A stretch of DNA of 64,000 nucleotides from Phycisphaeraceae bacterium (lineage in GTDB: Bacteria; Planctomycetota; Phycisphaerae; Phycisphaerales; SM1A02), in contig JAHBWY010000004.1 in the NCBI GenBank assembly GCA_019636735.1, forward strand, positions 248,001-312,000, read 5' to 3'. The translations under genes and the position numbers were made by a program. Below, piece after piece: positions 1-64,000 of the stretch. Under the pieces are notes generated by a model. The model saw only the letters and a list, made by a program, of their open reading frames with translations, did not search any database and was not told the origin of the DNA. Numbering within the stretch: the stretch's first letter is position 1; every line of letters starts with the position of its first letter.

Positions 1-1
1 C

Positions 2-721
2 GTCAAGAAGCCCGAGCTCAAGATCACCCGTATCGCTCCCGAGATGCGTTACCTCGGTCGCGAGATCGATGTTGAAATCACGGTCGAGAATGTCGGCGAC
101 GGCGTTGCTCAGAACACGGTGATCGAGGACATCATCGGGCCGCACGGCCGCTTCGTCTCCGCGAGCGACGGTGGTATCGCCACCGGCAACCGCGTGGTGT
201 GGAACCTGGGCAATCTCGCCCCCGCCCAGAAGAAGACCGTGAAGGTCACCTACGCGACCACCTCCATGAACGATCACGAGGGCACGACCAGCGTCGTCGC
301 CGTCTGTGCCGACCCGGTCAAGAACCTCTCGAAGACCATTGTTCAGGGCATCCCGGGCATGCTCCTCAACGGTTGGGATGATCCCGATCCGATCGAGCTC
401 GGCAAGACCACCACCTACACCATGAAGGTGACCAACCAGGGTAGCGCTCCGCTGACCCAGGTGCAGTTCTGGTGCCTCCTCGATGAAGAGGACAGCATGG
501 AGTTCGTCTCCGGTTCGAATGATGTCGGCGGTGTCGGCACGCTCAACGGTCGCCGAATCTCGTTCCCGAATGTCCCGACGCTCGCCCCGGGCGGCGTGGT
601 GACCTACACGGTGGTGGTGAAGGCGGTCAAGGTCAAGCAGGCGTCGTTCACGGCGGAGGCCAAGTCTGCCGAGATCACCCGCGTGCTCCAGAAGATCGAG
701 ACCACGAACTTCTACCGCTGA
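2..721 (+). CDS. DUF11-repeat surface protein, C-terminal part (5' partial)
   Basis: The frame is open from the first bases of the window and ends in TGA at 719-721, so this is the 3' end of a longer gene and the ATG at 44 is probably internal. The visible residues form two beta-rich DUF11-type repeats: one runs from about EIDVEITVENVGDG to KTVKVTYAT, the second from ELGKTTTYTMKVTNQG to VVTYTVVVKAVK. Such repeats occur in large bacterial cell-surface or envelope proteins and have a structural role; no catalytic motif is visible. A strong factor-independent terminator follows. The full length, signal peptide and the number of upstream repeats cannot be seen here. Confidence 0.75.
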   Translation, partial: VKKPELKITRIAPEMRYLGREIDVEITVENVGDGVAQNTVIEDIIGPHGRFVSASDGGIATGNRVVWNLGNLAPAQKKTVKVTYATTSMNDHEGTTSVVAVCADPVKNLSKTIVQGIPGMLLNGWDDPDPIELGKTTTYTMKVTNQGSAPLTQVQFWCLLDEEDSMEFVSGSNDVGGVGTLNGRRISFPNVPTLAPGGVVTYTVVVKAVKVKQASFTAEAKSAEITRVLQKIETTNFYR

Positions 722-740
722 AATCAGACACATCGACCGC

Positions 741-803
741 CGGCTCTTCGGAGCCGACCGGTCACGAACGAACAGGGCCCCGGCTTCGGCCGGGGCCCTT
801 TTT
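741..803 (+). terminator. Rho-independent terminator after the DUF11 gene
   Basis: A 10-bp perfect GC stem (775-784 with 789-798) closed by a TTCG tetraloop is followed by five T (799-803). A second TTCG-loop hairpin, CGGCTC/GAGCCG at 741-756, lies just upstream. It sits 54 bases after the DUF11 stop codon and is the clearest intrinsic terminator in the window. Confidence 0.9.
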
Positions 804-907
804 CGTTGCCATGTTCGACAGCCTCGCTCGCCGCGTGTCGTGGCGCCTCGCCGCCGCGATGGCGCGAGATCGCACCGCGGCTCCCGGCGATTCTGCAGCC
901 AAGTTGT

Positions 908-1849
908 TCAGCGGCTCGGCGTGATGGATGAGCCGTGCTCAGGCTCAGGCACGGTGCCGAGGAGATCGTCGGCGTAGTTCGTCAAAGCGCGTCGCTGCGT
1001 GATCGGCCCCTGCGCATCTCCGCGGAGGAACTGACGAATGAGCTGCTCCGACTCGCTCAGCTTCTTCGTCTCCGAATCGGAGAGGTGACGCAGTCGATCG
1101 AACTCATCGCGCGACCCGACCTTCAGCACGCGCCCCTTGTCGAGCATCGCCATGCGGTCGGCAATGGTGAAGGCGGAGTCCATTTCATGCGTGACGACGA
1201 CGCTGGTCACGCCCAGCTTGCGCGTCAGGCCCAGGATGAGCTGGTCGATCTCGGCGCTCGTGACCGGATCAAGACCTGCCGAGGGCTCGTCGTAGAAGAG
1301 GATCTTCGGGTCCATCGCGAGCGCTCGAGCGAGGCCAGCCCGCTTCTTCATGCCGCCCGAGAGCTGGGCTGGGAACTTCGTTCCGTGCTCGCGAAGGCCC
1401 ACGAGCTCCAGCTTGATCTTCGTCATGATCTCGATCGTCGTCTCGTCGAGATCGGTGTGCTCCCTGAGCGGGAGCGCCACATTGTCAAAGACGCTCATGG
1501 AGTTGAAGAGCGCCCCGGACTGGAAGAGGATGCCGAAGCGCAGGCGCAGGCGGTCGATGCCGCGCTCATCGAGATCCTCGAGCCGTTCGCCGAGCAGGGC
1601 AATGGAGCCGCTGGTCGGCTTGAGCGAGCCGATCATGTGCCGCAGGAGGGTGCTCTTGCCGCAGCCGGAGCCGCCCATGACGACCATCGTCTCCCCATGG
1701 TTGATCTGGAGGTTGATGCCATCGAGCACCACCTGTGAGCCGAAGCGGCGGACGAGATCTCGGATCTCAATCGCAGGGGCCTCTGCGGTGCCCCCGAGAT
1801 CGTCCGAAGAAGCGGCGGACGGCTTGCTTGCGTGGACGGACTCGGTCAC
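908..1849 (-). CDS. MlaF-like ABC transporter ATP-binding protein
   Basis: 313 residues. The cytoplasmic ATPase motifs are all present: Walker A GGSGCGKST, Q-loop FQSGALFNSM, signature LSGGMKKRAGLARAL, Walker B ILFYDEPSAGLDP and switch histidine VVTHEMD. The LSGGMxxRxxLARA signature with a DEPSAGLDP Walker B is typical of the MlaF/Ttg2A family, which powers MCE-protein phospholipid transport between membranes. No MlaE-type permease is in the window; two MCE (MlaD-like) genes lie 23 kb away and may be partners. The start is GTG at 1847-1849, overlapping the stop of the upstream membrane-protein gene by four bases (GTGA), so the two are translationally coupled. About 50 C-terminal residues extend beyond the ATPase core. 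Confidence 0.85.
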   Translation of the reverse strand: MTESVHASKPSAASSDDLGGTAEAPAIEIRDLVRRFGSQVVLDGINLQINHGETMVVMGGSGCGKSTLLRHMIGSLKPTSGSIALLGERLEDLDERGIDRLRLRFGILFQSGALFNSMSVFDNVALPLREHTDLDETTIEIMTKIKLELVGLREHGTKFPAQLSGGMKKRAGLARALAMDPKILFYDEPSAGLDPVTSAEIDQLILGLTRKLGVTSVVVTHEMDSAFTIADRMAMLDKGRVLKVGSRDEFDRLRHLSDSETKKLSESEQLIRQFLRGDAQGPITQRRALTNYADDLLGTVPEPEHGSSITPSR

Positions 1850-2517
1850 GGCGTCGAGAGCGTACGGGATTGTTCAGGCACCCGAAGGTCTCCGTCCTTG
1901 GGGTCCTCGATGACGATGGCCCACAGCGCCAGCGTGGAGCGACCCGTGTGGGGATCTCGAATGGTGAACGCGGCGGTGGCAGGCACCTGGCCTCGCTCGA
2001 AGCGAAGTTCGAAGGGCACGCTCCAGACATCGCCCTGGCGGGGAATCTCCTTGGTGGTCCGTTGAATGCGGCCATCGATAATCGCCCCGTAGCGTTCGCG
2101 AAGCGCAGCGGCGAAGCGACTCACTTCGTCGTTGGAGAGCTCAGCCGGGTCGCCTGCAAAGAGCGCACGGAAGGCCTCACCATCGCCCGCCTGCGCAGCG
2201 CGGATGGCGTCAATGGGTCCCTGCGAGGTGATCCTGACGAAGCTCCACCAGGTCGAGGTGGAGATGACCGTCAACACGATCCCGAGGAGCATGGCCGCAA
2301 TGGCCAGTGCGGCACCGCCAAGATCGGCGTTCTTGCGAACGCGCCAGTACGCAATCCCTCCCATGAGCACCGCCAGCAGTGGAAACGGGGGAAGGAAGCA
2401 GGGCACATTCATGCCCAGCGCCAACAGGGCCAAGCGGCTGGTCCGAGGGCGTTCATGTGGTCGCAGAGCGCGACCCGCGGCGAGCGGTTGGTGGGCCAAT
2501 GGCGGCGGGGTGTCCAT
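1846..2517 (-). CDS. DUF4190-like two-TM membrane protein with C-terminal extracytoplasmic domain
   Basis: 223 residues. Two hydrophobic segments at about residues 28-55 and 70-90 are separated by a short loop (GGIAYWRVRKNADLGG), an arrangement seen in DUF4190-like membrane proteins. The rest (about 95-223) is soluble and has the feel of an SnoaL/DUF4878-like fold (AIRAAQAGDGEAFRALFAGD), but that is only an impression. It is coupled by a GTGA overlap to the MlaF-like ATPase, so a role linked to envelope lipid transport is possible but unproven. A TAGGAT box lies 12 bases before the ATG and there is no Shine-Dalgarno. Confidence 0.65.
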   Translation of the reverse strand: MDTPPPLAHQPLAAGRALRPHERPRTSRLALLALGMNVPCFLPPFPLLAVLMGGIAYWRVRKNADLGGAALAIAAMLLGIVLTVISTSTWWSFVRITSQGPIDAIRAAQAGDGEAFRALFAGDPAELSNDEVSRFAAALRERYGAIIDGRIQRTTKEIPRQGDVWSVPFELRFERGQVPATAAFTIRDPHTGRSTLALWAIVIEDPKDGDLRVPEQSRTLSTP

Positions 2518-2529
2518 GGGTGGACCTCG

Positions 2530-2535
2530 ATCCTA
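2530..2535 (-). promoter_or_regulatory. Candidate -10 box (TAGGAT) for the DUF4190-like/MlaF-like pair
   Basis: Minus-strand TAGGAT lies 12 bases before the ATG at 2517 and no Shine-Dalgarno is seen, the same spacing as several other first genes here. No good -35 hexamer is evident. Confidence 0.35.
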
Positions 2536-2550
2536 CGGCCGCTGATGATC

Positions 2551-2574
2551 ACGGGCACACGGGCACACGGGCAC
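2551..2574 (+). repeat. Three tandem copies of the 8-mer ACGGGCAC
   Basis: Perfect copies at 2551-2558, 2559-2566 and 2567-2574, in non-coding sequence just upstream of the candidate promoter of the minus-strand gene at 2517. Function unknown; it could simply be slippage. Confidence 0.7.
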
Positions 2575-2754
2575 ACCAGCATCGGGCGGAGTGTCAGGTT
2601 CCAAGGATCGGAGCCACGGAGGTCGGCCACGACGACCTGGCTTTCGGTCGAGACGAGGCGTCACCGTGCATCAGATCGGCCCAGAACAGGAGGCCGAGCG
2701 CCCCTCGGCAGTCTGAAGGAGCGGTGCCGTGGCGCGGCCAATCGGCGCAGCAAA

Positions 2755-2781
2755 GGAGGCCGACCCAGGGGGCCGGCCTCC
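2755..2781 (-). terminator. Inverted repeat, possible terminator of the metallopeptidase gene
   Basis: A perfect 8-bp stem (2755-2762 with 2774-2781) and 11-base loop lie 61 bases past the minus-strand stop at 2843. Only a short TTT follows on the minus strand, so it is a weak terminator candidate. Confidence 0.35.
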
Positions 2782-2842
2782 GAGAGTTGAATCAGGCTTC
2801 TGCAAGCGGAGCGGACTTGGCCGTCCGTTCGCCCCCATTCGG

Positions 2843-3012
2843 TCAGGGGCAGGCGCCCCATGCACCGAGCAGGATCGCCAGATCGCCACCTTCGACAACG
2901 CCGTTGCCATTCAGGTCAGCCGCGGGGAGGTTGGTTCCCCACGCGCCAAGCAGAATCGCCAGATCACTACCCTCGACGGAGTTGTTGCCGTTCAGGTCGG
3001 CCGGGCACGCGG
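2843..3012 (-). repeat. Paired dockerin-like repeats (metallopeptidase C-terminus)
   Basis: Two copies of a roughly 24-residue unit, DLNGx(N/D)xxVEGxDLAILLGAW, spaced by a short linker. Each has the D-x-N-x-(D/N)-G calcium-loop pattern of type I dockerins. The same paired unit ends the neighbouring gene. Confidence 0.75.
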
Positions 3013-4663
3013 GCGGCAAATCGACCTTGACATCATCGATGTACCAGATGTGGGAGCCCGCAGTACCGGTGGTCCTGAATCGAATACGGAACTTGTTGTG
3101 CTTCGCGTTTGCAGGAAGCACATGTTCCCAGTAGCTGAAGGTCGTCTGATTCACGCCGGTGGAGGTGATGGTGTTGATGTTGACCCACTTCCCGGCGCTG
3201 TTCACATAGTCAACAAAGAACTGCTGGTCGACAGGCACGCCGACATGCTGAGTGAAGTACGAGAGCCTAACCTCGCCGGTGCCGGCCATCAGGATGCGAT
3301 TGCTCCGGATCTCATGCGGGTGATAGGGATTCGAACCGGAGGAGCTCAGTCGCAGTGTGTACGGCGAACTCGGCTTGTTCTGCGCCGCTGAACTGATCAA
3401 ACCGCCCTTGTTGAAGATCCAGCGCGTCGAGTTGACCGACACTGCCGGGAAAGTCTCGATGAACGGCAGCGAGAGCGGTGCCGCGATCACCGGCGTGCAG
3501 GAGTTCGAGTTCCTGTAGGCCGTGATCTGGTTGATCGACAGCGTGTTGAACTTCAGGTTCGATCCATTCACCCCTCCACAACCGTTGTTGGAGGAGCACA
3601 TGATGTTGCAGTTGGGGTTGCCCTCACTGTCGCAGTGGGTGGCATTCCAGTTGTGCCCGAGCTCATGAGCGCTCAGGCTGATCCGCAGGAAGAGGGGCGT
3701 GTTGGAGAGGTACTTGCTCTCCACGATGCTGTAGCCCACATTGCCATTTCCGGAGCCGCAGACATTGCCATTCTTGTTGCAGACCACTCCGAGCCAGGCG
3801 ATGCCGATGGTGCCGCCGGAGTAGTTGAACCCCGAGAACATGTGGGCGATGTCCCGGACAATGGAACTCTCCGGGGTCGAGTTCCAGACGCTGCGGAACT
3901 CGCAGAGTCGGTTGCCGATGGTGGTGGCCGCGTAGGGGTCGTCGGAAGAGGCACGGATGATGACCGTGGTGATCTCATAGGAGATCTGGAGATCGTTGGT
4001 GTAGACCGCATCGACATTGTTCATCACCAGCTCGATGTCATTCAGCGTGAGCGTGACATTGGAGCCGTTCTTCTGGAAGAACTCGAAGTCGGTGTCGATA
4101 CCGATCTCGGTCCACGCCGGAGTATCGGTTGCGATGCCCCCCTCCATCACCTCTGCTGGCTCGAAACCGAGCAGATCCGTGGCACAGACATGGCCGGTGG
4201 GAAGAAGGTCGGAGCCGCGGTAGAAGGCGTGACGCGTGTCGGTGGTCTCACCAATCAGGCGTCCGACCGGCTCGATCATCCATGTGATTCCCTCAGGCAG
4301 TCGAATCATCGCCGAGAGCCCATCATCATGGAGGGCCGCAGCGGCGACCGCATTCGGAATGCCGGCCACCGTGCCGCGATAGGTCAGCGATGGCGGCGCA
4401 TCGACCTCAACCAGTTCACCCTGACCATAGTCGACCAGCAGTTGGAAATTGTGCGAGCGCACCGAGTAGCGCGAGAAGCTGACCAGCGTGGGGGTTCCAC
4501 CAAGGTCCACCTGGATTTCGAAGTTCTCGGGAGTGCCCGCAGGCAAGGCGAGGTCATGCAGCGTCCACGCCGTCATGATCTCGGGCATCTCAGGAGCGTC
4601 GCCGCCCTGACCGGAGGGAAGTGCAATCAGGATTGAAAGAACCAGGGGGGGCAGTGCAATCAT
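2843..4663 (-). CDS. Secreted reprolysin-like zinc metallopeptidase with dockerin-like C-terminus
   Basis: 606 residues. The N-terminus is a signal peptide (IALPPLVLSILIALPSG). The catalytic centre near residue 331 reads HELGHNWNATH, an HExxH zinc site with a third His, followed by a Met-turn candidate NIMCSSNNGCGG; this matches M12-type metzincins, except that the usual Gly at position 8 of HExxHxxGxxH is Asn. A jelly-roll 'choice-of-anchor'/MAM-like domain follows (about 410-550, ending HIWYIDDVKVDLP). The last 52 residues are two dockerin-like Ca-binding repeats (DLNGNNSVEGSDLAILLGAW and DLNGNGVVEGGDLAILLGAW). The gene starts at ATG with GGAGA nine bases upstream. It lies 84 bases after another gene with the same kind of tail, so the two may be co-expressed. 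Confidence 0.85.
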   Translation of the reverse strand: MIALPPLVLSILIALPSGQGGDAPEMPEIMTAWTLHDLALPAGTPENFEIQVDLGGTPTLVSFSRYSVRSHNFQLLVDYGQGELVEVDAPPSLTYRGTVAGIPNAVAAAALHDDGLSAMIRLPEGITWMIEPVGRLIGETTDTRHAFYRGSDLLPTGHVCATDLLGFEPAEVMEGGIATDTPAWTEIGIDTDFEFFQKNGSNVTLTLNDIELVMNNVDAVYTNDLQISYEITTVIIRASSDDPYAATTIGNRLCEFRSVWNSTPESSIVRDIAHMFSGFNYSGGTIGIAWLGVVCNKNGNVCGSGNGNVGYSIVESKYLSNTPLFLRISLSAHELGHNWNATHCDSEGNPNCNIMCSSNNGCGGVNGSNLKFNTLSINQITAYRNSNSCTPVIAAPLSLPFIETFPAVSVNSTRWIFNKGGLISSAAQNKPSSPYTLRLSSSGSNPYHPHEIRSNRILMAGTGEVRLSYFTQHVGVPVDQQFFVDYVNSAGKWVNINTITSTGVNQTTFSYWEHVLPANAKHNKFRIRFRTTGTAGSHIWYIDDVKVDLPPACPADLNGNNSVEGSDLAILLGAWGTNLPAADLNGNGVVEGGDLAILLGAWGACP

Positions 4664-4747
4664 CGTTCAGCGTTCTCCAAAGGTGTCTCGGTCGCGACTC
4701 ACTCCACCGGGCCGGACAAGTCGGCCTGGCGCGTCACAGCCACGACC

Positions 4748-4893
4748 TCAAGGGGTCCAGTTGCCAAGCAGGATCGAAAGATCTGCTCCATCGGTGGTGC
4801 CGTCACCATTCAGGTCGGCGCCGGGGGTCAGCCACGCGCCGAGCAGGATCGCGAGGTCGGCACCATTCACCACACCGTCGAAGTTGAGATCAC
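4748..4893 (-). repeat. Paired dockerin-like repeats (second secreted protein)
   Basis: The tail has the same layout as that at 2843-3012: two DLN(G/F)DG...GADL(A/S)ILLG(A/N)W units with a proline/glycine linker, at the extreme C-terminus. Confidence 0.75.
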
Positions 4894-6139
4894 CAAGAGT
4901 GAATGGTGGCTGCGACGGGCCAAGGACCGTCGCCGACACGCTCGTCGGTGTGCCCGGCTTGAAAAGCCCGATCTGAGCGTTGGCCGGCGCTGGTGCCGAG
5001 TCTGAAATGAACCAGAAGTTGTAGAGCGTCGCCCACCGAAGCGCGTTGGCGTTGGGGTTCTGGGCGAAGGTCTGCGTGGAGGCCCAGGTCAATGTGCCGC
5101 CAGCCAGCGTCGAGACCCAGTCGGTCGGGTCGTATGGCTCGTTCGAGTGGTAGTTGATGTCCTTGAATCCGACATCGGTCACGGAAACGCCTGCGGGGAT
5201 CGGAATTGAGAAGCTTGCGCCGCTGCGGTCGGAGTTCAGGTTGTGAACCGCGTACTCGTAGCGCCAGAGCCCGTCACCGATGTCGATGGCTCGGAACCCG
5301 ACATGGAAGCGGCCGTCGCTCGGCACATCGACGGGCTCGATGAGGACATCGGGGTGGACGCTCTTCCACGCGAAGATGGCGGGAATCTGCTGGACCGTCG
5401 GGCCAGTCAGGCTCAGCGTGTAGGTACCGCTGCTGAATGAGCCCACGGTGAACTTTCGATAGCTGGCATTGTTGTTGCCGTTCCCGTTGGCGGCATCCTG
5501 CGGGTGGACATACTGCGCTTCGAAGAAGTACTCGGCACCGGCGTTGAAGGTTGGATTCAGATCGTTCTCGGCGATCTGCAGGCGACGGCCGATCGTGGCC
5601 GGAATGGACGGGCTCCAGAAGGGGTAGGGAAACGCGCCGGTCGCGGCATTCACCTGGGAGCGAGGCCCGAGGCCGGTCTGGTCTCCGTTGAGCGATGCGG
5701 AGTATGGATCGGAGCAGCCGACGCCGAGCACAGGCGGGCAACCTCCACCCGCCGGCTGGCACGGTCCGCAGAGGCTCTGCTGTAACGCGCAGAAGCCGTG
5801 CTTGATCCAGCTCATGCCGATCTGTTCAATCCGTCCGTCCCTCACGCGATAGGCGTTCTGGGGGATGACCGGGTGATTGGGGTTGCTGGGCTGCCAGAGA
5901 AGCTGCTGGTCGCCGATGTTGCAACTTGTGGTCGCGATGGAGTAAGCCGCGACCGTCACGCCGCCCGAGGTGGCGCTGCCCCACTTCTGCACGCCCGGAA
6001 TGGCGCCGACAATGACATCGGGGCCGATGGCGGAGACGCCTCCGTCGTCGGGGGCAGGAGTTGCATCGGCGGGGAGACTCCCCAACCAGACTCCAAACGC
6101 AAGTGCAAAGATGCCGCAAAGAACAGCGGGAGTCTTCAA
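4748..6139 (-). CDS. Secreted protein of unknown function with dockerin-like C-terminus
   Basis: 463 residues from the TTG start proposed here. The open frame extends to an ATG at 6295, but the extra N-terminus is not signal-like; TTG at 6137-6139 is preceded by AGGAGA (6146-6151, six-base spacing) and directly gives a signal peptide (KTPAVLCGIFALAFGVWLG). The mature part has a Cys-rich stretch (ALQQSLCGPCQPAGGGCPPVL) and beta-rich sequence; I do not recognise a catalytic family. The C-terminus carries two repeats, DLNFDGVVNGADLAILLGAW and DLNGDGTTDGADLSILLGNW. It precedes the metallopeptidase gene on the same strand. Confidence 0.7.
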   Translation of the reverse strand: MKTPAVLCGIFALAFGVWLGSLPADATPAPDDGGVSAIGPDVIVGAIPGVQKWGSATSGGVTVAAYSIATTSCNIGDQQLLWQPSNPNHPVIPQNAYRVRDGRIEQIGMSWIKHGFCALQQSLCGPCQPAGGGCPPVLGVGCSDPYSASLNGDQTGLGPRSQVNAATGAFPYPFWSPSIPATIGRRLQIAENDLNPTFNAGAEYFFEAQYVHPQDAANGNGNNNASYRKFTVGSFSSGTYTLSLTGPTVQQIPAIFAWKSVHPDVLIEPVDVPSDGRFHVGFRAIDIGDGLWRYEYAVHNLNSDRSGASFSIPIPAGVSVTDVGFKDINYHSNEPYDPTDWVSTLAGGTLTWASTQTFAQNPNANALRWATLYNFWFISDSAPAPANAQIGLFKPGTPTSVSATVLGPSQPPFTLGDLNFDGVVNGADLAILLGAWLTPGADLNGDGTTDGADLSILLGNWTP

Positions 6140-6145
6140 TCCGAG

Positions 6146-6151
6146 TCTCCT
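6146..6151 (-). promoter_or_regulatory. Shine-Dalgarno AGGAGA that decides a TTG start
   Basis: AGGAGA on the minus strand lies six bases before the TTG codon at 6137-6139, which opens a clean signal peptide. No comparable site precedes the upstream ATG at 6295. Confidence 0.6.
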
Positions 6152-6308
6152 GGAAACGGGACTGCTGGCGGACAACGGCCGGCCCCGGAGCCGGGAATGT
6201 TTGAGAAAGGTAGCCCACCATCCATCCAGAGGAAACCCCAAAGAGGCGATCAGAGGCCAGAAGGGTGATTTTTGCGACCTGCTCTCGCAGGCCAACCAGC
6301 CCGCGCGG

Positions 6309-7457
6309 CTACCGGTCCAAGTCTGCGAGTCCGCGATTCAGCCCAAGGACGAGCGCCGCAACCTTGGCGGCAGCATCGACCTGTGGCGCTCCTCTTGCCG
6401 CACTCTCGAGTCGCCGCAGTCTGCTCTGGTCTCCTAACACTTCATCGAGCATGTGTCCGAGATCGGGATCGGGCCCATGCCCGAGAACAGGGTCGCGGGC
6501 GAGGCATGCCGAGCCCTGTCGGACCAGCGGCTCCGCGTTGTGGCGTTGATGCTGATCGCGGTGGTGTGGGAAGGGGACGAAGATCGCGGGGACTCGATTG
6601 AACGCGGCCTCGGCGACCGAACTTGCTCCAGCGCGGGAGATGGCGAGCGAGGCGGCTCCCCAGGCAAGTCCCATGTCGTGGAGGAAGGGCATCGTCACGG
6701 CGGGGATCTCGGCGGCGGCGTACACCGACTTCAGCGTCGCGCTCCGCTCTGCAGACATCGATCCCGTCAGGTGGAGAACCTGCCAACCTCGAAGCAGCTC
6801 GCGGCGCTCGCTCAAGAGCCGCGGGAGAGCCTCATTGAGCGAGGTCGAACCCTGTGAAGCGCCGGTGATCAGCAGCGTTTGCAGGTCCGGTCGAAGGGCC
6901 AGCCGCTCTCGGCACTTCTCCGGGTCGGCACCGGCGCGGGCCGCGCGACGAATCGGCATCCCGACAACGGCGACTTCGCGATTTCCCAGTCCGACCGTGG
7001 GCACCGCCGAGAGCACTCGATCGGTCCAGCGCGCGACGCGCCGATTGGCTCGACCCGAAACGGCGTCGAGATTGAGGAGCACCATCGGAATGCCAAGTTG
7101 CCGCGCCGCGCGTGCGACGGGATAGGAGACGAATCCACCCAGCAGCACCACCACGCCGACTCGATGGGCCTTGAGAAGGCTGGCGCTCGCCGCGGTCGCA
7201 CGGGGAATGGAAAGCAGGAAGCGAATGAAGGCGCCGGGGCGACGCAGCGCCGGACGCGCGGGAATCGACTGGAAGTTCCGCGCTGCGCCCGAGAGGACCT
7301 CGCGATCAATCGTGCGCTCCGAGCAGATGAAGAGCGTCGGCTGACCCGGTGCAAGAGACTCGATGGCTTCGGAGACGGCGATCCCCGGAGAGAGATGCCC
7401 ACCCGAGCCGCCCCCCGCAAAGACGACCGTGCTTCGGGACGCGCTGACCTCGGTCAT
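6309..7457 (-). CDS. murG: MurG, UDP-GlcNAc:lipid I N-acetylglucosaminyltransferase
   Basis: 382 residues, the usual family size. MurG makes lipid II from lipid I on the inner face of the cytoplasmic membrane. The N-terminal Rossmann loop is GGGSGGHLSPGIAV (commonly GGTGGH), the second glycine loop LITGASQGSTSLNEAL, and the UDP-GlcNAc-binding region SRAGASSVAEAAFNRVPAIFVPFPHHRDQHQRHNAEPL. The QxxHQxxNA element is well conserved. It starts three bases after the ftsW stop on the same strand, the usual gene order in division/cell-wall clusters. It supports genuine peptidoglycan synthesis, together with murA at 22.6 kb and alr at 31.4 kb. Confidence 0.93.
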   Translation of the reverse strand: MTEVSASRSTVVFAGGGSGGHLSPGIAVSEAIESLAPGQPTLFICSERTIDREVLSGAARNFQSIPARPALRRPGAFIRFLLSIPRATAASASLLKAHRVGVVVLLGGFVSYPVARAARQLGIPMVLLNLDAVSGRANRRVARWTDRVLSAVPTVGLGNREVAVVGMPIRRAARAGADPEKCRERLALRPDLQTLLITGASQGSTSLNEALPRLLSERRELLRGWQVLHLTGSMSAERSATLKSVYAAAEIPAVTMPFLHDMGLAWGAASLAISRAGASSVAEAAFNRVPAIFVPFPHHRDQHQRHNAEPLVRQGSACLARDPVLGHGPDPDLGHMLDEVLGDQSRLRRLESAARGAPQVDAAAKVAALVLGLNRGLADLDR

Positions 7458-7460
7458 GGC

Positions 7461-8765
7461 TCAGGCGTTGGCCGTGCTTTGACCGAAGGCGCCACGAGCC
7501 AACCGCCGATCATCGGGCTCCGAAGGAACGCTCGCCTCGAAGTCTTCTTCATCCGGGGAGAGTCTTGCGGTGACGCGGTCGATGGAAACGAGCAATCCCA
7601 GGCAGAACGCGGTGAGCAGCCAGCCCGTGCCTCCATGCGAAACCAGCGGAAGCGCGATGCCCTTGGTCGGGGCGAGCCCGGTGACCACCGAGAGATTGAT
7701 GGCCGCCTGCACCGCAACGGTCAGCAGCACGCCGAATGCGAAGAGCCGCGCGAAATCTCGAGGCGGCGCGGCGGAGTCAGGTGTGCGACCAGCGCCGCGA
7801 ATGATCGCCACGCCAGCAATCAGCAGGCCGATGTAGAGCAGCACCACGGCGGCTGCGCCGACCACACCAAGTTCTTCACAGATGATCGCGTAGATGAAGT
7901 CGGTGGTCGACTCGGGCAGGTAGCCGAACTTCTGCACGCTGTTGCCGAGCCCGCGGCCACTGAGCGATCCGCCGTTGATGGCAGCCATCGACTGGATGAT
8001 GTGGTAGCCGATCCCCTCGCGATCCTTGTAGGGATCGAGGAACGCTTCGATGCGATTCACGCGATAGCGGCTCGTGAGGACGAGGCCGGCGGCGGCGATC
8101 GCCAGGACCGGGGCGACCAGGATGGGGTAGATGATGCGGGCACCGGCAACCACGAGCATGGCCACAGCCACCACCATGATGAGCACGGCCGTGCCGAGGT
8201 CGTTCTTCGCGATCAGGCCGCAGAAGAGCGAGACGACGATGAGCGGCAGCGCGAAGCCGCGCAGGAACTCCCGCATGCGGGGACCAGTCCAGCAGGCATA
8301 GGCGGCAATGGCGAAGGGCAGGCCCCACTTCACCACCTCGCTTGGCTGGAAGCTCAACGGTCCAAGCTGGAGCCAGCGCGTTGCGCCGTTGACTTCACGC
8401 CCGAGACCTGGCACATACACCGCAAGCAGCAGAAGGAGCGCGACGATCAGGATCCACGGCGCGGGATTGAAAGCAGGCCTTGCCTCACCCCATCGTTCAA
8501 CAGGTACGCGGGTTCCAATCAGCAGGCAGACGAAGGCGGCGAGCGCGAGCGCCGGAACGCGGCCGGTGAGGAGCCCGGTGAGAGTCGTCTCACCGCCGAG
8601 CTTCATGGCGGCGGAGTGGACCATGACCACGCCGATCGCCAGCAGGCACGCGGCCACGAGAATCACCAGATGACCGGGACGAAGCACGGCAGACTCATCG
8701 GCCGGAGCGTTGACTCTGGCGCAGATTTGGGCGCCTGAAGCGCGGCCAGGTGGTCGGCGTGCCAT
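7461..8765 (-). CDS. ftsW: FtsW/RodA-family (SEDS) peptidoglycan polymerase
   Basis: 434 residues from ATG at 8765. This is a polytopic SEDS-family protein with about ten hydrophobic segments that polymerises lipid II in the septal or elongation machinery. Conserved pieces are GATRWLQLGPLSFQPSE, LPESTTDFIYAIICEELG and LPLVSHGGTG. The order ftsW-murG favours FtsW over RodA. An ATG at 8801 is also in frame, but a TAGGGT -10-like box ends 11 bases before the 8765 ATG, and the extra 12 residues look non-coding. It is transcribed divergently from miaB. Confidence 0.9.
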   Translation of the reverse strand: MARRPPGRASGAQICARVNAPADESAVLRPGHLVILVAACLLAIGVVMVHSAAMKLGGETTLTGLLTGRVPALALAAFVCLLIGTRVPVERWGEARPAFNPAPWILIVALLLLLAVYVPGLGREVNGATRWLQLGPLSFQPSEVVKWGLPFAIAAYACWTGPRMREFLRGFALPLIVVSLFCGLIAKNDLGTAVLIMVVAVAMLVVAGARIIYPILVAPVLAIAAAGLVLTSRYRVNRIEAFLDPYKDREGIGYHIIQSMAAINGGSLSGRGLGNSVQKFGYLPESTTDFIYAIICEELGVVGAAAVVLLYIGLLIAGVAIIRGAGRTPDSAAPPRDFARLFAFGVLLTVAVQAAINLSVVTGLAPTKGIALPLVSHGGTGWLLTAFCLGLLVSIDRVTARLSPDEEDFEASVPSEPDDRRLARGAFGQSTANA

Positions 8766-8776
8766 CGCAGGCGGGC

Positions 8777-8786
8777 ACCCTACACT
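8777..8786. promoter_or_regulatory. Overlapping divergent -10 boxes between ftsW and miaB
   Basis: The minus strand reads TAGGGT (8777-8782), 11 bases before the ftsW ATG. The plus strand reads TACACT (8781-8786), 54 bases before the miaB ATG. The boxes overlap by two bases, so polymerase binding in the two directions may be mutually exclusive. Confidence 0.4.
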
Positions 8787-8839
8787 CCCGCTTTCGTCCA
8801 CGAAGGGCGAGCGGCTCCGGAGCCCTCCGGGTCAGACCC

Positions 8840-10681
8840 ATGGCGACTGTCTTCCTCGAAACCTTTGGCTGCCAGATGAACGAGCTCGACAGCGAGCTGG
8901 TTCGCTCCCACTTGCGGGCGCTGGGGCACTCCTTCGTGGATGATTGGCAGACCGCCGAAGTGGTGCTCTTCAACACCTGCTCGGTGCGCGAACACGCTGA
9001 ACACAAGGCCTACAGCCGGTTGGGCATCATCGGCCAGCGGAAGAAGCGCGGGGAGCAGGTGATCCTGGGCGTCCTCGGCTGCATGGCGGAGCGGGATGGG
9101 CCGGACATGCTGCGTCGCTACCCGCAGGTGGACCTCCTTTGCGGGCCGGGTGAACTCGACCGGCTTCCGCTCCTGATTGACAACGCCTTCCGCTCGGGGC
9201 AGGCGCCCGCCTCGGAGAGGGTTGCACTTGCCGGCAATCGGCATCGCCGGAGTGCGACCCTGGCCGCGGCGGAGGATTCACTGGAACTGCTCGATCTGGC
9301 GAGGGCCTTCGACCCCGATGCCCGTGAAGGGCGCGCCTGGAGCGCCTATGTACGCATCACTCGGGGCTGCAACAAGTTCTGCACCTACTGCGTGGTTCCC
9401 AATACGCGCGGTGCCGAGGTTCATCGCCCGCCCGACCACATTGTCGAGGAGTGCCGCAAACTGGCTGAGGCGGGCGTCGTGGAGATCACGCTCCTTGGTC
9501 AGACGGTCAATCACTACCGCTACACCCACGGCGTCTCGACCGACGCGTCGGGCCGAGAGGCCCCACAGGTCGGACCGGGGCTGTCGGCCTTCCGAGGTCC
9601 CGAGGCGGAGCGCCTGGCGCAGAGCGGCGGCGGGGAACGGGACGCGATCGACGCGAGTGGGCGGAGAGTGACCACCTTCGCGAGGCTCCTCGCTCGCATC
9701 CACGACGAGGTGCCGCAACTGAGGCGCCTCCGTTTCGTCACGAGCTACCCGCGCGACTTCGGCCCCGATGTGCTCGATGTCATCGCCGCGAGGCCGAGGA
9801 TTGCGCCGTACATCCACGCGCCGGCCCAGTCGGGTTCCGATCGCATCCTGAAGCTCATGAATCGCGGCTATCAGGTCGCCGACTATCGAGCGTTCGTCGA
9901 GTCGATCTTCGAGCGCATGCCGCAGGCGACGCTCGCGGGGGACTTCATCGTCGGCTTCCCGACGGAGACGGATGAGGACTTCGAAGCGTCGCTCGCGCTG
10001 ATCAGGGAGTTGCCCTTCAAGAACAACTTCATCTTCAAGTACTCGCCGCGCCCGGGCACGGTCGCCATCGATCGCTTCGCTGATGATGTCCCCGTCGAGA
10101 TCAAGAAACTCAGGAACAACACGATGCTCGAAGTGCAGGCCGAGACGAGTCGGCGCGTGCATGCCGCATGGGTGGGGCGCGAGGTCGAGATCCTGGTTGA
10201 GCGGATCGGAAGTCGCCGGGGCGCGGCCGAGGGTGACTCGGAGAGGGGGGCGGTCACGCCGTCGGCGGCTGAGGATGCGCACCCACGCGAGAGTGAAGCG
10301 CCGCGCCGGGTGGCGCTCGCGGTGATCGGCGCGGGAAGTCGTGGCCGTGGCGAGAGCGAGCGGGGCGGGCATGGGGGATATGCCGGGCATGGCGGATTCG
10401 GCGGGGAGGGCGGGCAAGCAGGTCATGCCGGGAAGGACTCGCATGCCAGCCTGCGCGTCGCCGAGGGAGCGCCCGGATCACGGCCCGGCGCGAACGGAGA
10501 TCGTTCGCCTCGCGCGAACGAGATGATCGAGATCATCGGGCGCACCAGCGGTGACCTCATTGTCTCATGCCGTCAGAGTGCATCGAGCGTTGCGGATCTT
10601 CGTCCCGGTGCCTTTGTTCGAGTGCGCCTCGACTCCGCCGAACCACTTCTTCTGCGGGGCACGGTGAGCGGGCGTGCGTGA
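8840..10681 (+). CDS. miaB: MiaB, tRNA-2-methylthio-N6-dimethylallyladenosine synthase, with two insertions
   Basis: 613 residues, much longer than the usual 440-480. MiaB is a radical-SAM enzyme that methylthiolates i6A37 in tRNA. The N-terminal UPF0004 domain has the three cluster cysteines (C11 in FGCQMN, C47 in NTCSVRE, C81 in LGCMAER); the radical-SAM motif is C177-x3-C181-x2-C184 (GCNKFCTYCVVPNTRG). An insertion of about 48 residues follows LLGQTVNHYR (229-277). A second of about 105 residues (457-561), Gly/His/Ser-rich with GHGGYAGHGGFGG, splits the TRAM domain between VGREVEILVERIG and MIEIIGRTSGDLIV. The start is the ATG giving MATVFLETFGCQ; earlier in-frame ATGs add only an arginine-rich leader. 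Confidence 0.9.
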   Translation: MATVFLETFGCQMNELDSELVRSHLRALGHSFVDDWQTAEVVLFNTCSVREHAEHKAYSRLGIIGQRKKRGEQVILGVLGCMAERDGPDMLRRYPQVDLLCGPGELDRLPLLIDNAFRSGQAPASERVALAGNRHRRSATLAAAEDSLELLDLARAFDPDAREGRAWSAYVRITRGCNKFCTYCVVPNTRGAEVHRPPDHIVEECRKLAEAGVVEITLLGQTVNHYRYTHGVSTDASGREAPQVGPGLSAFRGPEAERLAQSGGGERDAIDASGRRVTTFARLLARIHDEVPQLRRLRFVTSYPRDFGPDVLDVIAARPRIAPYIHAPAQSGSDRILKLMNRGYQVADYRAFVESIFERMPQATLAGDFIVGFPTETDEDFEASLALIRELPFKNNFIFKYSPRPGTVAIDRFADDVPVEIKKLRNNTMLEVQAETSRRVHAAWVGREVEILVERIGSRRGAAEGDSERGAVTPSAAEDAHPRESEAPRRVALAVIGAGSRGRGESERGGHGGYAGHGGFGGEGGQAGHAGKDSHASLRVAEGAPGSRPGANGDRSPRANEMIEIIGRTSGDLIVSCRQSASSVADLRPGAFVRVRLDSAEPLLLRGTVSGRA

Positions 10682-11069
10682 GCCGATCGTCATCCGTGTT
10701 GGCGCCGCGGCATCGCCCGGTCGGGTGGATGAGGTCGCTGCAGCACATGGAACGAAAGAGTTCGACGATCCGCGTGTCGCCTTCGCGCTGCTGCTCTCGC
10801 TCGAGGTCAGGCGGCGCGGCGGTGAGCAGTTGCCGAGGGTCGAGCTCGAAGTGGGCCCGCGCGAACATGCTCCGCTTCAGGAGGCGACGCGCGAGTACCT
10901 GCCGTGGGTCGAGATCGTCTGCCGCGCTGAGGCTTCCGGAGGTGTCGGGCCGCCGCCTCGAGCCGCCGGAAGCGAAGTTTCACCGAGTCGGCTGGTGAGC
11001 GCCGAGGAATTGGCCATGCTCCTTGACCTTCCTGAGCGAAGGTCGCCCCGGAGCGCTTCGTCCCCGTGA
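10674..11069 (+). CDS. Small protein of unknown function between miaB and a phosphoesterase
   Basis: 131 residues, GTG start overlapping the end of miaB by eight bases; its TGA overlaps the GTG start of the next gene (GTGA at 11066-11069). Both junctions suggest translational coupling in one transcript. The sequence has hydrophilic, charged character (VEIVCRAEASGGVG, SAEELAMLLDLPERR) and no membrane segment or known motif. I do not recognise a family. Confidence 0.55.
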   Translation: MREPIVIRVGAAASPGRVDEVAAAHGTKEFDDPRVAFALLLSLEVRRRGGEQLPRVELEVGPREHAPLQEATREYLPWVEIVCRAEASGGVGPPPRAAGSEVSPSRLVSAEELAMLLDLPERRSPRSASSP

Positions 11070-11989
11070 CCTGCGATCGCACCATCCTGGTCCTCTCCGA
11101 TCTTCACCTTGGCAAGGGGCCGTGCACCGTTCGAGCGCTCGAGCCGCTTCTGCACGGGGCGCGCGAAGTGGTGGTCAACGGAGATGTCGCCGAACTGCAT
11201 CTTCCCGGCGCAGTCGATCGCGCTCGTGAGGAACTCGAGCGGCTCCGCGACGCCTGCTGCCGCGCCGGAGCTTCGCTGCGCTGCATCGAGGGGAACCATG
11301 ATCTCGGCGTCTCCGGCGTGCGCCACGCCCTCCTCGCCGACGGTCGGGTGCTGGTGACCCACGGTGACGCCTTCGATCCTTGTGTCGCCCCGTGGTCGCC
11401 ATGGGCGGCCGATGCGCGCGCTGCAGTGGCGAGCGTGCTTGCACAGTATCCGGAGAGCGAACGCGATTCGGCCGATGCAGTCTTCGAGGCCGCCCGCGCA
11501 GCCGCCGCGTGCGAGTGGGCCGACGCCGATCGAGCTCGTCGTCATGCGAGCGCCTGGGCGCTGCTCCTGCGACCGCACGCGATCCTGCTGATCCTCAAGT
11601 ACTGGCGACGCTATCCGCACCTCGCCGGCGCCTTCGCCGCTCGGTGTGCTCCCGGCGCCCAGGTGGTCGTTTGCGGCCACTCCCATCGTCCCGGAGTATG
11701 GCGCATTGACGGTCGCATCATTCTCAACACGGGACACTTCGAGTTTCCCGCCAGGCCCTACGCGGTGCTGATCGACGACGAGGGGGCGGGCGAGCCGGCG
11801 CGCGTGGCGTGGCAGCGCATCCGCCGCCGCCGCGGTCTCTATGAGCTCGCGCCCGAGGCCACGGCGAGCTTCATGCTGCGGCCGGCCGCGGCAACGGCGG
11901 CGCCATCCACGCCGCTCGCAATGCCGCAACCATCGAGGAGCGCCACGAGCAGTTCGGTGGCGACATTGCCCCGAGCGCCGGGCGCATAG
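11066..11989 (+). CDS. Calcineurin-like metallophosphoesterase
   Basis: 307 residues. All five metal-ligand blocks of the binuclear metallophosphoesterase fold are visible: SDLHLGKG, NGDVAE, EGNHDLG, THGDAF and CGHSHRPGVW. The arrangement resembles LpxH/UDP-2,3-diacylglucosamine-type phosphoesterases, but the substrate cannot be assigned from sequence alone. The catalytic domain ends around residue 245; the remaining 60 residues are Ala/Pro/Ser-rich and their codons lie antisense to the end of mvaB, so the tail may be read-through sequence without function. Its GTG start is coupled to the preceding small gene. Confidence 0.8.
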   Translation: MTCDRTILVLSDLHLGKGPCTVRALEPLLHGAREVVVNGDVAELHLPGAVDRAREELERLRDACCRAGASLRCIEGNHDLGVSGVRHALLADGRVLVTHGDAFDPCVAPWSPWAADARAAVASVLAQYPESERDSADAVFEAARAAAACEWADADRARRHASAWALLLRPHAILLILKYWRRYPHLAGAFAARCAPGAQVVVCGHSHRPGVWRIDGRIILNTGHFEFPARPYAVLIDDEGAGEPARVAWQRIRRRRGLYELAPEATASFMLRPAAATAAPSTPLAMPQPSRSATSSSVATLPRAPGA

Positions 11990-12720
11990 GGGCAGCCTCC
12001 GAGGCCGCCGGCGCTGGCGTCGAAGCGCGTGACACCAAGCTGAAGTGCGCGGAGTGCGCAAGCTGCCGCGAGGCCGCGCGTGTCGTGGAGATGCAGCACT
12101 GAGTCGCCGGGGGCCACCACGCCATCAACCGCCTCGTACAGTCGATCGATGTCATCGGGCGCCGCAGCGCCGATTGTGTCGCCGAGGTCGATCTCCGCGG
12201 CACCGAGGTCAAGGAGCGCCGACGCGACGCGCCGCACGGCCGCACCGGCGATGGCTCCCTCGTAGGGGCAGCGGATGACGCAGCTCACATAGCCGCGCAC
12301 CGGCAGGCGCGCGTCGCGCGCCGCCCTGATGACGGGAGCCACGCGCTCAAGCGACTGGTCGATGGTGGCATTGATGTTCTTCTGCGAGAAGGTCTCGCTC
12401 GCGGCGAGGAAGACGGCGACCTTGTCCACCCGGGCGGCGACAGCCCGTTCGAGGCCCGCCATGTTCGGCACGAGCGCCGAGTACGCGCAACCCGGTCGCC
12501 GCGCGATACCCGCGAAGACCTCGGCGGCATCACCAAGTTGAGCCACCCACTTCGGGCTCACGAAGCTCGAGACTTCGATCTCCGTGAACCCCGCATTCGA
12601 GAGGGCGTCGATGAAGCGGATCTTCTCCGCCGTCGAGATCGGCTTCGACTCATTCTGGAGTCCGTCGCGCGGGCCGACCTCGGTCAGCCGAACTGAGGCT
12701 GGATGGGGCCATCGCGTCAC
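11839..12720 (-). CDS. mvaB: Hydroxymethylglutaryl-CoA lyase
   Basis: 293 residues, normal length. HMG-CoA lyase cleaves HMG-CoA to acetyl-CoA and acetoacetate, the last step of leucine degradation. Family blocks are EVGPRDGLQNE near the N-terminus, EVSSFVSPKWVAQLGD, YVSCVIRCPYEG, LHLHDTRGLA (metal-binding HxH) and the C-terminal active-site region DASAGGLGGCPYAPGARGNVATE with its loop Cys. The start is GTG at 12718-12720, overlapping the stop of the small membrane-protein gene upstream (GTGA). Its 3' end overlaps the convergent phosphoesterase gene by 151 bases; here the mvaB reading is clearly the conserved one. Confidence 0.93.
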   Translation of the reverse strand: MTRWPHPASVRLTEVGPRDGLQNESKPISTAEKIRFIDALSNAGFTEIEVSSFVSPKWVAQLGDAAEVFAGIARRPGCAYSALVPNMAGLERAVAARVDKVAVFLAASETFSQKNINATIDQSLERVAPVIRAARDARLPVRGYVSCVIRCPYEGAIAGAAVRRVASALLDLGAAEIDLGDTIGAAAPDDIDRLYEAVDGVVAPGDSVLHLHDTRGLAAACALRALQLGVTRFDASAGGLGGCPYAPGARGNVATELLVALLDGCGIASGVDGAAVAAAGRSMKLAVASGASS

Positions 12721-12974
12721 GAGGCACCTCCGGATGCGTTCGTTCCACTGGAGGAACGATCGCTGGCGCCGAGCGGCGCTTCGCCGCGCTGCGCCGCGAG
12801 GCTGGCGCGGCGCTCCTGCGCTTCGAGTTCAAGTTGCCGAGTGTGGTCGCGATTGGCTCGAATCAGGAGCACGATCACAAAGACGGTCACGAGCACGGTG
12901 ATGACACCACCACCGATGAAGAGGATGAGCTCCGCAGGAACCGGCGCGGGGCCATCAACAGGCGCTGCGCTCAT
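12717..12974 (-). CDS. Small single-pass membrane protein
   Basis: 85 residues. One strong transmembrane segment (about 15-40, LILFIGGGVITVLVTVFVIVLLI) is followed by a charged, probably helical stretch (RANRDHTRQLELEAQERRASLAAQRGE) and a Ser/Gly-rich end. It is linked by 4-base overlaps to the ygfZ-like gene before it (ATGA, 12971-12974) and to mvaB after it. Function unknown. Confidence 0.65.
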   Translation of the reverse strand: MSAAPVDGPAPVPAELILFIGGGVITVLVTVFVIVLLIRANRDHTRQLELEAQERRASLAAQRGEAPLGASDRSSSGTNASGGAS

Positions 12975-14197
12975 GCGGCTCCGACTCCGCTCGTGGCGTC
13001 AATCAAGGGTGCCGGCGGTCCGAGGACTTCAACCTCGAGGGCGTGACCATCGGCGTGCGCGGCGACCTTGCTCCCCGGTTCCGCGAGGGCGCTTCGCACG
13101 GTCGCGAGTCCGATGATCGATCGCAAGAGTGGCGAGATGGTGCTGCTTGTCACCACACCGATCGGCGTGCCCATCGGTTCCGATGGCCGGCGCAACTGGG
13201 CGCCGCTGACCGGCGTCTCTTCGCCTGCGGCGCGGAAGGCGACCACCTGCTGCTTCGGCGCGCCGAGCGACTCCATGCGAGCGACGATCTCCTGACCCGG
13301 GTAGCAGCCCTTTCGAAAACTCACATGCGAGCGCACGACGCCGGTCTCGTGGGGGAGGCTCTCCTGGCCGAAGTCGACGCGGAAGAGCGGCGTGCCGCCT
13401 TCGATGCGCGCACTGTTCCATGCCTCCCATCCTGCGGGGCGAGCCTGCTCGACCAGGCGTTGCCAGAGGGCGATGGCTCCGTCGATCGGAACGAACAACT
13501 CGAAGCCCTTCGTGGCGCAGGTGTCCTCTCGCGCTGCGATGACGCGCGAACCAGAGACCACTCCGGCCGCAACACCGCCTGGTGCGAGGGCGTCAGCACC
13601 GGTCACTCCCGATGCGTCGAGAAGCGCTCCCGACTTCGGTCCATGCAGCGAGAGACGAGCCCAAGTGGTGCTCGCCTCCTCGATCTGGACATCCTCACTG
13701 AAGAGGAATCGATCAAGCGATTCGCGCACTTCGCTCGCGGCACAAGCGTCGACATCGAGCAGGATCTCGTCGCCCGTCTCAACGATGAGGAGATCGGTGT
13801 CGATCCGACCCTTGCGATTCAACCAGAAGCCCCGCCGTGACTGACCGACCTTCAGCGTGGCGACATCCTGAGTGAGCATTCGGTTCAGGAAGTCGCGCCG
13901 CTCGGCTCCGGTGACGCGAAGGGTAGCGCGGTGGAAGGGATCTACGAGCGCGACGCTCCGGCGAATGGCCGCATACTCAGGCTCGAATGGACCGTAGGCG
14001 GCGACCACCTGCCGTACCTGCTCGGGGTCGGCATCATCGGGGCCGAACGGAAGCCAGGAGACTTCGGCGCGATTCGCGGCGAACGCGGCCGCCTGCGCGT
14101 CGCCCCGGCCCGCTTCAGCCACGAGACGGGCGCGGCGCTCATTCTCCCGCGTCGCGAAGGCAAGCTGTTCGTCATGGAACGGCGAGTGCCGGGGCAT
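12971..14197 (-). CDS. YgfZ/GcvT-like folate-binding protein
   Basis: 408 residues from the ATG at 14197. The family marker KGCYPGQE is present (SFRKGCYPGQEIVARMESLG), with the Cys that YgfZ uses in folate-dependent support of Fe-S cluster assembly. The upstream part (RRSVALVDPFHRATLRVTGAERRDFLNRMLTQD) matches the GcvT-like domain. The open frame extends 101 codons further to 14500 through low-complexity Ala/Arg-rich sequence, which I exclude: TACCAT lies six bases before the 14197 ATG, as in other leaderless-looking genes here. It heads an operon with a small membrane protein and mvaB. Miab and other Fe-S enzymes nearby could be clients, but this is inference. Confidence 0.85.
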   Translation of the reverse strand: MPRHSPFHDEQLAFATRENERRARLVAEAGRGDAQAAAFAANRAEVSWLPFGPDDADPEQVRQVVAAYGPFEPEYAAIRRSVALVDPFHRATLRVTGAERRDFLNRMLTQDVATLKVGQSRRGFWLNRKGRIDTDLLIVETGDEILLDVDACAASEVRESLDRFLFSEDVQIEEASTTWARLSLHGPKSGALLDASGVTGADALAPGGVAAGVVSGSRVIAAREDTCATKGFELFVPIDGAIALWQRLVEQARPAGWEAWNSARIEGGTPLFRVDFGQESLPHETGVVRSHVSFRKGCYPGQEIVARMESLGAPKQQVVAFRAAGEETPVSGAQLRRPSEPMGTPIGVVTSSTISPLLRSIIGLATVRSALAEPGSKVAAHADGHALEVEVLGPPAPLIDATSGVGAA

Positions 14198-14203
14198 GGC
14201 GCC

Positions 14204-14209
14204 ATGGTA
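14204..14209 (-). promoter_or_regulatory. Candidate -10 box (TACCAT) for the ygfZ-like operon
   Basis: Minus-strand TACCAT is six bases before the ATG at 14197, so transcription would start at or next to the start codon. Confidence 0.4.
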
Positions 14210-14400
14210 GGGGGGCGCGGTGCAGGCGGTGATGGCGACGCGGGCGTCGCTGGTTGCGCTGGCGGAGACAGCAGCGCTGGCGACGATCGCTTCGATCGCC
14301 GCCTTGGCGGCGATGATGCACGCGGCAGCCGGGGTGGTCCTGGTCGCCGGAGCGGCTGAGGTCGCCGTGGCGGTCATTGCATACCTGCCTTTCACGGCGG

Positions 14401-14436
14401 CATACCGTTCATACCGTTCACGGCCTTCACGGCCTT
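14401..14436 (+). repeat. Tandem 9-base repeats in two flavours
   Basis: CATACCGTT occurs twice (14401-14418), followed directly by CACGGCCTT twice (14419-14436). The two 9-mers differ at three positions and the array ends in CATGG. It is non-coding in my annotation. Confidence 0.75.
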
Positions 14437-14553
14437 CATGGTGGCCCCGGTGCCTATGACCGCCGCGGGCCGCTCGGTCACGATGCCTGGCCGGCGCCAA
14501 CGACGGCTCCGTCAGAGGGCGAGTGAACGCCCCAACAGGCGGCGTCGGTGCGG

Positions 14554-14559
14554 TACCAT
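14554..14559 (+). promoter_or_regulatory. Candidate -10 box (TACCAT) for the M42 peptidase gene
   Basis: TACCAT ends seven bases before the ATG at 14567; there is no Shine-Dalgarno. Confidence 0.45.
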
Positions 14560-14566
14560 CGACCGA

Positions 14567-15649
14567 ATGCGCTACGACCTCCTTCGAACGCTGTGTGAAG
14601 CGCCCGGTGTTGCCGGACGCGAAGAACGCATCCGTGACATCATTCGCGGCGAGATCAAGGGTCTGTTCGACGAGGTCGAGGAAGATCGCCTTGGTTCACT
14701 CATCTGCACCCGGCGTGCGAAGGTGCGCTCTTCGACCAAGGGCTCCCGCAAGAGCGCGCGCACCGCTGCGGCACCGCGCGTGCTGCTCGCAGCGCACATG
14801 GATGAAATCGGCTTCTATGTCCGCCATGTCGATGACGAAGGCATGGTCTGGCTGAACCCCGCCGGAGGATTCGATCCCCGCAACCTCTTCAGTCGCCGAG
14901 TCGTGCTCATCACGCGCGACGGCGACTTCACTGGCGTGATGAACCCGGGCGGCAAGCCGATTCACATCTCATCCGAGGCGGAGCGATCGAAGGTCCCCGG
15001 AGTCGAAGAGTTCTTCGTTGACCTCGGGCTCGATGCGGCCACGGTCAGGAAGGCCGTCCAGATCGGCGACTTCGTCGTTCCGCATGAGCCCTTCTTCGAG
15101 ACGGAGCGCAAGGTCGTCTCCAAGGCGATTGACAATCGCGTGGCCTGCTTCATCGCCATCGAGACCATGCGCGCCATCGCCAAGCGAGGTTCGCGCCACG
15201 GCGCCGATCTCATCGTCGCCTTCACGACGCAGGAGGAAGTCGGCTTGCGCGGCGCGCTGGTGGCGGCGCAGACCGTCGGGGCTGACATCGGCGTCGGCAT
15301 CGATGTCAATCTCGCCTGCGACACGCCGGGCGTGCCCGAGACGCAGCGAGTCACGAAGCAGGGGGCCGGCGCCGCCATCATGGTGCAGGATTCGTCGATG
15401 ATCTCCGATCATCGTCTCATCGAAGAGGTCTGCGCGGTGGCGCGGCGCCACCGCATTGCCCATCAGCGGGCGATTCTTCCCCGGGGCGGTCAGGACGCCG
15501 GCGCCATTCAACGGGCCGGCCGCGGCGCCCGATGCATCGCCATCGGGCCGGGCACCCGCTACATCCACACTGTGACCGAGATGATCGACAAGCGGGACAC
15601 CGAGGCGTGCATCGAGTTGCTCGCCGCGTGGCTCCCGACCGTGTCGTAG
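14567..15649 (+). CDS. M42-family metallo-aminopeptidase
   Basis: 360 residues, typical for M42 (glutamyl aminopeptidase/tetrahedral TET peptidase-like). These are cytoplasmic dinuclear metal enzymes that trim peptides. Metal and catalytic residues are visible: His in AAHMDEIGFYV, Asp in SKAIDNRVAC, Glu-Glu in FTTQEEVGLRGA, Asp in GVGIDVNLACDTPG and His in GTRYIHTVTE. The start is ATG giving MRYDLLRTLCEAPGVAGRE; an in-frame ATG 129 bases upstream would add an arginine-rich, unlikely leader. It is transcribed divergently from the ygfZ operon. Confidence 0.88.
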   Translation: MRYDLLRTLCEAPGVAGREERIRDIIRGEIKGLFDEVEEDRLGSLICTRRAKVRSSTKGSRKSARTAAAPRVLLAAHMDEIGFYVRHVDDEGMVWLNPAGGFDPRNLFSRRVVLITRDGDFTGVMNPGGKPIHISSEAERSKVPGVEEFFVDLGLDAATVRKAVQIGDFVVPHEPFFETERKVVSKAIDNRVACFIAIETMRAIAKRGSRHGADLIVAFTTQEEVGLRGALVAAQTVGADIGVGIDVNLACDTPGVPETQRVTKQGAGAAIMVQDSSMISDHRLIEEVCAVARRHRIAHQRAILPRGGQDAGAIQRAGRGARCIAIGPGTRYIHTVTEMIDKRDTEACIELLAAWLPTVS

Positions 15650-15707
15650 GCCACGCGATCTCCCCCTTTGCGGCATCGAGGCCTTCTGCTACCCTTTCCG
15701 ATCCACT

Positions 15708-15727
15708 GCTCCCGAAGGTTCGGGAGC
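15708..15727. other. Perfect 9-base inverted repeat between the M42 peptidase gene and rpsR
   Basis: GCTCCCGAA (15708-15716) and TTCGGGAGC (15719-15727) are separated by two bases. It lies 58 bases after the peptidase stop and 91 before rpsR. No T-tract follows, so it may be a terminator-like hairpin or part of an rpsR leader. A TACCCT box sits just upstream (15690-15695). Confidence 0.4.
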
Positions 15728-15818
15728 CTCCCGAGCGGCAGGTTGCTCGCCTTCGCACCGGAGTCCGAAGTGGAGCGTCACAGCCGTGGCGCCAGAGAGT
15801 TGAGCCGGTTCACCTTCC

Positions 15819-16052
15819 ATGACGCAGTTTCAATCTCCTCCTCCGAAGCTTGACGCCAAGGTCGGCGCCGATGGCCGCATCTGGGTCGATTACCGCGCAG
15901 TGGATGACCTTCGGCGCATGATGACGCCGAACGGCAAGATCTACAGCCGTCGACGCCTGGCGCTCTCAGCGAGCGAGCAGAAGGCCGTGGCGCTCGCCAT
16001 CAAGCGGGCGCGCTTCATGGCCCTTTTGCCCTACACGAACGCGGTCGTCTGA
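15819..16052 (+). CDS. rpsR: 30S ribosomal protein bS18
   Basis: 77 residues, normal for bS18. The core WVDYRAVDDLRRMMTPNGKIYSRR...AIKRARFMALLPYT matches the family, whose typical ending is AIKRARxLALLPYT. It normally binds S6 in the 30S platform. It stands alone here, without rpsF or rplI, which usually accompany it. No Shine-Dalgarno is evident before the ATG. Confidence 0.9.
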   Translation: MTQFQSPPPKLDAKVGADGRIWVDYRAVDDLRRMMTPNGKIYSRRRLALSASEQKAVALAIKRARFMALLPYTNAVV

Positions 16053-16228
16053 GGTCTCTTGGACCATCGGAGGGCTCTTGCGGCGCGCTCCGTGCGCGCG
16101 AGCGATGTCTCCGCGCACAACGCGGTCGCTGAAGTCATCCGGTGAAACCACGGGGCAGTCGAACATGGCCGCCGCGCGTGGTTCGTGCGCTGGTCGCGTC
16201 CCAAAGTCGAAACTGAAAGACGCGTCGG

Positions 16229-17626
16229 TCAGCGCAGCAGTCGCGCAAACCACTCCCGGGCGCGGTGCAGGAGCACCCGAACTCTCATCACGCTTCGGTT
16301 CAGGACTTCTCCGGTTCGAGCGAGCGCGAGGCGCGTCCGTAGGTGCCTGAAACCAGCTTCGTGCGGCCAGCGGGAACTCCCCACCATGATCCAGCGTCTC
16401 GCCTCGGCGAAGTCACCCGCTTCGATCGCGGCCAACGCGAGGTTGTGAACTGCCTCGGTGCAGTCGGGGTCAAGCGCGTGCAGCTTGAGCGAGGCCGCCA
16501 CGCCGCCTCGGCGATCGCCAACGCGAAAGCGCGCGAACGCGAGATGCCTCCAGATGAGCGGAATGCCCGGGAAGCGCTCGGCAGCGCCGGAGAGAATCGA
16601 CACCGCCTCGGGATAGAGTCCCGCCTCAAGAAGCAGCGTGCCGAGTCGGATCACGCCGTCGGCGCTCTCGGAGGGCTCATCGTCGATGGCCAGATGGGCT
16701 CGAAGCCGCGCGCGGGCGGCGTTGAGATCGCCGACGCGCAGGTGCGCCTCGGCAAGTTCAAGCTGAATCGATGGAAACTCGGGGTCGAGGCGCTGCACCA
16801 GTTCAAACTCGACGACGGCCTGATCCGGCCGACCGGTGCGCAGGGCGAGGTCGCCAAGCGACCAGTGGGCCATCGGATTGGCCGGCTGAAGCTCGATCGC
16901 GCGGGTGAACTTCTCCGCGGCCTCGGGAAGCCGATTCAACTCGACCAGCAGCGCACCGAACTCAAGAATCGTGTCGACATTGCCCGGGTCGTCGCGCAGC
17001 TCCTGAAGCAGGAGCTGGACCGCGCGCTGCGGCTGACCTCCCGCGGCCACCACGGCGGCGAGGCGCGCTCGAACTCGGGGCAGCGTGGGCTCCTGACGGA
17101 GCGCTTCGCGGAAGCACCACGCGGCCCGCTGATGCAGGCCTCGGGCGAAGAGCGATTCACCCATCGCCGCGAGGCAGCGAGGCATCTCTTCGAGCCGCTC
17201 CTGGGCGATGTAGTAGACGGTCTCCGCTTCGTCGTGCCGACCAAGCTCGGTCAGCGCGTCAATGCGATGGGCGTATCCGAACTCGCTGGCGGGATCGATG
17301 CGGTTCGCCTGTTCGAGGTGGGGGAGCGCGTCCTCATGTCGGCCCAGCCGATTCGCGCAGGCTCCAGCCGCAAGGTAGGGCTCCACCGCGCCAGGTTCGA
17401 GTTCGATGGCCCGGCGGAAGCACTCGAGCGCCTCGCCATCCCGGCCCGCCGCCTCGAGGGTCAGCCCCAGGGTGAACTGCCACTCGCCCCGGTCGGGATC
17501 GACCGCGAGCGCCTTGCGAAGCTCCGCCTCGGCCTCGGGGAAGCGGCCACGCTCGAAGAGATCCTGCGCGCGGTCCGCGTGCTCCTCCGCGTCGTGCCAT
17601 TCACGATTCCACTCCTGGCTTGCCAT
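16229..17626 (-). CDS. Tetratricopeptide-repeat protein
   Basis: 465 residues from ATG at 17626 (an ATG at 17653 is in frame but a TAGCAT box sits ten bases before 17626). At least ten TPR-like helical pairs are visible, for example AQDLFERGRFPEAEAELRKAL, DGEALECFRRAIELEPG and LPEAAEKFTRAIELQP. There is no signal peptide; the last 30 residues (VMRVRVLLHRAREWFARLLR) are basic and amphipathic. It is probably a scaffold for protein interactions; no partner can be named. It is divergent from the HEAT-repeat gene. Confidence 0.8.
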   Translation of the reverse strand: MASQEWNREWHDAEEHADRAQDLFERGRFPEAEAELRKALAVDPDRGEWQFTLGLTLEAAGRDGEALECFRRAIELEPGAVEPYLAAGACANRLGRHEDALPHLEQANRIDPASEFGYAHRIDALTELGRHDEAETVYYIAQERLEEMPRCLAAMGESLFARGLHQRAAWCFREALRQEPTLPRVRARLAAVVAAGGQPQRAVQLLLQELRDDPGNVDTILEFGALLVELNRLPEAAEKFTRAIELQPANPMAHWSLGDLALRTGRPDQAVVEFELVQRLDPEFPSIQLELAEAHLRVGDLNAARARLRAHLAIDDEPSESADGVIRLGTLLLEAGLYPEAVSILSGAAERFPGIPLIWRHLAFARFRVGDRRGGVAASLKLHALDPDCTEAVHNLALAAIEAGDFAEARRWIMVGSSRWPHEAGFRHLRTRLALARTGEVLNRSVMRVRVLLHRAREWFARLLR

Positions 17627-17636
17627 GCCGCGGGGG

Positions 17637-17653
17637 ATGCTAGCCGCTACCAT
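17637..17653. promoter_or_regulatory. Abutting divergent -10 boxes between the TPR and HEAT genes
   Basis: Minus-strand TAGCAT (17637-17642) is ten bases before the TPR start; plus-strand TACCAT (17648-17653) is 11 bases before the HEAT start at 17665. Neither gene has a Shine-Dalgarno. Confidence 0.4.
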
Positions 17654-17664
17654 CGATGAGCCGC

Positions 17665-19854
17665 ATGGTCCAATTCCCGAAAGAACCTCGGACCTTGTCT
17701 TTCTCCATTCTCGGGGGTGTCTCTCTTTCCGGGGCCGTGGCGCCGGCGGTGGTCGCAGCTTCGCTGACGGCGTGCCTTCTGGGGGCGCCGCCCGCGTCCG
17801 GGCTTCCCTTGTTCAGCCCTCCCGCCCGGCAGGAGATGAGCCTTGTGCCGTCGGCGCTGCAGCAGGCGGACCCCGACGAGCCGGCACCGGCGCTGATGGG
17901 ACCCCCGCGGCCTGGCGCCGAGGTCGATCCTGATCTTCAGTTCCTTCGGAGCATTCTCCAGAATCCCGCCAATTCACCAGAGGTCCGGCAGGGGGCCGCC
18001 CTTCGCATCGTGACGCGTGGAAGCGCCGATGCGCGGCGCATCATCGACGAAGCGCTGCGCTCCGGCGACACCGGGCAGATCGATGCTGTTGCGACCGCAA
18101 TGGACGATGAGGCGCGCCGACCAAGCGCCATGCTCGAAGCGCTGCTCGTCGCCCTCGGGTCGGCGCCGCGGGAGTTGCATCCCAAGGTCACTCGCCTGCT
18201 CGCGCGCGAAGGCGACGCCGCGTCAGAGCGCGTGGCGGCGCTTGCGCTCGATCCGGCGCGTCCGACCTCGGAGCGCCTCGCCTACATCTTCGCGATGGGT
18301 CAACTGCGCGGGCGCGACCAGCTGCCCGATCTCATCGCGCTCCTCGATGAGCGGCGTCGCGAGCCTGCCGAGGTCATTCGTGAAGCATGCGAAGCCCTCG
18401 ATCGCATCACCGGGCAGCGACTGGGGAACAATGCCGAGTCGTGGCGCCAGTGGTGGGCGGCGCGGCGTGCGGCGCCGACTCCGGAGTTCATGGTCGTTTC
18501 ACTTCAGGATCAGTTGGCGCAGCTTCACAAGCAGCTCGAACTTGAGAATGAGCGCGGTACGAAGCTCGTCGGCAAACTGCGTCAGGCCTATCTCGACTTC
18601 CTAGTCACGATGCCGGTCCCCGAGCGCTCGGAGCGCATCGTGCTGCTGCTCGATGACGAGATGCCCGAGGTCCGCAACATCGGTCTCTCGCAGGTGGAGC
18701 GCATGCTGCGAAACGGCGAGCGACCTCCCGAAACGCTCGTGACCAAGGTCCTCGAGCGCGTCACCGATCGCGTGCCGGCCATTCGAGCCCGAGCGGTCCG
18801 CGTGATTGGCGACCTTGGCGCGCTGCGTGCGAGTGAACGGATCGCCGAGCTTCTTCCCGCCGAAGGCGACTCCGCAACGGCCGAGGCGATGCTTCGACAG
18901 CTCGGCGTGAGGCCGTCGGAGGCGGCGTTCGGGCCCGCCACGGCGAGGCTCGCCGATCCGATGCTCGCCGAAGTCGCCGCGTTCGCGGTCAATCGAGTGG
19001 CCGATGCAGGCCTGACGCCTCCGGGCTGGGAACTCCTCGTGATCGAGCCGGCTCGACGGGCCATGCAGCAGAAGCCGACGCCGGAGATCCTTCGACTCGT
19101 GGCTGCGGCTGGCGGCGATGCGGATCGAGACCTTGTGGAGGAGTTCCTCGCGTCCGACGATGAAATCCTTCGCGTGGGCGCAGCCGAAGGTATGCGCCGC
19201 GCCGGTCGCCGTCGCGCGCTCATGGAGCGAGCCGAGGTTGATGCAGGCATCTACCCCGTCGCCGTCGCCGCCGTCGCCGATCAGCCACCCTCGTCGGTGG
19301 TGGTGGCCATGCTGGTCGACATGCCGCCGAAGCCCGACCAGGTGGAGACATGGAACGCGGCGCTGGCGCGAGTGCTCGAGGGGCTCTCTCCCAGCGACCT
19401 TCTCGCAGTCGATGAGACCATCGCACCGCTCCCGTTCGTCACCGCAAGGGCCCGCACGAGTGGATTGCGCGCCGCGGTGAATGCCTCGGGTGCCATCGAA
19501 GCGTCCACCCGCCATGAGCTGATGGGTCGTCTGGCTGATCTGCTCATGGCCGAGGGAGATTCGCGAGCGGCGCTCCGACTGCTGACGGATGAGCGCCAGC
19601 AGGAGGCGCCGTCACTGCGCCCGCGACTCTTCCGCGCTGCCGCCATGGAAGGGGAGTATGAACTGGCCGCAGGAATCGAGCCCACGGCGGCGCCGTGGCT
19701 CACGCTGCTTGAGTCGCTGGTGCCGAGAGCGCCGCGGCAGGCTCGTCCGCTCGCCGATGAGATCAACCTTCGCTTTGGCCGATCGCTTTCGGATGCGGAG
19801 CGCGATCGACTGGCGACCGCGGAGCGCTCACTGGCCCGCGTTGGCGAGAGCTGA
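17665..19854 (+). CDS. HEAT-repeat-like exported protein
   Basis: 729 residues. The N-terminus looks like an export signal (SFSILGGVSLSGAVAPAVVAASLTACLL). From about residue 90 the sequence is a run of alpha-helical HEAT/PBS-like repeats, for example RLAYIFAMGQLRGRDQLPDLIALLDERR and VPAIRARAVRVIGDLGALRASERIAELLP, interrupted by a coiled-coil-like stretch near residue 280 (DQLAQLHKQLELENERGTKLVGKL). It is a probable periplasmic or membrane-associated scaffold; no catalytic motif is seen. An ATG at 17656 is also in frame; 17665 is preferred from the -10 spacing. Confidence 0.7.
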   Translation: MVQFPKEPRTLSFSILGGVSLSGAVAPAVVAASLTACLLGAPPASGLPLFSPPARQEMSLVPSALQQADPDEPAPALMGPPRPGAEVDPDLQFLRSILQNPANSPEVRQGAALRIVTRGSADARRIIDEALRSGDTGQIDAVATAMDDEARRPSAMLEALLVALGSAPRELHPKVTRLLAREGDAASERVAALALDPARPTSERLAYIFAMGQLRGRDQLPDLIALLDERRREPAEVIREACEALDRITGQRLGNNAESWRQWWAARRAAPTPEFMVVSLQDQLAQLHKQLELENERGTKLVGKLRQAYLDFLVTMPVPERSERIVLLLDDEMPEVRNIGLSQVERMLRNGERPPETLVTKVLERVTDRVPAIRARAVRVIGDLGALRASERIAELLPAEGDSATAEAMLRQLGVRPSEAAFGPATARLADPMLAEVAAFAVNRVADAGLTPPGWELLVIEPARRAMQQKPTPEILRLVAAAGGDADRDLVEEFLASDDEILRVGAAEGMRRAGRRRALMERAEVDAGIYPVAVAAVADQPPSSVVVAMLVDMPPKPDQVETWNAALARVLEGLSPSDLLAVDETIAPLPFVTARARTSGLRAAVNASGAIEASTRHELMGRLADLLMAEGDSRAALRLLTDERQQEAPSLRPRLFRAAAMEGEYELAAGIEPTAAPWLTLLESLVPRAPRQARPLADEINLRFGRSLSDAERDRLATAERSLARVGES

Positions 19855-19886
19855 TCACACCGCGGCGCCGAGCGTTCGATGTCGGC

Positions 19887-19892
19887 TAGGCT
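19887..19892 (+). promoter_or_regulatory. Candidate -10 box (TAGGCT) for fumC
   Basis: TAGGCT ends ten bases before the ATG at 19903, favouring that start over the in-frame ATG at 19879. Confidence 0.35.
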
Positions 19893-19902
19893 GTTCGCCC
19901 CC

Positions 19903-21462
<1,560 letters not shown>

Positions 21463-21471
21463 ACCCGCCGG

Positions 21472-22521
21472 TCAGTAGACCTCGAGCATGCAGCGATGGG
21501 TCGGGCGCACGAAGCGCCGGATCTGCTCCTCGCTCCACTCCAGAGGGGCGACCTCGGCGATCGGCCCTTGTCTCGTGAGATAGCCCGAGTCGAGGCCTTG
21601 CCTCGCGAGCAGGTGGAAGAGCCCCGTCTGCATGCCTGCAAGGCCGCAGATGTAGATCAGCGTGGTCGGCTTCGCGAGCAGCGGCGCGAAGAGGTCGAGA
21701 CGCCGTTCGATGAACTGGTGCACATATTCGCCACGCCCGCCATCGGCGCGACGCTCACGGCTGATGACCGGGTGATAGTGGAAGCTGGAGTGACGCGACG
21801 CGAGGTCGGTGAAGAGTCCGTCGTAGAGGAGATCCGTGGTGTACGGCGCTCCCATCACCAGATGCACCGTGCGGGTGCAGGGGCGCCATGAGCCGGCGGC
21901 GGGTGATCCTTCGGGCGGACCTTCGAAGAGCTCCTTGATGAAGCCGCGGAACGGCGCGATGCCGGTGCCCGTCGCCAGGAAGAGGTAGTCGTGCTGCTCG
22001 ACATCCGTGGGGAGAAGGAAGCGCTTGCCCGCGGGGCCGCTGAGTTGGATCGGTTCACCCGGTCGGAGGTCGCAGAGGTAGTTCGAGCAGACGCCTAGGA
22101 AGAGGCCGTGATCGCCGGGATCGTCCTTCGGACCCTGCGGGGCGCGCTCCGCGATCAGGCGCTTGGGCGTGGTCGCCATGATGCGCCCGTGGCCATCTTC
22201 ACCCCAGGTCGGGCTGGCGATGGAGTAGAGGCGAACCTTGTGGGGCCGTCCGTGGGCATCAACTCCCGGGGGAATGATGCCGAAACTCTGTCCAGCCAGG
22301 AAGTTCCCCTCGAGCGGGGTTCCCGCGAGATCGATCTCGACATGCCGAACAAAGCTTGAACTCTTCCCTCGCATGCAGAGTTCGTTCGAAACCACGCGGC
22401 CCGTGACCGGGGAACCCGGCATCACGAGTTGCATCTTGGCTGCGGGGAGGGAGGGTTCCACGAGGTCGGTCGGGGGTCCGGGGAGCGTTGTCACGGGGCC
22501 ATCGTAGGTCCAGCGTCGCAT
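21472..22521 (-). CDS. Ferredoxin-NADP+ reductase
   Basis: 349 residues, a plant-type FNR flavoenzyme moving electrons between ferredoxin and NADP(H). FAD site RLYSIASP; VCSNYLCDLRPGEPIQLSGPAGK; NADP-binding FLATGTGIAPFRGFIKE; YICGLAGM; and a C-terminal aromatic end (RCMLEVY), typical of plant-type FNR where the terminal Tyr stacks on the flavin. The frame is open to 22641, but conserved-looking sequence starts near the ATG at 22521 (MRRWTYDGPV). It ends convergently next to fumC and is divergent from murA. Confidence 0.88.
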   Translation of the reverse strand: MRRWTYDGPVTTLPGPPTDLVEPSLPAAKMQLVMPGSPVTGRVVSNELCMRGKSSSFVRHVEIDLAGTPLEGNFLAGQSFGIIPPGVDAHGRPHKVRLYSIASPTWGEDGHGRIMATTPKRLIAERAPQGPKDDPGDHGLFLGVCSNYLCDLRPGEPIQLSGPAGKRFLLPTDVEQHDYLFLATGTGIAPFRGFIKELFEGPPEGSPAAGSWRPCTRTVHLVMGAPYTTDLLYDGLFTDLASRHSSFHYHPVISRERRADGGRGEYVHQFIERRLDLFAPLLAKPTTLIYICGLAGMQTGLFHLLARQGLDSGYLTRQGPIAEVAPLEWSEEQIRRFVRPTHRCMLEVY

Positions 22522-22624
22522 TTTGGGTCCCACAATGGCCGCCGCGCCGATACAACAACGCTCCCGTTCGGCGACCCCGGCCGGGACCACAGGTTTCGAA
22601 CTCACTCCAGACGCGAGGGATCGC

Positions 22625-24007
22625 ATGGACTTCTTCCGCATTCAGGGTGGACGCCGGCTCTCGGGCCGGATCTCGGTTGAGGGAAGCAAGAACGCCGCGC
22701 TGCCGATGATGGCGGCGTCGCTGTTGACCGATCAGCCGGTCGTCCTGCGCAATGTTGCGGAGCTCTCTGACATCGCCAACATGGCGCGCCTGCTCGATGA
22801 ACTCGGTGTCGCGGTGCGCTTCTCCGAAGGGGCTGTCACGCTTCACAGCCAGGACGAGAATCGCATCACCGCCCGATACGATGTCGTCCGCACGATGCGT
22901 GCAAGCATCTGCACGCTGGGGCCGATGCTCGCCCGGCGCCGCCGCGCGGTGGTGAGCATGCCGGGCGGTTGCGCCTTCGGTGACCGTCCCGTCGACCTCC
23001 ATGTGAAGGGCATGCTGGCGCTCGGCGCGAAGGTCGAGCAGCGCAACGGCAATCTCGTCGTGTCGGCGGAACGCCTCAAGGGCGGCACCGTCTTCCTCGG
23101 TGGTCCCAACGGCAGCACCGTCCTGGGCACGGCGAATGTCATGAGCGCGGCCACCATTGCGAAGGGGCGCACGATCATCGAATGCGCCGCCTGTGAACCT
23201 GAGATTGTCGATCTCGCGAGGCTCCTGACGCGGATGGGTGCGAAGATCCAGGGAGCAGGCTCGCCGCGCATCATCATCGATGGTGTCGATGAGCTCGGCG
23301 GCGCCGATTATCGCGTGATGTCCGATCGCATTGTCGCGGGAACCTACGCCGTGGCCGCTGCCATGACTAACGGCGATGTCATCATCGATGAGTTCCCGAT
23401 GGACGCCCTCATCGCCGCGGTGCATTATCTGGGCGAGATCGGCGTCCATGTCGAAACGAAGTCGGAGAATGAAGATCGCACCCGCTGCACGGTCCGGGTC
23501 TCGAGCGAGCGCACGCTGCGGCCGGCCATGATCACCACTCAACCTCACCCGGGTTTCCCCACGGACCTGCAAGCGCAGTTCATGGCGCTCCTCTGTCTGG
23601 CGCAGGGCAACAGCATCGTGACCGAGAAGATCTATCCCGAGCGGTTCCTCCATGTCGCCGAGCTCTCCCGCATGGGCGCGAGGCTCTTCAGGCAGGGGCC
23701 GACCGTCATGGTCGCGGGTGGCGGCGAGCTCGTCGGAGCCCCCGTGATGGCGAGCGACCTGCGCGCAAGCGCTTCGCTGGTGCTGGCCGGGCTGGCGGCC
23801 CGGGGGGAGACGATCGTCAACCGCGTCTATCACCTCGATCGCGGCTATGCGCAGATGGAGGTGGTGCTCCGCGGCCTCGGCGCCGACATTGAGCGATTGA
23901 GCGACTCCGCCCACGCGCCGTCCGCCGATCCCGCGGCCGAGGGCGCATCACCCGCCGGCGGCGTTCTTCCGCTCGGCGCTGCGCAGTTCATGCAGCACGA
24001 TCGCTGA
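22625..24007 (+). CDS. murA: MurA, UDP-N-acetylglucosamine 1-carboxyvinyltransferase
   Basis: 460 residues. It catalyses the first committed step of peptidoglycan precursor synthesis. Conserved elements are EGSKNAALPMMAASLL (catalytic Lys), RASICTLGPMLARR, MPGGCAFGDRPVDLH (active-site Cys, the fosfomycin target), and HPGFPTDLQAQFMALL. GAGGGA just before the ATG is one of the few good Shine-Dalgarno sites here, and the 5' leader seems about 60 bases. About 25 C-terminal residues (DSAHAPSADPAAEGASP...) extend past the fold and overlap the convergent SpoU gene by 60 bases. Confidence 0.94.
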   Translation: MDFFRIQGGRRLSGRISVEGSKNAALPMMAASLLTDQPVVLRNVAELSDIANMARLLDELGVAVRFSEGAVTLHSQDENRITARYDVVRTMRASICTLGPMLARRRRAVVSMPGGCAFGDRPVDLHVKGMLALGAKVEQRNGNLVVSAERLKGGTVFLGGPNGSTVLGTANVMSAATIAKGRTIIECAACEPEIVDLARLLTRMGAKIQGAGSPRIIIDGVDELGGADYRVMSDRIVAGTYAVAAAMTNGDVIIDEFPMDALIAAVHYLGEIGVHVETKSENEDRTRCTVRVSSERTLRPAMITTQPHPGFPTDLQAQFMALLCLAQGNSIVTEKIYPERFLHVAELSRMGARLFRQGPTVMVAGGGELVGAPVMASDLRASASLVLAGLAARGETIVNRVYHLDRGYAQMEVVLRGLGADIERLSDSAHAPSADPAAEGASPAGGVLPLGAAQFMQHDR

Positions 24008-24844
24008 GGTCACCGCGACATTCAGTGGAATGTCCGGCATCGAGCGCACTCGCACGACCAGGTCGGCGCGCGCCATGATCTCGGCAGAGACACCGTGGCC
24101 CTCGGCGCCGAAGATGACCGCCGACACCGCGGGCAGTGCCGCGCGATCGAGGTCGATGGCGTCGGCGGAGTTCTCCGCCACCACGATCGAGCGATCTCCT
24201 TGCCGCAAGTGATCGAGCGCTTCGCTCAGCGACGGAGCTTCGGCCCAAGGCACTCCGAAGACATGCCCCATGCTGATGCGCACTGCCTTTCGGGTGAGCG
24301 GATCGGCGCTGCGCGGGGAGAGCAGCACCCCGGCGGCCCCGAGTGCCGCGGCGTTCCTGAAGATCGAACCCATGTTGTCGACATGAACTACGCCATCGGT
24401 GACGAGCAGCGGCCGAGGGTCTCGCTCCGGCTCCGCGGCTCGGAGCAGCATGGCGAGGTCAGCGCGTGCACTCATCGAGCGTCGGCCGAGTCCGAGCGCA
24501 CCATGGTGGTGGTCGAAGCCTGAGATGCGCTCAATGAGGGCACGCTCCGCGACGAAGAGCGATGCCGGACCTCCTTGGAATGCGCGGTCGATGAGCGGCG
24601 CCTGTCGTGCGTGGATCTCCGGGGTCAGGAGAAGCGATTCGATCGTGAGTGCCGGCGGCAGCAGCTCACCTTCATGTCGGCGGATCATCGAGGTGAGCCA
24701 GCGCACGAGGCACGCCTCGCTCTCGACCAGGAAGAGACCATGCCGACCACGGAGGTCGGCGTCGCGCGAATCCCGATAGAGGGCGATGCGTATGTCGTCG
24801 AGGTCACGGACCTCATGGGCGATCGCCGACTGCACCCCGCTCAT
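23948..24844 (-). CDS. SpoU/TrmH-family RNA 2'-O-methyltransferase
   Basis: 298 residues. A SPOUT-type methyltransferase with the three SpoU motifs: DNMGSIFRNAAALGAAG (motif 1), VIFGAEGHGV (motif 2) and IPLNVAVTSAIVLHEL (motif 3), plus DPLTRKAVRISMGHVF between them. These enzymes methylate ribose in tRNA or rRNA; the target cannot be read from sequence. It is coupled by ATGA (24841-24844) to the MCE gene upstream, an odd pairing of RNA modification with lipid transport. Its 3' end overlaps murA tail-to-tail. Confidence 0.88.
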   Translation of the reverse strand: MSGVQSAIAHEVRDLDDIRIALYRDSRDADLRGRHGLFLVESEACLVRWLTSMIRRHEGELLPPALTIESLLLTPEIHARQAPLIDRAFQGGPASLFVAERALIERISGFDHHHGALGLGRRSMSARADLAMLLRAAEPERDPRPLLVTDGVVHVDNMGSIFRNAAALGAAGVLLSPRSADPLTRKAVRISMGHVFGVPWAEAPSLSEALDHLRQGDRSIVVAENSADAIDLDRAALPAVSAVIFGAEGHGVSAEIMARADLVVRVRSMPDIPLNVAVTSAIVLHELRSAERKNAAGG

Positions 24845-26190
24845 GATCGCAGGGCGGCTCGATCAAGAACTCGGAGCATGCGCTCGAGGTCACGGCGATA
24901 GCGCGCCATCGCTGGAACGACCTCCCGTTCGAGTTGCCGCCGAATGGCTGGCGTGATCTGTCCGCCGGAACGAATGAGTGCGGCGTCGGCACTCTGCACG
25001 GCGGCCTGCAGATCGGCGGCGCTCAGGGCCACTGCGTTCGCCGAGAGGATGAGGTCGAGACCCGCTCGATCGCGAGCCGATGGGGGCTGGAAGATGCGCA
25101 CGAGCGTCGTGAACATCTCGGGTCCGGTGGTGCGCCAGAGCTCGCTTCCCGTGATTGCAAAGCCGGTCTTCGTGATCAGCAGATCGTTCTTCACCTCGGG
25201 CCAGAGCGCCCGCGCCACCCAGCCGATGAGTCGCGCCTGGGCAAAGGCGGAGGTGAAGCACGCGACAATGTCATCGCCCGCCTCGCCGAAACTGCTGAAC
25301 AGCGGCGCGAGTTCCCGTCCGAGAGCACGAAGCCCGCTGTCTGCGCCGAACTCATCTCCGAGCTGGCTGATTCGATGGACGAGGCCTGAGGGGTCACCTT
25401 CGGTGGCCTCGATGCGCGACTGGATCTGCCGATAGGCCGCTCGCATTGACTCCATCCGTTCGGACCACGGTTCCATGTCGGCCCTGACTGCGCTTGAGGC
25501 TTCCTTCATCGCCTCGAGAAGATCGGCCCAGAGACCGGAGGCGTGATGCGCCGCGGGATCGCCCGGCGCCACCCCATCGGCAGCGGAGCCGAGAATGACG
25601 CGCTGCACGGCCTCGAGATTGGTGATGGTCGAGCGAAGGTGGTCGGCGCCCTCGCTCCCCAGGATCGACTCAAAGGCTCCCTTGCGGCGAGCGAGGAAGA
25701 AGGGGCGTCCCTTCGGCTGGAGCGGCGTGAGGGTGGCACCGTGGCCGACCCGCCCCGGCAGCGCCGGAGTTCGAATCGAGCCGACATTCAGGATGTCGAG
25801 CTCGCCTTGGCCGCTGAGCGGATTGACATCGTGGACAATGATCGCGCTCGAGCGGAGTTCAACTTCGGCATCCAGTGTGAAGACAATCTCGACGGTGCCG
25901 GAGGGGTGATCGCCTCGCTCCTCGCGGGTCAGAAAGCCGGCCCCGGGCGAGCGCGGCGTCATGGTGATCGAAACGACCGAGCCCATGATCACACCACCGA
26001 CGCGCACGGGACTGCCGGGGCGAAGGCCCCCCGCGCCGCGCTCGACTTCACCCACCACGCTCCAGGTTCGCATCGCCTTCCACTGATGCGCGCCGAGCAC
26101 GATCAGCGCGGTCATGCCCACCACGATGATCGCGATGATCAGGGTGCCCAGTCGCATGGCTCGCCGGTCAGCGTCGGGAGTGAACTCCAT
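24841..26190 (-). CDS. MCE-domain (MlaD-like) membrane-anchored protein
   Basis: 449 residues. N-terminal transmembrane anchor at about 14-36 (LGTLIIAIIVVGMTALIVLGA), then an MCE domain (GGLRPGSPVRVGGVIMGSVVSITM...). The rest is long and helical, as in MlaD/PqiB-like proteins that form rings or tubes carrying lipids between membranes. It follows a second MCE gene by 17 bases and overlaps the SpoU methyltransferase gene. The likely partner ATPase class is encoded at 908-1849, but no permease is in the window. Confidence 0.8.
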   Translation of the reverse strand: MEFTPDADRRAMRLGTLIIAIIVVGMTALIVLGAHQWKAMRTWSVVGEVERGAGGLRPGSPVRVGGVIMGSVVSITMTPRSPGAGFLTREERGDHPSGTVEIVFTLDAEVELRSSAIIVHDVNPLSGQGELDILNVGSIRTPALPGRVGHGATLTPLQPKGRPFFLARRKGAFESILGSEGADHLRSTITNLEAVQRVILGSAADGVAPGDPAAHHASGLWADLLEAMKEASSAVRADMEPWSERMESMRAAYRQIQSRIEATEGDPSGLVHRISQLGDEFGADSGLRALGRELAPLFSSFGEAGDDIVACFTSAFAQARLIGWVARALWPEVKNDLLITKTGFAITGSELWRTTGPEMFTTLVRIFQPPSARDRAGLDLILSANAVALSAADLQAAVQSADAALIRSGGQITPAIRRQLEREVVPAMARYRRDLERMLRVLDRAALRS

Positions 26191-26207
26191 GCTCGGCCTC
26201 CGTCAGA

Positions 26208-27473
26208 TCATGGCGCCGCGCCGGCGGAGCCTGGCGATGCATGAAGGACCTCGCCGAGGCGGACGCGGGCTTGATCGAACTTCTGCGTGGCCTCCAGCAC
26301 CTGCGTCTCAATCGAGCGGCGGAAGGCTGGATCGCTCGCGAACCGATTGCCGGGGTCGGCGAGGACCGCCCGAAGCGTCTCGGTCGCGGCGTTCAGATCG
26401 CTGGTGGCCATCGCGAAGGTCGCTGCGGCCTGATAGAGGTTCTCGTTGGCGATCTCCGACGGACCGGGAGGATTGAGCAGCCGCCACGGATTGCGGCGCA
26501 CCTCGATGGTGGCGAGCTTGAGCTGCGTCGCCGTCTCCCGCGCGTTGTCGAGGAATGCACGAATGGTCGGGACCTGCGCCGTGAGTTCCGCTTGCGCCTG
26601 GGCGAGCATGGTGTCGAGCGAGCTGGCCGAGGCGATGGCGTAGTCGAGGATCATCTCGACCTTCGGCATGGCCGTCTCCTTCGCTTCGACCATCACCGCT
26701 CTCGCGGCGGCGGCGGCGTCAACCGCCTCGTCGAGGAAGGTCTCGACCTGCGCCTTCGGCGCGAGGAACGCATTGACTCGAGCCAGCGACTGGTCGGCGT
26801 TGTCGAGCGCGCTGGTGACGGTCTTTCGCCAGGTCTCGTAGTCCTTGGCGAACTGTTCGACCACCTCCCGCGCGTTCGCCAGGATCGGCACACCATCCTG
26901 GTCGAGGGCCTGGGTGAACGACGCCACATTGCGGAGGATGCCGCCGACTTCGGAGGCGTTCTCCGCGCCGACAATGGCCGCCAGCAGGCCGGAGCCCGAG
27001 CTTGCGTCGATGATGGTTCCGGGCGGAATCTGGTTCGTCGCGCGGCCTCGCGCGTCGAGCTTCGGAATGCCCACCGACACGAAGTTCAGCGAGGCGGTGT
27101 TGCCGAGCGGGCTCGCCACCCGGATGACGCGGACTCCTTCGTCCACGCCCGATGGATTCGGGACATTGGAGAAGAGGGCGATGCCTTCGTCGAGTTCGAT
27201 GCGCACCAAGATGCTGTTCACATCACCGGTGCTCGGATTCAGGTCGGGATAGACCTCGACGACGCGCCCGTGGTTCAGACCGCCGACCTGGACATCGGAG
27301 CCTCGCGCCAGGCCCGCGACGCCATCTTCCAGCGTGAAGCGGACGATGAACTGGGTGCGGGGCTTGAACGGATCAACTCGGAGCAGCGTCCAAGCGACTG
27401 CACCCGTGAGAAAGAGACAGGTCAGTACGAAGACGCCGGCACGAACGGAATTGGAGAACTGCTCGCGCGCCAT
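26208..27473 (-). CDS. MCE-domain (MlaD-like) membrane-anchored protein
   Basis: 421 residues. An N-terminal anchor (about 10-32, VRAGVFVLTCLFLTGAVAWTLL) is followed by the MCE core GVAGLARGSDVQVGGLNHGRVVEVYPD and PPGTIIDASSGSGL. A long helical region with heptad-like spacing follows (ASSLDTMLAQAQAELTAQVPTIRAFLDN). It is the first gene of the run MCE-MCE-SpoU; a TACAAC box lies 17 bases before the ATG. It probably assembles with the neighbouring MCE protein into a lipid-transport complex. Confidence 0.82.
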   Translation of the reverse strand: MAREQFSNSVRAGVFVLTCLFLTGAVAWTLLRVDPFKPRTQFIVRFTLEDGVAGLARGSDVQVGGLNHGRVVEVYPDLNPSTGDVNSILVRIELDEGIALFSNVPNPSGVDEGVRVIRVASPLGNTASLNFVSVGIPKLDARGRATNQIPPGTIIDASSGSGLLAAIVGAENASEVGGILRNVASFTQALDQDGVPILANAREVVEQFAKDYETWRKTVTSALDNADQSLARVNAFLAPKAQVETFLDEAVDAAAAARAVMVEAKETAMPKVEMILDYAIASASSLDTMLAQAQAELTAQVPTIRAFLDNARETATQLKLATIEVRRNPWRLLNPPGPSEIANENLYQAAATFAMATSDLNAATETLRAVLADPGNRFASDPAFRRSIETQVLEATQKFDQARVRLGEVLHASPGSAGAAP

Positions 27474-27503
27474 GGATGAAAGACGCGGATGTTGTATCAG
27501 GTT

Positions 27504-27522
27504 CCCTCGCGCGGCGCGAGGG
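27504..27522 (-). terminator. GC hairpin after rho
   Basis: A perfect 8-bp stem CCCTCGCG/CGCGAGGG with a 3-base loop starts 18 bases past the rho stop. There is no T-run on the minus strand, so intrinsic termination would be weak; it lies just upstream of the MCE gene. Confidence 0.35.
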
Positions 27523-27539
27523 GATGCGGCCGGGGACCG

Positions 27540-28724
27540 TTAGCCCCCTTGAACCATGCGCTCATTGGTGTCATAGCGCTTCAGGGCCGCCAGCAGTTGC
27601 TCCATCTGCACCGGGGGCGGCACCGACAAGAGCCGCCGCCGCAGAGCGGTGACGGTCTTCAGTTCCCGTTCGCCCATGAGCAGGTGCTCCTTGCGCGTTC
27701 CGCTCGCGGCAAGGTTGATGGCGGGGAAGATGCGCTTCTCGGCGACCGAGCGATCGAGGACGAGCTCCATATTGCCGGTGCCCTTGAACTCCTCGAAGAT
27801 GATCTGGTCCGCGCGGCTGCCGGTGTCGACCAGGCAGCTCGCGATGATCGTCAGCGAGCCACCCTCCTCGGCCTTTCGGGCTGCACCGAAAAGCTGCTTG
27901 GGCACTTCGAGCGCTCGGCTGTCGAGTCCTCCGGACATGGTGCGCCCGCTCGATCCGTAGCGGCGGCTGTTGTTGAACGCCCGACCAAGGCGAGTGAGCG
28001 AGTCGAGGAGCACCACGACATCCTTGCCCGCCTCCACCATGCGCTTGGCGCGATCGATGGCGAGAATGCCGAGCGTCAGGTGTCGCTCGAGATCCTGATC
28101 GTTGCTGGACGCCAGCACTTGGGCAGGCACATTTCGCTTGAAGTCGGTGACTTCCTCCGGTCGCTCGTCGATCAGCAGCGCCACGAGCTCGACCTGCGGA
28201 TGATTGTGCTTGATGCCGAAGGCGATGTTCTGGAGGAGAATCGTCTTGCCGGCCTTCGGGGGCGCCACGATCAGACCTCGCGTGCCGTAGCCGATCGGGC
28301 AGAAGAGATCGATGAGCCGACACGACGGCGGGCAGCCGCGATACTCAAGACCCATGCGCGGCTGCGGGTCGAGCGGAGTCAGCTCATGAAAGGGCTTCCG
28401 CTGGGCATAGGCCTCCGGAGGCAGACCTTCGATCTCGAGCAGCCGATCGACGACGCGCCGAGTGCGACGCCCCTGGCCGGGGCGCCGCCGTCGGCTCTTT
28501 CGATCGACGATCTCGGCGAGCACCTGTGCGCCGGGCCGAAGGGGATAGCGCTCGGTGAGTTCCGGAGGAACGATGGGATCGTCCGGCCCTTCGATGAGTC
28601 CGTCGGCGAACTGCCTGATCCGGCCCTCGGCGCCCTGCGGCATCTCGAGGATCCCACTGCATGTGTTCATGCGCAAATCCGTTGGATCGGCTCCGAAACA
28701 GTCGGCGAGGGGCGAACGGGCCAC
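27540..28724 (-). CDS. rho: Transcription termination factor Rho (short N-terminus)
   Basis: 394 residues, a little shorter than the 419 of E. coli. The hexameric RNA-dependent ATPase core is complete: Walker A VAPPKAGKTILLQNIA, Walker B VVVLLDSLTRLGRAFNN, LIDERPEEVTDFKR, and R-loop/Q-loop regions GGLDSRALEVPKQLFGAARKAEEGGSLTIIA and FEEFKGTGNMEL. The RNA-binding cold-shock-like domain follows the start almost at once (GILEMPQGAEGRIRQ), so the N-terminal helix bundle of typical Rho is missing. The frame starts at GTG 28724; ATG at 28670 is an alternative that would leave even less N-terminus. Confidence 0.92.
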   Translation of the reverse strand: MARSPLADCFGADPTDLRMNTCSGILEMPQGAEGRIRQFADGLIEGPDDPIVPPELTERYPLRPGAQVLAEIVDRKSRRRRPGQGRRTRRVVDRLLEIEGLPPEAYAQRKPFHELTPLDPQPRMGLEYRGCPPSCRLIDLFCPIGYGTRGLIVAPPKAGKTILLQNIAFGIKHNHPQVELVALLIDERPEEVTDFKRNVPAQVLASSNDQDLERHLTLGILAIDRAKRMVEAGKDVVVLLDSLTRLGRAFNNSRRYGSSGRTMSGGLDSRALEVPKQLFGAARKAEEGGSLTIIASCLVDTGSRADQIIFEEFKGTGNMELVLDRSVAEKRIFPAINLAASGTRKEHLLMGERELKTVTALRRRLLSVPPPVQMEQLLAALKRYDTNERMVQGG

Positions 28725-28807
28725 AATGCTCCGCTCATGAACCCGGGTGCCGTTGCTGCACGGAGTGCGTCGTCACGATGGTGAGCGACTCGACCCTGAT
28801 GCAAAAG

Positions 28808-28863
28808 GTCGCCGTCTTCCGAGGCGACGGAAGTAGTGGAGCCGGGGGCGGGGTCGATGTCAA
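28808..28863 (-). promoter_or_regulatory. Possible rho promoter and leader hairpin
   Basis: Minus-strand TTGACA (28858-28863) is a perfect -35 hexamer; with a 17-base spacer the -10 would be TCCACT, which is poor. Downstream, GTCGCC/GGCGAC (28808-28813 with 28823-28828) could form a leader hairpin about 80 bases before the rho start. Confidence 0.3.
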
Positions 28864-28898
28864 GTCATCGGCACACCATACGCTCGCGAGGCCGGTTC

Positions 28899-29867
28899 TC
28901 ATGTGGCATGAATGGCGCGTGCCACCCGGGCAGCCAGGGCGGCGTTCGCACGAAGCAACACCAGGTTGGCCCGGAGTGAAGCCCCGGAGGTCGCTTCCAC
29001 CAGATGTCCGAGGAGGACGGGAGTCACCGCCGCACCTCGCGGGGCCGCGCCCTTGCTGGCGTTGCGGGCGGGCGCATCGGCCACCGACGGATCGAGGGCA
29101 ACCGCTGGATCGACGGGGTTCGCCAGCAGCACCCCGGCGCCGCCGAGCGTCCAATGCTCCTTCGCAAGACGGGCCGCCGCGTCGGCGCTGTCGACGCGCA
29201 TCGTCACCCGGAGCGCCGGATCGGACGCCGTGATGAAGCGCGGGAAGGCATCGGTTCCGAAGCCCACGACCGGCACCGAGAGCGCTTCGAGCGCCTCCAC
29301 GGTGGCAGGGAGGTCGAGGATGGACTTGGCACCGCTCGAGACGACGACGAGCGGCTCGCGCGCCAGCGAAAGGAGATCTGCCGAAACATCGAGCTGCGTC
29401 TGCCATGCTCGATGGACGCCCCCGATGCCTCCGGTTGCAAAGACGCGAAGTCCGGCTGCGCGGGCGAGTCGCAGAGCGGCCGAGACGGTGGTTCCACCGG
29501 ACGCCCTGTCGGCGATGGCCGATGCGAGGTCGCGCGCGGCGAGTTTCCGTGCCGAGCCATCCGAGGCCAACTGGTCAAGCTGGGCGTCGTCGAGACCCAC
29601 GCAAGGAAGGCCGTCGAGGACCGCCGTCACGGCGGGAGTTGCCCCGGAAGCCCGCACTGCGGCGGCCATGCACCTGGCCGCCGCGAGGTGAAGTGGCGCA
29701 TCGGGGTCGATTCCCTCGGGCGCCGCGCCCACTCCTGGCCAGCGCACCGTGAGGGCCCCCCAGTTTTCGCGCGGCAGCCCATGAGTGAGCACCGCAGTCT
29801 CAAGGGCCACCACCGGATGGCCTTCCGCGAGGGCCCTTCGAACTTCTTCGGAGCAGTGGATCGACAT
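28899..29867 (-). CDS. psuG: Pseudouridine-5'-phosphate glycosidase
   Basis: 322 residues, typical of the PsuG/IndA-like family. It reversibly cleaves pseudouridine 5'-phosphate to uracil and ribose 5-phosphate. Family blocks: ALETAVLTHGLPRENW, GGTTVSAALRLARAAGLRVFATGGIGGVHR, VSSGAKSILDLPATVEALEALSVPVVGFGTDAFPRF, GGAGVLLANPVDP and the C-terminal ANLVLLRANAALAARVA. The usual partner kinase psuK is not next to it. It sits 62 bases downstream of the helicase gene on the same strand and could share its transcript. Confidence 0.9.
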   Translation of the reverse strand: MSIHCSEEVRRALAEGHPVVALETAVLTHGLPRENWGALTVRWPGVGAAPEGIDPDAPLHLAAARCMAAAVRASGATPAVTAVLDGLPCVGLDDAQLDQLASDGSARKLAARDLASAIADRASGGTTVSAALRLARAAGLRVFATGGIGGVHRAWQTQLDVSADLLSLAREPLVVVSSGAKSILDLPATVEALEALSVPVVGFGTDAFPRFITASDPALRVTMRVDSADAAARLAKEHWTLGGAGVLLANPVDPAVALDPSVADAPARNASKGAAPRGAAVTPVLLGHLVEATSGASLRANLVLLRANAALAARVARAIHAT

Positions 29868-29929
29868 GGTCAGGTGCGATGAACGGCCACGGGCGCAAGG
29901 GCTTCGCCGGCGCCGCTCGAATCCGGAGT

Positions 29930-31297
29930 TCAGCGCTTGCGGCCGGGGACACGGCCACCGAGCCGGCGCGGTGGAAGCGCCGTCGGCACGATTCCCCCGG
30001 GGAACTTGGCGAGATCGACCGGCGCGCTCGGACCGCTCTCCTCCGAGTTCGGCGCGGGCGGAGTCAACGCGAAGCGGTTCTTCGACAGGTCGCTCTCCTG
30101 CCGGCGCTTGGCGGCGAGTTCACGCTGCGCCTGCACATCGGCGGGGACGGGCCCGGGGGTGAAGTCGTCGTACTCCTTGCGGGGGATCTCGATGTTCGCG
30201 AGCATTTCGATGGCCGTCAGCAGGTCGCCCTGATCGGGGCAGACGAAGCTCCAGGCGACGCCCTCGCGCCCGGCGCGCGCGGTTCGTCCAATGCGGTGGA
30301 TGTAGACCTCCGGGTCTTCCGGAAGGTCATAGTTCACCACATGGCTGATGTCCTCGACATCGAGCCCGCGCGCTGCCAGGTCGCTTGCGACAAGCACGCT
30401 CAGGGTGCCCCCCCGAAGGTGCTCCATCACTTTGTCCCGCTTCTTCTGGAACATGTCCCCGTGCATCGGATGGGCCTCGATCCGGTGCCTGGCGAGGTAC
30501 TCGGCCACCTGGTCGACCGTGCGCTTGGTCCGACAGAAGACGACGGTCAACTCGGGCTTCTCATGCTGAAGCAGGTGCAGGAGCAGGCGCCGCTTGTCCC
30601 ATGGTTCGACCGGCAGGTAGCTCTGCTTCACCTGCGTGACCGTCAGGCTCTTCTCGAAGGTGACGAGCTTCTCCGGCGCGTTCATGTATGAACGCGCCAG
30701 CCGCTCAATCTCGCCCGCGATGGTGGCCGAGACAAAGACCGTCTGCGGCCGCTGCTTCATCGAGCCGAGGATCCTGCGGATGTCGTCACGGAAGCCGATG
30801 TCGAGCATCCGGTCGACCTCGTCGAGAACGGCGAAGCGCACCTGGTCGTACGGCAGGAGCCCCCGGGCGTGCATGTCCATGATGCGGCCGGGGGTGCCCA
30901 CGACGATGCAGACGCCCTTCTCCAGCTTGTGGGCCTGCGCCTTGACCGAGTGTCCGCCATAGACCGCCGCGACCGTGTGGCCGCCGTAGCGAGCCAGGTC
31001 GTGCATCTCCTTGGCGACCTGGATGGCCAACTCTCGGGTCGGCACCAACACGAGCCCGTGAAACCGGCCCTTGGGCTCAAGCCGGGCGAGCATGGGCAGC
31101 GCGAATGCGGCTGTCTTGCCCGTGCCCGTCCTCGCCTGGCCGAGGCAATCCTTGCCGGCGAGCGCGGGGGGAATCAGCGCAGCCTGGATCCGCGTCGGAT
31201 GGACGAAGCCCTTCTCCGTGACGGCCTTGAGCTGCGCCTCGGGCAGTCCAAGGTCGGCGAAGGTGCGCGAAGTATCGAATGTCTCGTGCGAGCTCAC
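29930..31297 (-). CDS. DEAD-box-type ATP-dependent RNA helicase
   Basis: 455 residues. The superfamily 2 core is complete: Q-motif TFADLGLPEAQLKAVTEKGFVHPTRIQ, motif I ARTGTGKTAAF, Ia PTRELAIQ, Ib TPGRIMD, III SATIAGEI, V ASDLAARGLDVEDISHVVNYD, VI HRIGRTARAG. Motif II is DEVD instead of DEAD. The tail (about 375-455) is basic and Pro-rich, ending RRLGGRVPGRKR, as in RhlE/CsdA-like cold-shock or ribosome-assembly helicases. The start is GTG at 31295-31297. Confidence 0.9.
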   Translation of the reverse strand: MSSHETFDTSRTFADLGLPEAQLKAVTEKGFVHPTRIQAALIPPALAGKDCLGQARTGTGKTAAFALPMLARLEPKGRFHGLVLVPTRELAIQVAKEMHDLARYGGHTVAAVYGGHSVKAQAHKLEKGVCIVVGTPGRIMDMHARGLLPYDQVRFAVLDEVDRMLDIGFRDDIRRILGSMKQRPQTVFVSATIAGEIERLARSYMNAPEKLVTFEKSLTVTQVKQSYLPVEPWDKRRLLLHLLQHEKPELTVVFCRTKRTVDQVAEYLARHRIEAHPMHGDMFQKKRDKVMEHLRGGTLSVLVASDLAARGLDVEDISHVVNYDLPEDPEVYIHRIGRTARAGREGVAWSFVCPDQGDLLTAIEMLANIEIPRKEYDDFTPGPVPADVQAQRELAAKRRQESDLSKNRFALTPPAPNSEESGPSAPVDLAKFPGGIVPTALPPRRLGGRVPGRKR

Positions 31298-31448
31298 GGG
31301 AAATGTGGATGAGCAGTGACGGGCCTCAACCCTGCCGAGTCATGGTAGGTTCCCGCGACTGCCGATAGTACACGGGCGAGCGAAGGAACGCAGCGGCGCC
31401 GCCGCGGGTGCGGTTGGGCTGGACGCTCCGGTCGAATGGGACTGGGTC

Positions 31449-32714
31449 ATGGCGGATACGAGCCTCATTGAAGTCAACCTTTCGAGCGTTGAGCACAACT
31501 TCGCGGTGATGCGCGACATGGTGGGCGAGGGATGCCTCCTCTGTCCCGTGGTGAAGGCCGACGCGTATGGCCTGGGCGCGGCGCGCCTGGCGAAGCGCAT
31601 GGCTGCCGCCGGTGCCGACATGTTCGCCGTCTTCAGTCCGGAGCAGGCGGCAGCGCTCTCGGCGACGGCGGTGGGCAAGCCGGTGCTTGTCCTGATGCCA
31701 GTGCGAGATTGCTCTCGCTCGGACGAATTGTACCGAATGCTCGTCTCCGGCTCGCTGCACCTGACGGTGCATGATCTCCATCACTTGGATCAACTGCGGC
31801 GCATCGCGGAGAAGTTCGCGGCGGTCGTTCCCGTCCACCTCGAGGTGGACACGGGCATGAGCCGCGGCGGGTGCTCGCCGGACGAGGCCGCGCTCGTGCT
31901 GAAGCGCATCGCAGCGTGCCGATGGCTGCGATTGGCGGGAGTCTTCACGCACTTCAGCAATCCGCGCTGCGATCCACTGCGCACGCGGGCGCAGATGGAT
32001 GCGTTCGATGCGCTCCTCGCCGCTCACTCCGCGTCGATTCCTTCCGAGTGCATCGTGCATGTCGCATCGAGCTACGCGGCGCTTCGACACCGCCGCTATC
32101 ACCGGAGCATGGTCCGCTTCGGCCTGGCGTGGACGGGCCTTGCGCTCGACGGCATCGAAAGCGGCGAGGTGCTCTGGGAGAGCGAGCAGCTCCGCCCGAT
32201 CGTCACCTGGCGGAGCCAGGTGAGCCAGATCAAGGTCGTTCCCGCCGGTGCTCCAGTGGGCTATGGCAGCCTGTGGAGGGCCGATCGAACCTCGCGCATC
32301 GGCCTGATTCCGGTGGGCTATGCCGACGGCTATCCAATCTGCCGCGAGGCTCGCGATCCGCGCGCCGTGCGTGTGCGAGCCCTCGGCCTCCGCGGCGCGA
32401 TCGAGGGTTGGGCGCCGGTCGTGGGCGCCGTGAACATGGACCAGGTGGCTGTCGATCTCACGGAGATCGACGGGCTCGCCGAGCTGCCCGAGGGCGGCGT
32501 CGGCGCCGAGGTTGAGCTCATTTCACCCGATCGCGATGCGCCGAATCACCTGCCGCGCGTCGCCGCGGCCGCGGGGCTCATTCCATATGAGTTCCTCTGT
32601 CGACTCGGGCCGCGCATTCGGCGCCAGTACATCGCCGACACGGTGCCCGCCTCCAGCGTCTCTGCGGTGAGCGCCGTGCCGGCGCCACGAGCGGCCGTCC
32701 AGCGCTCACCGTGA
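31449..32714 (+). CDS. alr: Alanine racemase
   Basis: 421 residues. A PLP enzyme supplying D-alanine for peptidoglycan. The PLP-binding Lys lies in PVVKADAYGLGA near the N-terminus and the second-domain catalytic Tyr in APVGYGSLWRADR; GVFTHFSNP, HVASSYAAL and VGAVNMDQVAVDLT are further family blocks. About 25 C-terminal residues (ASSVSAVSAVPAPRAAVQRSP) extend beyond the usual LCRLGPRIRRQY ending. A TCGAAT box is 11 bases before the ATG. Confidence 0.92.
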   Translation: MADTSLIEVNLSSVEHNFAVMRDMVGEGCLLCPVVKADAYGLGAARLAKRMAAAGADMFAVFSPEQAAALSATAVGKPVLVLMPVRDCSRSDELYRMLVSGSLHLTVHDLHHLDQLRRIAEKFAAVVPVHLEVDTGMSRGGCSPDEAALVLKRIAACRWLRLAGVFTHFSNPRCDPLRTRAQMDAFDALLAAHSASIPSECIVHVASSYAALRHRRYHRSMVRFGLAWTGLALDGIESGEVLWESEQLRPIVTWRSQVSQIKVVPAGAPVGYGSLWRADRTSRIGLIPVGYADGYPICREARDPRAVRVRALGLRGAIEGWAPVVGAVNMDQVAVDLTEIDGLAELPEGGVGAEVELISPDRDAPNHLPRVAAAAGLIPYEFLCRLGPRIRRQYIADTVPASSVSAVSAVPAPRAAVQRSP

Positions 32715-32950
32715 CGCGCATGGCCGTGTGCGCGGAGTGCATTGCACTCGACGATCGCTCGGCGCCACGACGGCCAGCGGCTGGTGCTGATTCGCACGCC
32801 GCGTCGGCAAGGAGCTCGGGCGTCCATGCTCCCGACTTCCTGTCTGCCTGATCACGACCTCGCGTGCGCTCGCGCTTCCCCGCATTCGAGCGTCGATGCT
32901 CCAAGCCGCTCGGCTGAGCGATCGCAGCGTCGCGTGCGCCGGCGTCGCCC

Positions 32951-32956
32951 TACCAT
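32951..32956 (+). promoter_or_regulatory. Candidate -10 box (TACCAT) for the oxidoreductase/PKS pair
   Basis: TACCAT ends nine bases before the ATG at 32966. No Shine-Dalgarno is present, so the pair is probably a separate, leaderless transcription unit from alr. Confidence 0.4.
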
Positions 32957-32965
32957 CGAGCGTCG

Positions 32966-34141
32966 ATGCGCCATGAGTCGATCGTGATTGTCGGCGGTGG
33001 AGTGGCCGGGCCGGTGCTGGCCGCGCTCCTGGCACGACGCGGCCACCCGACGATGCTGGTCGAGCGTCGCCGCACCGGTGAGACGAAGTGCTGCGGGTGC
33101 TGCCTCGCGCCTCGAGGTGTCCGCCTGCTTCACAGCTTGGGCATGGAGGCGGCGCTCCAACGGGCCGATGGGGCGTGGACCCGCCGATGGACCATGCGGG
33201 ATCCCCACGGCGAAGTTCTTCTCTCGCAGTGCCTCGGCGCGGAACCGGGCATGGTGGTCGCGCGGGATCGCTTCGACCAGGCGCTGCGCGAGTTGGCGCG
33301 CAACTCCGGGGCCCGGTTGGTCGAGGGTTCCGGTGCGGTGGTGGCCCGCGATGGCGAAGTGCTCCTGCGGAGTGGTGCGGGCGAAGTCGTCGATCGCGTC
33401 AGAGCCTCGTGGATCATCGGCGCCGATGGCGTGGGCAGTGGCGTGGCACGCTCGGCGGGGCTCGGACCGACGCCCCGCGCCGAGACCGCAGGCGCGGCGA
33501 AGCGGATGCGCAGGCTCGGGTTTTCCTGGAGTCTTCCAGAGCAGGTGGCGGCGGCGATCGCGGTCGCGCCGGAAACGATCGACATTCATCTCGTGCAGGG
33601 CGGGTATCTCGGGCTTGTGCAGGGGGCGAGGCACCTGCACGCGGCGGCACTCGCTCCCTCCGGGCGCCCAATGTCGATGATCCGTCAGTGGGGTCGCCGA
33701 TCGGGGCGACTCGCGCCGCTCTCATCCGGCGAAGAGAGAGAGGCGATGGCCTCAGCGCACTCAACGAACATGCACGCGACCGGGCCGCTGCCCTGGCGAC
33801 CCCGAGCAACGGTGGGTGCGATCGCGGGCGTGCCGGTGGCGCTCGTCGGCGATGCCGCGGGATATGAACAGCCGTTCACCGGCGAGGGCATGACCTGGGC
33901 GCTCGACTCGGCGCGATTGCTCGCGAGGGCGATCGATCTGGAGCGTGACCTGCATGGAGCGCTGCAACGCTACGACCTCGACCATCGCCGCCACTTCGCA
34001 TGGCGCAAGCGACGACTTCGCGCGCTCGCGGCGATCGGCCTTTGGGCCTCCGAGTCGCAGGGTTGGCGTCGCAGCATTCGGCTGGCGGGGCGCGTTCCGA
34101 TGCTTACAGGCTCACTCGTGCGATCGGTGGTGGCGGCGTGA
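32966..34141 (+). CDS. FAD-dependent oxidoreductase (geranylgeranyl-reductase/monooxygenase type)
   Basis: 391 residues. N-terminal FAD-binding loop IVIVGGGVAGPVLAALLARRGHPTMLVER, a Cys-rich element KCCGCCLAPRGV where geranylgeranyl reductase-like enzymes have a CGxGL motif, the DG fingerprint WIIGADGVGSGVAR, and GD motif VALVGDAAGYEQPFTGEGM. It belongs to the p-hydroxybenzoate hydroxylase-like flavoprotein group. Its TGA overlaps the GTG start of the type III PKS gene (GTGA), so it very probably modifies the polyketide, for example by hydroxylating or reducing an alkylresorcinol or pyrone. The substrate is inferred from context only. Confidence 0.82.
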   Translation: MRHESIVIVGGGVAGPVLAALLARRGHPTMLVERRRTGETKCCGCCLAPRGVRLLHSLGMEAALQRADGAWTRRWTMRDPHGEVLLSQCLGAEPGMVVARDRFDQALRELARNSGARLVEGSGAVVARDGEVLLRSGAGEVVDRVRASWIIGADGVGSGVARSAGLGPTPRAETAGAAKRMRRLGFSWSLPEQVAAAIAVAPETIDIHLVQGGYLGLVQGARHLHAAALAPSGRPMSMIRQWGRRSGRLAPLSSGEEREAMASAHSTNMHATGPLPWRPRATVGAIAGVPVALVGDAAGYEQPFTGEGMTWALDSARLLARAIDLERDLHGALQRYDLDHRRHFAWRKRRLRALAAIGLWASESQGWRRSIRLAGRVPMLTGSLVRSVVAA

Positions 34142-35265
34142 CGATTCGTGAATTGACCGCTCCAGCCGTCACCCGCCGCGCTCACGCCGAGCCGGCACTG
34201 CCGCGAGCTGCCCCGAGACTGCTCGGCGTCGGGTCGACTCTCCCGGCGAGACGGGCCAGTCAATCGGAACTCTGCGAGGAGATCGGCTCGCTGCTCGAAC
34301 TCAGCGGCGCCGAACTCGCGCGATGGCAGCGCATCTGCCGTGGCAGCGGCGTCGACTTCCGTCACGCGGTGGCGCCGCTCGCCCAGGTCATTCGCAGCTC
34401 GACCGCGGAGCGCATGAGGCTCTTTGACGCCTCAGCGCCGGAACTCGCGGCGGGCGCTGCGAGGCAGGCACTGGTCGACGCCGGGGTCGAAGCGCACGAG
34501 GTCACCGACCTGGTCGTCGTGACCTGCACGGGATTCTCGGCGCCGGGTGTGCCGCGGCGGCTCATCGATCTCCTTGCGCTCAGGCCCTCGGTGCGCAGCA
34601 GCCAGGTGGGGTTCATGGGCTGTTTCGGCGGCATCTGCGGTCTTCGCGCCGCGGCGGCGCATGCGTCGGCGGAGCGAGGCGCGGTGGTGCTCCTGGTCTC
34701 AGTCGAGCTCTGCTCGCTCCACCTTCGCGCCGATCGAGATCCGCAGAATCTCGTCGCGAGCGCCCTCTTCTCCGATGGAGCCGCCGCCGCTGTGATCGTC
34801 GATGGCGAGGTGTGCACCGGTGGCACGGCGGATCGTCGCCAAGGTCGCTCCGCGCCAGCGTCGCTCCTTCCCGGGCGCTCGCACACCGTGGCGGGCACCC
34901 TCGATGCGATGGGATGGACCATCACCGACATGGGATTTGCGATGACGCTGGCGCGCGAGGTCCCTGATCGACTGCGGGAGGTTCTCCCTGACCTTGTCGA
35001 GTCGGCCCGTGAGGTGCTCATTCATCCGGGCGGGCCTTCGATCATCGATGCGGCGGCCGACTCGCTGCGTCCCGAGCAACGCGGCGCGACCGAAGTCAGC
35101 CGCGCCATCCTGCGCGAGATGGGCAACATGAGCTCGGCGTCGATTCTCTTCGTCCTCGAGCGCTGGCGGCGGCAGGGGGGAGTGGCACCGGCGTCGCTGG
35201 TCGCCTTCGGGCCCGGATTGACCATCGATTCGGTCATGCTGGTCGATGGTCTGACGCACCCATAG
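34138..35265 (+). CDS. Type III polyketide synthase (chalcone-synthase-like)
   Basis: 375 residues from the GTG at 34138, the usual family length. The Cys-His-Asn triad can be placed: Cys162 in VGFMGCFGGICGL, His296 in EVLIHPGGPSIID and Asn330 in EMGNMSSASILFVLE. Thiolase-fold landmarks VVTCTGFSAPGVP, ASALFSDGAAAAVIVDG and a C-terminal VAFGPGLTIDSVML are also present. Such enzymes condense malonyl-CoA units on an acyl-CoA starter to give alkylpyrones, alkylresorcinols or similar. No methyltransferase or acyl-ligase gene flanks the pair. Product unknown. Confidence 0.88.
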   Translation: MTIRELTAPAVTRRAHAEPALPRAAPRLLGVGSTLPARRASQSELCEEIGSLLELSGAELARWQRICRGSGVDFRHAVAPLAQVIRSSTAERMRLFDASAPELAAGAARQALVDAGVEAHEVTDLVVVTCTGFSAPGVPRRLIDLLALRPSVRSSQVGFMGCFGGICGLRAAAAHASAERGAVVLLVSVELCSLHLRADRDPQNLVASALFSDGAAAAVIVDGEVCTGGTADRRQGRSAPASLLPGRSHTVAGTLDAMGWTITDMGFAMTLAREVPDRLREVLPDLVESAREVLIHPGGPSIIDAAADSLRPEQRGATEVSRAILREMGNMSSASILFVLERWRRQGGVAPASLVAFGPGLTIDSVMLVDGLTHP

Positions 35266-35275
35266 GAACCGGATG

Positions 35276-35281
35276 TATCGT
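35276..35281 (+). promoter_or_regulatory. Candidate -10 box (TATCGT) for mqnA
   Basis: TATCGT ends nine bases before the ATG at 35291 and lies ten bases after the PKS stop, suggesting that mqnA has its own promoter. Confidence 0.4.
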
Positions 35282-35290
35282 TCCCGATCC

Positions 35291-36211
35291 ATGGCGTCTC
35301 TTTCCACCACTCCGTTCAGGCTCGGGGTCGTTCGATATCTGAACACGCTGCCGCTGATCCATGGGCTCGATCGTCTCCACGGACTTGAGCTGGTCCATGA
35401 TGTCCCCGCGCGTCTGATTGAACGGCTCGCCGCCGACGAAGTCGAGATGGCGCTCTGCTCGACGATCGACCTGTCGGCGGCGTCGCCAAGCTTCGAAGTG
35501 GTCCCCGTGGGATGTCTTGCGTGCCATGGCGAGACGCTGACGGTCCGTCTCTTTGCGCGGCGGCCCCTCCACGAAGTGCGCACCCTGCACGCCGATGCGG
35601 AGAGTCACACCTCGGTTGCGCTCGCGCGGATCCTTCTTCGCGAACTGCACGGGATCTCGCCCGAGATCGTGCCGTGGCGAGATGGCGATGGCGCTCCAGA
35701 GTGGTCGACCGTGGGCGATGCGCTCCTGCTCATTGGTGACAAGGCTGTCTTGCGGGCACCGCCCGAGTCGCACTTTCCGGTGCGCATGGATCTTGGTGAA
35801 GCGTGGGCTGCGCTCACCGGGCTTCCCTTCGTCTTCGCCATCTGGATGACGCGGGATCAGCGAAGCGCTGAGCAGGCGCAGCGGCGTCAGACCGTCGCCG
35901 CCATCCTTGATCATCAGCGGCGCCACAACCGAACGCGCATCGACTGGATTGCCTCGCGTCACGCCGCGGCGCGGGGCTGGGACGAGGCGCTCGCCCGGCG
36001 CTACCTCGGTGAACTTCTCGACTTCGAGTTCACCGCACGGCATCAGCAGGGGCTCGAACGATTCCTCTCACTCGCCGCGCAGCATGGGGTGATTCCTTCG
36101 ACGCCGAAGGTGCGTGTGGCGGCGGAGCGTGCCGAGGCGCGCGCCTTCACCTCGGGTTTGCTCGACAAGGCCAATGGGACGACGAGCGCGCATCCCGCGG
36201 GAGTGCACTGA
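35291..36211 (+). CDS. mqnA: MqnA, chorismate dehydratase (futalosine menaquinone pathway)
   Basis: 306 residues from ATG at 35291 (an ATG at 35273 is in frame but lies before the -10 box). MqnA converts chorismate to 3-[(1-carboxyvinyl)oxy]benzoate, the first step of the futalosine route to menaquinone. The periplasmic-binding-like fold shows GVVRYLNTLPLIHGLD, DEVEMALCSTIDL, LLLIGDKAVLRAP and MDLGEAWAALTGLPFVFAIWM, all typical. No mqnB/C/D lies nearby. It is followed three bases later by a gene of unknown function. Confidence 0.88.
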   Translation: MASLSTTPFRLGVVRYLNTLPLIHGLDRLHGLELVHDVPARLIERLAADEVEMALCSTIDLSAASPSFEVVPVGCLACHGETLTVRLFARRPLHEVRTLHADAESHTSVALARILLRELHGISPEIVPWRDGDGAPEWSTVGDALLLIGDKAVLRAPPESHFPVRMDLGEAWAALTGLPFVFAIWMTRDQRSAEQAQRRQTVAAILDHQRRHNRTRIDWIASRHAAARGWDEALARRYLGELLDFEFTARHQQGLERFLSLAAQHGVIPSTPKVRVAAERAEARAFTSGLLDKANGTTSAHPAGVH

Positions 36212-36214
36212 ACA

Positions 36215-37930
36215 GTGCCGCGGCGCCCGCGCTTCCGAACGGCGGCGCTTCGGGAGCTCTTCGAGGGTCTGCGCTATGCCCCCGACGAGACGCGGCGTCG
36301 CCAGATGGAGGCGGCGGAGGCGCTGGCATTCGACATCGAGCCGATCTCGCTTCTTGAGCGAGGCGAGATCGTCCGTCGCATCACGGGATTCCGGCCCGAG
36401 GCGCGCGACGACGAGCCATCGCTGGTGGGTCAGGCGGTGCTCGCCGATCTCACGACACTCATCGAGCGGCTCAGCGAGGATCTCGGGCTTCGCGCGTCCG
36501 ATCGACCGGGTGGCGCGGTCACTCTCGTCGAAGCCGCCGAGCGACTCGGCGTCTCGCAGCGATCGCTCCTTCGCTGCCGTGAGGTGGGACTGCTGGTCCA
36601 CTGGATCGACTTCGCCGAAGCGCCATCATTCGCGGGCGCGGCCCGTGCGGCCGGTGCGGGAGAGTCCGCGAGCGAGCACCGCCGAGTCGGCTGCTATGTC
36701 TCGCTCCTCGATCGCTTTCGTGAGAAACGACTTCACCTCGTCCCGAAGGCGCGGCCGCGCCGAGGCGCGCCCGACGCCGAGATGCGGCGCGAGATCCTGA
36801 AGGAGGCCGCTCGCCTCACGGAGCGCGAGCGGAGAGAAGGGCGAGCGCTCACGCTTCATCGTGCGACGGGCCTCGTGGCCGATGCGTGCGGTCGCGATCG
36901 TCTCTCGGTGCGCCGAGTCCTCGCCGAGAGCGACTTCGACTTCGCCAAAGCGCGAAAGCGCTCGCTCGATGAGACCCGACTGGCCTATCGCGCCTGGCGG
37001 CGCGGCGTCGATCCCGCACAGATCGCACGACGGCTGGGGCGCGATCACGCCGCGTGCTGGCGGGCGATCAACTCGGGGCGCCGGGCAGCCCTTCGATCGG
37101 CATCGATTCCGACGGCACCTGAACTGCCGCTCTTTACACATCCGCAGGCGGCCGAGGTGCTGCTTGCGCCGCGCGAAGTGCAGGGGGGCCTGCATGCGAC
37201 GCCGGAGCCGAGGACCGCGCTTGAGTTTCTCGAGGCGCATGCGCCGGCCGCACTGCCGCCGAAATCGGGCGATCCGCAGGCATGCCGGCGTCTGGTGGCG
37301 ATGCGCTTTCTCCTGTGGCGGGCTCGACGCTCGCTGATGTCGCTTCGGGGCTCGCCGACCGGTGGTGAGCTCGACGAGATCGAGACCGACCTTCGCAACG
37401 CCTGGCTGCTCCGCCGCACGCTGTTGGCTTTTGCCCTGCCGCTCGTTCTCGCCCGAGCCGAGGCGGCGCTGGGCGGTAGACTGCCGCAGCTTCCATCGCG
37501 CCAGCTTGTTCGCGCCATCAGCCGAAGTGTGCGTCTCACCGCCTCGGCCCTCGATTCAGCCGATGGCGTCGAAGCCGCGGAAGGACGACTGCGCGTTGCG
37601 CGGCATGCCGCGCTCATCATCGATCGGGATATGGCCGCCTCGCCGCCGCCTGCGCTTGATCGCCGAGCCGCAGCCGTGCACACGGGCATGGCCACGCCGC
37701 TTCCCGACATCGACCTCCTCGCGTCTCCGTGGGTCTTGCTCCTCCCTCATCGATTTCCGCCTGCAGGCTCGGCGGCCCCGTCACCTCTGATTGAGTGTCG
37801 CTTCGGTTGGACGGGACACCTTGCCCTCACGCTCGCAGAGCAAGCGAGGCAGGAGCGCCTCGCACCCTCGCTCCTTCAGCATCGACTCAGCGAAGCGTTG
37901 GCGCAACACCGCCGGGCGAATCTCGCCTGA
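36215..37930 (+). CDS. Unknown protein with helix-turn-helix-like segments
   Basis: 571 residues, GTG start three bases after mqnA. I do not recognise the family. Three helix-turn-helix-like segments can be picked out: about 102-126 (TLVEAAERLGVSQRSLLRCREVG), 214-238 (ATGLVADACGRDRLSVRRVL) and 264-290 (VDPAQIARRLGRDHAACWRAI). The 380-475 region is helical and arginine-rich (RNAWLLRRTLLAFALPLVLARAEAAL), loosely like a sigma-70 region 2 but without a clear match. No signal peptide or membrane segment. It may be a DNA-binding regulator or sigma-like factor; this is inference. Confidence 0.55.
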   Translation: MPRRPRFRTAALRELFEGLRYAPDETRRRQMEAAEALAFDIEPISLLERGEIVRRITGFRPEARDDEPSLVGQAVLADLTTLIERLSEDLGLRASDRPGGAVTLVEAAERLGVSQRSLLRCREVGLLVHWIDFAEAPSFAGAARAAGAGESASEHRRVGCYVSLLDRFREKRLHLVPKARPRRGAPDAEMRREILKEAARLTERERREGRALTLHRATGLVADACGRDRLSVRRVLAESDFDFAKARKRSLDETRLAYRAWRRGVDPAQIARRLGRDHAACWRAINSGRRAALRSASIPTAPELPLFTHPQAAEVLLAPREVQGGLHATPEPRTALEFLEAHAPAALPPKSGDPQACRRLVAMRFLLWRARRSLMSLRGSPTGGELDEIETDLRNAWLLRRTLLAFALPLVLARAEAALGGRLPQLPSRQLVRAISRSVRLTASALDSADGVEAAEGRLRVARHAALIIDRDMAASPPPALDRRAAAVHTGMATPLPDIDLLASPWVLLLPHRFPPAGSAAPSPLIECRFGWTGHLALTLAEQARQERLAPSLLQHRLSEALAQHRRANLA

Positions 37931-37940
37931 ACCACGGATG

Positions 37941-37961
37941 GGCGCCGAGGACGAAGGCGCC
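37941..37961. terminator. GGCGCC inverted repeat between convergent genes
   Basis: GGCGCC at 37941-37946 and 37956-37961 can form a 6-bp stem with a 9-base loop in the 33-base gap between the unknown gene (plus) and rpsI (minus). No T-tract; a weak bidirectional terminator at best. Confidence 0.25.
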
Positions 37962-37963
37962 GA

Positions 37964-38404
37964 TCAGCGCTTGCTGAACTGGAATCGACGACGAGCGCCA
38001 GCCTGGCCGTACTTCTTCCGCTCGACCTTGCGGGCGTCGCGGGTCAAGTAGCCATGCTCGCGCAGGGTTGGCTCGAGACTCGAGTCGAAGTTGGTGAGCG
38101 CTCGACCGAGGGCGAGGATCACCGCACCGGCCTGTCCCGTAAAGCCGCCACCGGTGGTGGTGGCCTTGATCTCGACCTTCGAACGGGTCCCCGTCTTGTC
38201 GAGCACCGCGAGGATGGCCTTGCGATCGCGCTCTTCGACGAAGAACTCTTCGAGGGGACGACCATTGATCGTGAAGTCACCACTGCCACCGGCCCGCAGA
38301 CGAAGTCGGGCGATCGCCGTCTTGCGGCGTCCCGTGGCCCACCACCAGCCGCGCGGATCCGGGCCGACGGCGGGGGTTTCATTTGCGGTGGTGAAGGTCG
38401 TCAT
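37964..38404 (-). CDS. rpsI: 30S ribosomal protein uS9
   Basis: 146 residues. The conserved start WWATGRRKTAIARLRL and the strongly basic end REHGYLTRDARKVERKKYGQAGARRRFQFSKR are diagnostic; the C-terminal tail reaches the P-site tRNA in the ribosome. An extra 20 N-terminal residues precede the fold. It follows rplM by 74 bases, the classical rplM-rpsI order. Confidence 0.96.
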   Translation of the reverse strand: MTTFTTANETPAVGPDPRGWWWATGRRKTAIARLRLRAGGSGDFTINGRPLEEFFVEERDRKAILAVLDKTGTRSKVEIKATTTGGGFTGQAGAVILALGRALTNFDSSLEPTLREHGYLTRDARKVERKKYGQAGARRRFQFSKR

Positions 38405-38478
38405 GGTCGGTGATCGTTCAGTCGCGGGATGAATTGGAGCGGCGGGGCTTCACACCTCGCCGACGAGTGAATGCGGTC

Positions 38479-38928
38479 TCAGCGCTTCGACGCGGAGGTC
38501 TCAAGCGGAATCGGCTGCTGGGCCGTCTGCTCATGCTGCTCGCCCGCGTAGACGCGGAGCTTGCGAGCGATCTTGCGTCCGAGGCGCCCACGCGGCAGCA
38601 TGCGAACGATGGCCGCCGTCACGAGGCGCTCGGGGTTCTTCTCGAGAAGGTCGCCGTAAGTGTGCACCTTGAGGCCACCCGGGTAGCCCGACCAGCGACG
38701 GAGCGTCTTCTGCTCGGCCTTCCGACCGGTCAGGACGACCTTGGCGGCATTGGTGATGATGACCGCATCACCGGTGTCGACATTGGGTGTGTACTCGGGG
38801 CGATGCTTGCCCATGAGCACGGTCGCAACTTCGGTGGCGAGACGGCCAAGGACCTGACCTGAAGCGTCGACATGACGCCACGAGGTCTTGACCTGTCCGG
38901 GCTGGGCATGGAAAGTCTGGCGGGGCAT
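38479..38928 (-). CDS. rplM: 50S ribosomal protein uL13
   Basis: 149 residues, normal length. HVDASGQVLGRLATEVATVLMGKHRPEYTPNVDTGDAVIITNA and MLPRGRLGRKIARKLRVYAGEQHEQ match uL13 throughout. It heads the rplM-rpsI unit, directly downstream of the best promoter in the window; the predicted transcript begins only about six bases before the ATG, and no Shine-Dalgarno precedes the start. Confidence 0.96.
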   Translation of the reverse strand: MPRQTFHAQPGQVKTSWRHVDASGQVLGRLATEVATVLMGKHRPEYTPNVDTGDAVIITNAAKVVLTGRKAEQKTLRRWSGYPGGLKVHTYGDLLEKNPERLVTAAIVRMLPRGRLGRKIARKLRVYAGEQHEQTAQQPIPLETSASKR

Positions 38929-38941
38929 GGGGGAATCGGGC

Positions 38942-38969
38942 AGGATAGGGAAATGGCCGATTCTGTCAA
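38942..38969 (-). promoter_or_regulatory. Sigma-70-type promoter of rplM-rpsI
   Basis: Minus-strand TTGACA (38964-38969), 16-base spacer, TATCCT (38942-38947), 13 bases before the rplM ATG. This is the only perfect -35 paired with a fair -10 that I found. It lies upstream of, and outside, the divergent CPBP gene if that gene starts at 39010. Confidence 0.7.
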
Positions 38970-38994
38970 GGGGATGAAGTCCTCATCCGGTCGC

Positions 38995-39000
38995 TACCCT
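38995..39000 (+). promoter_or_regulatory. Candidate -10 box (TACCCT) for the CPBP protease gene
   Basis: TACCCT ends nine bases before the ATG at 39010 and supports that start over in-frame ATGs at 38953 and 38974. Confidence 0.4.
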
Positions 39001-39009
39001 GCGGTCCGC

Positions 39010-40566
39010 ATGGAGACGAGTGACCCTGACACTGGCCGATGGCCCGCCGCAAGGCCCGGGCTGACCGCCCTTGCGGTCGTGCTGACTCTGCTTGTTTCGG
39101 TGGCCATGGCGGTATTGGCCCACCTCGATCGGGCTGCCTCCGAGGGCGACGGGGGCCCTGCGATCGGCATCGTCGATCCCCAGGCCGCCATGATGGCTCG
39201 GCTCCTCTCGGCAGGCCTCGACAATCGCCAGATCTGGGATGGCATCGCCAGGGGGCTTCCCGAGCAGACCGAGGTCTGGCTTGAAGGCCCTGTGGCCATG
39301 CGACTCGCCCGCGCCATCCTGATGTCCCTTGATGACCGGCCGGATCTTGCGGTCTCGGCCTTCGCGAGCGCAGTTGAGGCGAGTTCGAAACTGACGACGC
39401 CTGGTGACGCGGCCCCTCTCTTCCGTGTCACGGCCGCCGTTCTCCGAGCCGGGGCCCACGAAGAGAACCGTGGTCCGCGCGAGATCGGCACGCACCCGGA
39501 GGAGGGAACGGAGAGCGCCGAGCGTGCGAACGCAGGGCTTCCTGCGCCAGTGCTCGCCGATTGGGCCGATCCCAGCGACGACGACTTCACTGTGGCGGCA
39601 CGCCACCTCGGTCCGGTGCTTGACCTCGCGCGTGTGAAGGCGCTTCACGAGGGAGCGCTGCGCCCGGCGCTCGAGCGTCGCGGCCTGATCACGCTGGTCG
39701 GCATCGCCGTGTTCATGGGATGGGGATGTGTCGTCATCCTGGGTGGCTTTGCGGCGCTTCTCACTCTGGGCATTCTCGCCGTGCTTGGCAAGGTTCGAAG
39801 CGGTCTGGGCGCGCCGCGCCAGGAGAGCACGGTGTTGCTCGAGGTCTTCGCCGTCTATCTGGGAGTCACGCTTGCCGCGCTTCTGCTCGGAGTGCTCGCG
39901 GCGTTCCTGACGAAGAGTGGTGAGAGTGACTCGACGGCTCTGGCGTTCGCCTTTGCCGCGGCGCTGGGAGGACAGGTGATCTCGACGGTCGCCGCGTGCG
40001 GATGGTGGTTCGTGCGCGGCGGTTCGTGGCGCTCGCTTCGGGACGCGCTTGGCCTGACTTGGAACTCGGGCGTGTGGCGCCTTCTGGGGTGCGGTGCGGT
40101 GTCGTATGCCCTTGGAACAATCCTGCTCCTTGGCGGATTTGCCGTCGCTCGCCTCATCGCATGGCTGATCGGCGATTCGGGTGTGGGCAGTCCTTCGCAC
40201 CCCGCCACCGAACTCGCGGCCCATGGCGGCGCGGGCGGGCTGTTTCTCCTCTTCTTTGTCGGCGCGGTCATGGCGCCCGTGGTCGAAGAGATCTTCTTCC
40301 GAGGCGCGCTGTATCGCGGACTTCGCGATCGGCTCGGCGTCGGTCGTGCGGCCGTGGTGTGCGGCGCCATCGGTGCGACGGTGGTTTCGAGCTTCCTCTT
40401 CGCGGCCATTCATCCGCAGGGGCTGATCTTCGCGCCGGTCCTCGCGGGGATCGGTGCCGGGTACTGCATCACGCGCGAGTGGACCGGGAGCGTCATCCCG
40501 GGCATGATCGGGCACGCCCTCAACAACGGCTTGATTCTGCTGTTGTCGGTGGTGCTGCTGCGGTGA
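39010..40566 (+). CDS. CPBP-family intramembrane metalloprotease
   Basis: 518 residues. An N-terminal transmembrane segment (LTALAVVLTLLVSVAMAVLAH) is followed by a periplasmic-looking helical region of about 170 residues and then several membrane helices. The CPBP/Abi motifs are present near the C-terminus: EEIFFRGALYRGL (EExxxR), SSFLFAAIHPQGL (FxxxH) and GMIGHALNNGL. Relatives include Rce1-type CAAX proteases and bacteriocin-immunity proteins; the substrate is unknown. It is divergent from rplM. Starts at 38953 or 38974 would overlap the rplM promoter. Confidence 0.82.
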   Translation: METSDPDTGRWPAARPGLTALAVVLTLLVSVAMAVLAHLDRAASEGDGGPAIGIVDPQAAMMARLLSAGLDNRQIWDGIARGLPEQTEVWLEGPVAMRLARAILMSLDDRPDLAVSAFASAVEASSKLTTPGDAAPLFRVTAAVLRAGAHEENRGPREIGTHPEEGTESAERANAGLPAPVLADWADPSDDDFTVAARHLGPVLDLARVKALHEGALRPALERRGLITLVGIAVFMGWGCVVILGGFAALLTLGILAVLGKVRSGLGAPRQESTVLLEVFAVYLGVTLAALLLGVLAAFLTKSGESDSTALAFAFAAALGGQVISTVAACGWWFVRGGSWRSLRDALGLTWNSGVWRLLGCGAVSYALGTILLLGGFAVARLIAWLIGDSGVGSPSHPATELAAHGGAGGLFLLFFVGAVMAPVVEEIFFRGALYRGLRDRLGVGRAAVVCGAIGATVVSSFLFAAIHPQGLIFAPVLAGIGAGYCITREWTGSVIPGMIGHALNNGLILLLSVVLLR

Positions 40567-40669
40567 GTGCGGCGCCCGATCGCTCCCGGGTCGATGTCGT
40601 CAGCGCGACAACGCGCGATGGAGAGCGGTCCACATGGCTCGATTCCCGGGCCATCGCTCACGCGCTCGG

Positions 40670-41299
40670 CTACTGGAGTTCGACCGTCCAGTACGCCTCG
40701 TCAAGGAACGCCTTCCAGCTCTGGTATCGAGGACTTCCAAGCCGGATAGTGATGGCTGGATTGCGCCGCGGGCGTATCGGTGCTCGGATCAGCGTCATGC
40801 CCGCCTGCTGGGGTGTGCGGCCACCCTTGCGGGCGTTGCACTTGACGCAAGCGCAGACGAGGTTGGCCCAGGTGTTCTCACCGCCCTGCACGCGCGGACG
40901 GACATGGTCGAGGGTGAGCTCGCGCGTTGAGAAGTGCTTGCCGCAGTACTGGCAGCGATTCCCGTCGCGCGCGTAGATGTTGCGCCGATTGAGCTTCACG
41001 GCTTCGCGCGGGATCCGGTCGTAGCCCAGCAGCCTGATGATCTTCGGCACGGCGATGACCACGCGGGTGGTGAAGACCCAGTCGTGCTCGTCGATCTCAT
41101 AGGCGCGCTGGAACTCCGCGGCATCCTGCCACGAGTCGAAGCTGTAGTTGACATAGTTCCCACCCTCGACCGCGATCACCTCCGCGACGCCCTTCAGCAG
41201 CATGTTGAAGGCGCGGCGGGCTTCGATGACCCTGATGGCGTTGTAGAGCCGATTGAGGACCAGAACTCTGGCGTCGAGCGCAGAAGCGACCGGCGTCAT
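40670..41299 (-). CDS. HNH endonuclease-domain protein
   Basis: 209 residues from the ATG at 41299. An HNH nuclease core reads RDGNRCQYCGKHFSTRELTLDHVRPRVQGGENTWANLVCACVKCNARKGG, with two CxxC zinc pairs and the D-H-x6-G-G-x-x-x-x-x-N-L HNH pattern. The preceding segment (VLVLNRLYNAIRVIEARRAFNMLLKG) is shared by housekeeping bacterial HNH proteins that are not mobile elements. A strong Shine-Dalgarno (GGAGGTG, nine-base spacing) selects this start over GTG at 41311. Function unknown; a repair or RNA/DNA processing role is typical guesswork. Confidence 0.85.
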   Translation of the reverse strand: MTPVASALDARVLVLNRLYNAIRVIEARRAFNMLLKGVAEVIAVEGGNYVNYSFDSWQDAAEFQRAYEIDEHDWVFTTRVVIAVPKIIRLLGYDRIPREAVKLNRRNIYARDGNRCQYCGKHFSTRELTLDHVRPRVQGGENTWANLVCACVKCNARKGGRTPQQAGMTLIRAPIRPRRNPAITIRLGSPRYQSWKAFLDEAYWTVELQ

Positions 41300-41308
41300 C
41301 CTGACAGG

Positions 41309-41341
41309 CACCTCCGTGTCCCAATCCTCTGGGACGCGGAG
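41309..41341 (-). promoter_or_regulatory. Shine-Dalgarno of the HNH gene inside a hairpin
   Basis: On the minus-strand RNA a 12-bp stem with one G-U pair (41312-41323 with 41330-41341, 6-base loop) ends in GGAG of the GGAGGTG Shine-Dalgarno (41309-41315). The hairpin could hide the ribosome-binding site. Confidence 0.5.
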
Positions 41342-41455
41342 AGTCTAGCCGCGATATCGGTCATGGGAAGCGCCAGTGTCGGCATCGTGTTGGGATCGCG
41401 CGTTCTCGGCGCTGGGGTGTCGCTCAAGGCGCGCCGCCGAGAACTTAGAGAATCC

Positions 41456-41483
41456 TTGATCCGCGGGGCGCGATCGGTACGAT
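41456..41483 (+). promoter_or_regulatory. Candidate promoter of the PEP-CTERM gene
   Basis: TTGATC (41456-41461), 16-base spacer, TACGAT (41478-41483). Each hexamer matches the sigma-70 consensus at four of six positions. The leader to the ATG would be about 140 bases. Confidence 0.4.
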
Positions 41484-41628
41484 CCTCCGTTCGGGAAGAG
41501 TGCTGTCGAAAGACGGCTTGCGAGTTGGCTGGGGGAGTGCAGGTTTTCTGTTCGGGCTTGTTGTCCAGCCCGCCTGGCTCCTTTCGGTGCCTCGCAATGT
41601 TCATCAGAAGGGAAGAGAGAGAAACCTC

Positions 41629-42543
41629 ATGAGTCGCCTTTGCTCCAAGGTTGTTTCGGCGCTGGCGGTGGCCTGCGCCATGACGATGTCTGCGTCGGCC
41701 AATGTGCTGTATGACTGGAATCTGGTCGTTCTCGGCAATCTCTCGAGCACTTCGGAGGTTGGCGGTCGTGCGTTCATCGGAGGCAATCTCGGTGGCTCCG
41801 CATCGAACTGGGCGTACCAGTTGAATCCGGCGGTCAACTGGCTGGGCATCGACACCCTCGTCGTCGGCGGCAACATCACCGCGTCGAACCTCAACATCCA
41901 GGCGGGGAATCTGCGGCTCGGTGGGAGCTCGTCGGCGAACCTGAACTTCAATGGCGGTGGATCGCTCATCCTCGACCCGACCGTCTCCAGTCAGATTCCC
42001 GGGATCGCCGCTCAGCTCACCGCGACTTCGTCGGCGCTCGCGGCCTTGACGACGAACAGCACCGTGGTCACGCCCGGAGGCCAGCCCGGCGCTGCCGTCT
42101 TCAACGCCAATCCGGTCAACGGCGTTGCCGTCTTCAGTGTGGCGGCCTCGTCACTTTTCTCGAATGGCCTGGTGCAGCAGATCGAGCTGAACGCCAACGG
42201 TGCTTCGTCGATCGTCGTGAATGTGACCGGTCAGAATGTCCTCTACAACAGCGGCAACTTCGTCGGCGCGTTCACCTCGAACTTCGCGCGGGCGAATGTC
42301 ATCTGGAACTTCGTCGACGCGACGGACATCAATCTCCAGCGGGGCTTCAATGGCGCCATTCTGGCGCCCAACGCCCACCTCACGAACATCAATGACATCG
42401 ACGGGTCGGTCTTCGTCGGGTCGTTCAGTCAGTTCGGCGAAGTTCACCTTCCGAACTACACCGGCGTCATTCCCGCTCCCGGAGCGGCCCTGCTTCTGAC
42501 GGCGGCGGGCGTGCTCGCCGGTCGGCGCCGGCGCGCCGCGTAA
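41629..42543 (+). CDS. Choice-of-anchor A family PEP-CTERM protein
   Basis: 304 residues. Signal peptide CSKVVSALAVACAMTMSASAN. The body is the collagen-binding-like 'choice-of-anchor A' domain: YDWNLVVLGNLSSTSEVGGRAFIGGNL, later NGAILAPNAHLTNINDIDGSVFVGSF. The C-terminus is a PEP-CTERM sorting signal of the PAPG type: VIPAPGAALLLTAAGVLAGRRRRAA (proline motif, hydrophobic helix, arginine cluster). Such proteins are processed by an exosortase and placed at the cell surface or in extracellular matrix; no exosortase gene is in the window. GAGAGAG precedes the ATG by about nine bases. Confidence 0.85.
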   Translation: MSRLCSKVVSALAVACAMTMSASANVLYDWNLVVLGNLSSTSEVGGRAFIGGNLGGSASNWAYQLNPAVNWLGIDTLVVGGNITASNLNIQAGNLRLGGSSSANLNFNGGGSLILDPTVSSQIPGIAAQLTATSSALAALTTNSTVVTPGGQPGAAVFNANPVNGVAVFSVAASSLFSNGLVQQIELNANGASSIVVNVTGQNVLYNSGNFVGAFTSNFARANVIWNFVDATDINLQRGFNGAILAPNAHLTNINDIDGSVFVGSFSQFGEVHLPNYTGVIPAPGAALLLTAAGVLAGRRRRAA

Positions 42544-42622
42544 GGCGGTGGTGCGATGGATCATCGTCGTCGCGCTCTGGTGAGTTCGGCGTCGAAACGG
42601 TTTCCCGGCGGAGGGGAGAAGT

Positions 42623-42653
42623 GCGGGTCGGGCAAGTTGTGCGCCCGACCCGC
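42623..42653 (+). terminator. 11-bp perfect GC hairpin after the PEP-CTERM gene
   Basis: GCGGGTCGGGC (42623-42633) pairs perfectly with GCCCGACCCGC (42643-42653) around a 9-base loop, 80 bases past the stop. No T-run follows, so it is either a U-less terminator or an mRNA 3'-end stabiliser. Confidence 0.5.
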
Positions 42654-42901
42654 AGCCCCGGGCCGAATGGCTTCGGCCAATTCGTCAATCGCGGGGCACC
42701 ACCCCCTGGACGGGTGCACCACTCGGGGCGGGGCGCAGCGCACGGCGGGGTCAGTGTCAGCCCGAAGTGAAGGTCAGCGCTCCGCGGAGGCTCCCGCTGC
42801 GACATCCGCAACGACTCGCGCGCCGGCGGCACGCGCGGCAGTTGGCGCATGGCGGCACTCGAGGTGGCTGGCGCCATGACGCGCCTTCATGGGTCGTCTT
42901 C

Positions 42902-42907
42902 TACGAT
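42902..42907 (+). promoter_or_regulatory. Candidate -10 box (TACGAT) for the DUF1080 gene
   Basis: TACGAT ends six bases before the ATG at 42914, predicting transcription from the start codon itself. Confidence 0.4.
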
Positions 42908-42913
42908 GCAGTC

Positions 42914-44344
42914 ATGTGCACGCGTTCTTCGAGAGCCGACGCTCGAGGCAGAGGTCTGCACGGCCTCCCGCTCCACGCCTTCGTGACCCTCCTGCTCACT
43001 TCACACGCCGTCGGCATCGCCGCAGCAAGTTCGGTCGCGGCCGGGTCGGAGCAGGTGTTGCCCGCGGGTGGGGCCGGAACCGCCGCAGGGGGCGACTGGC
43101 TGGACCTCAACTCGCTCGAACACTGGGTCGTCGTCAACGGCACATCAACCACATGGCGGCAGGAGGGAGACGAACTCATCTCCACGGGCGTGCCCTATGG
43201 CATGCTGCGCACTCGCCGCCCCTTCACCAACTTCATTCTCGAGTTGGAGTGGAAGCACATTGACCCTCGCGGCAATGCGGGGATCTTCATCTGGGGTGAT
43301 CCAATTCCCGCGAAGGGGGTCCCCTTCCCGCGATCGATCGAAGTGCAGGTGATGCTGACCGACGATGTACACGATGAGCAGGGGCGCCTGCTCTACACAG
43401 GGCAGGGGGACATCTTCTCGATTCACGGTGCCCGATGCACACCCGTCAATCCGCATCCGGCAGGGTGGCAGCGTGCGCTTCCAGCGGCGCGCCACACGAA
43501 GGGCGCTGGGGAGTGGAATCACTATCGCATCGAGGCGCGCGACGGCACCATCACGCTCTCGGTGAACGGACACCAGGTCTCCGAAGTCCGTGATGGCAAC
43601 CCGCGAAGCGGCTTCCTCTCGCTCGAACCCGAGGGCAGCGAGATCCGCTTCCGCAACATCCGACTCAAGGAGTTGCCGGTCGGAGAAAGCAGCGAGGAAG
43701 GTTCACCGAGTCTTGCCATGCGTGGGGGTGACGGGTGGAAGACACTCTTCGGCGCCGACCTCGCACCCTGGAAGCTCGACACCGAACTCGCGAAACACTG
43801 GAGCGTCCACGGCACCACGCTGCGCTTCGACGGGCGAGGTGGCGACCTCTGGACGCGAGAGAGTTTCGGTGACTTCGACCTCGTGGTGGACTGGCGCTGG
43901 ACGAAGGAGCACCAGGGACTCATGCACCGCCCAGTCATCCTCCCCGACGGGAGCGAGGCAACACACGAGGATGGTTCGGTGAAGACCGTGGAGGTTGAGG
44001 AGAGGGACAGCGGCATCTTCCTGCGCGGCTCCACGAAGGCGCAGGTCAACATGTGGATGTGGCCGGTCGGCAGCGGGGAGATCTACGGCTATCGAGTCGA
44101 TCCGGCGTCATCTGCAGAGCTTCGTGCGGCGTGCACGCCGAACCACCCGGCGGATGCTCCAGTGGGACAGTGGAATCGCTTTGAGATTTCCGTCCGCGGA
44201 TCGAGCGTCACCGTGCACCTCAACGGCACGCTGGTGATTGACGGCGCGGAACTACCCGGACTGCCGCCGCGCGGACCCATCGGACTTCAAAGCCACGGTT
44301 CGCCGGTCGAGTTCATGAACATCTTCGTCAGGCCGTATCCGTGA
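42914..44344 (+). CDS. Exported protein with two DUF1080 (3-keto-disaccharide hydrolase-like) domains
   Basis: 476 residues with an export signal (LHAFVTLLLTSHAVGIAAASS). Two copies of the DUF1080 jelly-roll: about 48-255 (TRRPFTNFILELEWKHIDPRGNAGIFIWG ... GEWNHYRIEARDGTITLSVNG ... GFLSLEPEGSEIRFRNIRLK) and 265-476 (GDFDLVVDWRWTKEH ... VGQWNRFEISVRGSSVTVHLNG ... GPIGLQSHGSPVEFMNIFVR). The domain is abundant in planctomycetes and linked to carbohydrate breakdown or binding; only some members have shown hydrolase activity. The first residues after the ATG include Cys2, but a lipobox is not evident. Confidence 0.82.
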   Translation: MCTRSSRADARGRGLHGLPLHAFVTLLLTSHAVGIAAASSVAAGSEQVLPAGGAGTAAGGDWLDLNSLEHWVVVNGTSTTWRQEGDELISTGVPYGMLRTRRPFTNFILELEWKHIDPRGNAGIFIWGDPIPAKGVPFPRSIEVQVMLTDDVHDEQGRLLYTGQGDIFSIHGARCTPVNPHPAGWQRALPAARHTKGAGEWNHYRIEARDGTITLSVNGHQVSEVRDGNPRSGFLSLEPEGSEIRFRNIRLKELPVGESSEEGSPSLAMRGGDGWKTLFGADLAPWKLDTELAKHWSVHGTTLRFDGRGGDLWTRESFGDFDLVVDWRWTKEHQGLMHRPVILPDGSEATHEDGSVKTVEVEERDSGIFLRGSTKAQVNMWMWPVGSGEIYGYRVDPASSAELRAACTPNHPADAPVGQWNRFEISVRGSSVTVHLNGTLVIDGAELPGLPPRGPIGLQSHGSPVEFMNIFVRPYP

Positions 44345-44534
44345 GACGCTGCGCTGCGTGCTCCGCCAGAGTGAGGTCACGACGGCGGAGTGCACCGTGA
44401 GAAGCGAGCGGCGCTCGGTGGCCCATGTCGGTGACCGAGACAAGGAACCGGGTCTCGACGCTCGCGGCGTCAGGCAGTAGCTCCGCCCGAAGTCGCCCGC
44501 GCCACCGTTGCAGGCCGCGGACGGGGGCGCCCAT
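44328..44534 (-). CDS. Possible small protein downstream of the DinB-like gene
   Basis: 68 residues, ATG nine bases after the DinB-like stop on the same strand, mostly GC-ending codons, and a mixed, soluble composition (AELLPDAASVETRFLVSVTDMG). It overlaps the DUF1080 stop by 17 bases. No recognisable motif. It may be a real gene in a two-gene unit or chance. Confidence 0.3.
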   Translation of the reverse strand: MGAPVRGLQRWRGRLRAELLPDAASVETRFLVSVTDMGHRAPLASHGALRRRDLTLAEHAAQRLTDTA

Positions 44535-44543
44535 GGTCGTCGA

Positions 44544-45035
44544 TCAGAACGCTCCGACCGCTTCGCGCAGCGGCTTGCCGAGCTTCTCGCGCTTCGCCGC
44601 GACGAAGGTCGCGTGGTGAGGCACATGCTCGGTCATCGTGCGGACGAGCTTCTCGATGGTCACGATGCCGCGCTCGCTGTGAATACCCTCGCGGGTCCAC
44701 GCGTTGGCGGGAAGCGCTCGCAGGAATGCGGCAACCCACCGGCGATGCAGCTCGAAGATCGAGGCCACCACCTTCAGGTCGCCCGCCTGAAGCGCGGCAT
44801 TCGCCGACCACAGCGTTTCGTCATAGCCCATGATGAGCGGCTTCTTCTCTGCCGCGAGCTTGCGCATGCGGTGACCGTAGGCAAGATCGCTGTCCAACAT
44901 GTGAATGACAAGTTCGCGCATGCTCCATGTCCCGGCGATGGGATGCGCATCGAGATCGGCGGCCGAGAGACCGTCGATCCACGCATGAAGCGAGCCAGCC
45001 TGGGATTCGTAGCGGTCGATGATTGCAGTGCTCAT
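44544..45035 (-). CDS. DinB/YfiT-family putative metal-dependent protein
   Basis: 163 residues, a four-helix bundle by pattern. DinB-like landmarks: WIDGLSAADLDAHPIAGTWSMRELVIHMLDSDLAYGHRMRKL and the C-terminal EHVPHHATFVAAKREKLG; the His residues in VIHML and VPHHATF are placed as metal ligands in the family. Members include thiol transferases (bacillithiol/mycothiol type) and damage-inducible proteins of unknown role. A TACGCT box seven bases upstream suggests a leaderless message. Confidence 0.75.
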   Translation of the reverse strand: MSTAIIDRYESQAGSLHAWIDGLSAADLDAHPIAGTWSMRELVIHMLDSDLAYGHRMRKLAAEKKPLIMGYDETLWSANAALQAGDLKVVASIFELHRRWVAAFLRALPANAWTREGIHSERGIVTIEKLVRTMTEHVPHHATFVAAKREKLGKPLREAVGAF

Positions 45036-45042
45036 GGGACGG

Positions 45043-45052
45043 AGCGTACGCT
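45043..45052. promoter_or_regulatory. Palindrome AGCGTACGCT carrying -10 boxes on both strands
   Basis: It reads TACGCT on either strand. On the minus strand it is seven bases before the DinB-like ATG; on the plus strand 24 bases before the kinase ATG at 45077. It may be a shared bidirectional promoter or an operator. Confidence 0.4.
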
Positions 45053-45076
45053 CGACACCCTGCGTGGGTTCGGTTG

Positions 45077-48000
45077 ATGTCGGAGGTGGCGCTCTGTCCG
45101 GCGTGCCTTCAGCCTTTTCAAGGGGCCAAGGTCATGGGGCACGGCAGCTTCGATGAACGGCGGACTCGAATCAGGGAGATGGTCGAGGCCGCGATCAAAC
45201 TCCCGCACGCGGAGCGAGTGGCCGCGATCATCAGGGAGTGTCAAGAGGACCAGGCTCTTGCCGCAGAGGCGCTGGCCATGCTGCGCGCTTCTGAGTCAGC
45301 GGAGGCGACCGCCGTGCCACCCTCGGAGCCCCAGGAGTCGGCACCCACGATCTCCGTGTTCCGAGGCGCGGCGGCCAGTTCGCATCCCCAGCCGAGAGGC
45401 GACTCCGCGCCGCGCGAACCTCGATCCGACGGTGGTGCAGCGGAAGCGGCTGCGCCGAAGCAAGGTGGCGGCGCCGGAGCGGCGACAGATGCGCCGTCGT
45501 CCATGCCCAGCATCGGTCCGTATCAGATCACTCGGCGGCTCGGCGAGGGCGGCTTCGGCGAAGTCTTTCTGGCCGAGCAGAGCGTGCCGATTCGTCGGCG
45601 CGTCGCGCTCAAGCTCCTCAAACCCGGCATGGACAGTCAGGCGATCGTGGGGAGATTCGAGGCGGAGCGGCAAGCGTTGGCGATGATGGATCACCCGCAC
45701 ATCGCCCGCGTGCTCGATGCGGGCACCACCGAGCAAGGTCAACCGTACTTCGTGATGGAGTTCGTCGAGGGAGTACCGATCACCACCTACGCCGAGCACC
45801 GCTCCTTGGGCATTCGCGAGCGCCTGGAGCTCTTCCAGCAGGTCTGTTCGGCGATCGAGCACGCGCACGCCAAGGGGGTCATTCACCGCGACATCAAGCC
45901 AAGCAATGTGATCGCGAGCACCGTGGACGATCGACCCTTTGTGAAGGTGATCGACTTCGGCATTGCCAAGGCGGTGGGAGGGGCTCTCACGGATCGCCCG
46001 ACCATGACGGAGGAGTTCCAGGTGATCGGAACGCCCTCCTACATGAGCCCCGAGCAGGCGCGTGGTTCTCTGGACATCGATACGCGCACCGATGTCTACG
46101 CGCTGGGCATTCTGCTCTACGAGCTGCTCACCGGCACCACGCCGATTGATCGCAAGCGATTGAAGTCGGCCGCGTGGATGGAGATGCTCCGGATCATCAT
46201 CGAGGAGGAGCCGCCTCCGCCCTCGTCGAGAATTTCGCAGACAACGGTCTCCGGATCGGCCTCGTCGTCGGTGCCCATGCCGGTTCCGCGGCTCGTCGCA
46301 GCGGTTCGAGGCGATCTCGACTGGATCGTCATGAAGGCCATCGAGAAGACGCCGCAGCGCCGGTACCGCTCCGCCGCGGAACTCGCCGAGGACATTGCTC
46401 GATCACTGCGCGGCGATCCGATCATGGCTGCTCCGCCGAGTGCGGCATACCGCGCGAGGAAGTTCGTGCGTCGGCATCGATGGCCGGTCGCCGCCGCCAC
46501 CGCCGTGCTTGCTTCGCTGCTTCTTGGGCTCGTGGGAACGAGCGTCGGGTTCTACAAGTTCGCGAAGCAGGCGGAGTTGGAGCGGGTTGCACGCAGGGAT
46601 GCCGACGCCGCGAAGGTGCTGGCCGAGCAGGAAGCGAAGCGTGCGACCGAGGCGCTTGCGGCAGCGGAGGCTGCACGCGCCGCGGCGGTCGAGGCGAGTG
46701 ATCTCGTCGTGCGCAACGATGCGATCTCCCGCGTGCAGACCGCGGCCCTCTCCGCGGATCTCCTCGACTTCGCCACCGTTCGAGCGCAACTCGACGGGGT
46801 TCCTGAAGAGATGCGTGGCTGGGAGTGGCGGTGGATCGATGCACGATGCAATGAGAGCGACTTGACGCTCATCGAAGGTGTCGATGGACTCATGACCAAC
46901 GCAGTCACGAGCACGGCGATCCAACTGACCCCGGAAGGCCGGCGGTTGCTCATCTGCCCGATTGGTGCGGCTCCGATCCTCATCGACCCCTTCAGTCGGC
47001 AGGTTGTGGCCAAGCTTGAGCAGGAGGGTGATGGCAAGGCCGCCGAGGCGCGGGGGCCTGGAGTCCGGTTGATCCAAGGCACGCTGATGAAGAGTCCGAG
47101 CGCCGTTCAGAGCGCCGAGTTCTCATCCGATGGCAGGCTGGTTCTCACCGGCGCTCTGGCCACGGGTGTCCGGATCTGGAATGCCGATTCAGGGGCGTTC
47201 GTTCGAGCCTTGGGAGGTCCGCTCTTCGTGGCGCTCTCCGCCACCTTCTCCCCCAATGGTGACTTGGTGGCCGCCGTCGAGGTGGACGCTGGAGGCGGGC
47301 AGAGCAAGGTCAAGGTGTGGCCGACGACGGGAGGCGAGCATCTCTGCGAAATCGATTGCGGAGCCAACATCTCCCTGATCGCGTTCTCACCCGACGGCGG
47401 CGCCCTCGTGACGGCCAATTGGGACGGGCTTGTCGCGGCGTGGAACCCATCGACCGGCGAGAAGATCGCTGAGCGCCGGGGACCCAAGGCGATCTTCAAC
47501 CGCATTGAGTTCATCGAAGGGTTGAACTCCTTCGTTGTGTCCGCACTGAACGGAACAATCGTCGGCATGCGGGGCGATCAGGCGCCCAGCGTCTTCCGGC
47601 TCTCGGCGCAGGACCTGGTGGGCAGCGTGGCTCTCAGTCCGAGCCGCGACCTGCTTGTTGCCCAAACCGTCCGAGGAACCGTCGTCGCGTGGAACCCCGA
47701 CACAACCGAGAGGCTTCTTGACTTGGAGGTGACGGGAGATGCGCTGCGGGCCACAGCGCTCCTCTTCTCGCCGCAAGGATCGCAGCTCTTCATTGGCACC
47801 GAGTGCGGAGCAATCGAGATCCTGGACATGCACTCAGGAGGCCGAATCGGTCATCTCTACGGCCACACGGCGCCGGTGTTCGCCTTGCGATGGATGCACG
47901 ACGGGCGGCTGCTCAGTGCGTCTCGGGACGGCTCGGTGCGCCTATGGGATCTTCGCGTGCTCGATCGCGTCGATGAGTTCCGTGGCACCGTCGGGTTCCG

Positions 48001-49168
48001 CATGCCAACCGAGGGACCCGACGGCATCACCATGATTGTGCCGCTTCGCTCGGCCGCAACCAAGGTCGGCGCCATCGAACCTCCGCCCAGCTCGCTGGGA
48101 TCGCTCGCGCGATCGAGGGAGACCACTGCGGCGAGGGCGCCTCTCACGGTCGCGCGAATCTTTGATGGCGCGCCGGTCGCGTACCTGGAGAACCATGGGC
48201 GAGTCACGCTCAACGCACGGTTCGTGGATGGTGGGGCGCTCATCGCCGGTAGGAACGGATCGGATCAAGCGCTGCTCTGGAGCGACTCCGGGAGCCTTCG
48301 AGAAGTGTTGGCGAATTCGGCTGAAGGTGTCGCCGCCGTGAGTGGAAGCACGGCGAGCAGCCTGCTCCTCTTGCGGAGCGCAAGCGGTGAGGTCAGCGTC
48401 TGGAACGCCACTTCGGGATCACGGCTTCACGATCTGCGGATGCAGGATCTCAAGTGGACAGACGCCAACTTTGGCGAAGATGGATCCACCGCCGTCACGG
48501 TGACCGCGGATGGGGTGGCCGTCGTCTGGAACGCGGTCAGCGCCACGGCCGTGGCAACGATTCGGCCCGCGGCCAGGATCGCGTCTCCTCGAACATCCCT
48601 TTCCAAGAGCGGCCAGCACATCGCGGTGTGGGGTCCAGGGAGTTCAGAGGTTCTTGTGAACGATGCTCGAACCGGGCAGGCGATCGGATCGATCGACCTT
48701 GGGAGCAGCAATCGAGTCACTCAGTTCCTCGATGGATTGCCAGTCATCTTCGACGAGGCCCGAGATCGCGTGCTCGTTGGCACCAGCGACGGCAGCATCC
48801 TTGTCTGGGCCATGGAGAGTCGTGAGATCGTCGCGGTGCTCGGTCCCGACACGAGTGAGATCATGAGTCTCGCGCTCTCACCAGATGGGACACGGCTCCT
48901 CTCCGTGGCCAGAAGAGGCCCGATGCGGCTCTGGTGCCCGGAGCATCTCTCGCACCTGCTGGCCATACCGATCGAAGCCAACATGCTGTACAACGCCGTG
49001 TTCACCGCCGATGGGTCGCGGATCATGTTGAAGAAGGACCTCGGCTTCCTGGTCTACGACTCGGTGCCGGCATCGGAGCGGCTTCTGGAACTGGCGCTAG
49101 TTCCCGCGATAGACGCAGCGGGTGGTGCAGGTCTCCTCGACGATGATCTCGCAGAGGAGCGGGAGTGA
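45077..49168 (+). CDS. Transmembrane Ser/Thr protein kinase with WD40-like C-terminal region
   Basis: 1363 residues from ATG at 45077 (an in-frame ATG at 45134 is possible). The N-terminus is a short helical region typical of planctomycete kinases (DERRTRIREMVEAAIKLPHAERVAAI), then a Pro/Ala linker. The Hanks-type kinase domain spans about 149-420: GEGGFGEVFLAE, VALKLLKPG (ATP Lys), HRDIKPSN, VIDFGIAKA and TPSYMSPEQARG; all catalytic residues are present. A transmembrane helix near 468-495 and a charged coiled-coil follow. From about 595 to 1345 there is a long run of WD40-like blades (SAEFSSDGRLVLTGALATGVRIWNADSG and others), likely two propellers outside the membrane. Its ligand is unknown. 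Confidence 0.88.
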   Translation: MSEVALCPACLQPFQGAKVMGHGSFDERRTRIREMVEAAIKLPHAERVAAIIRECQEDQALAAEALAMLRASESAEATAVPPSEPQESAPTISVFRGAAASSHPQPRGDSAPREPRSDGGAAEAAAPKQGGGAGAATDAPSSMPSIGPYQITRRLGEGGFGEVFLAEQSVPIRRRVALKLLKPGMDSQAIVGRFEAERQALAMMDHPHIARVLDAGTTEQGQPYFVMEFVEGVPITTYAEHRSLGIRERLELFQQVCSAIEHAHAKGVIHRDIKPSNVIASTVDDRPFVKVIDFGIAKAVGGALTDRPTMTEEFQVIGTPSYMSPEQARGSLDIDTRTDVYALGILLYELLTGTTPIDRKRLKSAAWMEMLRIIIEEEPPPPSSRISQTTVSGSASSSVPMPVPRLVAAVRGDLDWIVMKAIEKTPQRRYRSAAELAEDIARSLRGDPIMAAPPSAAYRARKFVRRHRWPVAAATAVLASLLLGLVGTSVGFYKFAKQAELERVARRDADAAKVLAEQEAKRATEALAAAEAARAAAVEASDLVVRNDAISRVQTAALSADLLDFATVRAQLDGVPEEMRGWEWRWIDARCNESDLTLIEGVDGLMTNAVTSTAIQLTPEGRRLLICPIGAAPILIDPFSRQVVAKLEQEGDGKAAEARGPGVRLIQGTLMKSPSAVQSAEFSSDGRLVLTGALATGVRIWNADSGAFVRALGGPLFVALSATFSPNGDLVAAVEVDAGGGQSKVKVWPTTGGEHLCEIDCGANISLIAFSPDGGALVTANWDGLVAAWNPSTGEKIAERRGPKAIFNRIEFIEGLNSFVVSALNGTIVGMRGDQAPSVFRLSAQDLVGSVALSPSRDLLVAQTVRGTVVAWNPDTTERLLDLEVTGDALRATALLFSPQGSQLFIGTECGAIEILDMHSGGRIGHLYGHTAPVFALRWMHDGRLLSASRDGSVRLWDLRVLDRVDEFRGTVGFRMPTEGPDGITMIVPLRSAATKVGAIEPPPSSLGSLARSRETTAARAPLTVARIFDGAPVAYLENHGRVTLNARFVDGGALIAGRNGSDQALLWSDSGSLREVLANSAEGVAAVSGSTASSLLLLRSASGEVSVWNATSGSRLHDLRMQDLKWTDANFGEDGSTAVTVTADGVAVVWNAVSATAVATIRPAARIASPRTSLSKSGQHIAVWGPGSSEVLVNDARTGQAIGSIDLGSSNRVTQFLDGLPVIFDEARDRVLVGTSDGSILVWAMESREIVAVLGPDTSEIMSLALSPDGTRLLSVARRGPMRLWCPEHLSHLLAIPIEANMLYNAVFTADGSRIMLKKDLGFLVYDSVPASERLLELALVPAIDAAGGAGLLDDDLAEERE

Positions 49169-49459
49169 AGGCTTCAACCGCTCCCAGATCCACACCGCGA
49201 TCATCTCGCTCGTTGGGTTCTCGAGGCCGGGGATCTCATTGAGGCAGCGATGATCGAGGGCGGCCTCGACCGGCTCGGTGGCGCGCTTGATGTCGCCATA
49301 GTCCACGAGAAAGCCGCGCTCAATCGGCAGGTCCCCCTCGACCACCACCTCCACATGGAAGGAGTGGCCATGGAGACGACGGCACTTGTGCCCATCGGGA
49401 AAGGTGGGCAGCCAGTGCGCCGCCTCGAAGGAGAATCGCTTGCTCAATCGAACGCGCAT
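49097..49459 (-). CDS. queD: QueD, 6-carboxy-5,6,7,8-tetrahydropterin synthase
   Basis: 120 residues from ATG at 49459 (GTG at 49480 also in frame). It acts in queuosine/7-deazaguanine biosynthesis. Zinc-binding His and the catalytic Cys are in FEAAHWLPTFPDGHKCRRLHGHSFHVEV; VDYGDIKRATEPVEAALDHRCLNEI and the end VEETCTTRCVYRG closely follow QueD. No queC or queE is nearby. Its 3' end overlaps the kinase gene by 72 bases, tail to tail. Confidence 0.9.
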   Translation of the reverse strand: MRVRLSKRFSFEAAHWLPTFPDGHKCRRLHGHSFHVEVVVEGDLPIERGFLVDYGDIKRATEPVEAALDHRCLNEIPGLENPTSEMIAVWIWERLKPSLPLLCEIIVEETCTTRCVYRGN

Positions 49460-49557
49460 GAGCCTCCGATAGCCGATCACCGAGCCGGTGCCGTATCCGC
49501 GGGGGGCGCCGGCGGCGGCGCCATGGCCCTCGCGGCGACGCAGGCGAAGCGAACGAC

Positions 49558-50043
49558 TCAGGCCTTGGCGGCCTTGGCCTTCTTCTCCGCCTTCGGCTTC
49601 GCGGCCTTCGGCGCCTTCGCGCTCTTCTCGCCGCCCTCGGCACCTTCCGAGCCGCCGATCATCTCGGCCTCGAAGTGCTTGAGACCGCGGCGCTGATCGC
49701 GCAGGCGTCGGCTGCGACCGGTGCGATCGCGGAGGTAGTAGAGCTTCGAACGGCGGGCGTCGGCGCGGCGCACGACTTCAATCTTGATGAGGCGCGGCGA
49801 GTGCACCGGGAAGATGCGCTCGACACCTTCATTGGCCACGATCCGGCGGACCGTGATGACCGCATTGATGCCGCGACCCTTCATGGAGATCAGCACGCCC
49901 TGGAAGATCTGCGTGCGCTCCTTGTCGCCTTCAACGATCTTGTAGTGCACATCGATGGTGTCACCGATGGTAAGGAGCGGCAGCCCCTTGGGATCCTTGA
50001 GCTGCTTGGCAACGACGCTTTCGATGACTTGGGTGCGGTTCAT
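49558..50043 (-). CDS. rplS: 50S ribosomal protein bL19
   Basis: 161 residues from the ATG overlapping the trmD stop (ATGA, 50040-50043). GDTIDVHYKIVEGDKERTQIFQGVLISMKGRGINAVITVRRIVANEGVERIFPVHSPRL is diagnostic. The C-terminus carries an added Lys/Ala-rich tail of about 30 residues (GEKSAKAPKAAKPKAEKKAKAAKA), longer than in most bL19. It is the last gene of rpsP-trmD-rplS. Confidence 0.95.
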   Translation of the reverse strand: MNRTQVIESVVAKQLKDPKGLPLLTIGDTIDVHYKIVEGDKERTQIFQGVLISMKGRGINAVITVRRIVANEGVERIFPVHSPRLIKIEVVRRADARRSKLYYLRDRTGRSRRLRDQRRGLKHFEAEMIGGSEGAEGGEKSAKAPKAAKPKAEKKAKAAKA

Positions 50044-50783
50044 GGTGCTCGGTCCTTCTGCGTGTCGGGCGTTGGCCCGTGATCGATGGTGGTCCACAGG
50101 TCGGGGCGCCTCGCTTGGGTGCGCCGGACCATCTGCTCCATCCGCCATGCTTCGATGGCGGCATGGTCGCCCGAGAGGAGAACCTCGGGCACCTCGCGGC
50201 CTCGCCACTCGCGTGGCCGCGTGAAGTGCGGGCAATCCAGGAGTGGACGCCCGCTCGGATCGCGGCGGGAGAATGAATCCTCCGCCGCGGACTGGTCGTG
50301 CCCCAGCACTCCGGGAAGGAGTCGGGTCACGGCGTCGGCGAGTGCCAGTGCGGCGAGTTCGCCGCCTGACATCACGAAGTCTCCGACGCTGAGTTCGAGC
50401 GGGCGAAGTTCCTCGATCGCACGCTCGTCGATGCCTTCATAGTGGCCGGCAATCAGGAGAAGCCGGTCACGCCTGGCAAGGTCCTCCACGCGGGGCTGAG
50501 CCAGGCGCTCGCCCTGCGGCGTGAGCAGCACTCGAAGTGCGGCTCTTGTGTCCATTCGCTCCACGGCCTCCACCGCATCCACAAGCGGCTGGCACATGAG
50601 CACCATTCCTGGCCCACCCCCGAAGGGGCGGTCGTCGACCTTTCGATGCCGATTGTCGGCCCACTGACGAATGTCGTGAACCGCGTACTCGACCGCGCCC
50701 GACTCCGAGGCACGCCCGAGGATGCTCGCCGAGAGAACCGGCGGGAAGACCTCGGGAAAAAGCGTGAGGAAGTCGATGCGCAT
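50040..50783 (-). CDS. trmD: TrmD, tRNA (guanine-N1)-methyltransferase
   Basis: 247 residues. It methylates G37 of tRNAs to prevent frameshifting. The start MRIDFLTLFPEVF, the knot region LLLIAGHYEGIDERAIEE, ELSVGDFVMSGGELAALALADAVTRLLPGVLG and RPLLDCPHFTRPREWRG follow the family closely. It lies between rpsP and rplS without the rimM gene that often separates rpsP and trmD. No Shine-Dalgarno is seen. Confidence 0.95.
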   Translation of the reverse strand: MRIDFLTLFPEVFPPVLSASILGRASESGAVEYAVHDIRQWADNRHRKVDDRPFGGGPGMVLMCQPLVDAVEAVERMDTRAALRVLLTPQGERLAQPRVEDLARRDRLLLIAGHYEGIDERAIEELRPLELSVGDFVMSGGELAALALADAVTRLLPGVLGHDQSAAEDSFSRRDPSGRPLLDCPHFTRPREWRGREVPEVLLSGDHAAIEAWRMEQMVRRTQARRPDLWTTIDHGPTPDTQKDRAP

Positions 50784-50814
50784 GATCAGCCGGTCGAGCG
50801 AGCCCGACGAGCGA

Positions 50815-51138
50815 TCAGGCCTTCGTCTCCTCCTCCTTCTTGCTCTTCTTCGGGCTGTGCGCGAGCTCGTGGAGCTTGGCGACCACGGACTTGGGCAGGG
50901 TGCCACCAGCCTTGCGGATCAATGTGGCGGCCGTTCTGGACGGCTGCGCCCCGAGGGAGAGCCAATGCTGCACCCGCTCAATGTTCAGTTGGAGCTGTCG
51001 CCCGTCGGCGGCCGTGGGCGAGTACCAGCCAAGATTCTCAATGACGCGCCCATCGCGCGGGGAGCGCTTGTCCATGGCACTCAGCCGATAGAAAGGCGAG
51101 TGCGTTCGGCCCATGCGCTTCAATCGCAGAACAACCAT
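50815..51138 (-). CDS. rpsP: 30S ribosomal protein bS16
   Basis: 107 residues. MVVLRLKRMGRTHSPFYRLSAMDKRSPRDGRVIENLGWYSP matches bS16; a Lys/Glu-rich tail (SPKKSKKEEETKA) ends it. It heads the operon with trmD and rplS, after a leader of about 160 bases. Confidence 0.95.
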   Translation of the reverse strand: MVVLRLKRMGRTHSPFYRLSAMDKRSPRDGRVIENLGWYSPTAADGRQLQLNIERVQHWLSLGAQPSRTAATLIRKAGGTLPKSVVAKLHELAHSPKKSKKEEETKA

Positions 51139-51232
51139 TGTTCGAACTCCTCGTCAGCCGCCTCCTCGCCCTGCATGGCGACGCCGCCATGGATCAGGAG
51201 CGGACTGCCGTGGAGGCGTCGGTTCTGCGCGG

Positions 51233-51254
51233 GGAGCGTGAAGACTCACGCTCC
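51233..51254 (-). other. Hairpin in the rpsP leader
   Basis: GGAGCGTGA (51233-51241) and TCACGCTCC (51246-51254) form a perfect 9-bp stem with a 4-base loop, between the predicted promoter and rpsP. It could be a regulatory structure of the ribosomal operon. Confidence 0.45.
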
Positions 51255-51304
51255 TCACCCGACACCCGTGCGGCAGCCTTTGGACGGGCAGGTGCGAATC
51301 GGGC

Positions 51305-51333
51305 AATCTACCGGAAACTTTCGCGTTCCTCAA
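51305..51333 (-). promoter_or_regulatory. Candidate promoter of rpsP-trmD-rplS
   Basis: Minus-strand TTGAGG (51328-51333), 17-base spacer, TAGATT (51305-51310), giving a leader of about 160 bases. Confidence 0.5.
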
Positions 51334-51425
51334 GATCCGCGGAGAGATCCCTCCGTAAAGGATGGGGTCGATTCAGGTGCGTTCAGGCCGGATATTCTGA
51401 GACGGTGCGATTCACCCGAGTGATT

Positions 51426-51450
51426 GACGGGGCACTTCCGGGGCCCCGTC
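51426..51450 (+). other. Inverted repeat in the leader of the thioredoxin-like/MoxR operon
   Basis: GACGGGGC (51426-51433) pairs with GCCCCGTC (51443-51450) around a 9-base loop, 64 bases before the start codon at 51514. Confidence 0.4.
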
Positions 51451-51513
51451 CGAGTGCGTCCGCGGCGGCTCTCCGGGAGATTCGTGGGCCCTTGGGGCCA
51501 AGGGAGCGTTGAC

Positions 51514-52923
51514 ATGCGTCGAAGTTCGACCTGTTGGCTTGCCGGAGTTGCCCTGATCGGAACACTGGTCACCAGTTCCCACGGCAGGGTTCAGGAGTCG
51601 ACCTCGTCATTTCCAGATGAGTGGTTCTTCGGGGGAGCGGAGAGATCGGCGGCGCTTCGTGCGATTGAAGGCAAGGAGTCGCCGGGTCTCCTGACGGCCA
51701 AGTGGATCGGTGACGAGGTCACGCTGCGGGAGATGCGTGGCAAGGTGGTCGTGGTCGACTTCTGGGCGACATGGTGCGGTCCATGCATCCGCTCGATCCC
51801 CGAGAACATCGCGCTCGTCAATCGCTATCGCGATGAGGGACTCATCTTCATCGGTGTGCACGACGCCGCGCAGGGATGGGATCAGGCGGCGCAGGTGGTC
51901 TCACAGAGGCGGATCAACTATCCGGTCGCGCTCGATCTGAGTGGCGCCGAGTCGAGCGTGTCGCGTTTCAAGGTGAGCTTCTTTCCGACCTATGTCGTCA
52001 TCGATCGGACGGGCAAGGTCCGCGCGGCGGGTCTGTTGCCGAACCGCGTTGAGGATGTGGTCAAGGTCCTGATCGCCGAAGCGGCGCCGGGTGACGGCCT
52101 CGCCGTCGGCAGCGACTTCTCGCCCGATCACTTCTATGGCGGCACGCTCAGGCCCACCACGCTTCGGGCCGTTGAAGGCCTTCCCGCAGCGCCGCTCTCG
52201 GGGCGGGCCTGGGTAGGCCAGAGGGTCGAGTCGCTGGCGCCCGGTCAGGGTGTGAGCGTGCTCTGCTTCTTCGCCCCGGAGAGCGCCATGTCGCGCCTTG
52301 AGCTCGATCGCGTGCTCGCGATCGCCAAGGTGCTCGAACCCGCGGGAGTGCGCGTGGTGGCGATCTCTGATGCGGGCTCCGATCGCGAGGCGATCGCCAA
52401 GTTTGCCGAGGGGAAATCACTCACGATTCCGATTCTGCTTGATGAACCGGCCGCGGGAGCGACTCTCGCGGCGACCGCCAATGGCAACGAGTCTGGCGCT
52501 CAAGCCGAGAGTGCTTCTGATCAGCCGTCGTCGCCCGTTGCCACGCCAATGGTGCCGCCGGGCACGCCGGGGCAGCCCGGTCAACCCTTGCCCGTCGGCC
52601 GTGCGCCATTCGCCAATGGTGTGACGGCGTCGGCCTACGGCGCGAAGCTTCTTCCGACCACGGTGGTGGTGGACGGCGCTGGAACCGTTCGAGCCGCGGG
52701 GGTTCGGGCGGATCGGCTGCGTGCCGTCGTTGAGAAGATCATCGGCGAGCAGGACCCCGACGCACTCAAGCGCCTTCCTCCGCCGGAAGCGCCGCCCGCA
52801 GTTGCTGCACCAGCGCCGCCGACCGCAGTTGCTGCGCCAACGCCGCCGCCGGTGGCGCCCAGCGCTCCGCACGGTGCTCTCGCGCCACCGCCACCCGAAA
52901 GCTCATCCGGAGAGTCACCATGA
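51514..52923 (+). CDS. Exported protein with two thioredoxin-like domains (TlpA-like)
   Basis: 469 residues from the ATG with AGGGAG seven bases upstream. Signal peptide CWLAGVALIGTLVTSSHG. The first domain is TlpA/ResA-like with an intact redox motif, VVVDFWATWCGPCIRSIPENIAL (CxxC at residues 88-91), and the cis-Pro loop SFFPTYVVIDRTGKV. The second domain (about 235-430) has the same fold signature (GVSVLCFFAPESAMSRLELDRVL ... LPTTVVVDGAGTVRAAG) but lacks CxxC. A Pro/Ala-rich tail ends the protein. Its TGA overlaps the MoxR ATG, so it is the first gene of the eight-gene operon and may act on disulphides of the operon's exported parts. Confidence 0.82.
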   Translation: MRRSSTCWLAGVALIGTLVTSSHGRVQESTSSFPDEWFFGGAERSAALRAIEGKESPGLLTAKWIGDEVTLREMRGKVVVVDFWATWCGPCIRSIPENIALVNRYRDEGLIFIGVHDAAQGWDQAAQVVSQRRINYPVALDLSGAESSVSRFKVSFFPTYVVIDRTGKVRAAGLLPNRVEDVVKVLIAEAAPGDGLAVGSDFSPDHFYGGTLRPTTLRAVEGLPAAPLSGRAWVGQRVESLAPGQGVSVLCFFAPESAMSRLELDRVLAIAKVLEPAGVRVVAISDAGSDREAIAKFAEGKSLTIPILLDEPAAGATLAATANGNESGAQAESASDQPSSPVATPMVPPGTPGQPGQPLPVGRAPFANGVTASAYGAKLLPTTVVVDGAGTVRAAGVRADRLRAVVEKIIGEQDPDALKRLPPPEAPPAVAAPAPPTAVAAPTPPPVAPSAPHGALAPPPPESSSGESP

Positions 52924-53933
52924 CCATGCTGCAACGGCACGACGCCTCTTCTACGCCGAGGAATGATGCGCCCGAGCACGCCTTTGCGAAGGCGGTGCGC
53001 GAGCAGGTGGCGCGCACCGTCGTCGGACAGGAGGTCGTGGTTGAGCGCGTGCTCATTGCGCTCCTGACCGGCGGCCATCTCCTTCTCGAAGGCGTGCCTG
53101 GCATCGCGAAGACGCTCCTGGTGCAGTCGGTCGCGAAGGCCATCGATCTCCGGTTCAACCGTGTCCAGTTCACGATCGACCTGCTTCCTTCGGACATCGT
53201 GGGCGCGGAAATCCTGGAACAGAAGAGCGGCTCCTTCAGAGTGCACAAGGGACCGATCTTCACCAACCTTCTGCTCGCGGATGAGATCAATCGCGCGTCG
53301 CCGAAGGTGCAATCTGCGCTGCTTGAAGCCATGCAGGAGCGGCGCGTTTCGATCGGCGACACGACGCATGATCTGCCGGCTCCGTTTGTCGTCATCGCCA
53401 CGCAGAATCCGGTTGAGCAGGCGGGCACCTTCGAACTGCCCGAGGCGCAGCTCGATCGTTTCATGATGAGGCATCGATTGACCTATCCGACTCCCGATCA
53501 GGAGGCGGAAGTGGTGCGTCGGAGCCTCGGGCTGAAGCTCAAGATGCAAGGTGATGGCGCGGTGCCGATGACCGCCTTCGACGCGATCGGCAGCGAGGGG
53601 CGTCGTGAGATCCGGGATCTCACGCAGGCCATGGCCGCGGTGCAGGAAGTGCATGTAAGTGAAGTCTTCGTGCGCGATTGCGTGGAGCTGGTGAACCTGA
53701 CGCGCCGCCACCCGGACATCGAACTGGGGTGCAGTCCCCGCGCGGCGCTGGCGCTGGTCCACACTTCCCGTGCGCGGGCATTCCTTCAGGGACGGGACTA
53801 TGCCATCCCGGAAGACCTGTTTGCCCTCGCCGAAGATGTCGTTCTCCATCGCATGAGACTGCGTTACGAGGCGCTCGCCGAGGGGCGTCGCTCGAGTGAT
53901 GTGCTGAAGTCGCTGCTCGACACGCTGAGCTGA
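52920..53933 (+). CDS. MoxR-family AAA+ ATPase
   Basis: 337 residues. Walker A LEGVPGIAKTLLVQSVA, Walker B LLLADEINRASPKVQSALLEAMQER, sensor IATQNPVEQAGTFELPEAQLDRFMM and the lid helix SPRAALALVHTSRARAFLQGRDYAIPEDL are all standard for MoxR. These cytoplasmic chaperone-like ATPases work with von Willebrand A proteins to mature or insert partner complexes, and genes encoding both follow here. ATGA overlap with the gene before it; a four-base gap to the DUF58 gene after it. Confidence 0.92.
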   Translation: MTMLQRHDASSTPRNDAPEHAFAKAVREQVARTVVGQEVVVERVLIALLTGGHLLLEGVPGIAKTLLVQSVAKAIDLRFNRVQFTIDLLPSDIVGAEILEQKSGSFRVHKGPIFTNLLLADEINRASPKVQSALLEAMQERRVSIGDTTHDLPAPFVVIATQNPVEQAGTFELPEAQLDRFMMRHRLTYPTPDQEAEVVRRSLGLKLKMQGDGAVPMTAFDAIGSEGRREIRDLTQAMAAVQEVHVSEVFVRDCVELVNLTRRHPDIELGCSPRAALALVHTSRARAFLQGRDYAIPEDLFALAEDVVLHRMRLRYEALAEGRRSSDVLKSLLDTLS

Positions 53934-53937
53934 ACCC

Positions 53938-54828
53938 GTGACCACCGCCGGCGCCATCTCGCCGAAGAGGAACGCGACGCTGCCCGCGCCGGCGGCTTTG
54001 GCCCAGGGTGACTTTGAAGTGGTTGTGCGTCGTCTGGCCGACGACCTCGCGTTCGGAGCGGACAATTCGCTCTTCACCGGAGGCGGCCTCGAGTACGCGG
54101 GGTCGCGGCCCTATCAGCCCGGCGATTCGATTCGCATCCTCGACTGGCGACTGACGGCGAGGACGGGTCGGGCGTTCGTCAAGGAGCACGAAGCGCTGAA
54201 GCGCGTCTGTGTCTATCTTGTCGTCGACACCTCCGCATCAATGAGCCGCAGTTCATCTGCGGTCTCGAAGCATGACCTCGCCGTCTGGCTGGCTGCAGCG
54301 CTGGGGCTCGTGGCGCTGAGGCGCCTCAGCCCCGTGGCGATCGTGGCCGGTGGAGATCGCCGACTTCCGGTTCTGCCGAGCCTGGCGCGCGGCGATCTCT
54401 GGCATGCGATCGAGCCGCTTCGGCGAGCTGACACCGCCGAGTCGACGCGGCTTGCGACTCGGCTCGACGAACTCTCGCGGCGCGCAGAGCGAGCAAGCCT
54501 GGTGCTGGTGATCAGCGACCTCCACGATCCTGGCGCCCTCGGCGCCCTGCGCCGCGCGGCCCAACGGCATGATGTCACCGTGCTCCACACGATCGATCCT
54601 GCGGAAAGTGGGCCGCTTCGCGCCGGGTTCTTCCGTGGTGCCGAAGCGGAGACGGGGCGCCGCTTCCTTTCGCATGGTGGACACCGTCCGGCGATTCACG
54701 AGGATCTTCGACAGGAGCTGGTGCGCTCCGGCATCGAGGTGCTCGAGCTGCGGACCGATCGCCCATTCCTCGCGCCGCTCAGGCGCTTCCTTTCGTCGCG
54801 CGGTGCGGCCCTGCGGGGGACTCGATGA
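53938..54828 (+). CDS. DUF58 protein (vWA-like)
   Basis: 296 residues, GTG start. The DUF58 hallmark YAGSRPYQPGDSIRILDWRLTARTGRAFVKEHE is followed by a vWA-like segment with DTSASMSRSSSA, a plausible metal-ion-dependent adhesion site (DxSxS). Members are almost always paired with MoxR. Its TGA overlaps the ATG of the next gene. Confidence 0.88.
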   Translation: MTTAGAISPKRNATLPAPAALAQGDFEVVVRRLADDLAFGADNSLFTGGGLEYAGSRPYQPGDSIRILDWRLTARTGRAFVKEHEALKRVCVYLVVDTSASMSRSSSAVSKHDLAVWLAAALGLVALRRLSPVAIVAGGDRRLPVLPSLARGDLWHAIEPLRRADTAESTRLATRLDELSRRAERASLVLVISDLHDPGALGALRRAAQRHDVTVLHTIDPAESGPLRAGFFRGAEAETGRRFLSHGGHRPAIHEDLRQELVRSGIEVLELRTDRPFLAPLRRFLSSRGAALRGTR

Positions 54829-55766
54829 ATCGAGTCACGCATCGGCGATCACTCTCAGCGCGGGCGATGGCAGGCATCTTCCTCGGCGCCACGCTGGCAG
54901 TCAACGGGGCCGGGTGGGCTCTCGATCGCACGGAGTCGAACGATGGTGCCTCGATCACCGCGCTGCGCGGCATCAGTGAACGCGTCGAGGCGCCGCGGGC
55001 GCGGTTCGGTGCGCTGCGAGCCAAGCCCAATCAGCCGCTCGATGCGCCGATCGTCGTGCGCGTGGTCGATGGTCCCGGCGACACGCAGTTCATCGAGTTC
55101 GTGGGCACCGTGCCGGGGGAGTTCGAGTTGATCGATCGACTGGAGCGCATCGACGGGCGGGCCATCGAGCCTAGCGCCTCACTTCGAGTCAAGGTCGAGT
55201 CGGTGCTTTTCGGGGCCACCGACTCCGACCTTCGTGGCGAGAGCGCGGCCGTACCGATCGTGCGCGGTGGAGTGGTCGTGCTGATCGTGGGCCTCGTGGC
55301 GGTATGGCTGATCCTGCCTCTCCTCGCGCTCCTCCAACGACGACCGAGTGTTGCGGAACCGCTCGCCGCGCCACCAGCTCCGCCGACGGTCGCCGAGGAG
55401 ATTGCGGCGATCGCGTCGCGGGCGAGGGAGGCAACCCTGAGCGTGGACGAACAAGGCCGTCTGGAGTTGCTCCTGCTGCGCTTCTGGCGCGAGCGATTGC
55501 GCCCCGCGACGCCAGTGGGAACTGATGCCGGCCTCGCGGGCGCGGCGCACTCGGACTGCACCACCGCCACCGCAGAGGCTGTCCGCGCTCTGCGCACGCA
55601 TCCTGAGTCGGGGGCGCTCATCCGCGCGATCGAGGCGTGGCTCCATCAGCATCCCGATCGCTCCTCTGAAAGCGCCGCCCGCGCGGCGCAGGAGCTTGAG
55701 CGTTTCATCAGGTCCACGCGTCCTGAAGCGGTCATGAGCGCTCATCGCGAAGGGAGCGCTTCGTGA
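54825..55766 (+). CDS. Membrane protein of the MoxR/vWA operon
   Basis: 313 residues. A signal-like N-terminus (ARAMAGIFLGATLAVNGAGWA), an extracytoplasmic beta-rich region, one transmembrane helix at about 147-170 (GGVVVLIVGLVAVWLILPLLALL), and a cytoplasmic helical tail (EEIAAIASRAREATLSVDEQGRLELLLLRFWRERL). It occupies the position of DUF4381/BatX-type genes between DUF58 and BatA in other MoxR operons, but I cannot confirm the family. Flanked by ATGA and GTGA overlaps. Confidence 0.65.
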   Translation: MNRVTHRRSLSARAMAGIFLGATLAVNGAGWALDRTESNDGASITALRGISERVEAPRARFGALRAKPNQPLDAPIVVRVVDGPGDTQFIEFVGTVPGEFELIDRLERIDGRAIEPSASLRVKVESVLFGATDSDLRGESAAVPIVRGGVVVLIVGLVAVWLILPLLALLQRRPSVAEPLAAPPAPPTVAEEIAAIASRAREATLSVDEQGRLELLLLRFWRERLRPATPVGTDAGLAGAAHSDCTTATAEAVRALRTHPESGALIRAIEAWLHQHPDRSSESAARAAQELERFIRSTRPEAVMSAHREGSAS

Positions 55767-56671
55767 GCTTCCTCCATCCATGGGTCCTGCTGCTGCTTGT
55801 CGTGCCGATCACGCTCGGCTGGGCGGTGCTGCTGCGGCCGGCAGGCGTGACGCTGCCGATCGACCATGCGTCCCATCGGCGTCGCCGAGTGCTCGGATCG
55901 CTTCTGGGTGTCTTCGACGCGCTGCCGCTCCTCATTCTCGCGGTGGTCATCATCATCCTCGCCGGACCACAAAGGCCGCAGACCCCGCGCGAAGCACGAG
56001 AGCTGACGAACATTCAGATCTGCCTCGATGTGTCGGGCAGCATGGCGGGACCGCGCTATGAGCTCGCGACCGAGGCCATCAGCAGTTTCACCCGGCAGCG
56101 CGAAGGTGACGCCATGGGGCTCACCTTCTTCGGGACGGGACAGATTCGCTGGATTCCGCTGACCCGGGATCTTCAGGCGATTCGCAACGCCACTCCATTT
56201 GCCGATCCCATGCGTCAGCCGCGCCACATGATGGGCACGATGATCGGCGCGGCGCTCGACTTCTGCCGCCAGAACATCGAGGCGGAGACGAGCGACGAGC
56301 CGGGCGATCGCGTGATCATCGTGGTGAGCGATGGCCAGAGCTTTGACCTTGGCGATGGCCAGGAGTTCGAGGTTGCCGAGCGACTCCGCGCGTCCGGCAT
56401 CACGGTCTTCCACATTCATGTGGCTGAAGATGAGGACATTCCTCCGGAGATGGTCGAACTCGCGCGACTCACCGGCGGTGACGCGATGGTCGCCACCGAT
56501 CCCGAGGCGATGCGCCAGGTCTTCAGGCACATCGATCGAATGAAACCGGCCCGCTTCAAAGTGCCCAGCGCCGTGCCGATGGATGACTTCTTCCCCTTCG
56601 CCATCGCGGGATTGGTGCTCGCCGGGCTTCACCTTGTGGGACTTCTTGGCGTGAGGTACACGCCATGGTGA
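55763..56671 (+). CDS. Membrane-anchored von Willebrand A protein (BatA-like)
   Basis: 302 residues, GTG start. Two N-terminal membrane helices (LHPWVLLLLVVPITLGWAVLL and PLLILAVVIIILAG), a vWA domain with the intact MIDAS motif LDVSGSMAG plus VSDGQSFDL, and a C-terminal helix (FAIAGLVLAGLHLVGLLG). This is the topology of BatA, whose vWA faces the periplasm. It overlaps the next vWA gene by seven bases. Confidence 0.85.
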   Translation: MSFLHPWVLLLLVVPITLGWAVLLRPAGVTLPIDHASHRRRRVLGSLLGVFDALPLLILAVVIIILAGPQRPQTPREARELTNIQICLDVSGSMAGPRYELATEAISSFTRQREGDAMGLTFFGTGQIRWIPLTRDLQAIRNATPFADPMRQPRHMMGTMIGAALDFCRQNIEAETSDEPGDRVIIVVSDGQSFDLGDGQEFEVAERLRASGITVFHIHVAEDEDIPPEMVELARLTGGDAMVATDPEAMRQVFRHIDRMKPARFKVPSAVPMDDFFPFAIAGLVLAGLHLVGLLGVRYTPW

Positions 56672-57663
56672 GCGCCTCGGCCACGCTGGCGATCGCGGCG
56701 GGAGTGGCGCTTCTCGCGTTGCTTGCGGAGTGGCTGCACGCGAGGCGCGTGCGCCGTGTCGCGCGACTCGCCTTCGGCGCGAGCGGCGCACCGCGACCTT
56801 GGGCACGCGCGTCGCCGCTCATCCGGGTGATCTCGCTCGGTGTGCTGGTCTGGGGCCTGCTCACGCTCGCGCGACTTGATCCGACGGCAGTCGAGGAGCG
56901 CCCCTCGGAGAAGACCTCGCAGCAGATCCTGCTCGTTCTCGATGTCTCGCCGAGCATGCAGGTCAAGGATGCGGGACCCGACCTCGAGAAGGTGTCGCGG
57001 GCGCACTGGGCGGGGGTGCTGATCCGTTCCATCCTCGATCGGCTCGACATGCGCAAGACACGCATCAGCGTCGTCGCGTTCTACACGGGGGCGCTGCCGA
57101 TCCTCTCGGAGACCTTCGACAAGCAGGTGGTGGCGAACATGCTCGATGGACTCCCGATGCACCTGGCCTTCGCGCCGGGTGGCACCGATGCGAGCGCTGG
57201 ACTCGAGATGGCGCTCGAGATGGCGCGGCGCTGGCCGCGTCGCAGCGCCATGCTTGTGTTCGTGGGCGACGGCGACCTCGAGCGTCCGCCGAGCTTCGGC
57301 GGGCTTCCCGCGTCGATCGCCGATGTGCTGGTGATCGGCGTCGGCGACACCGATCGCGCGACCACCGTCGGCGGGCACTCGTCGCGTCAGGATGGATGGA
57401 CGCTGAAGCAACTCGCGGCGCGGCTTGGCGGCCGCTATCACGAAGGCAACCGTCGGCACCTGCCGACAGCACTCCTTGATGCACTCCGAATGACCGCGCC
57501 TTCCGAGCGGAGGCCGGTGACGGAGCGCACGATCGCGCTCTGGGCGTCGGCGCTCGGCGCGTCATCGCTCGCGTGCCTCGGACCCTTGCTCATTCTCTTC
57601 GGTGTGCCCCGCGCCGCGTCCGCGGCGGAGCCACGCCGCGCTCTTCTCCTGGTGACTTCATGA
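56665..57663 (+). CDS. Membrane-anchored von Willebrand A protein (BatB-like)
   Basis: 332 residues. Two N-terminal helices (TLAIAAGVALLALLAEWL, LIRVISLGVLVWGLLTLA), a vWA domain with MIDAS LDVSPSMQV, the conserved Thr loop FAPGGTDASAGLEMAL and VFVGDGD, and a C-terminal helix. Gly is replaced by Pro in DxSxS, still permitting metal binding. Together with the preceding gene it forms the usual BatA/BatB pair. Its TGA overlaps the ATG of the next gene. Confidence 0.85.
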   Translation: MVSASATLAIAAGVALLALLAEWLHARRVRRVARLAFGASGAPRPWARASPLIRVISLGVLVWGLLTLARLDPTAVEERPSEKTSQQILLVLDVSPSMQVKDAGPDLEKVSRAHWAGVLIRSILDRLDMRKTRISVVAFYTGALPILSETFDKQVVANMLDGLPMHLAFAPGGTDASAGLEMALEMARRWPRRSAMLVFVGDGDLERPPSFGGLPASIADVLVIGVGDTDRATTVGGHSSRQDGWTLKQLAARLGGRYHEGNRRHLPTALLDALRMTAPSERRPVTERTIALWASALGASSLACLGPLLILFGVPRAASAAEPRRALLLVTS

Positions 57664-58583
57664 ACTCGAACTTGCTCGATCGTGTCGTTCGATCCAAGGT
57701 GCTCTGGACCCTCTGGGCGTGTCTTCCCGTGGCCGCGCTGGCATGGGCCTTCGGTCCAGGACATGCCGTCTTCGAGAGGGATCGCGCCGCGCGACTCATC
57801 GAGAGCGCTCGCGTGGCCGAGGCTCGGGCGGAGGTCGCTCAGGCCGCTGCGCACGCCGCGCACCGAGCGGCGCTGGCCGCGCGTCTTCGAGCCGAAGAGA
57901 CGGGCTCGTCCGCCGACTTCGCCGAGGCGACCGCCGCCAGAGAGGCGGAGGACGCCGCGTATCTCGCAGCCGCCGAGCAGTGGCGCGCGGTCGCCGAACC
58001 TCTCGGTCAGGCTCGTTCGATTCTCGAGGCGATCGGTGATCCGCGCGTTCCGAAGGTGCGTGTCGCCCGCGCGAAGGCGCTCGTGCGCTCGGGTGAACTC
58101 CTTGAAGGCGTGGTCGAACTCGAAGCTGTCGTCGACGAACTCAGTTCCCGCGGGAGCGCCTCCGATCCAGCCACTGGCGGGCTGCTCGAAGAGGCGCGTC
58201 ATGAGCTCGGCACGGGTCTCTTCTTCGGCGCTCGGCTGCTCCGCCATGCGGGGGCCAGCCCGGAAGAGTGGGGCGCGGTCGCCACCGCGGCACGGCGTCA
58301 GTTCCGCTTCCTCGCGGAGTCCGGACGCGAGAGGGGGAGCGAGCGCTTCGACGAGCACCATCACAACCTCGAGATGGCGCTCGATCTTGAGCAGGCGAGC
58401 TATGAGGAAGTCCTCGGGCGACCACTGCCCAAGCAATGCCCGGGAACAAGCAACTGCCAGAACCAGTGCAAGAGCCTCGCGGGTCATTGCAAGGGCAAGA
58501 GCAAGGGCAAGCGCCCAGCACCGAGGAAGGGTGACGATCGCTCGACAGGTGCCGGAAACAACGAATTCGGAGACGGCTGGTGA
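57660..58583 (+). CDS. Membrane-anchored helical protein with Cys-rich C-terminus
   Basis: 307 residues from the ATG overlapping the BatB-like stop. One N-terminal anchor (LWTLWACLPVAALAWAFG), then Ala/Glu/Arg-rich helices (ESARVAEARAEVAQAAAHAAHRAALAARL) that may be TPR-like and a second helical block to about residue 245. The end holds four cysteines in CPGTSNCQNQCKSLAGHCKGKSKGKR, a probable small metal- or disulphide-bearing knuckle. I do not recognise the family. It takes the position BatC/E-type TPR proteins have in other operons. Confidence 0.55.
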   Translation: MNSNLLDRVVRSKVLWTLWACLPVAALAWAFGPGHAVFERDRAARLIESARVAEARAEVAQAAAHAAHRAALAARLRAEETGSSADFAEATAAREAEDAAYLAAAEQWRAVAEPLGQARSILEAIGDPRVPKVRVARAKALVRSGELLEGVVELEAVVDELSSRGSASDPATGGLLEEARHELGTGLFFGARLLRHAGASPEEWGAVATAARRQFRFLAESGRERGSERFDEHHHNLEMALDLEQASYEEVLGRPLPKQCPGTSNCQNQCKSLAGHCKGKSKGKRPAPRKGDDRSTGAGNNEFGDGW

Positions 58584-61500
58584 ACAGACGAACTTTGACC
58601 GGGTCGCTGCGATGCTCGTGCATCGTTGCGTGCATGGCTCTCCTGTCATCGGCGTCGGCGCACCCACTTGGGATTGCGCTTCTCGACGATCCTGACAACG
58701 GAGCCGAGGTGGAGTCGGGTCGTGACTCGGAGGGCGCCGCCACCGGCGCGGTCGATGCGACTGAGGCTCCATCCGGACTCCATCTGCGAGGGAACATGGG
58801 ACCGGCGCCCGGCGAGCAGCCACCCGGTGCGACGCCAACCGGAGCAGCCACGCCTCCCGGCGCACCCGGCGGCGATGGGAGCGCGCCTTCGCCGCAAGAG
58901 CTCGCCAATCTCAAGACGCTGCTTGAGTCGCTCCCGGTGACCGAGCAGCAGGAGATGCTCGCCTTCTATCGCGATCTCGGTTTCGATCTCGACCAGCTCC
59001 TCGGGCTCGGCGCGGCGCGCATGGCCCAGATGGGGCGGGGACGGCAGATCATCGAGATGTTCGGCAACCTCGCCTTCGCGCGACAACCCGCGGCCGTGCT
59101 CGATGCGCGCTCGCGCTTGGCGCTCGGCGACATTCCCCATCCCGATCTTGAACGAGGCGATCCCGGCGAGATCGCGCGGTGGATTCACCTCCAGTTCCTT
59201 GCAGGTGACTGGGAGTGGCTTCGGAACTACCTGATCAACCGGCCCCGGCCTGAGGCGGAGATCGTCTACGCCGGGTTGCTCCAGTCGATTCGTCCGAATG
59301 CCGGACTCCTTCCGGAAGAGGTCATCGCCATCGCGGAGCTTGCGTCGACCGCGCCGACTCGTGCTCAGGTGGTTCGACTGGGCGCCTTGCTCCAGCAGGC
59401 TGCAGAGCGACATGCGACCGCGGAGATGGTGACGCGCCTTCGAGCGGGCTCGCGATTCTTCGGCATGGATGACTCCGAGCGCCGCCAGCGCACCATCGAC
59501 TTGCTCACCGCGGCGGGTCTCCTTCGAGATGCGTCGGAGTATCTGCCTCCCCTCGACGACGCGCGTGCCGCCGGAGATGGACAGGCCATGCTCGCGCACG
59601 CGGCTCATGAATTGGCCCGCGCCGAGCGCAGCGGTGGCGCCGATGCGGAGCCGTTGCGTCGCAGGGCGTGGGCCATCGCCGCCGAGGTGGCGCTCATGGA
59701 CAAGGTGCCGTTTGAAACGCGCCGACAGGCGATGGGCCGGGCCATGGCCATGATGCCGAGCATGCCGCGCCCGATGGTTCGACCGTGGCTCGAGCGGGTC
59801 TTCGATGACGAGGCGCTCGGACAAGTGGCGCTCGAGGTCATGGCCGCGACCGCGATCTCCGTCGGCGATGCCAATCGTGATCGCGAGGAGCGAGCACGCA
59901 CGATCGTGGCGCTCAAGGAAGCGGTCGACATGCTGCTGACGCGGCATGGGGCCGATTCACCGGCGTTCCAACTTCCGCTGCGCATGCTCACGACCTCACT
60001 GGTCAACGAGATGGAAGCGGCGCTGCGAGGCAGCGATGAGTCGGTCCAGCAGATGCCGCCGTGGATGATGATGGCGCCGCAGCGGCCGTCGCGCGATGTC
60101 GAGTCGCTCGCGCGCGCCATTCCCAGCGAGGCGTGGTTGCGGGCGATCGAACCGTCGCTGGCGCTTCGCACTGCGGCTGCGGGCATCGCCATCGCCACCT
60201 CAGTGGACGACATCGATCTCGCGCTCACGCTCCTTCGCGAGGCCTCGGCGCGATCTCCCACGGAGGCGGAGCGCCTCGCCAACACCTTCCTCGCTCGATG
60301 GCAAGGCAAGCTTGGCCGCCGCATGGAGATGGACGATGACATGTACTTCTACTTCTCGCGCTGGAACATGAATCCAGCGGCACCGGTGACGCGCGGGCGC
60401 CAGCGGCGGAACCTCGACCGGGTGCGCGAGATGGTGGCGTCGCTCCGCGCCATTGGTGTCGAGACCAATCAACTGCCGTTGCTGGTGCAGATTTTCAACT
60501 CCTGCCATGGGGCGACCGAGGTCTTTCAGCGCGAGGATGTCGAGCGCGTCTTCGGTCCGATTGAGGGCATTCCGCCGTGGATCGCGGTCTCGCTCGCGCA
60601 GACGATGGCGGCGAACCTCGGTGGCGAGTGGCGCGATCGTGCGGTCCATCGCCGCGCCGGAGTGCGTCGGACCGACGCGGAGATCGCGGCCCTCGTTGAT
60701 CGCGGTTACGGGCTCGCGCTCGATCTCATGGATTCGGCGCTGGTGGCGCAGCCGGAGTCGTGGCGACTCGCGGTCATGAAGTCGGCGCTCGCCTATGACC
60801 GGCAGAGCTTCCTTGAGCAGCAGCGCTCGACACCGTCGGGCGCACTGGCGGAAGTGCGCGCCGCCACCTTCGCGACCTTCGAAGAGGCGGCTCGTCGATA
60901 TGCCCTCGCGGTCTCCGCAGGCGAGGAGCGCGAAGATGTCGAGGTCTTCCTGCGCTGGTTTGGTGTGGCCATGGGTTCGCCGGGATTGCGCACCTTCCGA
61001 AGCGAGGACATTCCGTCCTTGGACGAGGGTGTCGATGATCCGGTCGAGCGCATCCGTCGCGCCCTCGCGGCGCTGCCGCCCGAGGTGGCCGAGCGCCATG
61101 TCGCCGAGTTGGCGCGAGCCATCACGGGCTTCCTGGGAGGCGTCGATGCGTCGGTGAAGCCGAAGCTCGTGCGTCATGCGCTTCGCATCATCGGGGACAA
61201 CCCCGCCGGAGCGCCCCTGCGCACGCTCGACACGCTCTATCACGAGCTCATTCGCGATGAGATCCGTCTGCGCCTCACGATCGACGGCGACGATCGAGTC
61301 GGAGTGAAGCAGCCCTTCGGCGTGCTCCTGACGCTGCGCTCGACCGCGGCGGTGGAGCGCGAGGTCGGTGGATTCGCCAAGTATCTCCAGACGAGTGTGC
61401 CGATCTGGACGAGCGGTCGCTACCAGGAGAAGAACCATCGCGAGACGCTCGAGAAGGACATTCGCGAGGCCTTCGGCAAGGGAATCGAACTCCAGACGAT

Positions 61501-62572
61501 CAGCTTCTTCGACCCCTTTGTGCCGCCGCGCGGCGTGATCGAAGATGGCCAGGATGGATGGGTGGAGAAGCCGCTCGCGTACCTCGTCGTGACGCGACAG
61601 GACGCGACGGTCGATCGGCTGCCCTCGGTGCCCATGGAGATGCAGTTCAGCGACAGCATGGGGCCGGTGACACTGGTGGCGCTCTCGAACGCGCCGGCGC
61701 TCGCGGTAGGTGCGGCCTTCTCGGCGCGGCCCTGTCCCGACCTCGAAGTCGTTCAAGTGGTGGATGCGCGCGAAGCGAGCGACTCATCGACCCCGGAGAT
61801 TCGACTCGAGGTGCGCATGCGTGGTCGCGGCATCGTGCCCGATCTCGAGGAGGCGCTCTCGGGCATCACGAACGCCATCGCCGGGTATGCACCGCAACTT
61901 GAGACCGCGCGAGTCTCGCCGATCGTGGCGCTGGGTGATGACCAGACCACGATGGCGGGTCGATGGTTCATGCAGACGCAGCGTGAGCCGAAGGGGGGCT
62001 ATCCCGAGCCCGATGAGCGCGGGATCTATCGCCCGACCTTCGAGCGATCATGGACGATCACCTATCTTCCGACGGGCGGCGATCGCGCGGCGCTTGGCGG
62101 CATCTTCACCTTGCCGACGCTTCGGCCCGTTGTCGCGGGCGCGATTGAGAATCGGCAGTATGTCGACATGGACATCATCCCGGTCACGGGCCCGACGGTC
62201 GCGGTCACGCCGCGCGCTTCACCATGGCGCACGCTCGCCATGATGGGCGGGGCGGGGGCCGTTGCACTCGTGGCAATCGGCGGTGTCCTCTGGATTCGCC
62301 GTCGACAGCGCCATGCGGCGCCGGCCCTGACCGAGGTCAAGATGCCGCAGCGCATCACGCCGATGAGCACGGTGACGACTCTGCGCCGCCTGCGCGACAC
62401 TTACGGAGGCTCGCTGCCGCCGGACATGCTCGCGTCACTCGATGCGGAAATCGGTTCGATTGAAGCGCACTACTTCGGCCCCGAGCAGCAGGTGGGTTCG
62501 AAGGCGTCGAGCAATGGCGACCTCGATGGGCGCCTGCGCTCCTGGGTCACACGCCTCGAGCGTCGAGCGTAG
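58580..62572 (+). CDS. 1330-residue membrane-anchored protein ending the MoxR/vWA operon
   Basis: GTG start within a GTGA overlap. Signal peptide near residues 10-28 (SLRCSCIVACMALLSSASA), then about 850 residues of helical, repeat-like sequence rich in arginine and alanine, with no catalytic motif that I recognise. Residues of roughly 900-1180 are beta-rich (RLRLTIDGDDRVGVKQPFGVLLTL, VDRLPSVPMEMQFSDSMG) and may correspond to BatD-like or Ig-like modules. A transmembrane helix near 1216-1240 (MMGGAGAVALVAIGGVLWIRR) precedes a charged cytoplasmic tail of about 90 residues. The topology (large periplasmic part, C-terminal anchor) resembles BatD but it is about twice as long. Confidence 0.65.
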   Translation: MNRRTLTGSLRCSCIVACMALLSSASAHPLGIALLDDPDNGAEVESGRDSEGAATGAVDATEAPSGLHLRGNMGPAPGEQPPGATPTGAATPPGAPGGDGSAPSPQELANLKTLLESLPVTEQQEMLAFYRDLGFDLDQLLGLGAARMAQMGRGRQIIEMFGNLAFARQPAAVLDARSRLALGDIPHPDLERGDPGEIARWIHLQFLAGDWEWLRNYLINRPRPEAEIVYAGLLQSIRPNAGLLPEEVIAIAELASTAPTRAQVVRLGALLQQAAERHATAEMVTRLRAGSRFFGMDDSERRQRTIDLLTAAGLLRDASEYLPPLDDARAAGDGQAMLAHAAHELARAERSGGADAEPLRRRAWAIAAEVALMDKVPFETRRQAMGRAMAMMPSMPRPMVRPWLERVFDDEALGQVALEVMAATAISVGDANRDREERARTIVALKEAVDMLLTRHGADSPAFQLPLRMLTTSLVNEMEAALRGSDESVQQMPPWMMMAPQRPSRDVESLARAIPSEAWLRAIEPSLALRTAAAGIAIATSVDDIDLALTLLREASARSPTEAERLANTFLARWQGKLGRRMEMDDDMYFYFSRWNMNPAAPVTRGRQRRNLDRVREMVASLRAIGVETNQLPLLVQIFNSCHGATEVFQREDVERVFGPIEGIPPWIAVSLAQTMAANLGGEWRDRAVHRRAGVRRTDAEIAALVDRGYGLALDLMDSALVAQPESWRLAVMKSALAYDRQSFLEQQRSTPSGALAEVRAATFATFEEAARRYALAVSAGEEREDVEVFLRWFGVAMGSPGLRTFRSEDIPSLDEGVDDPVERIRRALAALPPEVAERHVAELARAITGFLGGVDASVKPKLVRHALRIIGDNPAGAPLRTLDTLYHELIRDEIRLRLTIDGDDRVGVKQPFGVLLTLRSTAAVEREVGGFAKYLQTSVPIWTSGRYQEKNHRETLEKDIREAFGKGIELQTISFFDPFVPPRGVIEDGQDGWVEKPLAYLVVTRQDATVDRLPSVPMEMQFSDSMGPVTLVALSNAPALAVGAAFSARPCPDLEVVQVVDAREASDSSTPEIRLEVRMRGRGIVPDLEEALSGITNAIAGYAPQLETARVSPIVALGDDQTTMAGRWFMQTQREPKGGYPEPDERGIYRPTFERSWTITYLPTGGDRAALGGIFTLPTLRPVVAGAIENRQYVDMDIIPVTGPTVAVTPRASPWRTLAMMGGAGAVALVAIGGVLWIRRRQRHAAPALTEVKMPQRITPMSTVTTLRRLRDTYGGSLPPDMLASLDAEIGSIEAHYFGPEQQVGSKASSNGDLDGRLRSWVTRLERRA

Positions 62573-62664
62573 GAGGGCCATCGCCCGGGCTTGTGCGATC
62601 CGCGCCGAGAGTGCCCGCGCCGTGGTCCACCCACGGTCTGTTCGGACCTCGGCCGCGTCGGGCG

Positions 62665-63324
62665 TCAGAGCAACCAGCCCGCCACCAGCATGCTTGCTCG
62701 CTGGGCGAGGTTCAGCCCCAGCGAGATGATCCCGCTGAAGAGACCGAGCATGGCCATGATGATCAGCACCGCGAAGGCGCCGGTCTGCACGCGCGGTTCG
62801 AGCAGCCACTTCTCCAGCGGCGGCACGAGCGCACCGAGAATGCGACTTCCGTCGAGCGGCGGAAGGGGCAGCATGTTGAAGAGCGCCAGCGTGATATTCA
62901 ATGATGCGCCAACGATCAGGAAGGTGTAGACGCCGGCAAGAGTCTGGGGCGAGCCCGTGCCAAATCGCATCCACAGCGCCGTGAGGAGAATCAGCGCCAG
63001 CGCGAGGCCGATGTTCACGAGCGGGCCTGCCACGGCGACAATCGCTTCCGAGACTCGTCCGCGTCGGAAGTTCTCTGGACGGACGGGCATGAGTCCCCAG
63101 GTGATGCCGACGAAGGCGAAGAGCACCCACGCAAACGGCGGAATGTGGACGGCGGGATTGAGCGTGAGATGCCCGCTTCGGCGCGGCGTCGGATCGCCCT
63201 CGCGCTCTGCGGCATAGCCATGTCCGAGTTCATGGAGCACGATCGACACCACGACCCAGACAATCCACGCGATCAGGAGCACGGGGTCGGCGGCCCAGTA
63301 GCGATGCACCCACCAGTCGGTCAT
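62665..63324 (-). CDS. M50-family (site-2-type) intramembrane protease
   Basis: 219 residues from ATG at 63324. Catalytic VVSIVLHELGHGYAAERE (HExxH in a membrane helix) and the second metal site NMLPLPPLDGSRIL are present; five or six hydrophobic segments span the rest. Short M50B members like this are often rhomboid-like housekeeping proteases of unknown substrate. Its ATG overlaps the stop of the amidohydrolase gene (ATGA, 63321-63324), so the two are co-expressed. Confidence 0.85.
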   Translation of the reverse strand: MTDWWVHRYWAADPVLLIAWIVWVVVSIVLHELGHGYAAEREGDPTPRRSGHLTLNPAVHIPPFAWVLFAFVGITWGLMPVRPENFRRGRVSEAIVAVAGPLVNIGLALALILLTALWMRFGTGSPQTLAGVYTFLIVGASLNITLALFNMLPLPPLDGSRILGALVPPLEKWLLEPRVQTGAFAVLIIMAMLGLFSGIISLGLNLAQRASMLVAGWLL

Positions 63325-64000
63325 GGGACCTCCACCATCGCGCCCGCGCGGAGCAGTTTCCACGCTTGGGTTGTGTAGGCCGCCATGGCTTCGTGCTCGA
63401 GCAGTCGTTCATCGCCTGCGGCACCGCCGGGACCTCCCGCGCCATGGATCGCCTCGTGCATGCCCTTGCGGGGGTCGAGATCCACGATCGGCCAATCGCT
63501 GCCGAAGCCGAGCATTGCGCCGGCATCCCAGGCTTGGCGGAAGGGGAAGAAGCGCTCGAGACGCCCGGCGCCGAGGCGCGCCATGACCGAGTGTCGATCG
63601 AAGGTGCGATGATGGGGCTGCATGCTGACCAGACGCCCGCGCAGGCGCGGAAGATCGGCCGGGTGAATCGTCTGCGCGTGCTCGAATCGGGCGATGCGCT
63701 CGGGATCGATCGGCTCGACTGCATCGAGCGCGACGCGCAGCGCCTCGTCGCCGATCGCGTGCATGGAGGGCGAGAATCCCGCGTCGATCACGGTCTTCGC
63801 CCACTCGCGGAGCGTGCCGCGGGCCGCCTCTTCCATGAGCATGCCTCGCTCGCCGGGCTGATCGGCGTAGGGCTCGAGCATTCGGGCGGTGCGGCTGCCA
63901 AGCGTGCCATCGACGAATGACTTGAAGCCATTGACCCAGAGCCGGTCATCGGAGGGAACGCACTCGGCGAGGGCCGGGTCGAAGGCGTCACCGCGATCGA
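63321..64000 (-). CDS. Amidohydrolase family 3 (YtcJ-like), C-terminal part (5' partial)
   Basis: 226 codons are visible and the frame is open to the window edge, so the N-terminal metal-binding HxH is outside. WVNGFKSFVDGTLGSRTARMLEPY, MHAIGDEALRVALDAVE, EHAQTIHPADLPRLRGRLVSMQPHH and MLGFGSDWPIVDLDPRKG match YtcJ-like (amidohydrolase 3) metal-dependent hydrolases acting on C-N bonds; the substrate is unknown. The ATG at 63881 is internal. It precedes the M50 protease gene with a four-base overlap. Confidence 0.85.
   Translation of the reverse strand, partial: DRGDAFDPALAECVPSDDRLWVNGFKSFVDGTLGSRTARMLEPYADQPGERGMLMEEAARGTLREWAKTVIDAGFSPSMHAIGDEALRVALDAVEPIDPERIARFEHAQTIHPADLPRLRGRLVSMQPHHRTFDRHSVMARLGAGRLERFFPFRQAWDAGAMLGFGSDWPIVDLDPRKGMHEAIHGAGGPGGAAGDERLLEHEAMAAYTTQAWKLLRAGAMVEVP

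Follow-up and report, generated by a model that had tools for sequence, protein, structure and literature searches.

The closest described systems are planctomycete and cyanobacterial operons that combine a type III polyketide synthase (PKS) with an FAD-dependent oxidoreductase and a methyltransferase. According to the portion of Milke et al. 2024 covered here (PMC10896814), 58 of the 96 type III PKS genes of planctomycetes are the last gene of an operon that resembles cyanobacterial hidABC, in the order methyltransferase, oxidoreductase, PKS. PKSs from such operons produced pentadecyl- and heptadecylresorcinols in C. glutamicum; for two tested PKSs from outside the three-gene operon and its variants, no product was detected. 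The methyltransferase and FAD enzyme of G. maris gave a C-methyl product with no hydroxylation reported in that portion, and the role of the operon flavoprotein was left open, as was the natural role of planctomycete alkylresorcinols. The same portion states that the adjacent genes are conserved solely among close relatives and that hierridin B bears an added ring hydroxyl. It mentions a two-gene variant without the oxidoreductase, and no variant without the methyltransferase appears in the text covered. In Streptomyces srs and Myxococcus FtpA, the type III PKS product is oxidised to an alkylquinone (PMC10896814, same portion), an outcome that the locus studied here might share.

We analysed a window of 64,000 nucleotides from a Phycisphaeraceae bacterium that contains a two-gene version of this arrangement. 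The features of the locus are as follows.

31449 to 32714, + strand: alanine racemase, the upstream flank of a conserved site (TIGR00492, 1.7e-70)
32966 to 34141, + strand: FAD-dependent oxidoreductase with the fold of group A flavoprotein monooxygenases, 391 aa (open reading frame; PF01494, 1.3e-18)
34138 to 34141, + strand: GTGA stop/start overlap of the FAD gene and the PKS gene (read from the sequence)
34138 to 35265, + strand: type III PKS of the PKSa clade, 375 aa, GTG start (PF00195/PF02797)
35273 to 36211, + strand: mqnA-like menaquinone (futalosine pathway) gene, start codon uncertain (PF02621, 4.2e-45)
36215 to 37930, + strand: conserved 571-aa protein, the downstream flank, with no Pfam, NCBIfam or PHROGs match

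The TGA stop of the FAD gene (34139-34141) and the GTG start of the PKS gene (34138) share the tetranucleotide GTGA. Past the 571-aa protein lie opposite-strand genes that we take to be those for ribosomal proteins S9 and L13. No RNA element reached gathering scores between 31000 and 38600, and PHROGs profiles gave no useful match. A sequence-only reading had placed the two-gene cassette at 32966-35265 and assigned the PKS the triad Cys162/His296/Asn330; both open reading frames lie there, on the + strand, the residue numbering was right, and its family assignments agree with the profile matches (Chal_sti_synt_N and Chal_sti_synt_C at 7.6e-25 and 2.4e-15 for the PKS; FAD_binding_3 at 1.3e-18 for the oxidoreductase).

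To place the window PKS among its relatives, we compared it with those of 181 genomes of the same family. A match was found in 107 genomes, of which 103 were classified. The matches in G173, G174 and G265 are fragments and were left out of the classification, and that in G293 (3.4e-6) was taken as a non-type III PKS; all four are counted among the genomes with no assigned type. By type, 41 genomes had PKSa and 61 had PKSb (hid-type), and 78 had no assigned type, including the three whose fragments stayed unclassified. Of at least 397 confirmed places in the contig scan, the best 80 were retained. We annotated 121 loci (120 and the window) and split them by profiles, with gene counts likewise taken from profile annotation, into 42 PKSa loci (41 of the window's family, the remaining one, L061, belonging to a different family in the same order) and 79 PKSb loci. 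The latter count includes two divergent loci, L263 (the second gene of G125) and L264 (of G209), which form a group that we otherwise treated separately.

PKSa is a separate lineage. In a tree of 101 PKSs, built like our other trees by a quick search with SH-aLRT support only, the 40 PKSa rows clustered in a single clade (SH-aLRT, 99), separate from the group with cyanobacterial, Gimesia and Bacteroidota enzymes; nearest to it was the clade that joins the hid-type and Bacteroidota-type enzymes. Four cyanobacterial loci (L130, L132, L134 and L135) fell in the hid-type clade, with PKSa outside it; HidC of Cyanobium was absent from the tree. The two divergent type III PKSs, L263 and L264, paired with each other (support, 100) and belonged neither to PKSa nor to the hid type. 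In searches where only the matches named here were typed individually, three genomes beyond the window's family, G096, G343 and G473, proved to have PKSa, and all three belong to the same second family (400 genomes of the order); a match of in-between score, G347, was hid-type; the best match outside the order, G639, was nearer the hid type and had a methyltransferase (392 genomes of the phylum). As the scores of divergent PKSa members drop to the level of the hid type, rare members may occur outside the order.

The sequence-only reading had named absence of the pairing in relatives as grounds for refutation, and the gene-order comparison instead shows the pairing to be strongly conserved. The FAD gene lies directly upstream of the PKS gene in all 36 PKSa loci whose upstream sequence is 1.2 kb or longer and in 38 of 42 overall, the other four ending within 64 bases upstream. 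All 38 pairs with both genes readable overlap by four bases in the PKS frame, as ATGA in 28 and GTGA in 10, so the overlap noted in the window exceeds chance; 67 of 75 PKSb loci overlap by ATGA, GTGA or TTGA. PKS and FAD distances correlated closely across 37 pairs (r = 0.951; none of 2,000 permutations as high), as is expected from joint vertical inheritance. Methyltransferase genes separate the two types: none was annotated near PKSa in 42 loci, including the 32 whose upstream sequence reaches 2.5 kb, versus 70 of the 71 PKSb loci with that much sequence (sole exception, L263).

The position of the pair is also conserved. By annotation flags, 35 of the 42 PKSa loci occupy one site, flanked by the alanine racemase, the 571-aa protein or both; the site was not shown by five loci of genus g3, by L061 or by L207 (at a contig start). 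The racemase was detected at 26 loci and the mqnA-like gene at 19. For comparison, we examined 40 corresponding sites in relatives without the pair there, 34 of which were informative (L291, L305, L273, L285, L288 and L300 were left out); 33 of these span the alanine racemase to S9, and L271 has no racemase match. These sites were chosen for lacking the pair, so the absence of the PKS is a product of selection and the absence of the FAD gene is a result: no lone FAD gene was present at any of the 34. Two of the 34, G308 and G311, have the pair elsewhere. By the pairing, the overlap, the distance correlation, the site data and the absence of lone FAD genes, the pair behaves as a unit, which supports the earlier proposal of a functional unit of flavoprotein and alkylresorcinol-type PKS. 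In G343, of another family, the pair (L330) shares this neighbourhood but lies on its other side, immediately past the genes for ribosomal S9 and L13 and the CAAX protease.

The window pair thus has the FAD gene upstream, as in hid-type operons, but has no operon methyltransferase, and its PKS lies outside the clade of the hid loci. It shares with the planctomycete operon related enzymes and the position of the FAD oxidoreductase gene immediately before the type III PKS gene, those operon members that were tested giving long-chain alkylresorcinols; it differs in the missing operon methyltransferase, the separate PKS clade, an F/Y in place of H after the catalytic cysteine and a mostly fixed chromosomal site (PMC10896814, in the portion covered, for the operon). 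With hidABC, the hierridin system, it has in common the three enzyme families and, in the usual arrangement, the order FAD then PKS; hidA is adjacent there, whereas the window genome has an unlinked HidA-family gene, and the window PKS is outside the hid-loci clade. Among the papers listed from open-licence PMC, we recognised none that described a methyltransferase-less FAD-PKS pair or an assay of a PKSa enzyme. To our knowledge, no PKSa enzyme has been assayed.

We consider it somewhat probable that the FAD-PKS pair is a co-translated unit for a phenolic lipid, namely, a long-chain alkylresorcinol that undergoes ring hydroxylation and perhaps methylation by an unlinked enzyme. The PKS would extend a fatty acyl starter with malonyl-CoA and cyclise the chain, the likeliest product being a 5-alkylresorcinol; the flavoprotein would then hydroxylate the resorcinol ring to an alkyl-hydroquinone, oxidisable to an alkylquinone, and an unlinked HidA-family methyltransferase may methylate the product. 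The window system would thereby amount to a hid pathway with dispersed genes, on a separate PKS/FAD lineage. The resorcinol step is proposed because planctomycete enzymes of the sort that give alkylresorcinols in C. glutamicum (PMC10896814, portion covered) belong to the hid-type clade next to PKSa, and the hydroxylation because of the FAD_binding_3 domain and an aromatic-hydroxylase-like fold. The "undescribed aromatic lipid" of the sequence-only reading stands in part: the general system is already known (PMC10896814, same portion), but a new product is possible, given that PKSa is distinct and that no assay was recognised among the papers listed. As a two-gene unit whose overlap persists in all pairs examined, this clade would allow the PKS-flavoprotein step to be tested without the methyltransferase.

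The flavoprotein has the fold of group A flavoprotein monooxygenases, and from its model we predict aromatic hydroxylation. Its AlphaFold model (mean pLDDT, 82) was nearest to structures of kynurenine 3-monooxygenase in a fold search of the PDB; other aromatic hydroxylases, tetracycline destructases and the halogenase PltA followed lower down. The group A FAD-binding motifs (GxGxxG, DG and GD) are present, with G10, G15, D154-G155 and G295-D296 invariant and G12 nearly so among 20 aligned sequences. Sequence searches pointed elsewhere: the best NCBIfam model was the geranylgeranyl reductase family TIGR02032, at 95.9 bits below its cutoff of 158.8, and the best PDB sequence match was the digeranylgeranylglycerophospholipid reductase 3oz2. 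The enzyme could thus be a reductase that saturates the acyl chain or reduces a ring intermediate, or a halogenase that chlorinates; a K-x-CG-x-C motif is conserved, and PltA is among the fold neighbours. We regard this as unlikely, as aromatic hydroxylases lead the fold ranking and hierridin B carries an added ring hydroxyl (PMC10896814, portion covered).

By its domains and triad, the window PKS is a type III polyketide synthase, for which malonyl-CoA condensation is predicted. PF00195 and PF02797 scored 88.1 and 57.3 bits, both above the 27-bit cutoff, and C162, H296 and N330 were invariant in an alignment of 19 PKSa sequences. The 3,5-dihydroxyphenylacetyl-CoA synthase DpgA was considered as an identity and rejected, as the window PKS scored 123 bits against a curated cutoff of 425. 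In a fold search with the AlphaFold model (mean pLDDT, 85), the top PDB match was PKS11 of M. tuberculosis, followed by other type III PKSs, with PKS18 within the first ten. The window PKS shares with these mycobacterial enzymes the fold, the triad and small residues at acyl-tunnel positions, although identity over the fold alignments is only about 26 to 30%. Specifically, T131, A/S135 and C192 align with T144, A148 and C205 of PKS18, residues that line its acyl tunnel, and the argument for such a tunnel depends on this alignment; PDB entry 1tee is titled as the C205F mutant of PKS18.

These matches also raise the alternative that the PKS makes an alkylpyrone or another non-resorcinol product, which the flavoprotein then modifies. 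PKS11, the top match, is titled as a methyl-branched alkylpyrone enzyme, and PKS18 is among the first ten. Residue 163, which follows the catalytic cysteine, is F or Y in all 39 PKSa sequences, whereas 87 of the 88 hid-type sequences have H there, which suggests that the PKSa product may differ. No alkylresorcinol came from the two planctomycete PKSs that lie outside the three-gene operon (PMC10896814, portion covered). On the other hand, plant stilbene and chalcone synthases score almost equally in the fold search, which therefore does not discriminate between products, and the nearest clade is the hid-type plus Bacteroidota-type group, the planctomycete operon PKSs having given resorcinols in the same source. 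An alkylpyrone or other non-resorcinol product seems to us unlikely, and we retain the alkylresorcinol as the likeliest product.

The sequence-only reading had also stated that no methyltransferase is present. This holds locally, at all 42 PKSa loci, but not for the genome: the operon methyltransferase profile found a 297-aa relative on contig C10 of the window genome, starting at base 76069. We searched 58 genomes (43 PKSa and 15 PKS-less, several of the latter small; hid-type genomes and G473 were left out) and obtained HidA-family matches in 40 of 43 PKSa genomes versus 1 of 15 PKS-less genomes (P = 9 × 10−10 by genome and 6 × 10−8 by genus [by Fisher tests], the genus-level test counting genus g147 on both sides). 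The PKSa genomes with no match in this search were G321 (same genus, 88% complete), G201 (86%) and G237 (76%). In a tree of 59 methyltransferases, 21 unlinked copies grouped apart from the operon methyltransferases (node, 93); they represent 19 PKSa genomes and a single PKS-less genome. A core of 17 copies (node, 96), including that of the window genome, came entirely from PKSa genomes, and the copies of PKS-less G264, of PKSa G221 and G316 and one of the two in G252 fell outside it. Because the copies of most PKSa genomes are untyped, the figure of 40 of 43 mixes core and outer copies.

As an unlinked HidA-family gene tracks the pair in this way, the lack of a nearby methyltransferase gene does not imply a pathway without methylation. 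The class of system is the known one of the hid operons; the branch with no methyltransferase beside the pair differs from it and may rely on an enzyme from another locus of the genome, so that gene-cluster searches alone can misread the pathway as shorter than it is. For the srs system, which has a flavoprotein partner too, the methyltransferase is inside the operon. In several PKSa genomes, the unlinked gene stands alone between opposite-strand genes. That of the window genome adjoins ketoacyl-synthase and acyltransferase genes to which it could belong, making its link to the PKS less sure there. This neighbourhood (L329, 2-12147 of C10) holds a ketoacyl synthase, LpxL-like and PlsC-like acyltransferases, a GT2 and a polysaccharide deacetylase beside the methyltransferase, a gene set that presumably resembles aryl-polyene-type lipid clusters, and an LPMO with a CBM2 lies just downstream.

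The absence of a nearby methyltransferase from all 42 PKSa loci would also fit a decaying hid operon from which that gene was merely lost. We find this very improbable: the clade is deep, the catalytic residues are invariant, the overlap persists in 38 of 38 pairs and 35 of 42 loci share one site, and a methyltransferase group is present elsewhere in most PKSa genomes.

The two PKS types do not overlap in their distribution. Among the classified genomes of the 181, none held both PKSa and PKSb, with the proviso that incomplete genomes can conceal a second PKS copy. Four genera hold both types, in different species, and within genera 7.0 co-occurrences were expected and 0 observed (P = 4 × 10−6, treating species as independent). 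This suggests that the products are interchangeable or incompatible; if the former, the lipids themselves should prove interchangeable. Going further than the reading of the pair as a phenolic-lipid unit, we tentatively suggest that it may represent a second phenolic-lipid pathway of separate origin. Such a pathway would be an FAD-PKS unit, co-translated and passed on vertically within a row of housekeeping genes, with its methyltransferase dispersed, that excludes the hid operon from each genome because the membrane lipids are interchangeable or incompatible and that possibly makes another ring product by way of residue 163.

The mqnA-like gene is apparently a neighbour that the pair does not need. 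An SD-like AGGAA overlaps the PKS stop codon ahead of its ATG at 35273. In the 181 genomes, PF02621 was found in 103 and MenD above cutoff in 62, with none on both lists, and the complex I subunit NuoH was found in 164. The location of the pair beside mqnA could be read as a sign that it makes a respiratory quinone in place of menaquinone, given that mqnA begins 7 bases downstream of the PKS gene if its start is 35273, that 15 of 41 PKSa genomes lack PF02621 and that polyketide quinones carry electrons in M. tuberculosis (PMC10896814, portion covered); yet 10 of those 15 genomes have MenD, the menaquinone genes of the other five (67 to 92% complete) could sit in the missing parts, and many genomes that lack the pair still have mqnA at this site, so that the distributions of MenD and PF02621 together with this retention largely reject the replacement, which we consider highly improbable. 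An auxiliary role for the product as a redox lipid is possible.

The futalosine route (PF02621) and the classical route (MenD) to menaquinone, which share no genome in the family, both occur inside genera g147 and g3. The 571-aa protein, which has no family match, lies between mqnA and the ribosomal genes at 33 of the 42 PKSa loci and at 32 of the 34 informative sites without the pair.
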